IMG/VR virus record: IMGVR_UViG_3300044648_000335
Span: 1 to 39,567 of that record
Origin: a virus
DNA: 39,567 bases
Reading direction: 5' to 3' (one strand)
The first letter of the stretch is position 1; the number at the start of each line of letters is the position of its first letter. A program made the translations under genes and the position numbers. Below, piece by piece: positions 1 to 39,567 of this stretch. The notes beneath the pieces were generated by a model, which was given only the letters and a program-made list of their open reading frames with translations, was not told the origin of the DNA and ran no database searches.

Positions 1-155
1 TTGACCTTTGCCCTTCGTTCGGCTGCGTCGAGGGCGAGGACGGCTATGGTGGCGGCGCGTTCGGCCTGGGCGCGGTTGTGGATCGGCGGGCACGGCAGCA
101 CACCCGGTCGCCAGAGCGCGTCAGCAACGAGGTTGATGCGGGGGTCCTCAATCAC
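1..155 (-). CDS. Partial small phage protein, 3' end outside window
   Basis: A GTG start at 155 opens a frame beginning VIEDPRINLVADALWRPG, with a later IHNRAQAERAATIAVLALD stretch. It runs off the left edge with no stop, so at least 51 codons are visible. The start overlaps the upstream stop by 8 nt (GTGATTGA), the arrangement used by many neighbours. Small helical proteins of this look are common among actinophage early genes, but I recognise no functional family. The frame does not continue into the gene at the right end of the window. Confidence 0.6.
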   Translation of the reverse strand, partial: MIEDPRINLVADALWRPGVLPCPPIHNRAQAERAATIAVLALDAAERRAKV

Positions 156-486
156 GGAGCCGCCCAGGAGTAGGAGTCGGCGGAGTAGGAGTCGGGTGGT
201 AGGCGACTCCGCACCCGTTCACGAGGCGCGGCCAGCCGCCCTCGCAGAGAGCGCAGTGGTGCTGGCTGCACGTGCGGTTGACCGTCTGCGGCTTGGCGGC
301 GTCGTCGCGAAGCCCGTCGAGCGTCCGGCCGAGCCGCAGCGTCACGCCTCGCAGCGCGATCGCGGTCTCGACGAGGTCGTCGATGGTCCGGTCACCGTCG
401 TCGATGCCGTCCTCGATCTCCTGCGCCAGGTCGAGGGCCTGGCCGGCGAGCTTCGCCGCGCGTGCGCGCTCCGCCGCCACGCTCAT
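148..486 (-). CDS. Hypothetical protein, helical N-terminus with Cys-rich tail
   Basis: This 112-residue protein starts MSVAAERARAAK. The first 70 residues look helical and acidic (EIEDGIDDGDRTIDD). The C-terminal third has a Cys cluster (CSQHHCALC, then NGCG) that could bind a metal, followed by a Pro-Thr run. The ATG overlaps the upstream stop as ATGA, and its own stop overlaps the next start by 8 nt, so it is translationally coupled on both sides. It belongs to the accessory operon starting near 1890. No function is recognised. Confidence 0.65.
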   Translation of the reverse strand: MSVAAERARAAKLAGQALDLAQEIEDGIDDGDRTIDDLVETAIALRGVTLRLGRTLDGLRDDAAKPQTVNRTCSQHHCALCEGGWPRLVNGCGVAYHPTPTPPTPTPGRLRD

Positions 487-728
487 CGGTCGGCCTCCCG
501 CCCGGCGGCGGCCCACTGGCCGTCGATCCACTCCTCGAAGCCGATCGAAACGTGGCTGTCCTCGCCGCGGCACCACGCGAGGTGGCGGTCCTTGAACCAC
601 GCCAGCGCCCAGTCGGCGCGGACGTACTCGACCGGCTCGCCGTCGTGGCCGAGCGGGAGCAGGCGTCCGTCGACCTCGACGGCGGCGTTGAACGACTCGT
701 GCAGCCAGATGCGGTCGGGCTCAGGCAT
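483..728 (-). CDS. Hypothetical protein (81 aa), Trp-rich
   Basis: The frame starts MPEPDRIWLHESFNAAVEVD. GGAGG lies 7 nt upstream of the ATG, and the start overlaps the upstream stop by 8 nt (ATGCCTGA). The protein is acidic and Trp-rich (WALAWFKDRHLAW, FEEWIDGQWAAAG). There is no membrane segment or known motif. It looks like one of the small soluble proteins expressed early by actinophages. Its role is unknown. Confidence 0.65.
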   Translation of the reverse strand: MPEPDRIWLHESFNAAVEVDGRLLPLGHDGEPVEYVRADWALAWFKDRHLAWCRGEDSHVSIGFEEWIDGQWAAAGREADR

Positions 729-879
729 CGGGAGCCTCCTCGGGACGGGCGTGGCTGCCGAACTCGGCGACGCACGGGCCCGGGTGCCCGGTCCGGCGGG
801 CGCACGGCCACACCCAGCCGGCGAACGTCCGCTCGCGCGGGCATCGTTCCGCCGCGAGCAGCGACATCTGCTCAGGCAT
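721..879 (-). CDS. Small Cys-containing protein (52 aa)
   Basis: The ATG at 879 opens MPEQMSLLAAERCPRERTF; a CARRTGHPGPC segment follows and the protein ends EEAPDA. The Cys spacing suggests a small zinc-binding fold. Both its start and its stop lie inside copies of one 20-nt direct repeat (720-739 and 871-890), so it behaves like a removable cassette between its neighbours. Overlaps are 8 nt on both sides. The family with a GHPGPC-like motif is widespread in actinophages, but its function is unknown. Confidence 0.6.
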   Translation of the reverse strand: MPEQMSLLAAERCPRERTFAGWVWPCARRTGHPGPCVAEFGSHARPEEAPDA

Positions 880-1333
880 CGGGAGCCTCCTTCGCGCCGG
901 CGCGGACGTAGACGCGGTCGGTCGAGTTGAACCGGCCGTCGTCGAGCCGCGGGCCGAGGTTCCAGTAGCGCTCGAACTTCTGGCGCACGCCGGTCCACCC
1001 CCATCGGGTCTTCGTGCCGATGCTCTCCTGGGCGGCCTCGAAGATCGCGGCGTGCTGGCGGCCGGCGACGAGGTTCTGCCGGGACTCGAAGTCGTAGCCG
1101 TGGATCTCTCCCCACTCGCGGTCCTCGAACTCCGGGTCCGCGAGGCAGTGCGCGCAGACGTGGACCTCGTCGGTGTACCGGAAGCCCGTCGAGCCCGTGA
1201 CGGGCACGTTGAAGGTCGCCCAGCCGCACCAGCCCGGCGACTCGTTGCAGACGGCGGAGCGCCCGTCGCGGTCGCCCTCGTTGTCGAGGTCCTGGTTGCA
1301 GACGTCGCAGAAGTAGGTCGTATGCGAGCTCAC
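872..1333 (-). CDS. Hypothetical zinc-finger-like protein (153 aa)
   Basis: The GTG start overlaps the upstream stop as GTGA, and GGGAGAG precedes it. Paired cysteines (FCDVC near residue 9, CNESPGWCGW, then VCAHC) suggest one or two zinc sites in the N-terminal half. The rest is basic and aromatic (RWGWTGVRQKFERYWNL). It ends AGAKEAPDA, the same tail as the 721-879 product. Zinc sites hint at nucleic-acid or protein binding, but no family is recognised. Confidence 0.65.
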   Translation of the reverse strand: MSSHTTYFCDVCNQDLDNEGDRDGRSAVCNESPGWCGWATFNVPVTGSTGFRYTDEVHVCAHCLADPEFEDREWGEIHGYDFESRQNLVAGRQHAAIFEAAQESIGTKTRWGWTGVRQKFERYWNLGPRLDDGRFNSTDRVYVRAGAKEAPDA

Positions 1334-1605
1334 GAGCGCTCTCCCTTGGCCCTCGATGTCAGGGCCGCTCGGATGTTCTCGCTGGCCTGCTCGATGTCGA
1401 ATCGGTCGGGACCGCACTCGGCCGCGAGGACCGCGTCGATGACGGCGCGGCACAGGTCGTCGGGCAGATCCGCCGGGACGAACTCCCGCGGGTGGTAGTC
1501 CTGCGGGTAGCCGTGCTCGGTCCAGTAGGTCGGGCGGTTCGCGGCGCGGACGGACCCGAGGGGGCCGCTGCACACGGCGAAGATCCGGTCAGGGACGGGG
1601 ATCAC
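1330..1605 (-). CDS. Hypothetical protein (91 aa) with LTSRAKGERS tail
   Basis: The GTG start at 1605 has GGAGCG just upstream and overlaps the preceding stop as GTGA. The N-terminus (MIPVPDRIFAVCSGP) is followed by Tyr- and Pro-rich sequence and then a helical half. The last residues, LTSRAKGERS, match the C-terminus of the protein at 38912-39190 almost exactly, and the DNA there is also similar. This suggests exchange at gene junctions. No function is recognised. Confidence 0.65.
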   Translation of the reverse strand: MIPVPDRIFAVCSGPLGSVRAANRPTYWTEHGYPQDYHPREFVPADLPDDLCRAVIDAVLAAECGPDRFDIEQASENIRAALTSRAKGERS

Positions 1606-1829
1606 GGCAGGCGCTCCTCAAGCTCGAACGCCGTCATGTGCGAGGTGGCGTAGATCAGCGAGCCGTCGTGAGCGATGACGACGCCTCCGCCACCGTCGCT
1701 CCACTGGACCGCGATCCCGGTCGGCGACTCCCACCGCAGGTCAAAGCCATCGGGGGCCGCGACGCGCTGGTAGAGGTCGTCGCGCAGCAGGCGCACGATC
1801 TCGCGCGTCTCCTCCGACGACCTAGCCAC
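1602..1829 (-). CDS. Hypothetical protein (75 aa), coupled to a 22-codon leader
   Basis: I chose GTG 1829 (VARSSEETREIVRLLRDD) because AGGAG sits 7 nt upstream. An ATG at 1835 is in frame but only 1 nt from that AGGAG. The start overlaps the leader stop by 8 nt (GTGGCTAG). The product ends FELEERLP. A central WESPTGIAVQWSDGGGG strand pattern suggests a small alpha/beta fold. It is the first full-size gene of the operon running off the left edge. Role unknown. Confidence 0.6.
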   Translation of the reverse strand: MARSSEETREIVRLLRDDLYQRVAAPDGFDLRWESPTGIAVQWSDGGGGVVIAHDGSLIYATSHMTAFELEERLP

Positions 1830-1890
1830 GTCCATGCTCCTGACCAACAGTCGGGGTCGGCGACTTCAAGCGGTGCTCTCGGTTTCTCAT
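1822..1890 (-). CDS. Leaderless 22-codon leader ORF
   Basis: The ATG at 1890 lies exactly 7 nt after the last base of the TACGGT -10 box, as in the three other promoters of this type. The frame begins MRNREHRLKSPTPTVG and ends after QEHGRG. Its C-terminal codons resemble the end of the gene at 39371-39567 (PTAGQEQGPA), also at DNA level, and both contain TGGTCAGGAGCA, which carries the SD for the next gene. It may load ribosomes on a leaderless mRNA and couple them to the next start. It could also be the remnant of a longer gene. Confidence 0.5.
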   Translation of the reverse strand: MRNREHRLKSPTPTVGQEHGRG

Positions 1891-1896
1891 CACTCC

Positions 1897-1925
1897 ACCG
1901 TACGCAATACCGAAGCCGAAAGCAA
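1897..1925 (-). promoter_or_regulatory. Leaderless promoter with TTCGG operator, left accessory operon
   Basis: On the minus strand TTGCTT (1925-1920), 17 nt starting TCGGCTTCGG, and TACGGT (1902-1897). Seven nt after the -10 lies the ATG at 1890. The spacer has a tandem TTCGG-CTTCGG. The element follows the stop of the early operon (1931) and would start the operon running to the left edge. Sigma-70-like architecture is seen; repressor control is inferred from the shared spacer. Confidence 0.75.
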
Positions 1926-1930
1926 GACAG

Positions 1931-2152
1931 CTACTCAAAAGGCGAAGCCTCCATCCGCGACGCCACCCACCGCTCCAACTCCGCCACCGGCCAATGCCGA
2001 CGCTGCTTGAACGGCACCGCCCGAATCTCCGGAACCACAATCTCCCGAAACGTATCCCGAGACACCCCAAGCATCGCCGCAGCCTCCGACGTGTTCACGA
2101 CCAGACGCTCATTCAACGGCAAGCTCCGCGCCCTCGCACCATCACGCTGCAC
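1931..2152 (-). CDS. Small HTH DNA-binding protein (excisionase/MerR-like)
   Basis: This 73-residue protein starts at GTG 2152, with GGGAGG 7 nt upstream, and overlaps the end of the preceding gene by 11 nt. Residues from about 17 on read LVVNTSEAAAMLGVSRDTF, a typical helix-turn-helix of excisionase-type or MerR-like phage proteins, then a wing-like VPFKQRRHW and a helix. It closes the early operon. It could be an excisionase, which would fit the integrase at 6121-6942, or another early regulator; sequence alone does not decide. Confidence 0.65.
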   Translation of the reverse strand: MQRDGARARSLPLNERLVVNTSEAAAMLGVSRDTFREIVVPEIRAVPFKQRRHWPVAELERWVASRMEASPFE

Positions 2153-2792
2153 GATCGCCCTCCCCCAACTTCGGCGGCGACGGCATGATCCCCGCGATCC
2201 CGAGATGCCGGAGCCCCGAGCTCTCCTCACCCCCGGCCTCAAGCACCTTGATCCGCTCGCCGACCAGAGGCAGAACGCGTCCCTCCCGGTACTCCTTCTC
2301 GAGCCCGTTCACCGAACCCAAGATGGCGCGCTCGACCCGCTGGCGGACTGCGCCGCCGTACTCCGAATCGCCGAGCTCCTCCCGTCCGAACTGTCGCAAC
2401 CCGTACTCGACCACGAACCGGGCCGCGTGCGGCGACCGATCAGCGACCCACCGGATCAGCTTCGCCTCGTTCGCGCGCATCGTCTCGGCCGGCAGCGACG
2501 GGTGAGTCGAGAACTTCCCGATCGCCTCGTGCAAGATCGCGATGACCTCGCCAGGAGCCGGGGCCGGGGGCCGCGCAGCCTTCATCGCCAACGCCGCTAT
2601 CTCGCCACCGGACGGCGGCCACTTCTCCCCCGTCAGCCAGATCTGCCGCACCGCGCCGATGGCCTGCTCCTTTGTCAGCGCATCGGGCAACGCCGCGTGC
2701 TCGATCTTCAACACGTCGTCCTCCGGAGCCTTGTGCTGCCTCCACAGACCCGTGAGGACCGTATGCACGCCAGACCACTCAGCCAGCGTCAC
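2142..2792 (-). CDS. Putative replication protein, possible helicase loader
   Basis: The 216-residue product starts MTLAEWSGVHTVLTGLW and overlaps the upstream replisome-organizer-like gene by 14 nt. The N-terminal 70 residues are helical and carry GEKWPPSGGEIAALA. The middle is helical, and the tail is disordered (PSPPKLGEGD). Length, position after a replisome-organizer-like gene and general style fit small phage helicase loaders. I see no Walker motif, so a DnaC-type ATPase is excluded. The function is inferred from context only. Confidence 0.5.
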   Translation of the reverse strand: MTLAEWSGVHTVLTGLWRQHKAPEDDVLKIEHAALPDALTKEQAIGAVRQIWLTGEKWPPSGGEIAALAMKAARPPAPAPGEVIAILHEAIGKFSTHPSLPAETMRANEAKLIRWVADRSPHAARFVVEYGLRQFGREELGDSEYGGAVRQRVERAILGSVNGLEKEYREGRVLPLVGERIKVLEAGGEESSGLRHLGIAGIMPSPPKLGEGDRAA

Positions 2793-3645
2793 GAGACGCC
2801 TCCTCCTGCGCCCGCAAGCGCTCCGTCATCTGCCGCGACTTCTGGTGCTCCGACAACCGGCCGCCTGACACGGCCCGCAAATGCGTGCGGCCGGGCGCAT
2901 CCTCAGCGGTCACGAACGGAGCCAATGCCCGCAACGGGTGCGTCACCCGCCGGTTCGCAGCTCGCTTCCACTCAGCGCAGTTGATCGCCGCCTGGACGAT
3001 GTCGACCTCGGGATGCTCGTCCGCCAATCGTTCAACTGTCCGGCGGTCGTGGACGTGGAGCCCGACCGCCGCCATGGCGTCGCACGCCCTGTCGATCTCC
3101 TCCCGCACCTCCGGGGAGGGCGGGACGACGACGGCTGTTGTCGAGTCGAACTGAGAAGGAGAGGGAGTAGGAGTAGGAGTCGAAGTCTCGGTAGGGCCTG
3201 AAACGGCCGCTTCATACCCCCCCGGTACCCCCTCCGGGGGGCCTTGGGGAGCGTCAAGAAGGGCCTGCAAAGGCTTGCAATGCGCTCCCGCCTGGCCGTA
3301 GAACACTCTGTAGACGCGGCTGGCTCGAGGCGCAGCGGTCACGGCGTTGCGGGCGCCCTTGATCTGGGTTTCGCTCTTCGGCGGGTTCCACCGCAAGCCG
3401 TTCACGAGCAACATCCAGTCGTCCTCATGAATGACCCAGCCACGATCGCCGAGCGCGCGCACGCCAGCGTCGAAGCGGTCGACGGCCCAGCCCATGTCAT
3501 GGGCCGCGTAGACCGACGGGAGGCGAAACAGCCCCTCCGTCTTCCTGTGCGCGCACGTAAGGAGGTAGAGCGCCACGACGCGCTCGTCGTCCGACCAGCC
3601 GGAGGTCTCCGGCCAGAACATCTCGTCGACGCCGTTGTAGTTCAC
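2779..3645 (-). CDS. Replisome organizer-like replication initiator
   Basis: The GTG at 3645 overlaps the upstream stop as GTGA and gives 288 residues starting VNYNGVDEMFWPETSGWSD. Residues 1-105 resemble the winged-helix N-terminal domain of phage replisome organizers (ALYLLTCAHRKTEGLFRLP, then DRGWVIHEDDWMLLVNGLRW). A low-complexity linker rich in Pro, Thr and Ser follows (TPTPTPSPSQ). A C-terminal helical domain ends in a basic tail. Such proteins bind the phage origin and recruit the helicase. The origin may lie within this gene, as in related phages, but I found no clear iterons. Confidence 0.65.
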   Translation of the reverse strand: MNYNGVDEMFWPETSGWSDDERVVALYLLTCAHRKTEGLFRLPSVYAAHDMGWAVDRFDAGVRALGDRGWVIHEDDWMLLVNGLRWNPPKSETQIKGARNAVTAAPRASRVYRVFYGQAGAHCKPLQALLDAPQGPPEGVPGGYEAAVSGPTETSTPTPTPSPSQFDSTTAVVVPPSPEVREEIDRACDAMAAVGLHVHDRRTVERLADEHPEVDIVQAAINCAEWKRAANRRVTHPLRALAPFVTAEDAPGRTHLRAVSGGRLSEHQKSRQMTERLRAQEEASRDAG

Positions 3646-3833
3646 GACGCACCCCCCGCGACGTTCGCCATCCGGTTCTCTGTGTCGTGCGCGAACCTCG
3701 TCGTCCGCCCGCACGCACAGGCGTGGCGGACAACGACCCAGCCGGCCTCTGTCGTCGGGCTCTTGAAAGACCGCTCGACCTCTTCCGGCGACGGCCATGC
3801 ACCGCACACACACTGCGCCCTGTACGCGCTCAC
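3642..3833 (-). CDS. Small zinc-ribbon protein (63 aa)
   Basis: The GTG start overlaps the nuclease stop, and its stop overlaps the next GTG as GTGA. Two Cys pairs (QCVCGAW near residue 7 and HACACGRTTRF near residue 38) form a likely zinc ribbon. It sits in the early operon between the nuclease and the replisome organizer, so a nucleic-acid role is plausible. No specific family is recognised. Confidence 0.6.
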   Translation of the reverse strand: MSAYRAQCVCGAWPSPEEVERSFKSPTTEAGWVVVRHACACGRTTRFAHDTENRMANVAGGAS

Positions 3834-4201
3834 TCAAGACCACCTCTCGCACCAACAGGCGCCAGACGGGCCTGCACATCCTCGATGTCGCGCGGGCGCC
3901 ACAGGTAGGACTCCGCCCCGACCTGCACGAACGCGTCGAGCCAGTCCTGCTGCCCGGGCCGCAACCGGCCCGTGTCCGTCTTCAGTTCGACAACCAGGAG
4001 CGTGCTGCCGCGGATCAGCAGGAGGTCCGGAAACCCAGCAGTGTCACCCACAACAGTTTGCGGCTTCCCGGTCCGCCTGCCAGGCCGGTTGTCCGGGGCG
4101 TGGTAGATCCGCCAGCCGCCGCGCTTCGCCAGCGAGACAACCTGGAGCTGGAACCCTGCCTCGGTGAGCGACCCGTCAGCCTTCCGCACGCGCGTCGTCA
4201 T
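3830..4201 (-). CDS. VRR-NUC domain nuclease
   Basis: The 123-residue protein starts MTTRVRKADGSLTEAGFQ. It shows the PD-(D/E)XK core typical of stand-alone phage VRR-NUC proteins: E14, then GFPDL with D59, then the VELK strand with E72 and K74. Family members cut branched or structured DNA and are thought to act in recombination or replication. The start overlaps the upstream stop (ATGA). An earlier in-frame ATG at 4327 would sit inside the preceding gene and is rejected. Confidence 0.85.
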   Translation of the reverse strand: MTTRVRKADGSLTEAGFQLQVVSLAKRGGWRIYHAPDNRPGRRTGKPQTVVGDTAGFPDLLLIRGSTLLVVELKTDTGRLRPGQQDWLDAFVQVGAESYLWRPRDIEDVQARLAPVGARGGLE

Positions 4202-4482
4202 TCGCTCGCCTTCCGGGCGTGCATCGCGCGCAGCCGGTCGCCAGCGGCCTGGCGCTGCTCGTCGCTCACCTTCCGCTTGCTGGAGCGGAACGACAGAAGC
4301 CCGGCCGGCAGCGAGAAGTCCGCCCACACCGACCCCTCGTGCACGCCCTCGTCGTTCAGCGTCGCGGCGGGGTTCTTCTTCAGCTTCGTGATCAGCGGCC
4401 GCTGCGCGGTCCAGATGCGCACCATGTCGTCTGCGTCCGAAGTCGTGATGACCGTCTCGCGTTCCGGAGCGGTAAGGCTCAT
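4198..4482 (-). CDS. Early hypothetical protein (94 aa)
   Basis: The frame starts MSLTAPERETVITTSDADDM and couples by ATGA overlap to the Cro-like gene upstream and the nuclease downstream. It contains VRIWTAQRPLITKLKKNPAAT and a basic C-terminal helix (SFRSSKRKVSDEQRQ). Small basic proteins of this kind follow Cro in many phage early operons. There are no catalytic motifs or membrane segments. Function unknown. Confidence 0.65.
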   Translation of the reverse strand: MSLTAPERETVITTSDADDMVRIWTAQRPLITKLKKNPAATLNDEGVHEGSVWADFSLPAGLLSFRSSKRKVSDEQRQAAGDRLRAMHARKASE

Positions 4483-4793
4483 CGGTCGATCCGCGTCGGG
4501 GTCTGCGGTCCGCCGCGGCGGACCTGGTCAGCGGACCACTCCGGCCACAGGTCGCTCTTCGTCGTCTTCAACGCACGCGCCAAACGGGCCATCAACTTCG
4601 GCGTGATCGCGGTCCGGCCGGACTCCCAAGCCCGGATGGTCTGCTCGGTGGTGCCGATCTTCTTCGCGAGCTCGGCCTGCGTGAGCTTGTGCTCCGCGCG
4701 GCCCTTTCTGACGCGGTCGCCGAACTCGAGGCGTCCCGGCGGCTGGGTCTCGATGCTCACGGCCGGGGCCGTGATGGTGTCAGTGGTATCCAT
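4479..4793 (-). CDS. Cro-like XRE family regulator
   Basis: This 104-residue protein is the first gene of the early lytic operon, so by phage logic it is the Cro-type partner. An XRE helix-turn-helix spans about residues 24-85 (LTQAELAKKIGTTEQTIRAW). It is about half identical by eye (33 of 63 positions) to the divergent protein at 4892-5389 through the same domain, including the recognition helix, so both probably bind the same operators. The ATG is 7 nt downstream of the -10 box, which predicts a leaderless mRNA. The N- and C-terminal tails look disordered. Confidence 0.8.
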   Translation of the reverse strand: MDTTDTITAPAVSIETQPPGRLEFGDRVRKGRAEHKLTQAELAKKIGTTEQTIRAWESGRTAITPKLMARLARALKTTKSDLWPEWSADQVRRGGPQTPTRIDR

Positions 4794-4799
4794 CTTTCC

Positions 4800-4828
4800 A
4801 GCGTATTCATAACCGAAGCCGAAAGCAA
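4800..4828 (-). promoter_or_regulatory. Early lytic promoter with operator (PR-like), leaderless
   Basis: On the minus strand TTGCTT (4828-4823), a 17-nt spacer starting TCGGCTTCGG, and TACGCT (4805-4800). The predicted start is at the A of the Cro-like ATG (4793). The TTCGG-CTTCGG tandem lies between -35 and -10, so a bound repressor would block RNA polymerase. Confidence 0.8.
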
Positions 4829-4846
4829 GACCGGTAGCTGCTCACG

Positions 4847-4882
4847 TTCGGTTTCGCTTTCTAGCGGATTTGCTGGTGTAAT
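4847..4882 (+). promoter_or_regulatory. Second operator and possible repressor promoter (PRM-like)
   Basis: TTCGGTTTCGCTTTC at 4847-4861 is the same motif as the promoter operators, here facing the repressor gene. A possible promoter is TTCGCT (4853-4858), 18 nt, TGTAAT (4877-4882), with a start near 4889, 3 nt from the ATG at 4892. The -35 overlaps the operator, so the repressor could regulate itself. The promoter call is weak; the motif is clear. Confidence 0.55.
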
Positions 4883-4891
4883 CAGCGAGAT

Positions 4892-5389
4892 ATGCCACCC
4901 GCAAACAGCGACGACCGGCCCCGCGCGACCGACGATGAACGCGCCGCATTCGGCGCCCGAGTCCGCTCCGCTAGGAAGGGCCTAAAGCTCACCCAGGAAG
5001 CACTCGCACGCCAAGTCGGCACCACCTCCCAAACGCTCCGTTCGTGGGAGAACGGAAGGTCCGGGATCACGGAGCCGATGATGGACGCGCTGACAAGAGC
5101 CCTCGGCGTACAAGCAGACGACCTTTGGGCCGGCTGGGACCCAACCCTTGCCAACTGGGGCGGCCGACGCACCGAGCGGGAACCCACACCGGCCCGCCTG
5201 GACCGGCTCGAGGCCGAGATCATCGCCCTCAGAGCGGAGCTGGTGGCAAAGGAGGTTCTCGAGCCCTCCCCCGCCTCAACGGCCAGCGAACTTACGACGC
5301 ATCTCGAGCGGCTTGCAGAGCAGGCCGATCAGCGAGACGACGCATCAACAGCACCGCCTTCCGCAGCTCCGCGGCGTCAGTCTCAGTGA
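4892..5389 (+). CDS. CI-like XRE immunity repressor
   Basis: This 165-residue protein is transcribed away from the early operon. An XRE domain covers residues about 20-82 (LTQEALARQVGTTSQTLRSW). It is followed by a predicted coiled coil (RLDRLEAEIIALRAELVAK) and a second helical stretch, which could mediate dimer formation. There is no S24 peptidase domain, so RecA-stimulated autocleavage of the lambda type is not expected. No SD is visible and the mRNA may be almost leaderless. Position, divergence and paralogy to the Cro-like protein support the repressor role. Its last 98 nt overlap an opposite-strand ORF. Confidence 0.75.
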   Translation: MPPANSDDRPRATDDERAAFGARVRSARKGLKLTQEALARQVGTTSQTLRSWENGRSGITEPMMDALTRALGVQADDLWAGWDPTLANWGGRRTEREPTPARLDRLEAEIIALRAELVAKEVLEPSPASTASELTTHLERLAEQADQRDDASTAPPSAAPRRQSQ

Positions 5390-5531
5390 GACCGTTGACC
5401 GCCAGCGCTCGCGGCGCAGCCTCGTCGACTGCCGACGCCATCAGCGCCCAGGCGCTCCGCAGTGCGTCCTGCGGATCAACAACCCGGCCGTCAGAGCCGC
5501 CGGGAACACTCATGAGAAGCGGGCGATTCAT
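5292..5531 (-). CDS. Possible small helical protein (79 aa), antisense to repressor end
   Basis: The frame begins MNRPLLMSVPGGSDGRVVDP, then a helical region (LRSAWALMASAVDEAAPRAL; LTETDAAELRKAVLLMRRLA). Its composition looks protein-like. It overlaps the last 98 nt of the repressor gene in the convergent direction, and its SD (AAGGA, 14 nt away) is poor. It may be a real gene or antisense coding noise. Confidence 0.4.
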   Translation of the reverse strand: MNRPLLMSVPGGSDGRVVDPQDALRSAWALMASAVDEAAPRALAVNGLTETDAAELRKAVLLMRRLADRPALQAARDAS

Positions 5532-5752
5532 AGTCGTACCCCGATCCTTGAACGCCTCTGTGGACCCGCCACACACGCTTGCATGACCCGGTGTCGGGCG
5601 TTCGCTCCCCCAGCCGGATCGACAACTTCGCACCCCCTTCGGACGGCAACCGATCGAACAGGAGTTCGTATCCGGCGACTCGGGCCAGAAACTCCTGCGT
5701 GCGCCGCACCTACTCGCCAGTCAGAAACTTTTCTTCTCCTCCTAGCCGCGCT

Positions 5753-6073
5753 ATGAGCCCAACCGACCCTGACAAAGCACTCCAGAGACGCATCTGGGCG
5801 ACCGCGATCCTGGCCGGCTACCGTGGCCTCGGCGACCTCGCCAAAGCGATGAACGAGCCCGGCCTGTCGCACGCGAGCCTCCGAACGATCACCTACGAAT
5901 CGCCCGGCCTGGCCTCGAAGCTCGCCGCGATCTCCGCTCACGCGTCCAGCGTCGGCGCCAGCATCCCGACCGTGTGGCTTCGCGACGGGTTCGCCTCCCA
6001 CGAGGGCGAGCTGCCCGATCGGCCCGCGATGATGAGCGATCTCACCGCGCTGGAGCAGCGCCTGAAACCGTGA
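5753..6073 (+). CDS. Possible second phage regulator (106 aa)
   Basis: The frame starts MSPTDPDKALQRRIWATAIL. Residues about 20-50 (YRGLGDLAKAMNEPGLSHAS) have the spacing of a divergent helix-turn-helix, and the tail is helical (MMSDLTALEQRLKP). No SD or clear -10 is seen. It lies between the repressor and the integrase, convergent with the latter. A role in lysogeny control is plausible but unproven. Confidence 0.5.
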   Translation: MSPTDPDKALQRRIWATAILAGYRGLGDLAKAMNEPGLSHASLRTITYESPGLASKLAAISAHASSVGASIPTVWLRDGFASHEGELPDRPAMMSDLTALEQRLKP

Positions 6074-6120
6074 AGTGCCAGCGACGCCCCCCGCCGCCGG
6101 CAACAAGGGGTCCACCACGA

Positions 6121-6942
6121 TCACATCTCCACCGTCGGAGCACTGAGCTCGATGATCGGCTCCAAGTACTCCTCCGGGGCGATCGACGAGAAGTACCCCT
6201 GCGTCACGTCCAGGCGAGCGTGTCCGAGCTGACGCTGGATCGAGTGAACACCGACGCCGGCCTTCAACAACGTGACGGCGTGGGCGTGGCGAAGCTGGTG
6301 CGGCGCGAGGCGCTTGCGTGCACCGATGCTGTCGGCGAGTTTCTTCATCGCTCGCCGAACATCGGTGTGCGACCACTTGCGCGTTCCAGACGTCGGGCCG
6401 TGGATCACGCAGAAGACGGGGCCGATCGGCAGCGTCTTGCGGTATTCCATCCACGGCCCGAGCTTTCCCCAGGCCCACTTGTCCATGCCTGTGACGCGGT
6501 ACTTGTCGCCCTTGCCGTGGAGCACCTCAATCGTGCCGCGCTCAGCGTTGAGGTCGTTTTCCATGAGCGCCAGGGCCTCGCTAATGCGAAGGCCGGAGCG
6601 CCACAACAAGATCATGAGGGCATGGAGGCGCAGTCCCGTCGGGCCTGTCACGTCGATGCCCTTCAGCAACAAGTGCATCTCTTCGGCGTCGGGCGGCGTC
6701 GGGCGGTACTTGCGGCCCTTGCTCTTCGGGATGCGGCCTTTGTGAAAGCCGGGGTAGCACGCTTTCGCGAGCTTGTATCCGCGGGCGTCCAACAACAAGC
6801 CGTCCTCGACGCGCTCGGCGATCTCCAGGACGCTCGTCGGCGTGGGGCGCTTTGCGAACGAGTATTTGCCGCGGGTCGATGCCGACGGCAGCAAGGCGGG
6901 CGTGATCGTCTGCCCGGCATCGCTAGTGTGGCTGGTGCTCAT
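6121..6942 (-). CDS. int: Tyrosine recombinase / phage integrase
   Basis: The 273-residue protein has the full catalytic set: R119 (SGLRISEAL), K144 (HGKGDKYR), H215 and R218 (HQLRH), H241 (LGHARLDVTQ) and the nucleophile Y250. The region before the catalytic domain is only about 80 residues, so the arm- and core-binding parts are short for a phage integrase. The ATG at 6942 follows GAGGAA by 9 nt; the frame stays open upstream to 7452 but without a better start. It integrates the phage into the host chromosome. An operator-like site lies about 100 nt upstream. The attachment site was not identified. Confidence 0.92.
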   Translation of the reverse strand: MSTSHTSDAGQTITPALLPSASTRGKYSFAKRPTPTSVLEIAERVEDGLLLDARGYKLAKACYPGFHKGRIPKSKGRKYRPTPPDAEEMHLLLKGIDVTGPTGLRLHALMILLWRSGLRISEALALMENDLNAERGTIEVLHGKGDKYRVTGMDKWAWGKLGPWMEYRKTLPIGPVFCVIHGPTSGTRKWSHTDVRRAMKKLADSIGARKRLAPHQLRHAHAVTLLKAGVGVHSIQRQLGHARLDVTQGYFSSIAPEEYLEPIIELSAPTVEM

Positions 6943-7016
6943 GAGGGTGTGTTCCTCGTGGGTCGTGCCCTCGAGCCGTTTCAGCGGCTGCGGGGGCTTC
7001 TGTGTGTGTCTGCCGT

Positions 7017-7046
7017 GGCAGAATAGCAAACGAAAGCGAAAGCAAG
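7017..7046 (-). promoter_or_regulatory. Operator-like site upstream of the integrase
   Basis: On the minus strand TTGCTTTCGCTTTCG (7045-7031) matches the -35 plus spacer of the phage promoters. The box expected after 17 nt is TCTGCC, a poor -10, while TATTCT (7025-7020) is only 14 nt away. The downstream ATG is about 80 nt off and has its own SD. The operator is convincing; the promoter is uncertain. Repressor control of integrase is inferred. Confidence 0.5.
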
Positions 7047-7084
7047 TAACGGATTCCGGCGAGCGAGGTCTTAGAGTCGTTGCC

Positions 7085-7495
7085 ATGCGCCGTACCGCCA
7101 TCTTGCTCGGCACTCTGACCGCCGCGACCGCCGGCTGCGGGTCTGACGACCCCGCAGCGCGAGCGCAAACGGCAGCGTCCACTGTGCAGACTGCTGAGGC
7201 ACCCAAAGCGTCGGCTCCTGCTGACGGCGGATTTCGTCGCTGGGCTCGCGAGAATCTCGGCGAGACCGCTGCGGTTGTCGCGGTCAGTGACGCGTACGTT
7301 GGGGGCCTCGCGACGCTGCACGCGAAGGTGTCGCCAATTATCACTGACGAGAAGGCAAAGTCGGTGTGTACCGGCATCCTGTCCTGGATGCTCGACACGG
7401 AGTACGAGCACGCAGAACGCGCGGTGGTGGAGTCTGGGCCGGGCGACGACATCGCGAAGTGTCAGCCGGGTGAGCTGACGGAGATTGTCCGCTGA
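7085..7495 (+). CDS. Predicted lipoprotein moron (136 aa)
   Basis: The N-terminus MRRTAILLGTLTAATAGCGS is a lipoprotein signal peptide, with the lipobox cysteine at residue 18 (TAGC). The mature part has a Thr/Ala-rich linker and a small helical domain with two cysteines (SVCTGILSWM, AKCQPGE). It would be anchored outside the membrane. It has its own strand and a hairpin after the next gene, so it is a typical moron. Such surface proteins often change the lysogen's envelope or block superinfection; here that is only inferred. TAGAGT ends 8 nt before the ATG and may serve as -10. Confidence 0.75.
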   Translation: MRRTAILLGTLTAATAGCGSDDPAARAQTAASTVQTAEAPKASAPADGGFRRWARENLGETAAVVAVSDAYVGGLATLHAKVSPIITDEKAKSVCTGILSWMLDTEYEHAERAVVESGPGDDIAKCQPGELTEIVR

Positions 7496-7497
7496 CC

Positions 7498-7797
7498 GTG
7501 GATCGCTGGCAGGACGACCTCGAGCGCGCCGAACAGATCCGGGCGTGGCTCGACGAGGTCGCTTCCACGAAGGCGCAGCTCGACGCCCGTATCGCCGAGG
7601 CAGGGGCCGGAGACCTGGACCGCTGGATGCAGCGCCGCGCGGATGAAATCGCCGTCGGCGCACGGAAGGGCCTCGACGCCGCGATCTGGATGGCGAGCTC
7701 CGCGGCCGTCGGGGTGCCGCTTGAGGAGATAGCGGTCGCGGCCGGGGAGGACCTCGAGTACGTAGAGGCGGTCCGAAAGCGGATCGGCGGCCGGTAG
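7498..7797 (+). CDS. Helical moron protein (99 aa)
   Basis: The GTG is 2 nt after the lipoprotein stop. The N-terminal 60 residues are highly charged and helical (WQDDLERAEQIRAWLDEVAS). The C-terminal part (AAVGVPLEEIAVAAGEDLEY) could be a helix-turn-helix. The two genes form a bicistron closed by the hairpin at 7806-7833. The gene may regulate or cooperate with the lipoprotein. Function unknown. Confidence 0.65.
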   Translation: MDRWQDDLERAEQIRAWLDEVASTKAQLDARIAEAGAGDLDRWMQRRADEIAVGARKGLDAAIWMASSAAVGVPLEEIAVAAGEDLEYVEAVRKRIGGR

Positions 7798-7805
7798 AAC
7801 GCACA

Positions 7806-7833
7806 ACGCCCCCGAGCCGAAGCTCGGGGGCGT
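7806..7833 (+). terminator. Strong hairpin terminator after the moron pair
   Basis: ACGCCCCCGAGC, CGAA tetraloop, GCTCGGGGGCGT: a perfect 12-bp stem starting 9 nt after the stop of 7498-7797. There is no U-tract, as often in high-GC bacteria. Confidence 0.8.
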
Positions 7834-8106
7834 ATGGGTAGGACGGTGCCGCTGGCCGTCGGCCGGGCCGCGAGACGCACCGGACGGACACCGTCGCAGG
7901 GATTACCCGCGGCGCGGGCCAGGCTCGCCCCCTGCGTTTCGCGAAGCGTCAATAAGGCGCCGATAATCGCTCGTGCAGGGATAAAGATCGCTCGACGAGC
8001 ACGCTGGTATGCAGATACAGTGAGCACAGAGGGAGCGCGGGACCGACGTCTGTTGCCTTAGCGGGCAGCACCCGGGAGATCCGGCTGAAGACGTTCCCGG
8101 CCCCTC
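7834..8106. other. Gene-poor 273-nt spacer before DUF3800 gene
   Basis: I see no convincing gene here. It is richer in A/T than its surroundings (AATAAGGCG, GATAATCG, GGATAAAGATC, GATACAG) and contains the small inverted repeat GCTCGACGAGC near 7990. It may hold the promoter of the DUF3800 gene and control elements for it. Short plus-strand frames in it lack start signals. Confidence 0.4.
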
Positions 8107-8868
8107 TTGTCTTTGCCGCCAACTCACCGCGTCTACATCGACGAAGCTGGTGACCGCGGCCTGAAGTTCGGCAACGGTTCCACTCGATTCTTCACTGTAG
8201 GGGCCGTCATCGTTCGCGACGATGACGAAGCAAGCGTTCGGCAACAACTAGCGGTGTTGAGGTCAGAGCTCGGTCGCGCGCCGGGTGACACGCTTCACTT
8301 CCAGAAGCTGACACACACGCACCGTCGCCGGGCATGCCGGACCCTTGCCGACCTCGGGACGGTCACGGTCGCCACGGTCACGATCTGTAAGCGCACGATC
8401 ACGGACCCCGCCACCGGCAGCGCGACACAGATCGCGACCGCCGACGGCATGTACCTCTACGCGCTTCGCATGCTCCTGGAGCGCGTCTCATGGTTCATTC
8501 GCGACTCACCCGACGCCGGGACCGGGCTAGTCACCATCGCCCATCTGAAACGCTTCACCAGGGCTCATCTCGACGACTACGTCGCAAAGCTTCGTTCGTC
8601 ATCGAGCAATGTCGCGTGGGCGTCGTTCGGTGACCACCCGTTCAAGATCAGCACGCCCGGAATTCTCGACATGCTCCAGGTCGCGGACATCGCCGTGTCG
8701 GGCGTCTTCAAGGCCCTCGAGCCCGACAAGTTCGGGGAGACAGAACGCCAGTACCTTGAGCGGTTGGCGCCGGCCATCTACCGCCGAGGCGGCAAGCCGA
8801 CCACGTACGGGCTCAAGGTCTTCCCAGCGTCGCTCGTTGAGGAGCTCGGCTGGCTCAACACGATCTAG
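8107..8868 (+). CDS. DUF3800 domain protein
   Basis: The 253-residue protein opens with the family signature RVYIDEAGDRG, followed by a FFTVGAVIV strand and the LHFQKLTH motif. A late Asp in MLQVADIAVSGVF completes the usual acidic pattern of this RNase H-fold-like family. The start is unsure: an upstream in-frame stop (8086) leaves TTG 8107 or 8113, both without SD. DUF3800 proteins are common on mobile elements and have been proposed as nucleases, but the activity is not established. It is a lone plus-strand gene closed by the hairpin at 8885-8939. Confidence 0.8.
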   Translation: MSLPPTHRVYIDEAGDRGLKFGNGSTRFFTVGAVIVRDDDEASVRQQLAVLRSELGRAPGDTLHFQKLTHTHRRRACRTLADLGTVTVATVTICKRTITDPATGSATQIATADGMYLYALRMLLERVSWFIRDSPDAGTGLVTIAHLKRFTRAHLDDYVAKLRSSSSNVAWASFGDHPFKISTPGILDMLQVADIAVSGVFKALEPDKFGETERQYLERLAPAIYRRGGKPTTYGLKVFPASLVEELGWLNTI

Positions 8869-8884
8869 CGCTGCCCTGGATCTC

Positions 8885-8939
8885 TCTCCAAGCGAAAGGG
8901 CCCCCGGTGACAGCCGGGGGCCCTCGCACTGCTTGGAGA
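8885..8939. terminator. Large two-tier bidirectional terminator
   Basis: The inner stem is AGGGCCCCCGG / CCGGGGGCCCT (11 bp, loop 8908-8913). The outer stem is TCTCCAAGC / GCTTGGAGA (9 bp, 8885-8893 and 8931-8939). It lies between the convergent ends of the DUF3800 gene and the collagen-like fibre gene and can serve both. Confidence 0.85.
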
Positions 8940-8979
8940 CGCTGATCGAAGCGAAGCCTACCGCTCAGGGCGACCGGGG

Positions 8980-10752
8980 TCAGAGGTGGAACGAAAGGCC
9001 GTCGAGGCCGATCGAGGCATTGGCCGCTCCGCCGGTCGAGATCGACACCTCGCCCGTTATTGGGTAGATCGTGAGGGCGCCGAACACGCCGTTGGCGACG
9101 CACGCCATCTGTGCGAGCGAGGACGGCCGGTAGCCGACGGGCAGCGTGAAGATGTTGCGTCCAGTGCCCGGGAACCCGGCGGGGGCCTTCGCGCTCCCCT
9201 TGAGCCACACGCGGTTCGTCGAGTCCTTGTGGAACCCGACCGCGTAGTACCCGCCGGCGTTGTCGGTGAACGAGTTCGTGAACGTCGGTGCGATCCACGT
9301 CGGCGGCGACGCCCCGGGCCCAGTCGATCCGGTGTTGCCCTGGATGCCCTGGGGCCCCTTGAGGTTCCCGCGCAGCGTCCACGTCGATACGCCGGTCTTC
9401 TCGTAGAAGTCGCCGGTCGTCGAGTTCAGCGACCAGTCGCCGACAATGCCCGTGCCCGACGCAGGGGCGCCGGCCTGCGAGAACCACTGGTCGCCCGGGG
9501 CGCCCGGGGCGCCTGTGTTGCCGGTCAGCCCGATGCTGCCCGTGGGGCCGGCGGGGCCGGTGTCGCCCGTGTCCCCCTTCGGGCCGGCCGGACCGGCCGG
9601 CCCTTGCGGCCCTGCCACGGTCGAAGCCGCGCCGGTCGCTCCCGTGTCCCCCTTGACGCCCTGTGGCCCCTGTGGCCCCTGGGGCCCGGTGTCTCCCGTG
9701 GGGCCCTGGGCGCCGGTGTTGCCGGTGTCGCCCTTCGGACCCTGTACGCCCTGCGGGCCTGCAGGACCGACGTCGCCCTCGGGGCCTTGCGGCCCGGCGC
9801 CCGACATGACCAGCACGACGAACTCGCCGGCGGCGGGCGGGGTGTCGAACGTGACGCGCACCGCGGACGTCGAGATCGCCTGCGCGGCCATCCCCGCATA
9901 CACCTGGGTGTAGGGACTCGCAGACCGACGAACCGTCACGCTCACCGCGCGCGTCGCCAACCCGTGCGTGACGTCAAAGACGGTCGCCGACCCGTTGCCG
10001 ATCGTCTGAGTGAACGCACCGCCGGCATCGCCGTGGTCGCCCTTCACGCCCTGCGGTCCCTGTTCGCCGGTGTCGCCCTTCACGCCCTGGGCGCCGGTCG
10101 AGCCCGTCAGGCCCGTCGGACCGATCGGCCCCTGCGGCCCCGCAGGACCGGCCGGGCCGATCTCGCCCTGCGGCCCGACGGGACCCGCTGGTCCCTGGTC
10201 TCCCGCCTCGCCGGTGCCGGTCGGTCCTTGGATGCCCTGGTCGCCCTTCGGGCCCTGCGGACCCTCGACGCCCTGCGGGCCGGGGATGCCGACCGGGCCC
10301 TGCGGGCCGACAGCACCGCCGGGGCCCACCGGGCCGAGGCCGCCGGTCTCGCCCTTCGGCCCAACGCCCCCTGTCGCACCCGTGTCGCCCTTCGGGCCCA
10401 GCGGCCCCTGCGGCCCCATAGGGCCTTGAGGCCCGGTCGGGCCGGCAGGCCCTATCGGGCCCGGAGGACCAGGCGTCCCAGGGTCCGTCTGCGACGGCAC
10501 CCACTCAGACAGCCACATCCGGCCCTGATCATCAGCAGCCACCAACGCCAGATCGTCAACGGCCGGGAGAACCGCACCGTTCGGAGCCCAATCCTTGATC
10601 AGATGACGCAGCTCTCGCGATTCGCTAAGCAGCCGAACCTCAACCGCATCAGCGAGCGACGCGGGCGGCGTAGTAACCACCGCGCGATGCTGCTCCGGGC
10701 GGCCCTCCGACCGGCGGCGGTCCCGAACTCGGCTGCTAGCGATGCCCGTCAC
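8980..10752 (-). CDS. Collagen-like tail fibre / receptor-binding protein
   Basis: This 590-residue protein has a helical N-terminus (about 1-90), probably the virion attachment part. A Gly-X-Y collagen-like block (about 92-245, many GPQGP, GPKGDTG) is followed by a beta-rich insert (about 246-318), a second collagen block (319-421), a short linker domain, a third short block and a C-terminal globular domain ([26 protein letters not shown]) typical of fibre tips. Collagen blocks form trimeric rods. GTG 10752 has GTGAGG 5 nt upstream; a later GTG near residue 25 is possible. It is the last gene of the late operon and ends at a hairpin. Confidence 0.85.
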
Positions 10753-10759
10753 TATGGCC

Positions 10760-10840
10760 TCACACCAGGGATGCGACGACGAGTATCAGAATGACGACAA
10801 TGAGCAGGCCGATGATGGCGTTGAGGTCGAGGCGGATCAT
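10760..10840 (-). CDS. Tiny membrane protein (26 aa), lysis cassette
   Basis: The frame starts [20 protein letters not shown] and ends VVASLV. Almost all of it is one transmembrane helix. The ATG overlaps the holin-like stop as ATGA, and the following fibre gene takes its SD from its 3' end. A 26-residue hydrophobic peptide next to a holin could tune membrane permeabilisation (an antiholin or pinholin-like role), but this is an inference from size and place. Confidence 0.65.
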
Positions 10841-11109
10841 CGCTCGTCCTCCGTATCGATGTGTTCGATAGCGGCCTGCTGAAGGAGCGCGTCCGAGTCG
10901 GGACCGGCGGGTCCCAGTGCGGGCGTCACCTTCGCGCGGACGATCTCGCCGCCGAGAAGGATCGGCAGCAGCAGCGCCAAGGCCTCGCCGACGTTCTGCT
11001 CGTCGACGATCAGGCCGAGCTTCGCGGCGACGAAGATGATCACGGCGACGAGGATGGTGGTGACACGGGCGGGCTCTGTCGTCCAGAGCGCCTTGAATCG
11101 GGTGAGCAT
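10837..11109 (-). CDS. Holin-like protein, two membrane segments (90 aa)
   Basis: The ATG at 11109 gives MLTRFKALWTTEPARV, then a membrane helix (TTILVAVIIFVAAKLGLIV) and a second one (VGEALALLLPILLGG), then a charged cytoplasmic tail (HIDTEDER). This is the layout of many actinophage holins next to endolysins. The start lies 8 nt after the endolysin stop. Upstream in-frame codons overlap the endolysin gene and are unlikely. Confidence 0.7.
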   Translation of the reverse strand: MLTRFKALWTTEPARVTTILVAVIIFVAAKLGLIVDEQNVGEALALLLPILLGGEIVRAKVTPALGPAGPDSDALLQQAAIEHIDTEDER

Positions 11110-11117
11110 GTGGGCTC

Positions 11118-11843
11118 CTAGTAGTTCGGGCGGCAGCACGCGACCACCGCGGAGTACGGACGAACGCGGCGGTAGCAACCCCCGCCGTTGGACTGCGACC
11201 CGCCGTTACCAGGAGAGGTGTTCCCCTCGATGGTCTGGTACCCGCCGGGGACGCGCTTCTCGATGAGGCCGACGTGGGTGGACGTGCCGAACAGGATCAC
11301 GGCGTCGCCGGGCTTCCCTTCGGTGCGGCCGTGGCGGGAGCGCCAGCCGTTGCGGCCGGCGGCAGCGTCGAGGTAGATGAAGTTCACGGCGGCGCAGCGG
11401 CTGTTGAGGCCCTTGACGCCGGCGCCCTTCGTGAGGCATGCCCAGACGTAGATGCCGCACCACGGGGCGGCGTTGAGCCAGGCCCCGCCGGATGCGAGCT
11501 CGAGCTGCCAGGCGTTGAGGCCCCAGGTGCCGCGGTTGGACGGGTGCTCCGCGCGGCCGATGTACCGGCGGCCGAAGGTGAGCGCGCCGTTGGGGCCGCC
11601 CTGGTGCTTGGCGGCGCGCTTCTTCTCGGCCGCGGTCTGGGTGCCGCCCATGACGAGGTCCCAGCGGCGGCGGGCGCGCTTGGTGGTGCCGGTGAAGCCC
11701 CAGCCGCCGCGCTCGACGAAGCGGGCGCGCCATGCGGCCCAGGTGACCTTGCCGAGTTCGCCGTCGACGGTGACGCCGAGGACGGTCTGGAGGCGCCGGA
11801 CGTTCTGGCCCTTGGAGCCGATGCGGAGGATGGGGGTGCTCAC
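11118..11843 (-). CDS. Endolysin with CHAP domain and peptidoglycan-binding N-terminus
   Basis: The GTG start (VSTPILRIGSKGQNVRRLQ) has GAAAGG about 8 nt upstream and gives 241 residues. Residues 5-45 look like a peptidoglycan-binding type 1 repeat (RIGSKGQNVRRLQTVLGVTV). The CHAP amidase/endopeptidase domain follows, with C129 (APWCGIYVW), H190 (STHVGLIEK) and E206/N208 (TIEGNTS). It cleaves host peptidoglycan at the end of the lytic cycle. There is no signal peptide, so export needs a holin, and several candidates surround it. Confidence 0.9.
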   Translation of the reverse strand: MSTPILRIGSKGQNVRRLQTVLGVTVDGELGKVTWAAWRARFVERGGWGFTGTTKRARRRWDLVMGGTQTAAEKKRAAKHQGGPNGALTFGRRYIGRAEHPSNRGTWGLNAWQLELASGGAWLNAAPWCGIYVWACLTKGAGVKGLNSRCAAVNFIYLDAAAGRNGWRSRHGRTEGKPGDAVILFGTSTHVGLIEKRVPGGYQTIEGNTSPGNGGSQSNGGGCYRRVRPYSAVVACCRPNY

Positions 11844-11974
11844 TGGTGCGCCTTTCGGGTGCGGTGGCTGTGGATGGCGGTGCCGCCGAGGACGGCGATC
11901 GCGAGCGGGGCGGCCCAGACTGCGGCGAGCGCCGCGGTGGGCAGCGCCGCGAAGCGGTGCAGAACGGGGCTCAC
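11840..11974 (-). CDS. Small single-pass membrane protein (44 aa)
   Basis: The GTG at 11974 overlaps the upstream stop as GTGA, and its stop overlaps the endolysin GTG. After VSPVLHRFAALPTAAL comes one membrane helix (AAVWAAPLAIAVLGG) and a His/Arg-rich tail. Immediately upstream of the endolysin, it is a candidate holin, antiholin or accessory lysis protein. Confidence 0.6.
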   Translation of the reverse strand: MSPVLHRFAALPTAALAAVWAAPLAIAVLGGTAIHSHRTRKAHQ

Positions 11975-12378
11975 GAGACGGGCACTCCGCCGAGCTCGCG
12001 GACCTGGCCCTCAAGTCGCAGCACGCGACCGACAAGCGCGTCGGCTCGGTCCTCTGCGGCGCGCATGCGGGTGCGGAGGTCGAGTTCCATCTCGTCCTTC
12101 GAAGCGCGCAGAGCGTCGATCTGCCCGGTGACCTGGTCGACGCGGGCGTTCGCGCGGTCCGCGTCCGACTGGGCTTCGGCGAGGGAGGTGCGGACCTCCG
12201 CGAGCGCGTTCTTCCAGAACGACTCGCGCTCGTTCGCGGTCTGCGCTTCCGTGAGAGCGACGTCGGCGGGGCCCTTGCGCCACGAACGGACGGCCTGGAA
12301 GGCGAGCACCAGCATGGTGCCGAACGCGGCGAATCCGGCGAGGTAGTCCCCGATGGCGCTAGCAGCGAGGATCACCAT
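11971..12378 (-). CDS. Membrane-anchored coiled-coil protein (135 aa), lysis-associated
   Basis: I chose ATG 12378 (TGATG coupling). An N-terminal membrane helix (YLAGFAAFGTMLVLAFQAV) precedes a long heptad-rich region from about residue 45 to the end (LAEAQSDADRANARVDQV, LRLEGQVRELG). One helix plus a long coiled coil is the shape of i-spanins. Spanins are not expected in hosts lacking an outer membrane, so it may have another lysis or assembly role. It is coupled to neighbours on both sides. Confidence 0.6.
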   Translation of the reverse strand: MVILAASAIGDYLAGFAAFGTMLVLAFQAVRSWRKGPADVALTEAQTANERESFWKNALAEVRTSLAEAQSDADRANARVDQVTGQIDALRASKDEMELDLRTRMRAAEDRADALVGRVLRLEGQVRELGGVPVS

Positions 12379-12875
12379 CACCGGCGGCGGCGGGGTGGCG
12401 CCGCAATCTCCGCCAACCACCACGGCACCAGCGCGCGGTGCCGCAAGACGAATGACCTGTTCATGACAAGTAGTGCCGCGGCGAAGTAGACGACCATCGT
12501 CAGGACGGCAGCGCCCTTGAACTCGATGTACAGTGCGAGCCCGTTGAGGCCGAGCATCAGCGAGAGGACGATCGCGCCGCGTGATGCCGGGATGGGCTTG
12601 CGGAGCGTGATCGAAACGACGATCACGACGCAGGCCGCGACGATGATGCTGACGTACGCGTCAGTGGCGTGGCTGCTGATGATTTTGGCGATCGTGAGGC
12701 GCTCGACGCCGTCGCGGGTGATGAGGCCGACGACGCCAGCGACGCCGACGAGGGCGGCCACGTAGGCGTCGGGCCACACGCTTGAGGCGGCGAGCCGGAT
12801 GCGTCGCCACGCGGTCGACTCCACGGCGGCGTCCTGAACGGCGCGGGCGGTCTGCAGGGGGATCACGGGCGCCAT
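12378..12875 (-). CDS. Multi-pass membrane protein (165 aa)
   Basis: This protein has about four membrane helices: VAALVGVAGVVGLIT, VSIIVAACVVIVVSI, AIVLSLMLGLNGLALYI and AVLTMVVYFAAALLVM. The C-terminus is basic and Arg-rich. It lies upstream of the endolysin in the lysis group and could be a class-III-like or unusual holin. It shows no similarity to a family I recognise. Confidence 0.6.
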   Translation of the reverse strand: MAPVIPLQTARAVQDAAVESTAWRRIRLAASSVWPDAYVAALVGVAGVVGLITRDGVERLTIAKIISSHATDAYVSIIVAACVVIVVSITLRKPIPASRGAIVLSLMLGLNGLALYIEFKGAAVLTMVVYFAAALLVMNRSFVLRHRALVPWWLAEIAAPPRRRR

Positions 12876-13186
12876 CCGTCCGTGGTCGGAGGTGTGTGCC
12901 CCGAAAGCCGTGCGACCTGTCCCACCCGCCGCGCTTCAGCGGTCGACGAGACCATCGCGGCGACGACGCACATACCGAGGACGGCATGCCCGCCAGAGAT
13001 CGCGAGGGCCGGGCCGTCTGGGATCTCCCACCCGAGCGCCTTGGCGGCAATGGGGAGGGCGAGGATGATCGCGAGGCCGCCCCAAAGGAGAACGGCCCAT
13101 CGCTGGTGGCGGAGCCCCATCCGGACGCAGAAGATCCCTTCCCCCAGGCGGGACACGGCGAAGAACGCCAGGAGGGCGGAGTCCAT
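12863..13186 (-). CDS. Membrane protein (107 aa)
   Basis: It starts MDSALLAFFAVSRLGEGIF. Three hydrophobic stretches (about 2-20, 30-50 as WAVLLWGGLAIILALP, and 65-80 as GHAVLGMCVVAAMV) precede a polar tail. It overlaps the next membrane gene by 13 nt and the upstream tail gene by TGATG. It probably belongs to the lysis cassette. Function unknown. Confidence 0.55.
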   Translation of the reverse strand: MDSALLAFFAVSRLGEGIFCVRMGLRHQRWAVLLWGGLAIILALPIAAKALGWEIPDGPALAISGGHAVLGMCVVAAMVSSTAEARRVGQVARLSGHTPPTTDGWRP

Positions 13187-13842
13187 CAGTACGCCTGAAC
13201 CGGGACGAGCTCGACGGATGCAGACACCACGTTGATCGCAACCGGCAGTGCCCCGGCGGCACGGACAACGCTCAGACTCGCGTTGAGTGTCGCTCCGGCC
13301 GTGAGCGCCACCGGAGCTTTTGAGGCGGCTCCAAGAGAAGGAGTCTCTCCGTCGATCGACGGCACATAGATCCCTGCGACGGGCCCGGACGCGCCTGCCG
13401 TCAGCGCGACGACCGCGGGCGCAGCGGAGCCCACGCCCGAGGTGAACTGCCGGACCCGAAGCGCCACAACAACGTCAAAGGTTCCCGAGAACGGGACCGT
13501 CAGCGACGGCCGCGGCGTGTTGTATTCGGGGTCGTAGACGGGCCACGACTCATTGATCGCGCCCTGTGGCGCAGCGGAGCCTACGGAGCGCAGCGACCAC
13601 TTTGAGATCAGCCGCCATTCAGTGCCGGTGCATAGGTACTCGAGCTTGTGATCGGTCGCGTAGTACCGCATCCCCTTCCGCTCCAACGACACCGTCGGGC
13701 GGGACGAGAATGCACCCTGATCCTGCCACGCAGCAACCTCATCGATCCGCTCCGCCAAAGCACGCAGATCAGCCGGAACCGCAACATCATCACCACCGGC
13801 CGGAAGCGGGATCGCCATCTTCGTCGTCGGAGTGCTAGGCAT
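13186..13842 (-). CDS. Tail fibre / baseplate-attached protein
   Basis: The 218-residue protein starts MPSTPTTKMAIPLPAGGDD. A helical segment (LRALAERIDEVAAWQDQ) is followed by a YYATDHKLEYLCTGTEWRL strand region and a beta-rich C-terminal half (PFSGTFDVVVALRVRQF, then Ala/Gly-rich strands). The N-terminal layout is common in phage proteins that cap fibres, with a beta-sandwich tip. It follows the gpI-like gene, the usual place for fibre genes. It could be the main receptor-binding protein instead of the collagen-like fibre. Confidence 0.6.
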   Translation of the reverse strand: MPSTPTTKMAIPLPAGGDDVAVPADLRALAERIDEVAAWQDQGAFSSRPTVSLERKGMRYYATDHKLEYLCTGTEWRLISKWSLRSVGSAAPQGAINESWPVYDPEYNTPRPSLTVPFSGTFDVVVALRVRQFTSGVGSAAPAVVALTAGASGPVAGIYVPSIDGETPSLGAASKAPVALTAGATLNASLSVVRAAGALPVAINVVSASVELVPVQAY

Positions 13843-14552
13843 CAGGTCGCCTCCATGGCGTCGTAACTCGAGAACGCCACACCAAGCGCGTCATAGTCCG
13901 GGTGATCAACAGGCAGGTCGTCGTACGTCAACGCGTCACTGATCTCGACGTGCGCTACCAGGCCGATCGGGACAGCCGCCAGCACGTCACGCACAACCGC
14001 GGCGTCACGTCCGGCGAGCAGATCGGTTGCGCTGATCCGGATCGAGAGGTGGTAGGGCGCGTCGACCTCGGCGCCGAGATCGGGGTCGTACCGCTCACGG
14101 ATCGACACACGCTGCTGTCCGCCCATGTGCGCTCGAGCGGCCGCTGCGATCGAGTTGACGTGACCGCGATGCCACCCGACCCGCTCTGAGATCGCCAGTC
14201 GCCACGACGCCTCAACGGCAGCAGAAGGGCGCACCCACGCGTCCAATTGCGGCTCGAGCCGCAGCCCATACACCTGGCCGCACCACCTAAGCGCCCACCA
14301 CGGGCACCGCGTCGGATCAACCACCGCAGACCACGGAGACTCACCCGACCCCGGCTCCGGATGAGCCGCGTCATAAATCCACGACCCGACCGTCGACAGC
14401 GCATCGACCAAGGCCGCCAACGCGAACCCGTTGTTCGGGTCCGGAAGCGTCAGCGATCCAAGCGACCGATACACCTGCGCCGCGTACGCAGGCATCCCCC
14501 ACGGCGGCACCGGAAGCTCAGCCGGACGTGACTGCAACGCGACGCCGCTCAC
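13842..14552 (-). CDS. P2 gpI / XkdU-like baseplate wedge protein
   Basis: GTG 14552 overlaps the baseplate J stop as GTGA and gives 236 residues. The sequence has the hallmarks of tail protein I: YRSLGSLTLPDPNNGFALAA at the start, CPWWALRWCGQVYGL in the middle and RVGWHRGHVNSI before a beta region (RVSIRERYDPD). This protein completes the baseplate wedge and connects fibres. Gene order (gp25, J, I, fibre) supports the call. A shorter start at MPAYAAQ is possible. Confidence 0.75.
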   Translation of the reverse strand: MSGVALQSRPAELPVPPWGMPAYAAQVYRSLGSLTLPDPNNGFALAALVDALSTVGSWIYDAAHPEPGSGESPWSAVVDPTRCPWWALRWCGQVYGLRLEPQLDAWVRPSAAVEASWRLAISERVGWHRGHVNSIAAAARAHMGGQQRVSIRERYDPDLGAEVDAPYHLSIRISATDLLAGRDAAVVRDVLAAVPIGLVAHVEISDALTYDDLPVDHPDYDALGVAFSSYDAMEAT

Positions 14553-15724
14553 GGCTGCCGCTCCACCACGTTCACTGTGACCGTCGTGTTCAACGGGTCC
14601 GGAAGCGCCGCGATCGGCGCTTCCATACCGAAGTCCGCATTGACGCCATCGAGCAGCACCAGCGACGGATCGACGTAGTCGACGCCAGCGACGTTGTCCG
14701 CGACCGACACGACGTCGCCGATGCGGACCGTCGTCGACGGCTCCCACTCACCAATCCGCTCCCGCGCACCCCACTGGGCGGGAGACAGCCACCCCCGAAG
14801 TTGCTCTTCCACATCCGCGGCGATCCCCTCTAGGGAGTCGGGCCAGACCGCCACCGTGAGCTCCAGATCAATCGGCACGTAGGTCGGCGGCACCGTGAAG
14901 AACTTGAAGTTGACCTCGCGACGAGCCTGCAACCCTGCCTTCACCAACGACAACAGCCCCGTCGTGGGCGCCGAGCCATCCGGGCCTGTCACGACCACCG
15001 TCATGCATCGTTCGACCGGACTGACGGGACTTGCGGGGCTCGTCGCGTCGACTAGGTCGAGAACGAGTGACCGGCCAACACCGTCGACGTCGCGCACGTA
15101 CGCGGCCACGTCCTCCGGTCGAATCAACTGCTCCGCAAGACGCCGCAGGCTCCGCGACGAACGGTCCAGGTACTCATCGTCCCCGTCCCCGTCAGAGCCA
15201 ATCGATACGACCGCATCAAGGGTGACCTCAACCAGCCACCCGTACGCCTGGTCAGGCTCAAGCGGCTGAGGTGTGGCGAGGCCCACAAACTGTGCGTCCT
15301 GGACCGACTGAACCTGGACGCCCGAGACCGACGTTTCCCCGGCGTCGATGGTTGCGGGCACCGTCACGAACAGCGACACCGCCGACTGATCCGGCAAATA
15401 TGCGACGAAGGTGGCACCTGCGGGCAGCAGGTAGGTCTCGGCACCGTCCGTCGTCACCGTTGCCGTCCCCACCAACGGCTGCGGCAGATTCCGTGCGACA
15501 CCTGCGACGCGCGCAACCTCAGCGACGATCGATGCGAGTACGTCGGACGCGAAATCGATCAGGACCGCGTCCTGAGCTGCCCTTGCCTGCGACACGAGCT
15601 CAACGAGGCCGGTCGCGCGCTCCTCGAACCCAGGGAGAAGCTCGCGCAGCCGGCCCATCGTTTCGGCGTGGACCGCGTCGGGGTCAGCCTCGATCGACTC
15701 GAGGAGGTAGGTGTCCTCAAGCAT
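14549..15724 (-). CDS. Baseplate J-like wedge protein
   Basis: The 391-residue product has the baseplate J/gp47 layout: helical N-terminus (ELLPGFEERATGLVELVSQA), a beta domain (TYLLPAGATFVAYLP), the conserved DEYLDRSSRSLRRLAEQLIRPEDVAAYV-type region around residue 200 and the C-terminal PTYVPIDLELTVAVWP segment. It forms the wedge arms of the contractile-tail baseplate. The start overlaps the gp25-like stop by 8 nt (ATGCTTGA). Confidence 0.85.
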   Translation of the reverse strand: MLEDTYLLESIEADPDAVHAETMGRLRELLPGFEERATGLVELVSQARAAQDAVLIDFASDVLASIVAEVARVAGVARNLPQPLVGTATVTTDGAETYLLPAGATFVAYLPDQSAVSLFVTVPATIDAGETSVSGVQVQSVQDAQFVGLATPQPLEPDQAYGWLVEVTLDAVVSIGSDGDGDDEYLDRSSRSLRRLAEQLIRPEDVAAYVRDVDGVGRSLVLDLVDATSPASPVSPVERCMTVVVTGPDGSAPTTGLLSLVKAGLQARREVNFKFFTVPPTYVPIDLELTVAVWPDSLEGIAADVEEQLRGWLSPAQWGARERIGEWEPSTTVRIGDVVSVADNVAGVDYVDPSLVLLDGVNADFGMEAPIAALPDPLNTTVTVNVVERQP

Positions 15725-16046
15725 TCTCGTTGCCTGCCAGGCCGATCAGCACCTGGAGTCGTTCCCAGCCCTCGCCAGGCTCCGGCATTCGAAGGACCGT
15801 CACTGTCGCGGCTGGCTCCTGGTCCTCAATCAGGCGCTCAAGCGCGACCCCGGTTGGCGGAGCAGTCAAACCCTCAAGGGCGGGCAAGCCGAGTGCCGGC
15901 GCTATCTCGTCAAGTTCGCCCTGTTCAAGGACCCCGAGTCGCGCCACAGACTCTTGCGCCGCGACGATGGAGTCCTGCTCGCAGGTCGCAAATCGACCTG
16001 CGGCGTCGAGATGTACCGGCCAGGAGAGCGACGGAATCCCACTCAT
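15717..16046 (-). CDS. gp25/gpW-like baseplate protein
   Basis: This 109-residue protein starts MSGIPSLSWPVHLDAAGRFA and directly precedes baseplate J, the constant place of gp25-like sheath-nucleating wedge proteins. Size, a mid-protein helix (QESVARLGVLEQGELDEIAP) and the late LIEDQEPAATVTVLRM strand pattern agree. Motif support is modest, so the call depends mainly on order. GGGGGA lies about 5 nt before the ATG. Confidence 0.6.
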   Translation of the reverse strand: MSGIPSLSWPVHLDAAGRFATCEQDSIVAAQESVARLGVLEQGELDEIAPALGLPALEGLTAPPTGVALERLIEDQEPAATVTVLRMPEPGEGWERLQVLIGLAGNENA

Positions 16047-16097
16047 GGCATCCCCCGAACGCCGGGTGCGCGGCCCCGTCCGCGTGCGCTAGCTAGA

Positions 16098-16117
16098 TCT
16101 GCCATTGCAATGGCAGA
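16098..16117. repeat. 20-bp perfect palindrome upstream of moron
   Basis: TCTGCCATTGCAATGGCAGA is perfectly self-complementary. It lies in the 131-nt divergent spacer between the gp25-like gene (start 16046) and the secreted moron (start 16178). No loop means a dimeric repressor site is more likely than an RNA hairpin. It is unrelated to the TTCGG operator family. Confidence 0.75.
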
Positions 16118-16165
16118 CTACGCTAGTCCCTAGACGTAAGCGGATCATGAGCCCAATGCTGGGCG

Positions 16166-16171
16166 TAAACT
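16166..16171 (+). promoter_or_regulatory. Leaderless -10 box of the secreted moron
   Basis: TAAACT ends exactly 7 nt before the ATG at 16178, the same geometry as the phage operon promoters. The hexamer 17 nt upstream (GATCAT, 16143-16148) is a poor -35. No SD is needed if the mRNA is leaderless. Confidence 0.5.
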
Positions 16172-16177
16172 CGCAGG

Positions 16178-16543
16178 ATGCGTCGTGCTCTCGTTCCCGT
16201 TGTCCTCATCACTTCCGCGCTGGCCGTCCCCGCCGCAAACGCGTCCAAAGCGCCGACCAGGACTCAGCGTCAGCAGATCGCCGCGTTCGCGAAAGCGCCA
16301 GCGTCGTGTCTCAAGATCCGCATCGCGTCGTCGACGAATCGCTATGGGTCCGTCACGTTCAACGGTGCGAAGTACAGCACCGCCAATTGCGCTCGCTACG
16401 CCACGAACGGCATCACGATCGTTCGCAGGTCCAACGGCAAATGGCGCCAGCGATGGGCCGGGTCCGACTGCACCGACGGGCGCCCGAGAGGCCGGGTGCC
16501 TGTCGAGGTCTGGCGAGACCTCACACGCTCGTACTGCCGCTAG
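16178..16543 (+). CDS. Secreted Cys-rich moron protein (121 aa)
   Basis: The N-terminus MRRALVPVVLITSALAVPAA is a Sec signal peptide with a likely cut after ANA. The mature part is basic with four cysteines (SCLKIRIASS, ANCARY, DCTDGRP, YCR), so two disulfides are likely. It lies on the plus strand inside the minus-strand baseplate genes. Its stop and the hub stop share one CTAG (16540-16543). It is a typical lysogenic-conversion or superinfection-exclusion candidate, but no family is recognised. Confidence 0.75.
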   Translation: MRRALVPVVLITSALAVPAANASKAPTRTQRQQIAAFAKAPASCLKIRIASSTNRYGSVTFNGAKYSTANCARYATNGITIVRRSNGKWRQRWAGSDCTDGRPRGRVPVEVWRDLTRSYCR

Positions 16544-18606
16544 TCAACACCCGGATATCGCAGATACCTGTAGGGCGCCCCGTAGTCGGTGACCTTTCGC
16601 CGTTTCATCGGGTTCGATCCGAAGTCGATCATCATCCCGTTGCCGATGTAGATGCCGACGTGACGGGTGTAGAACGGCGCGAACTGCACCATGTCGCCCG
16701 GCAGCGGCTTCGACGTCACCGTGCCCCGCGGCCCCAGCGTTCCCGTGTAACCCTGCCCGTTGTACCCCAGACCGTTCGGGTCGGCCACGCCAGCCTCCTT
16801 GTAGCAAAGGGTCGCGAAGCCGGAACAGTCAGTGCGCCCCCCGCTCTTGAGGTTCTTGGGATACGGCCTGACCTGGGCGTAGCTGAAGCGGCTGCGGATT
16901 CGATAAGCGGCCTCGGCCGCCGCCACGATGCGAGCTCGCGTGCTGCCGCTCTCGACGCCCCTGGCGGTGGCATCGTCGCCGCCATAGCTTTGCTTTCCGC
17001 CAACGGTCTTTCCGGCCTCTGCTTCGACCTCCCGCATCCTGATCTCGGGCGCCGGCTCCAGCAGCTTCGCGCCAGGGCGCCGTAGCTGCACCTGGGCGAC
17101 GTTGGTTGAAAGCGGGTCGACATCGATTGAGTCGACAAGCCACCGGCCGGAAACCGGGGCCTCGTCGTCGACCATTGCAACCATGCCAGGCAACAACTGA
17201 AAAGGGTCAGCCAGCGCGATCGACGCCGTCAGTTCCGACGCCTCACGGCGGTAGTCCCACGACCATGTCAAGTCGTGTACTTCGTTTCGGTCCCTGGAGA
17301 GCCAGAGAACGGGGTTGCCGCGAATCATCTCGGTGTCAGTGGCGTACCCGAGGGTGTTCGCGACGGCCCACCGATGCCACTGCACCTCGTCGGCGAGGGC
17401 GCCCATGGCGTCCCACCAGTTCTGCGGCTCGGAGCTATTCGAGGACGTCCGGAACTTGTAGCTGCCGCGGTAGTACTGCTGCTCGGGATCGCCGGAAGAC
17501 TTCGCTTCTGCCGCGGCGCCCTTGTTGCGATCCAGCCAGATACCCACGGTCTTTGTTGCTTCAGGCTCGAAGTCTGCGAAGTATCGACCCTTCGACGCTC
17601 CCGCGACCTGCACCGCATTGACCATCTCTCCGAGGTTGCCCGAAGAGTTCTTGACGGAGCCATGCCGCTGTTTCCAGCCCGGTGCCCCGAGATCGCCGCC
17701 GTTCAGGAACCGCTTTGTTGACGCGGCTGTGTCGTTCGCAGACGCCGCAGTTCGCGCCCAGCCGCGCCCGACCTCTTGGTGATAGGCGCCCTTGTGGCGA
17801 CCCGAGATCGACACCCGGGCCTGGCCTGCAAGAGACTCGCCGGTGACGCACATTACGCAGCCGATCATCACCCGCTTCGTTGCATCAAGGCTTGCCGCAG
17901 TCGTCAGTACTTCGTTCAGCACCGCAAGCTGCGACGAGTTCGCACGCGTGCCCTTCACTGTCACCTTGGACGCCGCGGCGCCCCACCCCGACGCGGTCGC
18001 GTTCGAGGTGTCCCACACAGACCCGGACGCCGTGTCGGTGCTAGCCGTCGCGTTCTTCTTCGTCTTCTTCGCCTTCGGAACGTCCGGTTTATAGATCCCC
18101 TGGCGGTCCCGAAGCTCCGGGATGTACATGTCGATCCCGCCGTTCTTGCGAACACCGAGCGCGAGTTGCCTGACGAACTGCGCGCGCGTCACGTCCCCAC
18201 GCGACGCCGCCACCTCCCGCGAATGAGAACGCAGATACGCAGCAACGCGGTCCTCGGCGGTGATCGACCACTCGTTGTCGCCACGCTCCAAACGAGCGAT
18301 CCGCCACCACACGCCCCGCCACCTGATGTCGACCCCAGACAGCAGGCGGTCCTCGTTCGCCTGGTTCAGCGTCAGCGCCGACAAATCCCCCGTCGGGTCC
18401 ATCACCGTGACCGTCAAAGTCGCCGCCTCATCCAGCGACATATGCACCGACGTCGACGTCACCTTCTGGTCCAGGACCACGGTGCCGTTGGGCATGTACA
18501 GACGGACGTCGTTGTTCTCCGTCGCCGTCGGTCGCGGAACCAGCTTCAGCCACGGCCTCGCCTGATAGCCCGTCGGCTTCCGCGGCTTCGCTTTCACAGC
18601 AGCCAT
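16540..18606 (-). CDS. Baseplate hub (gpD/XkdQ-like) fused to NlpC/P60 peptidase
   Basis: This 688-residue protein combines two activities. The first ~500 residues look like a hub protein of the gpD/XkdQ type (VRLYMPNGTVVLDQKVTSTS, RWRGVWWRIARLERGDNEWS, PGMVAMVDDEAPVSGRWLVD). Residues about 550-688 form an NlpC/P60 domain with C594 in DCSGF and H649 in RHVGIYIG. It would sit at the tail tip and cut peptidoglycan during DNA injection. A middle Gly-rich region may be an inserted domain. Order tape measure, LysM protein, hub matches PBSX-type tails. Confidence 0.85.
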   Translation of the reverse strand: MAAVKAKPRKPTGYQARPWLKLVPRPTATENNDVRLYMPNGTVVLDQKVTSTSVHMSLDEAATLTVTVMDPTGDLSALTLNQANEDRLLSGVDIRWRGVWWRIARLERGDNEWSITAEDRVAAYLRSHSREVAASRGDVTRAQFVRQLALGVRKNGGIDMYIPELRDRQGIYKPDVPKAKKTKKNATASTDTASGSVWDTSNATASGWGAAASKVTVKGTRANSSQLAVLNEVLTTAASLDATKRVMIGCVMCVTGESLAGQARVSISGRHKGAYHQEVGRGWARTAASANDTAASTKRFLNGGDLGAPGWKQRHGSVKNSSGNLGEMVNAVQVAGASKGRYFADFEPEATKTVGIWLDRNKGAAAEAKSSGDPEQQYYRGSYKFRTSSNSSEPQNWWDAMGALADEVQWHRWAVANTLGYATDTEMIRGNPVLWLSRDRNEVHDLTWSWDYRREASELTASIALADPFQLLPGMVAMVDDEAPVSGRWLVDSIDVDPLSTNVAQVQLRRPGAKLLEPAPEIRMREVEAEAGKTVGGKQSYGGDDATARGVESGSTRARIVAAAEAAYRIRSRFSYAQVRPYPKNLKSGGRTDCSGFATLCYKEAGVADPNGLGYNGQGYTGTLGPRGTVTSKPLPGDMVQFAPFYTRHVGIYIGNGMMIDFGSNPMKRRKVTDYGAPYRYLRYPGVD

Positions 18607-18610
18607 CGCG

Positions 18611-19375
18611 CTAGTCCTGCGGCATCTTCAGCGACTGGCCGACGCGAATATCAGACGGCGAACGGCGCGCCTTGCCGCGCACCGGGTTCAGCTTCGCGAT
18701 GTCCTTCCACCGCTTCGCTGACCCGAGTTGCCGCAGCGCGATCGACGTCAGCGTGTCGCCGGACTTGACGGTGTAGTTTGCTCGGCGTCGCTTCGCCCCG
18801 CCGGCCGTTCGCTGGTTCTTCCGGCCCGGCGTGTCCGCTTCCTCCAACGGCACCCACTGCGTGAGTGAGATGTCGAAGTGCTGCCGCACCCGAAAGCCGT
18901 TTCGCCAGATCGCGTCGCGCTGATCAAGGCCAGCGATCATCCACAACCGGTCGGTGCCTGGCACGTTCCCGGCGATCTGCAACGGCGACGGAGCTCCGGA
19001 CGCCTTCCCTGCCGACCTCGGACGCGCCATGTCCTCAAGCCGTTCAACGCGCCCTTCGATCGACGACGATGGAAACCCATCAAGCAGGCACGGGATCGAC
19101 AGCTCTCCCGGCGCCTGGCCGGCCCACCACGTTCGCGCGGCACGGTACGCGATCTCGACCTGCTCGATTCGGGGAACCTGCGGCGTCATCGACGCCGGCT
19201 CCTCATCGAGACGCAACGTCAGGTCCAAGCGCTTGTCGACAGTACGCAACCGCACGCGGCCGGCTTGCGGAAGCGGCAGCGGGCCCGGCGCCCCGCTCGG
19301 GACGGTCGGGAGACCCAGGCCGTTCAGGAGCTTCGACCCGAGGGTGGTTCCGCCGCTGATGAACCGGTCAGCCAT
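18611..19375 (-). CDS. LysM-containing tail assembly protein (XkdP-like)
   Basis: The 254-residue protein ends in a LysM repeat (NYTVKSGDTLTSIALRQLG through RVGQSLKMPQD, about residues 200-254). The N-terminal part is a beta-rich tail domain (GRVRLRTVDKRLDLTLRLDE). It lies between tape measure and hub, like XkdP/gpX proteins, which join the tube end to the baseplate. The start is coupled to the tape-measure stop by TGATG. Confidence 0.8.
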   Translation of the reverse strand: MADRFISGGTTLGSKLLNGLGLPTVPSGAPGPLPLPQAGRVRLRTVDKRLDLTLRLDEEPASMTPQVPRIEQVEIAYRAARTWWAGQAPGELSIPCLLDGFPSSSIEGRVERLEDMARPRSAGKASGAPSPLQIAGNVPGTDRLWMIAGLDQRDAIWRNGFRVRQHFDISLTQWVPLEEADTPGRKNQRTAGGAKRRRANYTVKSGDTLTSIALRQLGSAKRWKDIAKLNPVRGKARRSPSDIRVGQSLKMPQD

Positions 19376-21261
19376 CAGTGCGCCAACTCTCGAATCTCGG
19401 TCTGTCGCGACAGCGCCTGATACAGCACCTTGCTGTCAAGCATCACGTTGATCGGCTGTTCCCGAACAACCCGCGTTCGCATGCCCGTCCGCGTTTGCTT
19501 CCGCGATTCCCCCGCGGGCGTGATTCGCGTGCCGGTCGGGAACCGCGCGATCTCCGGGCCACGCTCGCCAACCAGCGTCGTCTCGCCAGGCCCGGTACGT
19601 CCGCCAACGGACCGCCGTCGGTACGCGCCGCGGCGGCGATACTCGTCCATCTGCGCGGCGATCTCCGCCTCAGACCTTCCGTCGCGGCGCATCATCGCTG
19701 CGAGCGTCCGCAGATCGCCCTCGCCGTAGCTCTCGCCGTCCTTCAAGCGCTTCGCGGACTTGTACTGCCCCATCGCGTCGACGACGGTGCCGTCCAAGAG
19801 CTTGACGTCGTCGGACTCGGTCCCGATCTTCTGGCCGATGTCGCGCGCCGCAGCGATGATCGCCTTGTTGTTCGTGACCAGCTCGTACGCGGCTGCGGCG
19901 ACCAGGCCGGCCCCCAGCGTTTTTCCGAGGATGCCGCCGAGCGACTTCATTCGAGGCGACAGCTTTCCCTTCATCGTGTCCTGGAGGTACATGCTTCGCA
20001 GCGAAACGCTCTGGGCTGCCGACGAGATCGCCTGCGATCCCAGGGTGGCGCCCATAGACCGACCCAGCAGACGCCCCGCCGGCCCGAACGCGTGAAACTT
20101 CTTCATTAGGAACGCGACCGTCAGCGCCTGGCCCCACGGACCCATCGACGTGAAGCCACGCAAGAACGCGGACGCGACCTTCGGGGCGCCGTTCACGATC
20201 GCGTTGCCGAGCGAGTTCACGATCCTTGGTGCGTACGTTTCGATGCCGTTCGCGATCTCCTGGCCGACGTTCGCTTCCTTGAACGCTTGGCGTGCGTTCC
20301 GGATGATCGGGCCGAACTCTTTCTTCGCGACCTCGAACGACAGCCGGATCTTCTGGCCGCCCGACAGGCCGCGTCGCTCGAGGATGTCGCCGATCCCGGA
20401 CGCAGTGTTGCCTGCCGCGTCGTACGCCGGCCGCGTCAACGACCCGAGCTCGCGGGACATGATTTCCCGCAACCGGTCGACCTGGCCGGATGTCGTCTTC
20501 GACAGCTTCTCCGCCGCACCGCTGGAGCCGGCCTCAAGCGCCCGCTGAATCGCGGGGATCGCCTTGTTCGAGGTGATGCCCTTCCCCGGCTTGAACGCGT
20601 CCGCGAACTCCTCGGACGTCATCCCAAGCTCCTTGGCGAGGATCTTGCGGTTGATGCCTACGGCCTCAGTGAGCTGGTTCAGCTCTTCCATCGAAAGCTT
20701 GCCCTTGCCCTCGATCTGGCCGAGCGCGAGAGCGGCCCGCGGCATCACTTCCGCGATGCTCTTCCCCGAAGCTGCCGAGGCATCGCCGAGCGTTTCGACC
20801 AGCGGCAGGATCTTGTCGATGCCCATCCCGTAGTTCAGGAGCTGCTGGACGGCCTCACCGGTCGAACCAGGGTCAAGGACCGGCGACTTCAGCGCGAGGT
20901 CCTGAATGTCCTGCATCAGGCTCTTGGCCTTCGACTCGGATCGCAGCATGGTCGAGAATGCGACCATCTGCGAGTCCTGCATCTTGTTGTAGGCGAACCC
21001 TGTCTTCGCGGCCTGCGCCGCGAGGCCGGCGCCGGCGAGGCCGCCCGCGGCGGCTGTCAGCTTGGCGACTCGCGACGCCGCCGACATCGCCTGGGACCCG
21101 AGGCTCGATGCCTTCCGGCCGACCATCGCGAGACCACCGGACGCACGGGACCCCGCGGGACCAAGCCCGTCGATCTCGCGCTTCGCAGCGCGAACGTCGG
21201 ACGCGGCGGCCTTGCCGCCCTGCGTCCGGATCTTGATCAGTACTTCGTCTCTAGACGCCAT
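19375..21261 (-). CDS. Tail tape measure protein
   Basis: This 628-residue Ala- and Lys-rich helical protein starts MASRDEVLIKIRTQGGKAAA. The tape-measure domain includes FAYNKMQDSQMVAFSTMLRS and the LLNYGMGIDKILPLVETLGD stretch, with hydrophobic segments further on. At about 1.5 angstrom per residue the tail tube would be roughly 90 nm, a short contractile tail. Its start overlaps the frameshift region of the chaperone gene by 11 nt, the standard place for this gene. Confidence 0.88.
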   Translation of the reverse strand: MASRDEVLIKIRTQGGKAAASDVRAAKREIDGLGPAGSRASGGLAMVGRKASSLGSQAMSAASRVAKLTAAAGGLAGAGLAAQAAKTGFAYNKMQDSQMVAFSTMLRSESKAKSLMQDIQDLALKSPVLDPGSTGEAVQQLLNYGMGIDKILPLVETLGDASAASGKSIAEVMPRAALALGQIEGKGKLSMEELNQLTEAVGINRKILAKELGMTSEEFADAFKPGKGITSNKAIPAIQRALEAGSSGAAEKLSKTTSGQVDRLREIMSRELGSLTRPAYDAAGNTASGIGDILERRGLSGGQKIRLSFEVAKKEFGPIIRNARQAFKEANVGQEIANGIETYAPRIVNSLGNAIVNGAPKVASAFLRGFTSMGPWGQALTVAFLMKKFHAFGPAGRLLGRSMGATLGSQAISSAAQSVSLRSMYLQDTMKGKLSPRMKSLGGILGKTLGAGLVAAAAYELVTNNKAIIAAARDIGQKIGTESDDVKLLDGTVVDAMGQYKSAKRLKDGESYGEGDLRTLAAMMRRDGRSEAEIAAQMDEYRRRGAYRRRSVGGRTGPGETTLVGERGPEIARFPTGTRITPAGESRKQTRTGMRTRVVREQPINVMLDSKVLYQALSRQTEIRELAH

Positions 21262-21957
21262 CGTCCGCTCGCCTCATTTCAGCCGCCGCGAACACCCGAT
21301 CGACCCACCACTGCCGTGCCGCCGGCTCACACTCATTCGCGAGCGCCACCGCAACCGCTCCGGCGCCCGTCGCGATGCAGGCGCTCACGGCTTCCTCTAC
21401 CAGCCTGTCCGTTGGGCCTACGAGAGGCCCAACGTAGGGTCGAGAGCCCACCGCCTGTACAGCCGGGCCGTCGTCGACAACGCGTGCGACTCGACCTGCG
21501 GCGGCGTACCGGACGTGAACACCTCGCGTACCGCCTGCTCCCGCGACGAGATCGCCGGCTGCGTGCCGCGGACCGCGGTGCCGTACGCGACCGCAACATC
21601 CTCGATCGTCAGCCCGTCGACGGGCTGCCACTGACCGCCGCTGAACTCGGAGACGCCCACGACGTTCGCGGCAAGCTCGCGAATGTCCTTGCCGAGGTCG
21701 ACCAGGTTCATCATGTCGTTCTCGATCGACCCGTGAACCTCACGCGGCACGCCCAGGCGAAGCCCAAGGTCGCCGGGCACGTTGTCCGGCAACGCCAGGT
21801 CGATCGTTCGGTTCTCTCGTGCCGCGTCCGCGTTCTTGCGGATGCGGTCAAGGATCGCGTCGCGACGAGACCCCGGAACCTCCGGGGCGCCCTCGTCCTC
21901 AAGGTCGCTCTCGACAGGCGGCTCGTCTTCGAGCTCGTTGGCGGTGACGATCTCCAT
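21251..21957 (-). CDS. Frameshift-extended tail assembly chaperone (GT-type), candidate
   Basis: A -1 shift near the end of the 21418-21957 frame would bypass the TAG at 21420-21418 and add about 56 residues (VGPLVGPTDRLVEEAVSACI onward, ending ADDGV at 21251). The extension is helical, protein-like and reaches the tape-measure start, as in lambda G/GT and PBSX-like tails. No canonical X XXY YYZ heptamer is visible; CCT re-pairing as CCC at GAC CCT is one option. Alternatively an internal GTG (VGSRPYVGPL) starts a separate small protein. Confidence 0.55.
21411..21433 (-). other. Hairpin spanning the chaperone stop codon
   Basis: On the coding strand GTTGGGCCT, loop CTCGT, AGGCCCAAC: a perfect 9-bp stem that contains the zero-frame stop region. 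It may stimulate frameshifting or slow ribosomes at the stop. A terminator is unlikely, because tape measure and tail genes follow directly. Confidence 0.6.
21418..21957 (-). CDS. Tail assembly chaperone (G-type)
   Basis: The 179-residue product starts MEIVTANELEDEPPVESDLE at an ATG coupled to the tail-tube stop by TGATG. The acidic, disordered N-terminus is followed by a helical core (SIENDMMNLVDLGKDIRELA, TIEDVAVAYGTAVRG). It lies between tube and tape measure, where chaperones that coat the tape measure during tail assembly are encoded. The zero-frame stop sits inside the hairpin at 21411-21433. Confidence 0.7.
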   Translation of the reverse strand: MEIVTANELEDEPPVESDLEDEGAPEVPGSRRDAILDRIRKNADAARENRTIDLALPDNVPGDLGLRLGVPREVHGSIENDMMNLVDLGKDIRELAANVVGVSEFSGGQWQPVDGLTIEDVAVAYGTAVRGTQPAISSREQAVREVFTSGTPPQVESHALSTTARLYRRWALDPTLGLS

Positions 21958-22385
21958 CAAGCCACCGCGGAGCACTCAACGGTCCACATCTGCGCCTCGG
22001 AGTCCTCCGAATCGAGTTCCGCGTCGCCGACCTGAACGATCTTTCCGGCGTACATCTTCGCGCGTCCGACGGGCTGCTTCAGCCTGTTGAGTCGCTGCAC
22101 CGTGACGACGGTGTCCGCGTCGTTCTTGGCGGCCTCGTCAAGAAAGCCGCCAGGCCCAACAAGGCTGTCATCGCGAACCCAGTTGTACTCGCGGCCGATC
22201 GACACGTTCTCGCGGGTCGGGATGCCGCCGAGGGCTTCCTGTTCCGCCATCCCGCCGGGGTTGTTGAACGTCGACTCCGTCGACAGGCCGCCGCCGGAGA
22301 ACGTCTTCCAATCCCCGGGGATCTGGATGCTGTTGACCGTCAACGTGATCTTGTGATTGCGTGACGTGAGGGTGTTGGAAGCCAT
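21957..22385 (-). CDS. Tail tube protein
   Basis: The 142-residue protein starts MASNTLTSRNHKITLTVNSI and has the beta-rich content of tube proteins, with the GDWKTFSGGGLSTESTFNNP segment and TVVTVQRLNRLKQPV. It directly follows the sheath gene, the constant order in contractile tails. About 12 nt separate it from the sheath stop. Confidence 0.8.
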   Translation of the reverse strand: MASNTLTSRNHKITLTVNSIQIPGDWKTFSGGGLSTESTFNNPGGMAEQEALGGIPTRENVSIGREYNWVRDDSLVGPGGFLDEAAKNDADTVVTVQRLNRLKQPVGRAKMYAGKIVQVGDAELDSEDSEAQMWTVECSAVA

Positions 22386-22397
22386 GCCGATCGCCCC

Positions 22398-23876
22398 CTA
22401 GGCGTTCGTGATCTGGTCAGAGGAAGCGCGGACCGCGAGGTTCAACTGCACTCGCTCCGCGACCGGCGGTGTCTTGATCTCCGCGTACGCCTTCAGCCAG
22501 CCCTCACCGAGCGACTGTTCGCTGTTGATCGACGGGAATCGCGTGTCGATCAGGAACGCCTCTGCGGCGGTGTCGCCGTACAGGTTGCCGTCGATACGTT
22601 CGCGCTCGGACACGGCGTTCAGGCCGGACGACAGGTCGACGAGGATGCCCTTGTCGCCCTTCACGCGCCGACCAACGTACGCCTCGAGCACGACCTGGGC
22701 GAGGGCGCGCCAGCGCATCACGACGCGGGTGCCGTTGACCCACTTGTAGGCCGGGTGCGCGAACGTGTCCGCAAGGGTGCGAGCACCGTAGATTCGGGGC
22801 CGGCGGTTGACGCGGGCGACCACGATGTGGCCGGCCTCGTTCAGTGCTTCGCGTTCGTCGTCGGTGTACGTCGCTTCGACGTCCATCACGTACGACGACT
22901 CGCCGTAGTTGGCGCCCATCGGCGGCTGGCCGACCCCTTCGGTGGCGTCGGTGTATGCAGCACGGCCGGACCAGAACGCGGATGCCGGAACCCATCGGAT
23001 GCCGCCGCCGGGCGACGGGACACGTACGCGCGGCCCGACGGTGAAGCCCCACTGGCCGTTGCCGGCTTCGCGAAGGACTGCGTCGTGCGACAGGATCTGC
23101 GCGGCGTTCCACGTCGGGTCGACATCGAGAACAGCGATCCGCTGACAGCGGGTGTCGGATGCCTTCTCCAACATCGCGAGGTGCACGTCGTCGTCGCCGT
23201 TGCCGGGCGCGACGAGCTGGCCGGTGCCGTACTCCGCGGTGATCCTGTCGAGCGCGGTGCTGTAGGCGTCCGCGTCGACGTTGGCGGCATCATCGGCGCC
23301 GCCGGCAGCGGCGGAAGCGGCAGCCACGACGGGAAGCGAGTCGGTGGCGCCCGCGGTGAGGGTGCCGTACTGCCGGACGCCCGAGACGGGGCCGTCAAGC
23401 GGAACGTCTGCCCACCAGGCGAGCAGTTCGCTGCGTGTCGCGAACGCGGGCGACTGGCCGACGATCTCGTCGTCGAGAGTCACCACGATCCGAATGCGGG
23501 CGCTTCCTGCATCGACGACCTCGACCTTGACGCTGTTGCCCCAAGCGCCCGGGCTCGACGCGGTGAACGTCACGGCCGTTCCGGACGGGGTACCGACGAG
23601 TGCCTTGCTGGCGGTCGTGGCAGCGGGGCCGACGACTCGGACGACGTAGGCGCGAGCCAGGCCGGTCTGAAACATCGTCTCGACCGCGTCGTGCAACACC
23701 CCGTTGGCGGGCCTGGCGCCGTGGGAGCGCAGCAGCGCACCGTACGACTCGACCAGTGTCGGTGTGAGGGGCCCGCGGGGGGTCTGTCCGATCACGAACG
23801 CAACGCCGGTGTCGGACGTGACGCCGGCGGCCTCCGCGACGTCAAGGATGTTCAGTTCTGCGCCGGGAAGGGGCAC
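22398..23876 (-). CDS. Tail sheath protein
   Basis: The 492-residue product starts VPLPGAELNILDVAEAAGVT at a GTG with GGAGG 8 nt upstream. It contains the typical sheath parts: the early TDTGVAFVIGQTPRGPLTPT region, ARAYVVRVVGPAAT, an exposed beta domain, and the conserved C-terminal tube-contacting domain (TFAHPAYKWVNGTRVVMRW, AEIKTPPVAERVQLNLAVR). It makes the virion a myovirus. Confidence 0.9.
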   Translation of the reverse strand: MPLPGAELNILDVAEAAGVTSDTGVAFVIGQTPRGPLTPTLVESYGALLRSHGARPANGVLHDAVETMFQTGLARAYVVRVVGPAATTASKALVGTPSGTAVTFTASSPGAWGNSVKVEVVDAGSARIRIVVTLDDEIVGQSPAFATRSELLAWWADVPLDGPVSGVRQYGTLTAGATDSLPVVAAASAAAGGADDAANVDADAYSTALDRITAEYGTGQLVAPGNGDDDVHLAMLEKASDTRCQRIAVLDVDPTWNAAQILSHDAVLREAGNGQWGFTVGPRVRVPSPGGGIRWVPASAFWSGRAAYTDATEGVGQPPMGANYGESSYVMDVEATYTDDEREALNEAGHIVVARVNRRPRIYGARTLADTFAHPAYKWVNGTRVVMRWRALAQVVLEAYVGRRVKGDKGILVDLSSGLNAVSERERIDGNLYGDTAAEAFLIDTRFPSINSEQSLGEGWLKAYAEIKTPPVAERVQLNLAVRASSDQITNA

Positions 23877-23879
23877 GGT

Positions 23880-24077
23880 CTAGTCCTCCTCGGACTGCTG
23901 GTTGTCCCCGGGGCTGGGGGTGCGCTTGTTGCGCGTGTCGGGCGCCTTGACGGCCAGTCCGGCACCGATGAGGTGCTCGGCGGTGGCGTTGTCGATGTCG
24001 CGCGGCGGGTCGCCGAGCGCCATTGCCTGGTTCTCCACGATCTGTGGCGACAGGCCGGTGAATACGATGCGGGCCAT
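23880..24077 (-). CDS. Small late protein preceding the sheath (65 aa)
   Basis: I chose ATG 24077 (MARIVFTGLSPQIVENQAMA) because GAGAGG lies 8 nt upstream; an in-frame ATG at 24113 lacks an SD. The N-terminal half may be a small beta-alpha fold (DNATAEHLIGAGLAVK), and the tail is disordered and acidic. It ends 3 nt before the sheath GTG. It may be a neck or tail-completion helper; function unknown. The gap 24078-24152 holds only AT-richer sequence and a GGCTA/TAGCC inverted repeat. Confidence 0.6.
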   Translation of the reverse strand: MARIVFTGLSPQIVENQAMALGDPPRDIDNATAEHLIGAGLAVKAPDTRNKRTPSPGDNQQSEED

Positions 24078-24152
24078 TGCGGGTGCCTCTCGGCTAGCGG
24101 GGTCGTTAGCCATTAGCAGACTTCGCCAATGTACTAGCGAGATAGGACATCT

Positions 24153-24809
24153 TCACGATTGGCCCGAAGTGGGCGGGTGGGCGTGAAGTTCGAGGTTCGT
24201 GTTGACGACGACCGACTGGTTGCCCTGGTCGTCGCCGTCGGGCTGCGGCCAGGGCGTTGTGACGAGACGTCCGTGGGTCGAGAACGCGGGGCCGGCCAAG
24301 ACCTCGAACCGCTGCGTGGTGAGGCCACCGGTCGGCAGAAGAACGGTCGAGGTGCCGCCGACCCACTCAACGGTGTCGATGACGTCGGAATGGTCGACGG
24401 CGTGGTTGTCCACACATGCGGCGATGGCGGCGCCGTAGATCGATGCGAGGCGGTATGCCATGCCGGGGTCGGTGTCGTCGCAGAGCGCGGCGACCTGAAC
24501 GTCCCACCATGGGTAGACCTCGCCGTCGGATCGCCGGTCGGGGGTGCGGGTGGTGCCGGAGCACGCGACCATGACGCGCGGGATCTGTTCTTCAGGCATG
24601 CCGTCTTCGCCGCGCAGAACACCGATCCACTTGGGGCGCTGGACGGGCTTGGGGTCGCCTTGCTGGCGGGCAGTTTCGTCGAGCCAGCCGATGAGCCGCT
24701 GAAACAGGCAGGTGCCGACGGACTGAGCGATCTGCCAGCCGTCGACGATCGGCCCGGCCTGCCGCGCCTGCCGGTCCTCGAGCGTCATCGGGTACAGCGG
24801 TACGGCCAT
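24153..24809 (-). CDS. Tail completion / terminator-type protein
   Basis: The 218-residue product starts MAVPLYPMTLEDRQARQAGP, with ATG coupled to the upstream gene by TGATG. It has beta and helix mixture (EVYPWWDVQVAALCDDTDPG, YRLASIYGAAIAACVDN) and a C-terminal strand region (TQRFEVLAGPAFSTHG). It stands between the gpG/gp10-like protein and the sheath, where tail terminator proteins are found. No exact family is recognised. Confidence 0.55.
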   Translation of the reverse strand: MAVPLYPMTLEDRQARQAGPIVDGWQIAQSVGTCLFQRLIGWLDETARQQGDPKPVQRPKWIGVLRGEDGMPEEQIPRVMVACSGTTRTPDRRSDGEVYPWWDVQVAALCDDTDPGMAYRLASIYGAAIAACVDNHAVDHSDVIDTVEWVGGTSTVLLPTGGLTTQRFEVLAGPAFSTHGRLVTTPWPQPDGDDQGNQSVVVNTNLELHAHPPTSGQS

Positions 24810-25279
24810 CAGATCGACGCGTTCCGGTCGTTCGAAAGCGCGTACGCCTGGAGGATGCGAACGATGTACCGCCGGGAACCTTCGGGCGGCTCAACCGGCC
24901 GGCGTTGCGGAACACCTTTGCCCTGCTGGTGGTACTTCGCGTATGGCACGAGGGTGCCCCACCACATCGCGTCGCGGTTCTCGATTTGAAGGTGCTCTTC
25001 GTGATCGTCGATCGTGAGGGAGTCCTCAAGACGGCCGGTGGCGCGGAGAATGTCGGACGGCTGCCCCAACGCCTGCTTGCGCTTGAGGGTGGACGGTGCG
25101 AGCTCATCCCAGCCGCCAGACCCGTACACGCCGTGCGAGTCAAACTGGCGCTTCGCACCACGCGCCAGATGCTTTGCGACGTCGGGCCACACCGGCTCCC
25201 AGTTCTCGATGTTGTTCTTGACCCGGCCGAGATCGCGAGAGATCGGGGTGTCGCCAAGGATCTCGATGTCCAAGCGCAT
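24809..25279 (-). CDS. Mu gpG-like / HK97 gp10-like virion morphogenesis protein
   Basis: The 156-residue protein reads MRLDIEILGDTPISRDLGRV. It includes FDSHGVYGSGGWDELAPSTL and LVPYAKYHQQGKGVPQRR, with the family motif H-Q-G-x-G-x-P-x-R near residue 120. Such proteins complete the head-tail interface. Its place between connector and tail genes agrees. Confidence 0.8.
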   Translation of the reverse strand: MRLDIEILGDTPISRDLGRVKNNIENWEPVWPDVAKHLARGAKRQFDSHGVYGSGGWDELAPSTLKRKQALGQPSDILRATGRLEDSLTIDDHEEHLQIENRDAMWWGTLVPYAKYHQQGKGVPQRRPVEPPEGSRRYIVRILQAYALSNDRNASI

Positions 25280-25283
25280 CAGA

Positions 25284-25814
25284 TCACCACGGTGTCTTCA
25301 GCCCAAGCTGCGGCGGATACGGCCAGCACGGCAACGGGTCGCCACCAGGCACACGACCGGTCGGCCGCAATGCCGTGCCGGCGCCTGGGATGTCCGGCCC
25401 GTCAGGGTCCGGGGGGCAGTGCTCTGCGATGTCGTGGGCAAGCGACAGGGCGCTGTCGTCCCATAGCTGCCGGAGCGCCGAGACCGCACCATCGGTCGCG
25501 TCAGCGCCTTGGGTGCGGTAGCTGATCTCGACGAGCCGAGCGGCGAGGAACACGACCTTGTTTGCGGCCTCTGCCTTGAGTCCGTCGGCGCATGGGTCGC
25601 GGTGCCCGGACATCGACCGGAAGTCGAGCGCCGCCATCCTGATCAGCCGCTCGACCTGTGTCTTCGTCGGCGACGATGTTGCTGAGAAGTCCTCCCCCAC
25701 CCCGGACGCAGGGGTGCCACCGAAGTCGCCTTCGATGCCCTGCGTCCGGGTTCTGGTGCGCAGGATGGCCGCAACGTCTGCGGTCACCGGCCACCATGTG
25801 GGGTCGATCGCCAC
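25284..25814 (-). CDS. Head-tail connector-like protein
   Basis: GTG 25814 gives 176 residues starting MAIDPTWWPVTADVAAILRT (formyl-Met). The core is helical (QVERLIRMAALDFRSMSGH, AANKVVFLAARLVEISY), similar in layout to gp6/gp15-type adaptor proteins; the tail is Pro-rich. Position after the capsid genes supports an adaptor role. The exact family is not certain. Confidence 0.6.
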   Translation of the reverse strand: MAIDPTWWPVTADVAAILRTRTRTQGIEGDFGGTPASGVGEDFSATSSPTKTQVERLIRMAALDFRSMSGHRDPCADGLKAEAANKVVFLAARLVEISYRTQGADATDGAVSALRQLWDDSALSLAHDIAEHCPPDPDGPDIPGAGTALRPTGRVPGGDPLPCWPYPPQLGLKTPW

Positions 25815-25817
25815 CAG

Positions 25818-26129
25818 TTAGTCCTGGAGCGCCTTGATGATGTGGTCGCGGATCGCGTCCTTCGCGGTTGTGTCCGCCGGGATCGCGACGCCCTTGACCT
25901 TCGCGAACGCGCGAAGGTCGGCGATCGTCATGTCGCCGATCGACTTGTCCGGCGTGGCAACCTCGATCGGCTCATCCGTCCGTGACGCGACCCCGAGGTT
26001 CACCCACCGGCTCGCGACACGCTCAGGCACGTCCACGACGTCACCGCGGCGGGCAAAGGACGGCTGCCCGCCCTTGCGGTTCGCGTTCGGGACCGGCACA
26101 TACGCGCCGGTGATGAGCACCTCCGGCAT
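25818..26129 (-). CDS. Small head protein with HeH/Rho-N-like C-terminus (103 aa)
   Basis: The first half (MPEVLITGAYVPVPNANRKG; GDVVDVPERVASRWVNLGVA) is of the type seen in small proteins following phage capsid genes. The C-terminal part (MTIADLRAFAKVKGVAIPAD then AKDAIRDHIIKALQD) has the helix-extended-helix pattern of SAP/HeH domains, which can bind DNA or proteins. It lies directly after the major capsid gene. The role is probably in head assembly. Confidence 0.65.
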   Translation of the reverse strand: MPEVLITGAYVPVPNANRKGGQPSFARRGDVVDVPERVASRWVNLGVASRTDEPIEVATPDKSIGDMTIADLRAFAKVKGVAIPADTTAKDAIRDHIIKALQD

Positions 26130-26132
26130 CGG

Positions 26133-27026
26133 TCAGACGCCGGTGAGCTGGAGCAGCGCGTACGGGTTGTCGACGACGTGGACCATGCGGCCCGACGTCT
26201 GCACGAACGTGCCCTCGATCTCCGGCTCGCGCCAGGTCTCGATGCCGATCATCTTCTCCCAGTACGTCCCGCCGGCCTGGCCGCGGGCGGCGAGGATCGG
26301 AGAGCCTTCCGGGACGGTCGTCGTCTGCACGAACGTGCCCGCCGTGCCACCCCAGAACCGCTGCGGCTGACCGTCGTAGATGATCTCGAGCGTGACGTAG
26401 TCGTTCGGGTGGATCAACAGGACGTCGAAGACGCCGCCGATCAGCGCGACCCGGCCGGCGGCGCGAGCGCGCGCCAAGTCAGCGTGCGGCCACTCCGTGT
26501 AGGGCGTCTCGCCGGTGCCGTTGGACACCACGTCGGCCCAAGCCGAAGCCGCGGGAGTCGTCCGGCTGTACTGGGTGATCGCCTCGGTGATCGCGGCGAC
26601 GCCGAGACGCTCGACCTTGTCGGCCATGGTGTTGCCGAGCTTGGTCTGCTCGCGGTTCATGAACCGCATGTCATTGCGGTCGCGCTTCTCGTCGGAGAAG
26701 AGCAGCTTGCCGCCGACCTTCACGACGCGCTTGATCGCGGGGATGGGCTCGTCGCCGTTCAGGAGCGGGAACTGCGAGAGCTCGCCGATCTCCTGCACGT
26801 CACGGTCGAGGAACTCCTCGGCGGGCTGCGCGATGTCGAACACGACAGCGCCGCCGGAGGTGGAGCCACCGTTGGACAGGACGTCGCCGAGGATGTAGTT
26901 CGCGGACGCGACGCCGAGAACGTCGCGCAGGATGCGGCGCGGCTGGTTGAGCAGGAGCGGAACGGAGATCGATCCGTCCGTGCCGATCGCGGTGCCGTCG
27001 GCTGCGAAGGGGCTGTTGGTAGGCAT
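26133..27026 (-). CDS. Major capsid protein
   Basis: The 297-residue product starts MPTNSPFAADGTAIGTDGSI. A long helical region (RDRNDMRFMNREQTKLGNTM, VERLGVAAITEAITQYSRT) is followed by beta-rich parts (DVLLIHPNDYVTLEIIYDG, MIGIETWREPEIEGTFVQT), consistent with the HK97 fold. It follows protease/scaffold and decoration genes. The Mu-type head order (portal-MuF, I, capsid) supports it. Confidence 0.85.
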   Translation of the reverse strand: MPTNSPFAADGTAIGTDGSISVPLLLNQPRRILRDVLGVASANYILGDVLSNGGSTSGGAVVFDIAQPAEEFLDRDVQEIGELSQFPLLNGDEPIPAIKRVVKVGGKLLFSDEKRDRNDMRFMNREQTKLGNTMADKVERLGVAAITEAITQYSRTTPAASAWADVVSNGTGETPYTEWPHADLARARAAGRVALIGGVFDVLLIHPNDYVTLEIIYDGQPQRFWGGTAGTFVQTTTVPEGSPILAARGQAGGTYWEKMIGIETWREPEIEGTFVQTSGRMVHVVDNPYALLQLTGV

Positions 27027-27043
27027 GTTGGGTTCCCTTCTGC

Positions 27044-27439
27044 CTAGACGAGCTGGACGAAGACGAAGTCATCGGTGGCCGCTGCTGCGGTCCACGCGAT
27101 GCCGAGTGCGGTGCCACGACCGGCGACCGTGACGGCCTTGCCGGCGGCGGTCGTGGTGACGTAGTCGCCCGCGGCGATGGCGGCGGACGCCTGGACCGGG
27201 ACGACGTTGCCGGGTGCGGCAAACGTGACGGAGCCACCGACGGCTCCGTCGTACAGCGCGACGCCGACGACGGGGTCGGTCGCGGCGGTTGCGTGGTTGA
27301 TCTTGAGCGGGTCGCCGTTCGGGAACGGGATGACCGCTGCTCCGGCGGCCTTGACGAATCGGCCGGCGACGACGGCGGTTGTCAGGACGCGACCGGTGAA
27401 GGTCGGGCCGGAGAGGTGGAGCGGGCTAACGGCAGGCAT
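27044..27439 (-). CDS. Capsid decoration / stabilising protein (DUF2190-like)
   Basis: The 131-residue, Ala/Val-rich beta protein starts MPAVSPLHLSGPTFTGRVLT. The middle includes DPVVGVALYDGAVGGSVTF and AIAAGDYVTTTAAGKAVTVA, typical of small beta-sandwich capsid cement proteins. It lies between scaffold and capsid. Coupled to the protease stop by TGATG. Confidence 0.75.
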   Translation of the reverse strand: MPAVSPLHLSGPTFTGRVLTTAVVAGRFVKAAGAAVIPFPNGDPLKINHATAATDPVVGVALYDGAVGGSVTFAAPGNVVPVQASAAIAAGDYVTTTAAGKAVTVAGRGTALGIAWTAAAATDDFVFVQLV

Positions 27440-28551
27440 CAGTTGCCCTCCTGTGGGATGACGCCGCGGTCGCGGAGCCGCTGGATCTGTGCGCCGCTGA
27501 GCAGGCGCGTGGACACGCCCGTCTCCTCGTCGGCGTTGCTGTCGCCGGGGGTGGACGCGGCGATGCGACCGACCGGCGGCGCGTCGTGCGTGCCCTCGGG
27601 CAGCAGGTCGCAGATGGCGCGGGTGCGGGCGGGGTCCTCGCGGTACTGCGCTGCGATGGACTCCTCCGACGCGCGGGCGATGCGGCCGGCGGCGACGAGC
27701 TGGCCGACGTACTCGTTGGCCTCTCGCTCGGTTCGCTCGGACACGAGGTCGTCGACCTGCGCGAGGCGGGTCTGGAGGTCGTCGTAGACGCCCTGCTCGA
27801 CGAGGACGAAGCCCTCGGGGATGGCAGGGGCCGCGGGCGGGGCGGCAGGAGCGGCGGCCTCGGGGGCCGGGGTCGGCTCCGGGGTCGGGGTGGGCGTGGG
27901 CTGCTCCGGCGCGGCGGCCTGAGCTTCGGGTGCCAGGGCCGGGGTCGGCTCGGCGGGTGCGGGAGAGGGCACAGGTGCCTCCTGTCGCGGGTTGTCAGGA
28001 CCGGCCGGAGCCGGGGTGTCACGCCCAAGGGCGCAAACGATTCGGTGCCGCGATGCGAGGACGGGGGCGTCCTCGGGTGCGGGTTCGCGGTCCGGGGTCA
28101 TGCCCCAGAGCTCGGCGATGTCCTCGAGCGTCTCGACGGCCGGCAGTTCGCGGCCCAGGAGGGCGATGCCGTCGATGACGAGGCGGTGCGTGATGCCGGT
28201 CGCGGTCGCGAGGTTCGTCCACGACTCGACGGACCGGGAGGGGAAGTGCGCGTGCATCGTGTCTGCCAGGAGCGGCGGGACGTGGAAGTCGGCGAGGAGC
28301 GTCCGGCCTTCGTTGGTGGTGCGAAGGCCGGACGCCCAGCCGACGGCGACGCTGCCGGCGTCGGAGCCGGGCGTGTCGCGCGCTGCGTCGTGGCCGATCC
28401 AGATCCGTGGGAGGCGGATGGCGGGGTCGTTGACCGCTTCGACGGCGGCGGCGAGGTCGTCGGGGCCGACGTTCCAGGTGCCGGTGGAGGCTTCCCATTC
28501 GCCGACGTCGACGATGGGGATTCCGCGCAGGACGCGCATCTCGCGGGGCAT
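27439..28551 (-). CDS. Mu I-like capsid protease with scaffold domain
   Basis: This 370-residue protein has an N-terminal maturation-protease-like domain (about 1-175, with RIWIGHDAARDTPGS, LADFHVPPLL and AHFPSRSVESW). A Pro/Ala-rich linker follows (about 185-255), then a scaffold-like coiled C-terminus (GVYDDLQTRLAQVDDLVSER). Proteases of this type remove the scaffold during head maturation. The catalytic residues cannot be fixed by eye; the His/Ser-containing AHFPSRS is a candidate. An internal start could give a separate scaffold, as in Mu, but I see no strong SD. Confidence 0.7.
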   Translation of the reverse strand: MPREMRVLRGIPIVDVGEWEASTGTWNVGPDDLAAAVEAVNDPAIRLPRIWIGHDAARDTPGSDAGSVAVGWASGLRTTNEGRTLLADFHVPPLLADTMHAHFPSRSVESWTNLATATGITHRLVIDGIALLGRELPAVETLEDIAELWGMTPDREPAPEDAPVLASRHRIVCALGRDTPAPAGPDNPRQEAPVPSPAPAEPTPALAPEAQAAAPEQPTPTPTPEPTPAPEAAAPAAPPAAPAIPEGFVLVEQGVYDDLQTRLAQVDDLVSERTEREANEYVGQLVAAGRIARASEESIAAQYREDPARTRAICDLLPEGTHDAPPVGRIAASTPGDSNADEETGVSTRLLSGAQIQRLRDRGVIPQEGN

Positions 28552-30737
28552 CAGAGGCCCACCGTTGCCGGGGTTTCGTCAGCCATCACAAGCACCCAGG
28601 TGCAGCGGCAGCGCTCGCGGCCCTCGCACTCGATGTAGCCGGACGTCGGAAAGTCGCGACGGATGTCGTCCATGTCCGTGTACTCACGCCCGTCGGCCGC
28701 GAGGCAGTTCGGGCACGTGCGACCGTCCAGGAGCGACGAGTAGTACGCGGAGCGGACCTGGCCGTCGCCCCATGCCTGCGCGGACTGCGCGGACTGGCCG
28801 GCGTTCTGGGCGCGTGTGGCTGTAGCCCCTGACACGTCCTCGAGCAGCGCGTCGGTCAAGGTCGCCATGTCCTGCTCGACGAGTCGCGCGACGGTGGACG
28901 AGTTAGCGCCGGGCACTGCGAGCGCATCGGCGCGACGGGCGATCTGGTCAGCGACGGTGAACGCGAGCGTCTTCGACACGGCGCGGGCCTCGCGGGCGGC
29001 CTGCTCGTCGTAGTCGACATCGACCGGCGTGACGGTGACGCCCTGGCCGGCGGCGGCTTCGACAACGTGCGCGGCAGCGGTGTCGGCGAGGCCGGCGGCA
29101 ACGGTCGCCGCCTGATCGAGCAGTCGAGGTGCGACGGAACCGACCGCGGCGGCACGGGCAAGGTCGTGGAGCTCGTCGACAGCGGACGCGAGGTCCTCGA
29201 CGGCGGCGATCTCCGCAACGGAAGCCGAAATCATGTTGGTCCTGACGCGACGCCAGATCCCGAGGAGGGTGTCCCGCGCCGCAGCCCACGCCGTCTGGAT
29301 GCGCGCAAACGGCCACCGCGACGTGTCCTCCACGTCCGACAGGGGACGGGCGGCCTGCGGCACACCAGGAACGATGCCGGTGTCGCGCGCGACCGCGGCA
29401 GCGACCCGTTCGGTGTCGTGGGTGTGGGATGCGGCGACCGGCGCGGGGGAACCCCCCGGTCCGGACGCGCCGGCCGCGGCATCCTCGTTCCCGTCACTGA
29501 CGGGAAGGCTGTAGCGACGCGCGAACTCGGCGCGCGCCTCGGGGGACTCGTCGACCAGGCCCGCGTTCGCGAGGGCGGCCCAGTCCTGCGCGGTCAACGG
29601 CTCGGCGACCTGCGGGCGAGCCCACTCGATGCGCGGCAGGTCGTCGCTGGCGGGGTCCGCGCCGTTCCAGATCGCGTGACGGTGCAGCACCTGCTCGGTC
29701 AACGATTCGCAGACCCACTCGACGATGCTGTCTCGGGACTGCCACAGCAACTCGCCGAAGCTGTCACCCAACGCGCGGGAGCCGGTCGCGGACGTGCCGA
29801 GCGACATGATCTCGCCGCCCATCGTGCGAGCCATTTGCTCATCGTGGTACTTAATCGACGCGAGGATGTCGTGCGTCTTGCCGGTGACGCCCTGAAGGTG
29901 GAACTGTGCGCCATTGGGAAGGTTCAGGCCGGTGTCCTCGCCAGCCGCGACACCGGTAACGAGGCGCTCGTAGTCGACGCTATGGCCGGCGGACGCTTCG
30001 GCGGCAGCTTCGGTCCACGGGATGCCCATGCCGTTGCGCTGCGCCGCGATCAGGTCGACGCGCATCAGGCGGTCCTTTGACAGCCAGTGCGAGTACAAGG
30101 GCCGCAGCATCGACTCGCCATAGGGCATGTCGGGGTCCAGGCCCCACCGAAGGATCGCGAGGCGGGATGCGTAGAGCTCAAGCGGCTTCGGGCCGGTGAT
30201 CTGCTCGATGAGCTCGACGTCCGTGGAGCCCTGCACGAACTGCCACCGCGACAGCGAGCGCGGCGACAGGTAGACGAGGTCGGCGAGGTCCCAGACGCCG
30301 CGCTGTGGCTCGTCGCCAACGATCTCGAGGACGCTGTGCCCGATCGTCAGCGCTCGCAGGGTGTCGCGGAGGAGCCTGGAGCGGGTGGCGTGCCCGTTCT
30401 TCGGATCGAACGTCTCGACGTCCGGCGCATCAGCGACCGGCATTCCCATGCGGGCGGCTGCCTGGCCGACCCGGGCGGGGTCCATCGAGCCTGGGTTGAT
30501 CGTCAACACGTAGTTGTTGATCGGGAGCTTCAGCAGCCGCAGGAGCGCTGCGACCTGGCCGCTCTTGCCGATGCGGTCGTTCGTGTCGATCGAGGCGGGC
30601 CACCGAAGGTCGGGGACGTCTTCGCCGGACTCTTCCGCGAACGTCGACCACGCGGGAAGACCGGCACGCAACGGATCGTTCGTGCGGCCGGTCAGTTGGC
30701 CCTTGGGCGGGACCCTGGGATTGACGGATGTCGCCAC
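28551..30737 (-). CDS. Portal protein (DUF935-type) fused to MuF-like head domain
   Basis: The 728-residue protein has a portal domain in residues about 30-420 (NYVLTINPGSMDPARVGQAA, RLAILRWGLDPDMPYGESML, MGGEIMSLGTSATGSRALGD). The C-terminal quarter has the MuF/SPP1 gp7 signature (RTCPNCLAADGREYTDMDD, then GRERCRCTWV), normally a separate protein injected with DNA. GTG 30737 is the start (VATSVNPRVPPKG). TATCCT (30752-30747) ends 10 nt before it and may be a late -10. It opens the long structural operon. Confidence 0.85.
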   Translation of the reverse strand: MATSVNPRVPPKGQLTGRTNDPLRAGLPAWSTFAEESGEDVPDLRWPASIDTNDRIGKSGQVAALLRLLKLPINNYVLTINPGSMDPARVGQAAARMGMPVADAPDVETFDPKNGHATRSRLLRDTLRALTIGHSVLEIVGDEPQRGVWDLADLVYLSPRSLSRWQFVQGSTDVELIEQITGPKPLELYASRLAILRWGLDPDMPYGESMLRPLYSHWLSKDRLMRVDLIAAQRNGMGIPWTEAAAEASAGHSVDYERLVTGVAAGEDTGLNLPNGAQFHLQGVTGKTHDILASIKYHDEQMARTMGGEIMSLGTSATGSRALGDSFGELLWQSRDSIVEWVCESLTEQVLHRHAIWNGADPASDDLPRIEWARPQVAEPLTAQDWAALANAGLVDESPEARAEFARRYSLPVSDGNEDAAAGASGPGGSPAPVAASHTHDTERVAAAVARDTGIVPGVPQAARPLSDVEDTSRWPFARIQTAWAAARDTLLGIWRRVRTNMISASVAEIAAVEDLASAVDELHDLARAAAVGSVAPRLLDQAATVAAGLADTAAAHVVEAAAGQGVTVTPVDVDYDEQAAREARAVSKTLAFTVADQIARRADALAVPGANSSTVARLVEQDMATLTDALLEDVSGATATRAQNAGQSAQSAQAWGDGQVRSAYYSSLLDGRTCPNCLAADGREYTDMDDIRRDFPTSGYIECEGRERCRCTWVLVMADETPATVGL

Positions 30738-30807
30738 TCGTTAGCGAGGATAGCCAGCTTTCCGGCGTCTTTCGCTATTTGACCGTTCGGGTCGCTAGGT
30801 TTGGGGG

Positions 30808-30891
30808 GCACTTGTGGCGGAATGGGTAGACGCGGCCGGCTCAAGATCGGCAGCCTTTCGGGGCGTGAGGGTTCGATCCCCTCCAGGTGCA
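30808..30891 (+). tRNA. tRNA-Leu(CAA)
   Basis: Acceptor stem GCACTTG/CAGGTGC with A73 and no encoded CCA. Anticodon stem GCCGG/TCGGC with loop CTCAAGA, anticodon CAA (30842-30844), decodes UUG. A long variable arm and a T arm (GAGGG TTCGATC CCCTC) confirm a class II tRNA. It is on the plus strand, opposite to all neighbouring genes. TAGGTT (30796-30801) ends 7 nt before G1, so transcription could begin at the mature 5' end. UUG is normally rare in such GC-rich genomes. Confidence 0.93.
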
Positions 30892-30940
30892 TTAGCCGGC
30901 CGACAGTGCGCCGCCACCTGGCGACGCCGTTCCTGGTGAA

Positions 30941-30954
30941 GAGCCCCGGGGCTC
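30941..30954. repeat. 14-bp perfect palindrome downstream of tRNA
   Basis: GAGCCCCGGGGCTC lies 50 nt after the tRNA. It may act as a processing signal, a terminator or a protein site. There is no loop or U-tract, so the role is open. Confidence 0.45.
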
Positions 30955-30980
30955 AGGGAAGTCGGTCGGCCCCCGCCACT

Positions 30981-31355
30981 TCAGGCGGAGCGCTGCGCAA
31001 CCCGCTCCGACGGCTTCAACTTCCGGCCGCCGGGCCTGCGTGACTCGACCCCGGCAAGCCGCAAACGCTTCAAGACGCTGACGTGACTCTTGAAACCCAT
31101 GGCCTTCGCGATCTCGTCAGTCGTGAGGCCCCGACGGTAGAGCGTCGCCACGGCGTGCAGTTCACTTGACGGGATGTAGACCCGCCCATGCTTTCCTTGC
31201 GGCCGCATCGGCACATCGCGGTGCCGGAGCGCGGCGCAAACGGTTGAGCGAGAACAGTGCAGGATCTCAGCGATCCGGTCCGTGGTGAGCTCTTCGATCG
31301 TGTAGAGCCACTCGGCTCGCTCGCCGATCTGGATGTAGGCGTGCTCGGCGGTCAT
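30981..31355 (-). CDS. Double helix-turn-helix DNA-binding protein (124 aa)
   Basis: The ATG at 31355 (MTAEHAYIQIGERAEWLYTI) overlaps the upstream stop as ATGA. It has two HTH units: TTDRIAEILHCSRSTVCAAL and LTTDEIAKAMGFKSHVSVLK, each followed by a basic stretch, with a VYIPSSELHAVATLYRRG linker. The tail is basic. It ends the operon just before the tRNA and the portal operon, so it is a good candidate for a late-gene activator or a DNA-packaging factor. No specific family recognised. Confidence 0.7.
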   Translation of the reverse strand: MTAEHAYIQIGERAEWLYTIEELTTDRIAEILHCSRSTVCAALRHRDVPMRPQGKHGRVYIPSSELHAVATLYRRGLTTDEIAKAMGFKSHVSVLKRLRLAGVESRRPGGRKLKPSERVAQRSA

Positions 31356-31600
31356 CGGCCGGAGTAGTTGCGCTTTTCGTGGCGCCACTCGGGGTTCGTC
31401 GGGCCGGTCGTGAGGTCAACGAGCAGCCAGGCGATGTCGTCGGCGTGGTCGATCCACACGGGCCCGGCGTCGGTGAGGACCCCTGCGCGCATGTGGCCTT
31501 GGGTGTAGGCGAGCAGTTCGGCGGAGAGGCCAGCTTCGCGGGCTGCGTCGACCAGCCGCCACGACTCGTCGGCGTCAGCGTGGGGCACAGCGACGGTCAT
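31352..31600 (-). CDS. Hypothetical protein (82 aa)
   Basis: It starts MTVAVPHADADESWRLVDAA. The acidic alpha/beta protein contains LLAYTQGHMRAGVLTDAGPV and WIDHADDIAWLLVDL, then a short basic end. It is coupled by ATGA overlaps to both neighbours. No family recognised. Confidence 0.6.
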   Translation of the reverse strand: MTVAVPHADADESWRLVDAAREAGLSAELLAYTQGHMRAGVLTDAGPVWIDHADDIAWLLVDLTTGPTNPEWRHEKRNYSGR

Positions 31601-31875
31601 GCTGCGGCCTGGGCGGGCGGCCCGTCAGCAAGGGCGCGTGCTTTCTTCCAGAGCCATTCGGCGTGGTGGATCGCTTCGATGCTGCGAGCCATCCGCCATT
31701 CGTTCTGGTCGGTGAAGGCGTCGACAACGATGAGTGCTGCGGCGGCAAGCGCGTTGCGTTCGAGGTCGTCGCCTTCGTCGAGAACTGTGACCCCGGCGAG
31801 GGCGGCCCGGACTGCCTGCTGGAACAGGTAGGACGATCCGAGGAGCAGCCTCTCGGTGACGGCGTGGAAGTTCAC
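31597..31875 (-). CDS. Hypothetical helical protein (92 aa)
   Basis: The GTG at 31875 overlaps the upstream stop as GTGA and gives VNFHAVTERLLLGSSYLFQQ. The product is mostly helical (ALAAAALIVVDAFTDQNEWR, then IEAIHHAEWLWKKARAL). No membrane helix is clear. Role unknown; part of the operon from 33145. Confidence 0.6.
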   Translation of the reverse strand: MNFHAVTERLLLGSSYLFQQAVRAALAGVTVLDEGDDLERNALAAAALIVVDAFTDQNEWRMARSIEAIHHAEWLWKKARALADGPPAQAAA

Positions 31876-32069
31876 AGGTCCCCCAGTCCGTCGGCGGCGC
31901 GCTTCTGGTCCTTCGGCGAGACGGAGAACGCGCGGATGTCGCGGAGCGCGGTCACCACCCGGTCGTGTTCTTCGAGGATCACGGCGACGTCTTCGAACGG
32001 GAGCGCCAGGGCGCGGTCGAGGTAGGCGCGGAGCGTGAGGACGTGGTGTTGCGGTGCGGGAGCGTTCAT
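31872..32069 (-). CDS. Hypothetical protein (65 aa)
   Basis: The frame starts MNAPAPQHHVLTLRAYLDRA and is helical throughout (ALPFEDVAVILEEHDRVVTA, then a basic stretch SPKDQKRAAD). ATGA overlaps on both sides tie it to the operon. No function recognised. Confidence 0.6.
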   Translation of the reverse strand: MNAPAPQHHVLTLRAYLDRALALPFEDVAVILEEHDRVVTALRDIRAFSVSPKDQKRAADGLGDL

Positions 32070-32545
32070 CGCGTCGGGACGTGGATCGCGGCGATGGCCG
32101 GCGGCAACGGCACGGCCTGCGGCGGCATCGTCGGTTTGATCGCGCGTTGCAACAACGCGTAGAGCTCGCGGCCGGACACAACGTCGGTGGCCTGACGGAC
32201 GGTCCGCTTTCCCAACAAGGTCGCGGCTTCGTCCTCCAGCGCGTGGACGAGGTCCCAGTCGGGGTTCGGGTACGCGGCGTGCGGGAGCTGTTGCGCGATC
32301 TCGCGGAGCCGGTCGGTGTTGGGTGCCGCGGGGGTGCTCATGGGCGTGGTCCTGGAGGCGAGGGTGTGGGCGTGTCCGTAGCCGGTGGCGCGGGGTGCGG
32401 TGTCGGCGGTGATGAGGCGGAGGGCTTGCCGGGTGGTGTCGGAGCCGTGCTGCTCGATGGAGTCGAGGGCGGCGGCGAAGCCTTGGGTGTAGGCGGTGCG
32501 TTCGGGATTGGTCCGGACGCGGAGGCCGGCGCGCCGGTCAGCCAT
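32066..32545 (-). CDS. Hypothetical protein (159 aa)
   Basis: ATG 32545 overlaps the upstream stop by 8 nt (ATGGCTGA). N-terminus MADRRAGLRVRTNPERTAYT, then a helical region; a linker with TPMSTPAAPNTD separates a second helical part (LVHALEDEAATLLGKRTVRQ). An internal ATG at the linker could give a separate short protein. The C-terminus is Pro-rich. Function unknown. Confidence 0.55.
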   Translation of the reverse strand: MADRRAGLRVRTNPERTAYTQGFAAALDSIEQHGSDTTRQALRLITADTAPRATGYGHAHTLASRTTPMSTPAAPNTDRLREIAQQLPHAAYPNPDWDLVHALEDEAATLLGKRTVRQATDVVSGRELYALLQRAIKPTMPPQAVPLPPAIAAIHVPTR

Positions 32546-32876
32546 CCGGCCCGTCCTGGTGCGCCCTCGGAGCGAAGGCGTCGGCCTCGTCAGCCAGAAC
32601 GAGCAGCGCGTAGGCGATGCGGCGAGCATCGGAAGCCCGCAAGGAGTGCAGCGGCCCGTCGATGTCGTCAGGCGAGAGGTCCAGGTAGACGCTGCCGAAC
32701 TCGACCCACGCAAGTCCACGGTCCTCGTCCTCGTCCTTCCAAACGAACGTCAGCCCCTGTTCTTCGATTTGCTCGACAGCCGCGAGAAAGCCGACCTCGG
32801 TCGCCGTCTTGGGCCAATCGCGCCCGTAGATCACCAAGGCGTGGGCAGCCGCACGGTGCCTGTCGGCGACCTTCAT
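32538..32876 (-). CDS. Hypothetical acidic protein (112 aa)
   Basis: It starts MKVADRHRAAAHALVIYGRD. The middle strand region (GLTFVWKDEDEDRGLAWVEF) and the helix ASDARRIAYALLVLADEADA give an alpha/beta fold with a strongly acidic patch, suggesting DNA mimicry or protein binding. ATGA-type overlap with the upstream gene. No family recognised. Confidence 0.6.
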   Translation of the reverse strand: MKVADRHRAAAHALVIYGRDWPKTATEVGFLAAVEQIEEQGLTFVWKDEDEDRGLAWVEFGSVYLDLSPDDIDGPLHSLRASDARRIAYALLVLADEADAFAPRAHQDGPDG

Positions 32877-33145
32877 CGGCCCCGCCCCTGATGCCGAGCG
32901 GCGACAGCGGCGTCGTGTCCCCGCTCGGCGACACCACTCAGCGCAAGCGTTCGGGTCGCAGCCTCGAGCCGCCCCTGCGCCAGCTCTTCCGCCGCGCGCC
33001 TCACCGTGAACGAGAGCTCACCGATCCGCACGAACGCGTCGTGCAGCGCCTGGTCCTGTCTTGCGATCACGCCATCCCGCCAGTCCTCACCTTGGGCCGG
33101 CGGCAGCGGTGGCAAGACCCTGGTCTGTTCCGTCTGAGTGCTCAT
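32873..33145 (-). CDS. First gene of the 33-kb operon (90 aa), leaderless
   Basis: The ATG lies 7 nt after the TAGGGT -10 box, so the mRNA should begin with this codon. The protein starts MSTQTEQTRVLPPLPPAQGE, then is helical with Arg and Ala richness (DAFVRIGELSFTVRRAAEEL). It may be a small regulator or structural helper. It is coupled to the next gene by ATGA. Function unknown. Confidence 0.6.
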   Translation of the reverse strand: MSTQTEQTRVLPPLPPAQGEDWRDGVIARQDQALHDAFVRIGELSFTVRRAAEELAQGRLEAATRTLALSGVAERGHDAAVAARHQGRGR

Positions 33146-33151
33146 GCCGCG

Positions 33152-33180
33152 ACCCTAGTCCAAAGCGAAACCGAATGCAA
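33152..33180 (-). promoter_or_regulatory. Leaderless promoter with TTCGG operator, 33-kb operon
   Basis: TTGCAT (33180-33175), 17-nt spacer starting TCGGTTTCGCTTT, TAGGGT (33157-33152), ATG 7 nt later (33145). The spacer is the same as the operator at 4848-4860 before the repressor over 13 nt. Confidence 0.78.
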
Positions 33181-33185
33181 GATGG

Positions 33186-34664
33186 TCACCACGAGATCCT
33201 CGCCGTCGCCGACCCAACGACCGCCCGGGGCCGGCTCTCCTTCGAGTCGATGCCGTGCATTTTGATCGCGCCGTAGGCGACGGTGTCGACCATGTCGTCG
33301 TGCGCGCCGTTCGGGAACGCCTTCAGTTCGGCCTCGAACTCATCGAGCCACGGCGCGGCCTTCGGATGGAACACCTGGTGCGCTTCGTACCTCGCCACAG
33401 CATCCATGGCACGCGTCACCTTGTCCCCCACCGGCTGAAGGTCGTGGACCGGGATACCGCGGTTGCGCAGGGTCTTGACGACGCCGTAGCCGTGCCCGAA
33501 CTTCTCGACGTACAGCGACGGCTGTCCTTCTGCCTTCCACTCCCCTTCGATGAATTCGGGGACCTTCAGCAGGTCGAACTTGCGGCGCGCGACCTTCCAC
33601 ACCACGAGGTCCATGTCGGGGGTCCGCAGAAACGTCGTGACGACGGTGTAGTCCGCCGTTTCCTTCGTCGACGCTGCGATGTCTGACGTCTGGTACTTCA
33701 CGCACCGACCGACATCGAACGACCGAGCCGACCCGTCAAGATCGTGCAACCGGATGAACGGCTGGCCGCCCTCGTTGTGCGTCAGCGTCCAGTACCGGAA
33801 GTGCTCGTCCTTGAACAGCATTCCCTCGGCCGGAGACGGACGCTGCTGGTACATCGCGGACCACCAGTACGACCCAGAAGCGCGCCGGGTTCGCTCCCAT
33901 TCCTCCTCGGTCACGAGTTCGGGGCACAGCGACTCGCCAACGGGCCGCCCCAGGGCGTCGTCCGCTTCGGCGATGGCCGGCAGGTTCAGCACCTCCCACG
34001 TGTCGCCGCCGTCCTCCTGCGCTTGCAGCATCTGGCCGACGAGATCCTTCTCGTTCCAGCGCGTCATCACCACGATCACCGCACCAGGCGGGTTCGTTGG
34101 CGTCGCGGGCATCAGGCGTGTCCTGGCGGTCGACACCCACCAGTCCCATGCCTTTTCCTGCATCGTCGTCGACGCGGCGTCCTCGCTGTTCTTCACTGGG
34201 TCGTCGATGACCAGTAGATGCGCGCCCTTGCCGGTCAGGCCACCCCCGACGCCGGCGGTGACCATTACGCCTTGGCGGCCGTCGAGCGACCAGTTGTCCT
34301 TCGCGGCCGTTCCGTCTGACACGCGCACCCCGAACAGCTCGGGCCCGTACGCCTCAAGCAGGTCGCGGGCTTTGCCGCCCCAGGTCGACGCAAACTTCGC
34401 TTCGTACGAAGCAAGCATCACCTGGCGGTCCGGGAAGCGCCCCATGTACCACGCCGGGAGGTACCGCGAGATCGTTTCCGACTTCCCGTGCCGCGGCGGC
34501 ATCGTCACGATCAACCGCGACACCTCCCCCGCTGCGACACGCATCAGCCAATCGTTCAGCAGGATCAGGTGCTCATACGGCACCCACCGCCCGAACGACG
34601 TGACGTGCGCGAACCCCGCGGGACTACTCGCCGCTAGAAGCCGGTCGACGTCGGAGAAGGTCAC
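33186..34664 (-). CDS. terL: Terminase large subunit
   Basis: The 492-residue protein has an ATPase N-terminal half with Walker A PPRHGKSE (about residues 57-63, K61) and Walker B LLVIDDP (D154, D155). The RNase H-like nuclease half shows SDIAASTKETADYTVV and the late acidic HDDMVDTVAYG. It cuts and packages phage DNA into the prohead. The GTG start overlaps terS by 41 nt. The gene ends just before the operator promoter at 33180. Confidence 0.93.
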   Translation of the reverse strand: MTFSDVDRLLAASSPAGFAHVTSFGRWVPYEHLILLNDWLMRVAAGEVSRLIVTMPPRHGKSETISRYLPAWYMGRFPDRQVMLASYEAKFASTWGGKARDLLEAYGPELFGVRVSDGTAAKDNWSLDGRQGVMVTAGVGGGLTGKGAHLLVIDDPVKNSEDAASTTMQEKAWDWWVSTARTRLMPATPTNPPGAVIVVMTRWNEKDLVGQMLQAQEDGGDTWEVLNLPAIAEADDALGRPVGESLCPELVTEEEWERTRRASGSYWWSAMYQQRPSPAEGMLFKDEHFRYWTLTHNEGGQPFIRLHDLDGSARSFDVGRCVKYQTSDIAASTKETADYTVVTTFLRTPDMDLVVWKVARRKFDLLKVPEFIEGEWKAEGQPSLYVEKFGHGYGVVKTLRNRGIPVHDLQPVGDKVTRAMDAVARYEAHQVFHPKAAPWLDEFEAELKAFPNGAHDDMVDTVAYGAIKMHGIDSKESRPRAVVGSATARISW

Positions 34665-35103
34665 CGACCAACGCCCTCGTCTGCTCGTCGCTCATGTCGA
34701 CCACCGCCACCGGCCCACCATCAGGGCCGCTGACCTCGGTCGCCTGCTTCGGCTTTCCGTACGCCCGGTCAAGAATCTCCCGGGCCGCAGCGATCCGCGT
34801 TCGGTGGTCAGGCACTAGCTCGACCTCACGCTCTTCGCCGGCCAACACGACTGTCGCGGTGTCCGCATCAAGGGCGTTCCAGAGTGCGTCAAGGATGCGG
34901 TCGGCGTCGCCCTCCAGGCGCTCGCGCAGGATGTCGACAGCCCGCGGGTTCTTCGGGCGACCAGCTCCGGGCTGAGCGCCTCCAAACCTCATCAAATCTC
35001 GTGTATTCCCGTCGCTGTGCGCAAGGCAGAAGTCGCTGTCTTTGAGCGGGTTCGCGCGGCAGTCTCCCTCGTCGGTCTCCCCTTTACAACGTCGTTTGGA
35101 CAT
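34624..35103 (-). CDS. terS: Terminase small subunit-like protein
   Basis: This 159-residue protein starts MSKRRCKGETDEGDCRANPL. C6, C15, C26 and H29 form a putative zinc site, common in actinobacterial phage packaging proteins. A helical region follows (ILRERLEGDADRILDALWNA; TRIAAAREILDRAYGKPKQ). It directly precedes terL. DNA recognition at pac or cos is the likely role. Confidence 0.75.
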   Translation of the reverse strand: MSKRRCKGETDEGDCRANPLKDSDFCLAHSDGNTRDLMRFGGAQPGAGRPKNPRAVDILRERLEGDADRILDALWNALDADTATVVLAGEEREVELVPDHRTRIAAAREILDRAYGKPKQATEVSGPDGGPVAVVDMSDEQTRALVGDLLRRRPASSGE

Positions 35104-35105
35104 GG

Positions 35106-35339
35106 CTAGACGTTACCCCCCGGGGGTTCGGAGGCCGCCTCGAGGCGAGCCTGTGCGAACGCGTCTTCCATGAGCCCGGAGTTCAGCTCGGGATCGCCGG
35201 TGTTCGGCTTCCAATAGCCGCCGACCGAAACCTCACCGGCGTCGGGGTCAGCGATGGTCCGTTGGGGAACCCAGGTCCAGAGCTCGGGCTGCGGCGGCAC
35301 CCAGGACCGGTTGTAGATGTCCGGCTTCGGGCCACTCAT
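35106..35339 (-). CDS. Hypothetical protein (77 aa), Trp/Pro-rich
   Basis: It starts MSGPKPDIYNRSWVPPQPEL and contains WTWVPQRTIADPDAGEVSVG and YWKPNTGDPELNSGL. It ends 3 nt before terS. ATGA overlap with the upstream gene. It may assist packaging, but no family is recognised. Confidence 0.6.
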   Translation of the reverse strand: MSGPKPDIYNRSWVPPQPELWTWVPQRTIADPDAGEVSVGGYWKPNTGDPELNSGLMEDAFAQARLEAASEPPGGNV

Positions 35340-35677
35340 GCGCTCTCCCGGAGCCGACGCTCAAGCTCCTCCTCGAGTTCTGCGTGTAGGGCCTTGCCCG
35401 TGTGGTCGATGCTGCCGTCACGATCGGAGGCTGCGAGTCCGCTGACCAGAGCCGAAATCTCCAGGGTGCTTGCGTCGGCCCATGCCGGCCGGGTGGCGGT
35501 AGTTCCTTTGAGGGCAGCGGCGACAGCTGTGTCGATGTAGAACCGCGGATCGGCGTCGTCGTATCCGCCGCCAGAGCGAATAGTGACCATGCCACCTTCG
35601 TCTTCGAATGCTTCTGTGGCGAGACTGACACGGATGTCGAACTCAGCGGTTGTCATCTGGTCTCGGAGGTTTTTCAT
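35336..35677 (-). CDS. Hypothetical protein (113 aa)
   Basis: The frame begins MKNLRDQMTTAEFDIRVSLA. The strand region EGGMVTIRSGGGYDDADPRF precedes an alpha-rich second half (TLEISALVSGLAASDRDGS; ELEEELERRLRESA). ATGA overlaps on both sides. Function unknown. Confidence 0.6.
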   Translation of the reverse strand: MKNLRDQMTTAEFDIRVSLATEAFEDEGGMVTIRSGGGYDDADPRFYIDTAVAAALKGTTATRPAWADASTLEISALVSGLAASDRDGSIDHTGKALHAELEEELERRLRESA

Positions 35678-36084
35678 GCGGCTCGTGTTTCTTGTCGGTG
35701 GTCATGCCGGGCAAGGAACGCGACGTCCGGCCCAGGTGTGTCGAGTTCGATGGTGCGCCGTGCGTAGCGCGCGAGTTCGTCGCCGGATGACCTGCGGGAG
35801 CGAATGTCGCGAAGTGCTTCCTGTGCGACGTTGACGCGGCCCCGTGCGATGTCGCGGGCTTTGCGTTGGCCGGCGGTCATCGAGTCGACCATGGCGTCTC
35901 GTTGTCCTGCGGCGGGTGCATCGACTTCAGCGTACGCCTGGGCCCGGGCGACGCGGTAGGCGCGTTCGGCTTCGGCTTCGTCGTTGTGCGCTGCCAACAA
36001 CTCGGCTTTGGCGGCGGATGCTTCGGCCGCAAGCGCGGCAAGGTTCTTGGCGTAGTCGCCGTAGGACATGACGACGTCAGGCAT
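35674..36084 (-). CDS. Hypothetical coiled-coil protein (136 aa)
   Basis: ATG 36084 overlaps the upstream stop by 8 nt (ATGCCTGA). MPDVVMSYGDYAKNLAALA is followed by long charged Ala-rich helices (AEASAAKAELLAAHNDEAE, RGRVNVAQEALRDIRSRRS), probably a coiled coil. It may be a structural or packaging helper. No family. Confidence 0.6.
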   Translation of the reverse strand: MPDVVMSYGDYAKNLAALAAEASAAKAELLAAHNDEAEAERAYRVARAQAYAEVDAPAAGQRDAMVDSMTAGQRKARDIARGRVNVAQEALRDIRSRRSSGDELARYARRTIELDTPGPDVAFLARHDHRQETRAA

Positions 36085-36262
36085 CTTCGTTGTCCTGTTC
36101 GGCGATCGAGATGACTCCGAGCTTCCACCCGAGAATCGCGCCGCTGATGAGGGTGACGGCAGCGACGAAGTTGCCGAGGGCGCCGAGGACAATGGTGCTG
36201 ATCCCCAAGAAGGCGGTGAGGGCGCCCACGTTCCGCTCGGCACGCTGGACGGCGTCGGTCAC
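36077..36262 (-). CDS. Small two-pass membrane protein (61 aa)
   Basis: GTG start (MTDAVQRAERNVGALTAFLG after formyl-Met). Two membrane helices: ALTAFLGISTIVLGALGNFV and VAAVTLISGAILGWKLGV. The tail is acidic (AEQDNEDA). Located upstream of the terminase genes, far from the lysis cassette. It may act on the host membrane early or late; unknown. Confidence 0.6.
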   Translation of the reverse strand: MTDAVQRAERNVGALTAFLGISTIVLGALGNFVAAVTLISGAILGWKLGVISIAEQDNEDA

Positions 36263-36501
36263 GTGTAGTCCTCAACGGAGTTGGTCGTGTCGACTCTGAA
36301 CGGGCCGTTCGCGCCGTACTTGACGAGCACATCGATCAGCGCGAACGGCTTGAACTGCGTCCCAGACCCGTCGCTGTAGGAGACCGCTTTCCGAAGCTCG
36401 TCGGCCATCTGGCGGTTGACGTCGAGCGGGGCCGCCGCCTCCTCCGGAAGCGGCCCGTCCGGCTCGGGAACCAATCGATATCGCGGCCTGCCGTCGGTCA
36501 T
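36259..36501 (-). CDS. First gene of the terminase operon (80 aa), leaderless
   Basis: ATG 36501 lies 7 nt after the TAAGGT -10 box. The protein starts MTDGRPRYRLVPEPDGPLPE and has a helical middle (VNRQMADELRKAVSYSDGSG), then FALIDVLVKYGANGPFRV. GTGA overlap with the next gene. Role unknown. Confidence 0.6.
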   Translation of the reverse strand: MTDGRPRYRLVPEPDGPLPEEAAAPLDVNRQMADELRKAVSYSDGSGTQFKPFALIDVLVKYGANGPFRVDTTNSVEDYT

Positions 36502-36507
36502 TCTTCC

Positions 36508-36536
36508 ACCTTATTCGTAAGCGAAAGCGAACGCAA
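36508..36536 (-). promoter_or_regulatory. Leaderless promoter with TTCGC operator, terminase operon
   Basis: TTGCGT (36536-36531), 17-nt spacer starting TCGCTTTCGCTT, TAAGGT (36513-36508), ATG 7 nt on (36501). The spacer carries the tandem TTCGC-TTTCGC form of the operator. It would drive 36501 through terL. Confidence 0.78.
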
Positions 36537-36550
36537 GCCGCACCGCCGAG

Positions 36551-36808
36551 TCAGGCGGGCGGGTCACGCTCAAGATCAAGCCGCAGACTCGTCGCCGCCG
36601 ACGCCAGCGTCCGGCCCGACATGTTCCGCAGCATCGCGTACCGCCGGACGTACGGTCTCCCGTCCCGCACCGCCTGCTTCGGCCACTTCACCGTCAGCCG
36701 CCACGACGACTCTCCCGGCCTCTCGAGCAGCAGCCAAAGCCCCAGGCGCCGCACGTCGGCGTCTAGGGCTTCCATCTCGTCTCTGCCGCCTAGCTCGTTC
36801 GATGCCAC
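36551..36808 (-). CDS. Hypothetical protein (85 aa)
   Basis: GTG 36808 gives MASNELGGRDEMEALDADVR as encoded product. It is a small alpha/beta protein (LGLWLLLERPGESSWRLTVK; YVRRYAMLRNMSGRTLASA). It ends the operon that contains SSB. Overlaps the upstream gene by 19 nt. No family. Confidence 0.6.
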   Translation of the reverse strand: MASNELGGRDEMEALDADVRRLGLWLLLERPGESSWRLTVKWPKQAVRDGRPYVRRYAMLRNMSGRTLASAATSLRLDLERDPPA

Positions 36809-37122
36809 GGCGAGCAGTATCGGTGGAACGTGCGGGTCGACACAACGTCCTCCCGCTCGCTCAAACGATCTGCGATGGCTCGCGCGTCCTGTTCGTCCAG
36901 AGCCTGCATCTTCTCGACGGGCCGCCCGTCGTGGTAGCCGACGCTGACCTGGTGCTGCACGCTGATGCGCATGTGCCGGTGAACGACTTTCGCGATTGCC
37001 CTCGCGGTCTGGAGGGCGTGTCTGTCGTCAACGAAGCCGTCCGGAGCCGCGATGTGGAGGATTCCGGCGATCTCGCTGGTGGTGGCGTCCTCAACAGGGA
37101 TGGTCGGGATCTGGGTTGCCAT
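36790..37122 (-). CDS. Hypothetical protein (110 aa) next to SSB
   Basis: It starts MATQIPTIPVEDATTSEIAG and is coupled to the SSB stop by TGATG. The helix ILHIAAPDGFVDDRHALQTA precedes a mixed region with HRHMRISVQHQVSVGYHDG. The pairing with SSB suggests a nucleic-acid role, but no motif proves it. Confidence 0.6.
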   Translation of the reverse strand: MATQIPTIPVEDATTSEIAGILHIAAPDGFVDDRHALQTARAIAKVVHRHMRISVQHQVSVGYHDGRPVEKMQALDEQDARAIADRLSEREDVVSTRTFHRYCSPWHRTS

Positions 37123-37670
37123 CAGAACGGGATGTCGTCGTCAGCGGATGTGAGCTGCGACTGGTCGGGCCACTGGGCGGCGGGAACGACGGTCGGGCGT
37201 TCCTGGGTGGCGGTTGCGCCCGGCGAGGGAGCCGGGGCCGGCGCTCCGAAACCGCCGGTCTGGGCGGGCGGAGGGGCGGAGGGCTGACCGAAGCCACCAC
37301 CCTGGCCTCCGTAGGCGGCCTGCCCGGGCGCCTGGTCGTCGCGTCCGCCGATGAACTGCACGTTCTGCGCAACGATTTCGATCGCCTCGCGGCGATTGCC
37401 GTCCTTGTCCTGGAACTCGCGCCACCGCAGTCGGCCGTCAACGGCGACCTGGCGGCCCTTGGTGAGGAACTTGGCGGCGGCGTCGGCGCTGTTTCCGAAG
37501 ATCGTGACGTTGAAGAAGTTCGGGACGTCGTCCCACTGGCCGGTGTCGCCGTTTTTGCGGCGCTCGTTGACGGCGACGCGGAGCGAGCAGACGGACCCGC
37601 CGGACGGGAGGCCGCGGAGCTCGGGGTCTCGGGTCAGGTTCCCGACGATGGTGACGCTGTTGATGGGCAC
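37122..37670 (-). CDS. ssb: Single-stranded DNA-binding protein
   Basis: GTG 37670 overlaps the previous TAG by 1 nt and gives 182 residues. The N-terminal OB fold is clear: PINSVTIVGNLTRDPELRG, then FFNVTIFGNSADAAAKFLTK, RQVAVDGRLRWREFQDKDGN and IEIVAQNVQFIGG. The linker (about 115-170) is Gly/Pro/Gln-rich, and the end DDDIPF is the acidic tip that binds replication and repair proteins. It covers ssDNA in phage replication and recombination, though it is far from the early replication genes. Confidence 0.95.
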   Translation of the reverse strand: MPINSVTIVGNLTRDPELRGLPSGGSVCSLRVAVNERRKNGDTGQWDDVPNFFNVTIFGNSADAAAKFLTKGRQVAVDGRLRWREFQDKDGNRREAIEIVAQNVQFIGGRDDQAPGQAAYGGQGGGFGQPSAPPPAQTGGFGAPAPAPSPGATATQERPTVVPAAQWPDQSQLTSADDDIPF

Positions 37671-37843
37671 TAGTTGTCCTCGCTTGGGGTGGGTCGTCGC
37701 GCGGCGATCTGCCGGCGAACGAAGTGGGTGAAGTTGAGTTGTGTCTTGACGGTGGAGAGGTGCGAGCACGGCTCGTGGGGCACGGCTTCGCAGACGGGGC
37801 AGGCCACCGACAAGGGGCTGGGGGCTGGTGACGGCTCGGGCAT
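37670..37843 (-). CDS. Small zinc-binding protein before SSB (57 aa)
   Basis: The frame starts MPEPSPAPSPLSVACPVCEA and contains CPVC, then HEPCSHLS, forming a possible Cys/His metal site. The motif is followed by LNFTHFVRRQIAARR. Such CPxCxA...PC..H proteins are common small actinophage products. Coupled to ssb by TAGTG. Function unknown. Confidence 0.65.
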   Translation of the reverse strand: MPEPSPAPSPLSVACPVCEAVPHEPCSHLSTVKTQLNFTHFVRRQIAARRPTPSEDN

Positions 37844-37850
37844 CGCTGTC

Positions 37851-38102
37851 TTACTTCCGCCCAGGAGTAGCGTCGGCCGGCCTGTCGAAGCGGGGCTCGG
37901 TGTGGCGGGTGCCGGACACCTCGGTCCACGGGTGGACGTAGCGGTGCTCGCACCACGCCGGCCCGATGTCCTCGCCCTCGAGCATGCGCTCGCGGAACCA
38001 GTCGCGATCCTCCTCAGCGCCCTCCGCCGTCGAGCGCGTGCGGCCGACGATCGGCTCGCGCTGGCTCGCGGGGTGGCACATCCCGCGGTGCTCAGTCGGC
38101 AT
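37851..38102 (-). CDS. Hypothetical protein (83 aa)
   Basis: It begins MPTEHRGMCHPASQREPIVG. The rest is charged and aromatic (DWFRERMLEGEDIGPAWCEH, YVHPWTEVSGTRHTEP), with scattered Cys and His residues. It overlaps the upstream gene by 11 nt. Function unknown. Confidence 0.6.
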   Translation of the reverse strand: MPTEHRGMCHPASQREPIVGRTRSTAEGAEEDRDWFRERMLEGEDIGPAWCEHRYVHPWTEVSGTRHTEPRFDRPADATPGRK

Positions 38103-38466
38103 GGTCGACCTCCCGCCCGGCGGCGTGTTCAGAGGTAGAAGCCAGTGCGTTGGCCGCGGTCTGGCCGGCCCAGGTGTTCGTCTCGTAGTGAGCGATCTCG
38201 GTCAGCGCGCTGCGCAGGCGAACGATGTTCATGTCACACGACCCGGTGGTCTCGGGCATGTCGCCCAAGGCGGCGGCTCGGTACTCGTCGCGACGCTTTG
38301 CGTACTGGTCGGCAAGCTCGTAGTTGCCGGCTTTGTGGGCATGGCTCACCGCGTTGGCGGCCATGTTCGCGGCCTCGGACAGGAGGTAGCGCAACCGGTC
38401 ACGCTCGCACCGCAGCCGCCTCGCCTCTGCGATCGCGACGTCGAGCTGTTCCAGAACCTCAGGCAT
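38092..38466 (-). CDS. Hypothetical helical protein (124 aa)
   Basis: ATG 38466 overlaps the upstream stop by 8 nt (ATGCCTGA). Helical throughout: MPEVLEQLDVAIAEARRLRC, YLLSEAANMAANAVSHAHKA, ELADQYAKRRDEYRAAALG. No catalytic motif. It could form a coiled coil. Role unknown. Confidence 0.6.
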   Translation of the reverse strand: MPEVLEQLDVAIAEARRLRCERDRLRYLLSEAANMAANAVSHAHKAGNYELADQYAKRRDEYRAAALGDMPETTGSCDMNIVRLRSALTEIAHYETNTWAGQTAANALASTSEHAAGREVDHAD

Positions 38467-38614
38467 CGGGGACCTCCTCGATGGCGTAGATCTCGCGGGA
38501 CGCGGCGGCCAGTGCCTCTTCGGTCTGGGCTTCGATCTCGTCGAACGAAGCGCCGCGGTGCGCGGCCTCGACCATGGCGTCACGCAGGGCGGACGTGAGC
38601 AGCGGGTCAGGCAC
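38459..38614 (-). CDS. Hypothetical protein (51 aa) with EVPDA tail
   Basis: GTG 38614 (VPDPLLTSALRDAMVEAAHR) overlaps the upstream stop by 8 nt (GTGCCTGA). The protein is helical and acidic (SFDEIEAQTEEALAAASREI), ending EEVPDA. Its end resembles the EAPDA junction at 872 and 721. Function unknown. Confidence 0.55.
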   Translation of the reverse strand: MPDPLLTSALRDAMVEAAHRGASFDEIEAQTEEALAAASREIYAIEEVPDA

Positions 38615-38915
38615 CGTCGGTCTCCGGGGCGTCGGGACTGTGCGACTGCATCGTGCGCGCCGCGATGAATGCGTCGTTCTCATCGCGGTCGCGGCCGAGG
38701 TCTGCGATGCACGACTCGGGGACGGTGTGGCCGGCGGCCTGGTGCTCGGCGAGGTGCGCGAGCATCGCGTCGGTCGAGTAGACGTGAGGCGACCGGCCTA
38801 GCGGCCACTCGGCGGTGGCTTCGGTCAGAGCACAGCCGCAGCAGACGAGGCTGCCGTAGGAGTCCAGGTAGACGTAGACGTCGCTGCCGCCCCAGCCGAA
38901 TCGGGCGTAGCTCAT
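38607..38915 (-). CDS. Hypothetical protein (102 aa)
   Basis: It starts MSYARFGWGGSDVYVYLDSY. The N-terminal beta part has LVCCGCALTEATAEWPLG, with Cys residues, then HVYSTDAMLAHLAEHQAAGH, a His-rich helix; together a metal site is likely. This beta-strand/Cys/His layout is a frequent actinophage small-protein family. The function is unknown. Confidence 0.65.
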   Translation of the reverse strand: MSYARFGWGGSDVYVYLDSYGSLVCCGCALTEATAEWPLGRSPHVYSTDAMLAHLAEHQAAGHTVPESCIADLGRDRDENDAFIAARTMQSHSPDAPETDGA

Positions 38916-39190
38916 CGCTCGCCCTTCGCCCTCGAAGTGAGGTCGTCGGCGCAGGTGCCGCAGACCGTCGCCTCGCCATCGGCCGAGGTTGCGGGCCGAC
39001 CGCCAGCGGGGCCCTCGCAGCAGTCGCACCGAACCTCGGGCGCCCTCGAAGTAGTGCCCTCGTGGCGGTGCAGCCGCTGCAACGCGCGAAGGATGGCCTC
39101 GTGCGAGTGGATCTCGGCATCGCGCTCCTGGCCGCACCGCTTGCAGCCGGCCTGGCGATAGCTGACGACGAAGTGGTGCGGGTCACGCAT
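38912..39190 (-). CDS. Hypothetical zinc-finger-like protein (92 aa)
   Basis: ATG 39190 overlaps the upstream stop by 8 nt (ATGCGTGA). CKRCGQERDAEIH near residue 16, CDCCEGP and CGTCADD give up to two zinc sites. The end DDLTSRAKGER matches the 1330-1605 product. ATGA overlap with the next gene. Role unknown. Confidence 0.65.
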   Translation of the reverse strand: MRDPHHFVVSYRQAGCKRCGQERDAEIHSHEAILRALQRLHRHEGTTSRAPEVRCDCCEGPAGGRPATSADGEATVCGTCADDLTSRAKGER

Positions 39191-39374
39191 CGTTGCCGTC
39201 CGCCGGGTTGCGCTGCTCTTGACGCTCGCGGGCGTCCGCGCTCCAGTGAACGGCGATCCACATGTCCTGCCCGGCCGGACCCTCGCGCAACTCGAACTCC
39301 GGCCCGCAGACACAGTCGTCGGACGCCTCGTGGTCGACGATGTCGTCCGTCGGCATCACGTGCAGGTCGCTCAT
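39183..39374 (-). CDS. Conserved small actinophage protein (63 aa)
   Basis: The frame reads MSDLHVMPTDDIVDHEASDD, then CVCGPEFELREG and WIAVHWSADARE. The pattern H-V-x-P-x-x-D-x-x-x-H-E followed by C-x-C-G-P is widespread in phages of actinobacteria. The His, Asp and Cys residues suggest metal binding. It is one of the best family clues to the host. Function is not known. Confidence 0.75.
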   Translation of the reverse strand: MSDLHVMPTDDIVDHEASDDCVCGPEFELREGPAGQDMWIAVHWSADARERQEQRNPADGNDA

Positions 39375-39567
39375 GCGGGCCCCTGCTCCTGACCAGCAGT
39401 CGGGGCCGGGACGATCGGGTAGTACTCCCCGCCGATCTGGTCGGGGCTCATGTGCATCCCGCGCCAGTCGGCGGTGCCATCTCGGTGGTCCGAGACGCGC
39501 ACCAGGCCGCGGTCGTTCACGCCGGTGAGGATCTGCACGGGGTTGCCGTGCCGGCCGCTGCCGCCGA
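39371..39567 (-). CDS. Partial hypothetical protein, 5' end outside window
   Basis: Open from the right edge; the visible C-terminal 64 residues include NPVQILTGVNDRGLVRVSDH, then WRGMHMSPDQIGGEYYPIVP and the end APTAGQEQGPA. The stop overlaps the next ATG as ATGA. Its 3' end resembles the leader ORF at 1822-1890 in protein and DNA. No function recognised. Confidence 0.6.
   Translation of the reverse strand, partial: GGSGRHGNPVQILTGVNDRGLVRVSDHRDGTADWRGMHMSPDQIGGEYYPIVPAPTAGQEQGPA

What the first reader, a model, noticed from the sequence alone, without database searches (positions are those of the whole stretch)
4794..4891. A phage-wide operator family linking at least five transcription units
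Seen: four minus-strand promoters (4800-4828, 1897-1925, 33152-33180, 36508-36536) share TTGCNT, then exactly 17 nt beginning TCG(G/C)(C/T)TTCG, then TANGNT. The same TTCGG/TTTCG tandem occurs at 4847-4861 facing the repressor gene and at 7031-7045 before the integrase. I found no comparable copies elsewhere. Known: temperate phages may use dispersed repressor sites, such as the stoperators of cluster A mycobacteriophages. Inference: here the sites lie inside promoters, so one repressor would silence early, accessory, terminase and 33-kb operons directly.
Basis: partly seen in the sequence, partly recalled or inferred. Interest (0 to 1): 0.88.

Follow-up and report, generated by a model that had tools for sequence, protein, structure and literature searches.

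The report
Dispersed operator-like motif in phage promoters
A temperate phage, probably of a Patulibacter-like soil actinobacterium, repeats one short asymmetric DNA word in the promoters of its early, accessory, packaging and integrase units and in front of its repressor gene; this looks like one repressor controlling many promoters at once, a strategy known from other phages but here with an unusual, non-palindromic site.

Summary
The motif is real and far beyond chance. CTTGCNTTCGSYTTCG occurs exactly five times, all on the minus strand, and a sixth copy with a degraded first unit faces the repressor gene. All six lie in the ~5% of the contig that is non-coding. Each ranks first in a leave-one-out scan, and 300 shuffles gave no copy. 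Four copies form TTGCNT-17-TANGNT-6-ATG, a leaderless promoter layout that occurs nowhere else in the window. Two corrections: the 10-base core also occurs three times in genes, at chance level, and the late structural operons do not carry the motif.

Best explanation: dispersed operators for two divergent XRE proteins. These are paralogues (46% identity, near-identical recognition helices). Bound repressor would block four or five promoters, shut head and tail genes off only indirectly, and possibly regulate itself. Binding is not shown. The motif promoter was not found elsewhere in IMG/VR or in 399 sampled Thermoleophilia genomes, so there is no comparative proof. In logic it resembles P1 C1, SPbeta MrpR/SPBRE and L5 operators; the repressor type and the A-free, 6-bp-tandem site differ.

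The parts
4811..4829 (-). motif copy CTTGCTTTCGGCTTCGGTT in the early promoter of the Cro-like XRE gene
   Evidence: exact match; PWM 32.4, leave-one-out rank 1
4841..4859 (+). motif copy CTCACGTTCGGTTTCGCTT facing the repressor gene; first unit degraded
   Evidence: PWM 29.0, leave-one-out rank 1; core centred about 40 bp upstream of the start codon at 4892
1908..1926 (-). motif copy CTTGCTTTCGGCTTCGGTA in the promoter of the accessory operon
7028..7046 (-). motif copy CTTGCTTTCGCTTTCGTTT upstream of the integrase gene
   Evidence: a -10-like TATTCT at 7020-7025 lies 5 nt after the second TTCG, against 8 nt in the four leaderless promoters
33163..33181 (-). motif copy CTTGCATTCGGTTTCGCTT in the promoter of the cassette between terminase and portal
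36519..36537 (-). motif copy CTTGCGTTCGCTTTCGCTT in the promoter of the terminase operon
4800..4828 (-). leaderless promoter TTGCTT-17-TACGCT, ATG 6 nt later (early operon)
1897..1925 (-). leaderless promoter TTGCTT-17-TACGGT, ATG 6 nt later, opening a 22-codon ORF
33152..33180 (-). leaderless promoter TTGCAT-17-TAGGGT, ATG 6 nt later
36508..36536 (-). leaderless promoter TTGCGT-17-TAAGGT, ATG 6 nt later
4892..5389 (+). XRE repressor candidate (CI-like), 165 aa: HTH plus predicted C-terminal helix, no S24 peptidase domain found
   Evidence: Pfam HTH_3 8.6e-13; low-confidence AlphaFold helix 100-123; 434 repressor relative in the PDB
4479..4793 (-). Cro-like XRE paralogue, 104 aa, first gene of the early operon
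   Evidence: Pfam HTH_3 4e-15; 46% identity over 89 aa to the CI-like protein
6121..6942 (-). tyrosine integrase
   Evidence: Pfam Phage_integrase 4.4e-24
33186..34664 (-). terminase large subunit, in the operon that starts at 36501
   Evidence: PHROG 38, 2.7e-98
30981..31355 (-). 124-aa protein with HTH_23 and a second predicted HTH, last gene of the motif-driven cassette: candidate late activator
   Evidence: Pfam HTH_23 1.8e-9, Sigma70_r4_2 4.5e-6; low-confidence model with two helix groups

Best explanation
The six copies are operators of one immunity system. The CI-like XRE protein (4892-5389), and probably its Cro-like paralogue (4479-4793), bind the asymmetric site, which fills the region from the -35 position into the spacer of four or five promoters. 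Binding would keep RNA polymerase off the early, accessory, terminase, cassette and integrase promoters. The plus copy sits about 40 bp upstream of a possible leaderless start of the repressor gene, where a bound regulator can activate or repress, so the repressor probably regulates itself. Head and tail genes lack the motif and would be silenced indirectly, perhaps because the cassette's last gene is a late activator. Shown: sequence, statistics, placement, paralogy. Inferred: protein binding, direction of the effect, autoregulation, late cascade.
For: Six sites, all intergenic, clear score gap. Motif orientation follows transcription at all six. A general leaderless-promoter pattern finds exactly the four motif promoters in the window (0.72 expected in shuffles, max 5) and none in the syntenic prophage G001. 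TANNNT with its first T 12 bp before the ATG is the leaderless signal described for Actinobacteria (PMC3160421; PMC3898074). Two copies lie in the 98-bp divergent intergene of the XRE pair. The two XREs share GTTxQT[LI]RxWExGR and homology down to TPxRxDR, where the Cro-like one ends, so both plausibly read the same site. At the integrase the motif lies 3 bp closer to the -10-like box, and at the repressor it lacks TTGC; this fits an operator better than a fixed-spacing sigma element. Absence of the strict motif promoter from viral contigs and 399 Thermoleophilia genomes argues for a phage-specific reader. The repressor genes of G001 are different proteins, and G001 lacks the motif.
Against: No binding or expression data. 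The consensus strand has no invariant A, so the site cannot be a palindrome, whereas the 434/P22-like XRE repressors these proteins resemble bind palindromes as dimers. Only one genome carries the family. The nearest homologous repressor (44%, G392 contig C501) has CTTGC and pyrimidine-rich DNA in its divergent intergene, but similarity over that region is not significant (p 0.74; single promoters 0.003 to 0.79). The sigma-70 consensus scan scores no promoter in either region.
Confidence: 0.66

Rival explanations
1. The motif is a promoter element read by a phage-specific activator or sigma-like factor that switches these units on together; the TTCG repeats replace a normal -35.
For: Identical 17/6 geometry at four promoters; TTGCNT is a poor sigma-A -35 and the consensus scan scores none of them; the double-HTH protein at 30981-31355 has weak sigma region 4 matches.
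Against: Placement differs at the integrase and the repressor; the early promoter of the first regulator must fire before any phage factor exists; no sigma factor was recognised among the proteins I scanned (not all proteins of the window were scanned).
Confidence: 0.15
2. Another phage DNA-binding protein reads the site, for example the excisionase-like HTH_17 protein at 1931-2242, whose class is known to bind short direct repeats (own knowledge).
For: The site is a direct repeat; HTH_17 3.5e-5 and PHROG 66 'excisionase and transcriptional regulator' 2.3e-7.
Against: Two copies lie between the XRE genes; excisionase sites are expected at the attachment site, not at terminase and accessory promoters.
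Confidence: 0.1
3. A host regulator, such as a direct-repeat LexA-type repressor, reads the site and couples these units to host state.
For: Direct-repeat operators exist for some host regulators (own knowledge).
Against: The strict promoter pattern is absent from 399 Thermoleophilia genomes, and the P. minatonensis genome has no exact copy of the 15-mer and only 13 one-mismatch copies in 5.5 Mb; the true host is unknown.
Confidence: 0.05
4. Chance or compositional repetition of TTCG in GC-rich DNA.
For: Three core copies inside genes are at chance level.
Against: 300 shuffles gave no full copy; all six are intergenic with fixed promoter geometry at four.
Confidence: 0.01

Closest known systems
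Phage P1 C1 repressor and its operators
   Same: One repressor, many dispersed asymmetric operators (22 sites, 17-bp consensus), and control of Lpa, the late-promoter activator (PMC8546580), the same logic as proposed here.
   Different: The P1 consensus ATTGCTCTAATAAATTT is unrelated; here the candidate is an XRE protein, the site is a 6-bp tandem, and there are six sites.
SPbeta MrpR (YopR) and SPBRE
   Same: A 15-bp repeated element in intergenic promoter regions across a prophage, first noticed in silico and later shown to be the master repressor site (PMC10516654).
   Different: MrpR has a tyrosine-recombinase fold; here the candidates are XRE proteins, and the promoters look leaderless.
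Cluster A mycobacteriophage (L5, Bxb1) operators and stoperators
   Same: Asymmetric repressor sites, mostly intergenic and oriented with transcription (PMC9283540, PMC3029335).
   Different: 24-34 copies of a 13-mer, many away from promoters and thought to stop elongation; here six copies, all at unit starts; the L5-type repressor has a second DNA-binding (Stoperator) domain.
Lambda/434 CI-Cro switch
   Same: Divergent repressor and Cro-like genes with shared sites between them; HTH similar to 434 CI.
   Different: 434 and lambda operators are palindromic and confined to the immunity region (own knowledge); here sites are non-palindromic and dispersed; no self-cleavage domain found.

Membership tests
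Cluster A stoperator system | Many asymmetric sites oriented with transcription | tested here: met
   six asymmetric sites without invariant A, all oriented with transcription
Cluster A stoperator system | Sites away from promoters, at gene ends within operons | tested here: not met
   PWM scan: no site above 15.8 outside the six unit-start regions
Cluster A stoperator system | Repressor with N-terminal HTH plus Stoperator domain | tested here: inconclusive
   only an HTH was recognised; the C-terminal model has low confidence
P1 C1-like dispersed operators | One repressor binds many asymmetric operators at promoters | not testable with these tools
   arrangement seen, binding not testable
P1 C1-like dispersed operators | Operator matches ATTGCTCTAATAAATTT | tested here: not met
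   direct comparison by eye with the consensus quoted in PMC8546580
SPBRE/MrpR | Repressor with tyrosine-recombinase fold | not tested
   both immunity-region regulators are XRE; the integrase at 6121-6942 was not assessed as a repressor
Lambda-type CI/Cro switch | Divergent HTH repressor and Cro-like genes with repeated sites in between | tested here: met
   paralogous XRE genes with two motif copies in the 98-bp intergene; shared binding is inferred
Lambda-type CI/Cro switch | Palindromic operators | tested here: not met
   the consensus strand lacks invariant A, so its T positions cannot pair
Lambda-type CI/Cro switch | LexA/S24 self-cleavage domain in the repressor | tested here: not met
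   no Peptidase_S24 match up to E 0.1
Actinobacterial leaderless promoters | TANNNT with first T about 12 bp before the start codon | tested here: met
   four promoters, exactly 12 bp; start sites themselves not measured

The most novel reading that the evidence does not exclude
A pair of XRE paralogues, a full repressor and a short version without its C-terminal helix, read a non-palindromic array of 6-bp units at every non-late promoter of the phage, so lysis and lysogeny are decided by competition of the two at six dispersed sites, four of them in leaderless promoters, rather than at one switch.
Probability: 0.3. Interest if true: 0.62.

Novelty: new variant of a known kind. Interest (0 to 1): 0.44.

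Why it matters
If true, it adds a phage related to a Patulibacter prophage, a group for which the library search found no phage paper, to the small set with genome-dispersed operators, and gives an XRE repressor pair that must read a non-palindromic site. It would show how one repressor can silence several units at promoters while late genes are left to a cascade. The sites are few, well defined and easy to test.

Tried and rejected
Relatives of either XRE protein in viral contigs by single sequence: none; by two-row alignment: 80 loci of general XRE proteins, none with the motif family. A loose motif scan of viral contigs returned many loci with one match each; the best-scoring ones share one recurrent AT-rich sequence, probably coding, and were set aside. 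A strict scan with the promoter and ATG returned none. An unsupervised repeat search over whole genomes is swamped by coding repeats and was replaced by gene calling plus PWM. G001 (P. minatonensis prophage, 61% TerL) was tested for the same family: no; it has two inverted CATTACGCG copies, both in its immunity intergene. Operator conservation in G392 contig C501 was not significant. Weak Cro-like hits in other genomes (L166-L169) showed no similar site. AlphaFold models had low confidence (mean pLDDT 52 and 58), so no fold search was made. A palindromic reading was rejected because the consensus strand has no invariant A.

Full report
Observation. TTGCNTTCGSYTTCG has five exact copies on the minus strand; the strict pattern is not produced in 300 dinucleotide-preserving shuffles. 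A sixth copy on the plus strand faces the XRE repressor gene and keeps TTCGGTTTCGCTT but has CTCACG for CTTGCN. The extended consensus is CTTGCNTTCGSYTTCGSTT with an invariant leading C. A position matrix separates the six (29.0-33.5 bits) from everything else (next 15.8, inside the portal gene), and each copy is recovered at rank 1 when left out. My gene calls cover 94.6% of the window, yet all six sites lie between genes. The short core also occurs in three coding places, which synonymous-codon shuffles explain.

Promoter anatomy. Four copies are built into TTGCNT-17-TANGNT-6-ATG. A general leaderless-promoter pattern (TTG, 15-19 nt spacer, TANNNT, 4-8 nt, ATG or GTG) finds exactly these four in the window and none in the related prophage G001; 0.72 matches are expected in shuffles, with a maximum of 5. 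The first T of TANNNT lies 12 bp before the start codon, the position reported for leaderless genes, which are frequent in Actinobacteria (PMC3160421; PMC3898074). At the integrase the full motif is present but a -10-like TATTCT comes 5 nt after the second TTCG instead of 8, and the gene start is about 80 nt downstream. At the repressor the core is centred about 40 bp upstream of the ATG, next to a weak TAATCA box. A motif whose distance to the -10 varies, and which occurs once without TTGC, fits an operator better than a sigma-factor element.

Which units. On the minus strand the sites head the early operon (4793 downwards), the accessory operon (from 1890), the terminase operon (36501 to 33186) and a cassette of small genes (33145 to 30981) that lies between terminase and portal; in G001 portal follows terminase directly. 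The portal, capsid and tail units carry no motif. G001 has three near-identical late promoter-like sites (GAAATANCNTCCG, then GCTAGTACNCT) at the starts of late units, and the window has one near match at 24128-24139. The late genes therefore seem to belong to another promoter class. The cassette ends with a 124-aa protein with one clear and one predicted HTH, a candidate late activator. P1 has this logic: C1 controls lpa, whose product activates the late promoter (PMC8546580).

Who binds. The intergene between the two XRE genes holds two copies. The two proteins are paralogues: 46% identity over 89 residues, the same GTTxQT[LI]RxWExGR recognition region, and homology down to TPxRxDR, where the 104-aa protein ends and the 165-aa protein continues into a predicted helix. 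They probably read the same sequence. The repressor has no recognised self-cleavage domain. The difficulty is symmetry: the motif strand has no invariant A, so it is not a palindrome but three units of 6 bp (CTTGCN, TTCGSY, TTCGST), whereas the 434 and P22 repressors they resemble bind palindromes as dimers (own knowledge). Monomer binding, as shown for the asymmetric sites of cluster A repressors (PMC9283540), or tandem binding is possible but untested; an excisionase-like HTH_17 protein (1931-2242) remains a rival.

Relatives. The closest terminase belongs to a Patulibacter minatonensis prophage (61%), which has other repressors and lacks the motif. A contig from another genome of the same order (G392 C501) is closer in several genes (late-region proteins up to 93%, SSB 84%, integrase 58%) and has a 44% homologous repressor. 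Its divergent intergene has leaderless promoter layouts on both sides and CTTGC followed by pyrimidine-rich DNA, but the similarity is not significant, and the contig lacks the terminase region. The strict motif promoter is absent from viral contigs and 399 Thermoleophilia genomes. The family therefore rests on a single genome. The host of the window phage itself is not known; Patulibacter-like is an inference from these relatives.

Verdict. The operator interpretation is the most likely (0.66) but unproven; the extent of the regulon must be cut back to the non-late units. As a strategy it is known (P1 C1, SPbeta SPBRE, cluster A operators). The XRE paralogue pair with a non-palindromic tandem site inside leaderless promoters is a variant worth testing.

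Noticed in passing
G001 (L154-L156) 18499, 26705 and 38943, minus strand; window 24128-24139 minus: A second promoter-like family, GAAATANCNTCCG-N4/5-GCTAGTACNCT, three near-identical copies before late units in the P. minatonensis prophage, one near match in the window: possible late promoter class.
   Followed up: partly
window 30808-30891 +: tRNA-Leu (CAA) on the plus strand in the 243-bp gap before the portal gene, antisense to the late operon.
   Followed up: no
window 1822-1890 -: The accessory promoter opens a 22-codon leaderless ORF that overlaps the start of the next gene (ATG at 1835): possible leader peptide with translational coupling.
   Followed up: no
window 8980-10752 -: 590-aa protein encoded by collagen-like GC-rich 9-bp repeats, likely a tail fibre or similar.
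   Followed up: no
window 16047-16177: A 20-bp perfect inverted repeat TCTGCCATTGCAATGGCAGA in the intergenic gap upstream of a late gene.
   Followed up: no
L255 18404-18741 (G392 C501): Dense array of CCTTCGAAGG-like repeats just downstream of the homologous repressor gene.
   Followed up: no
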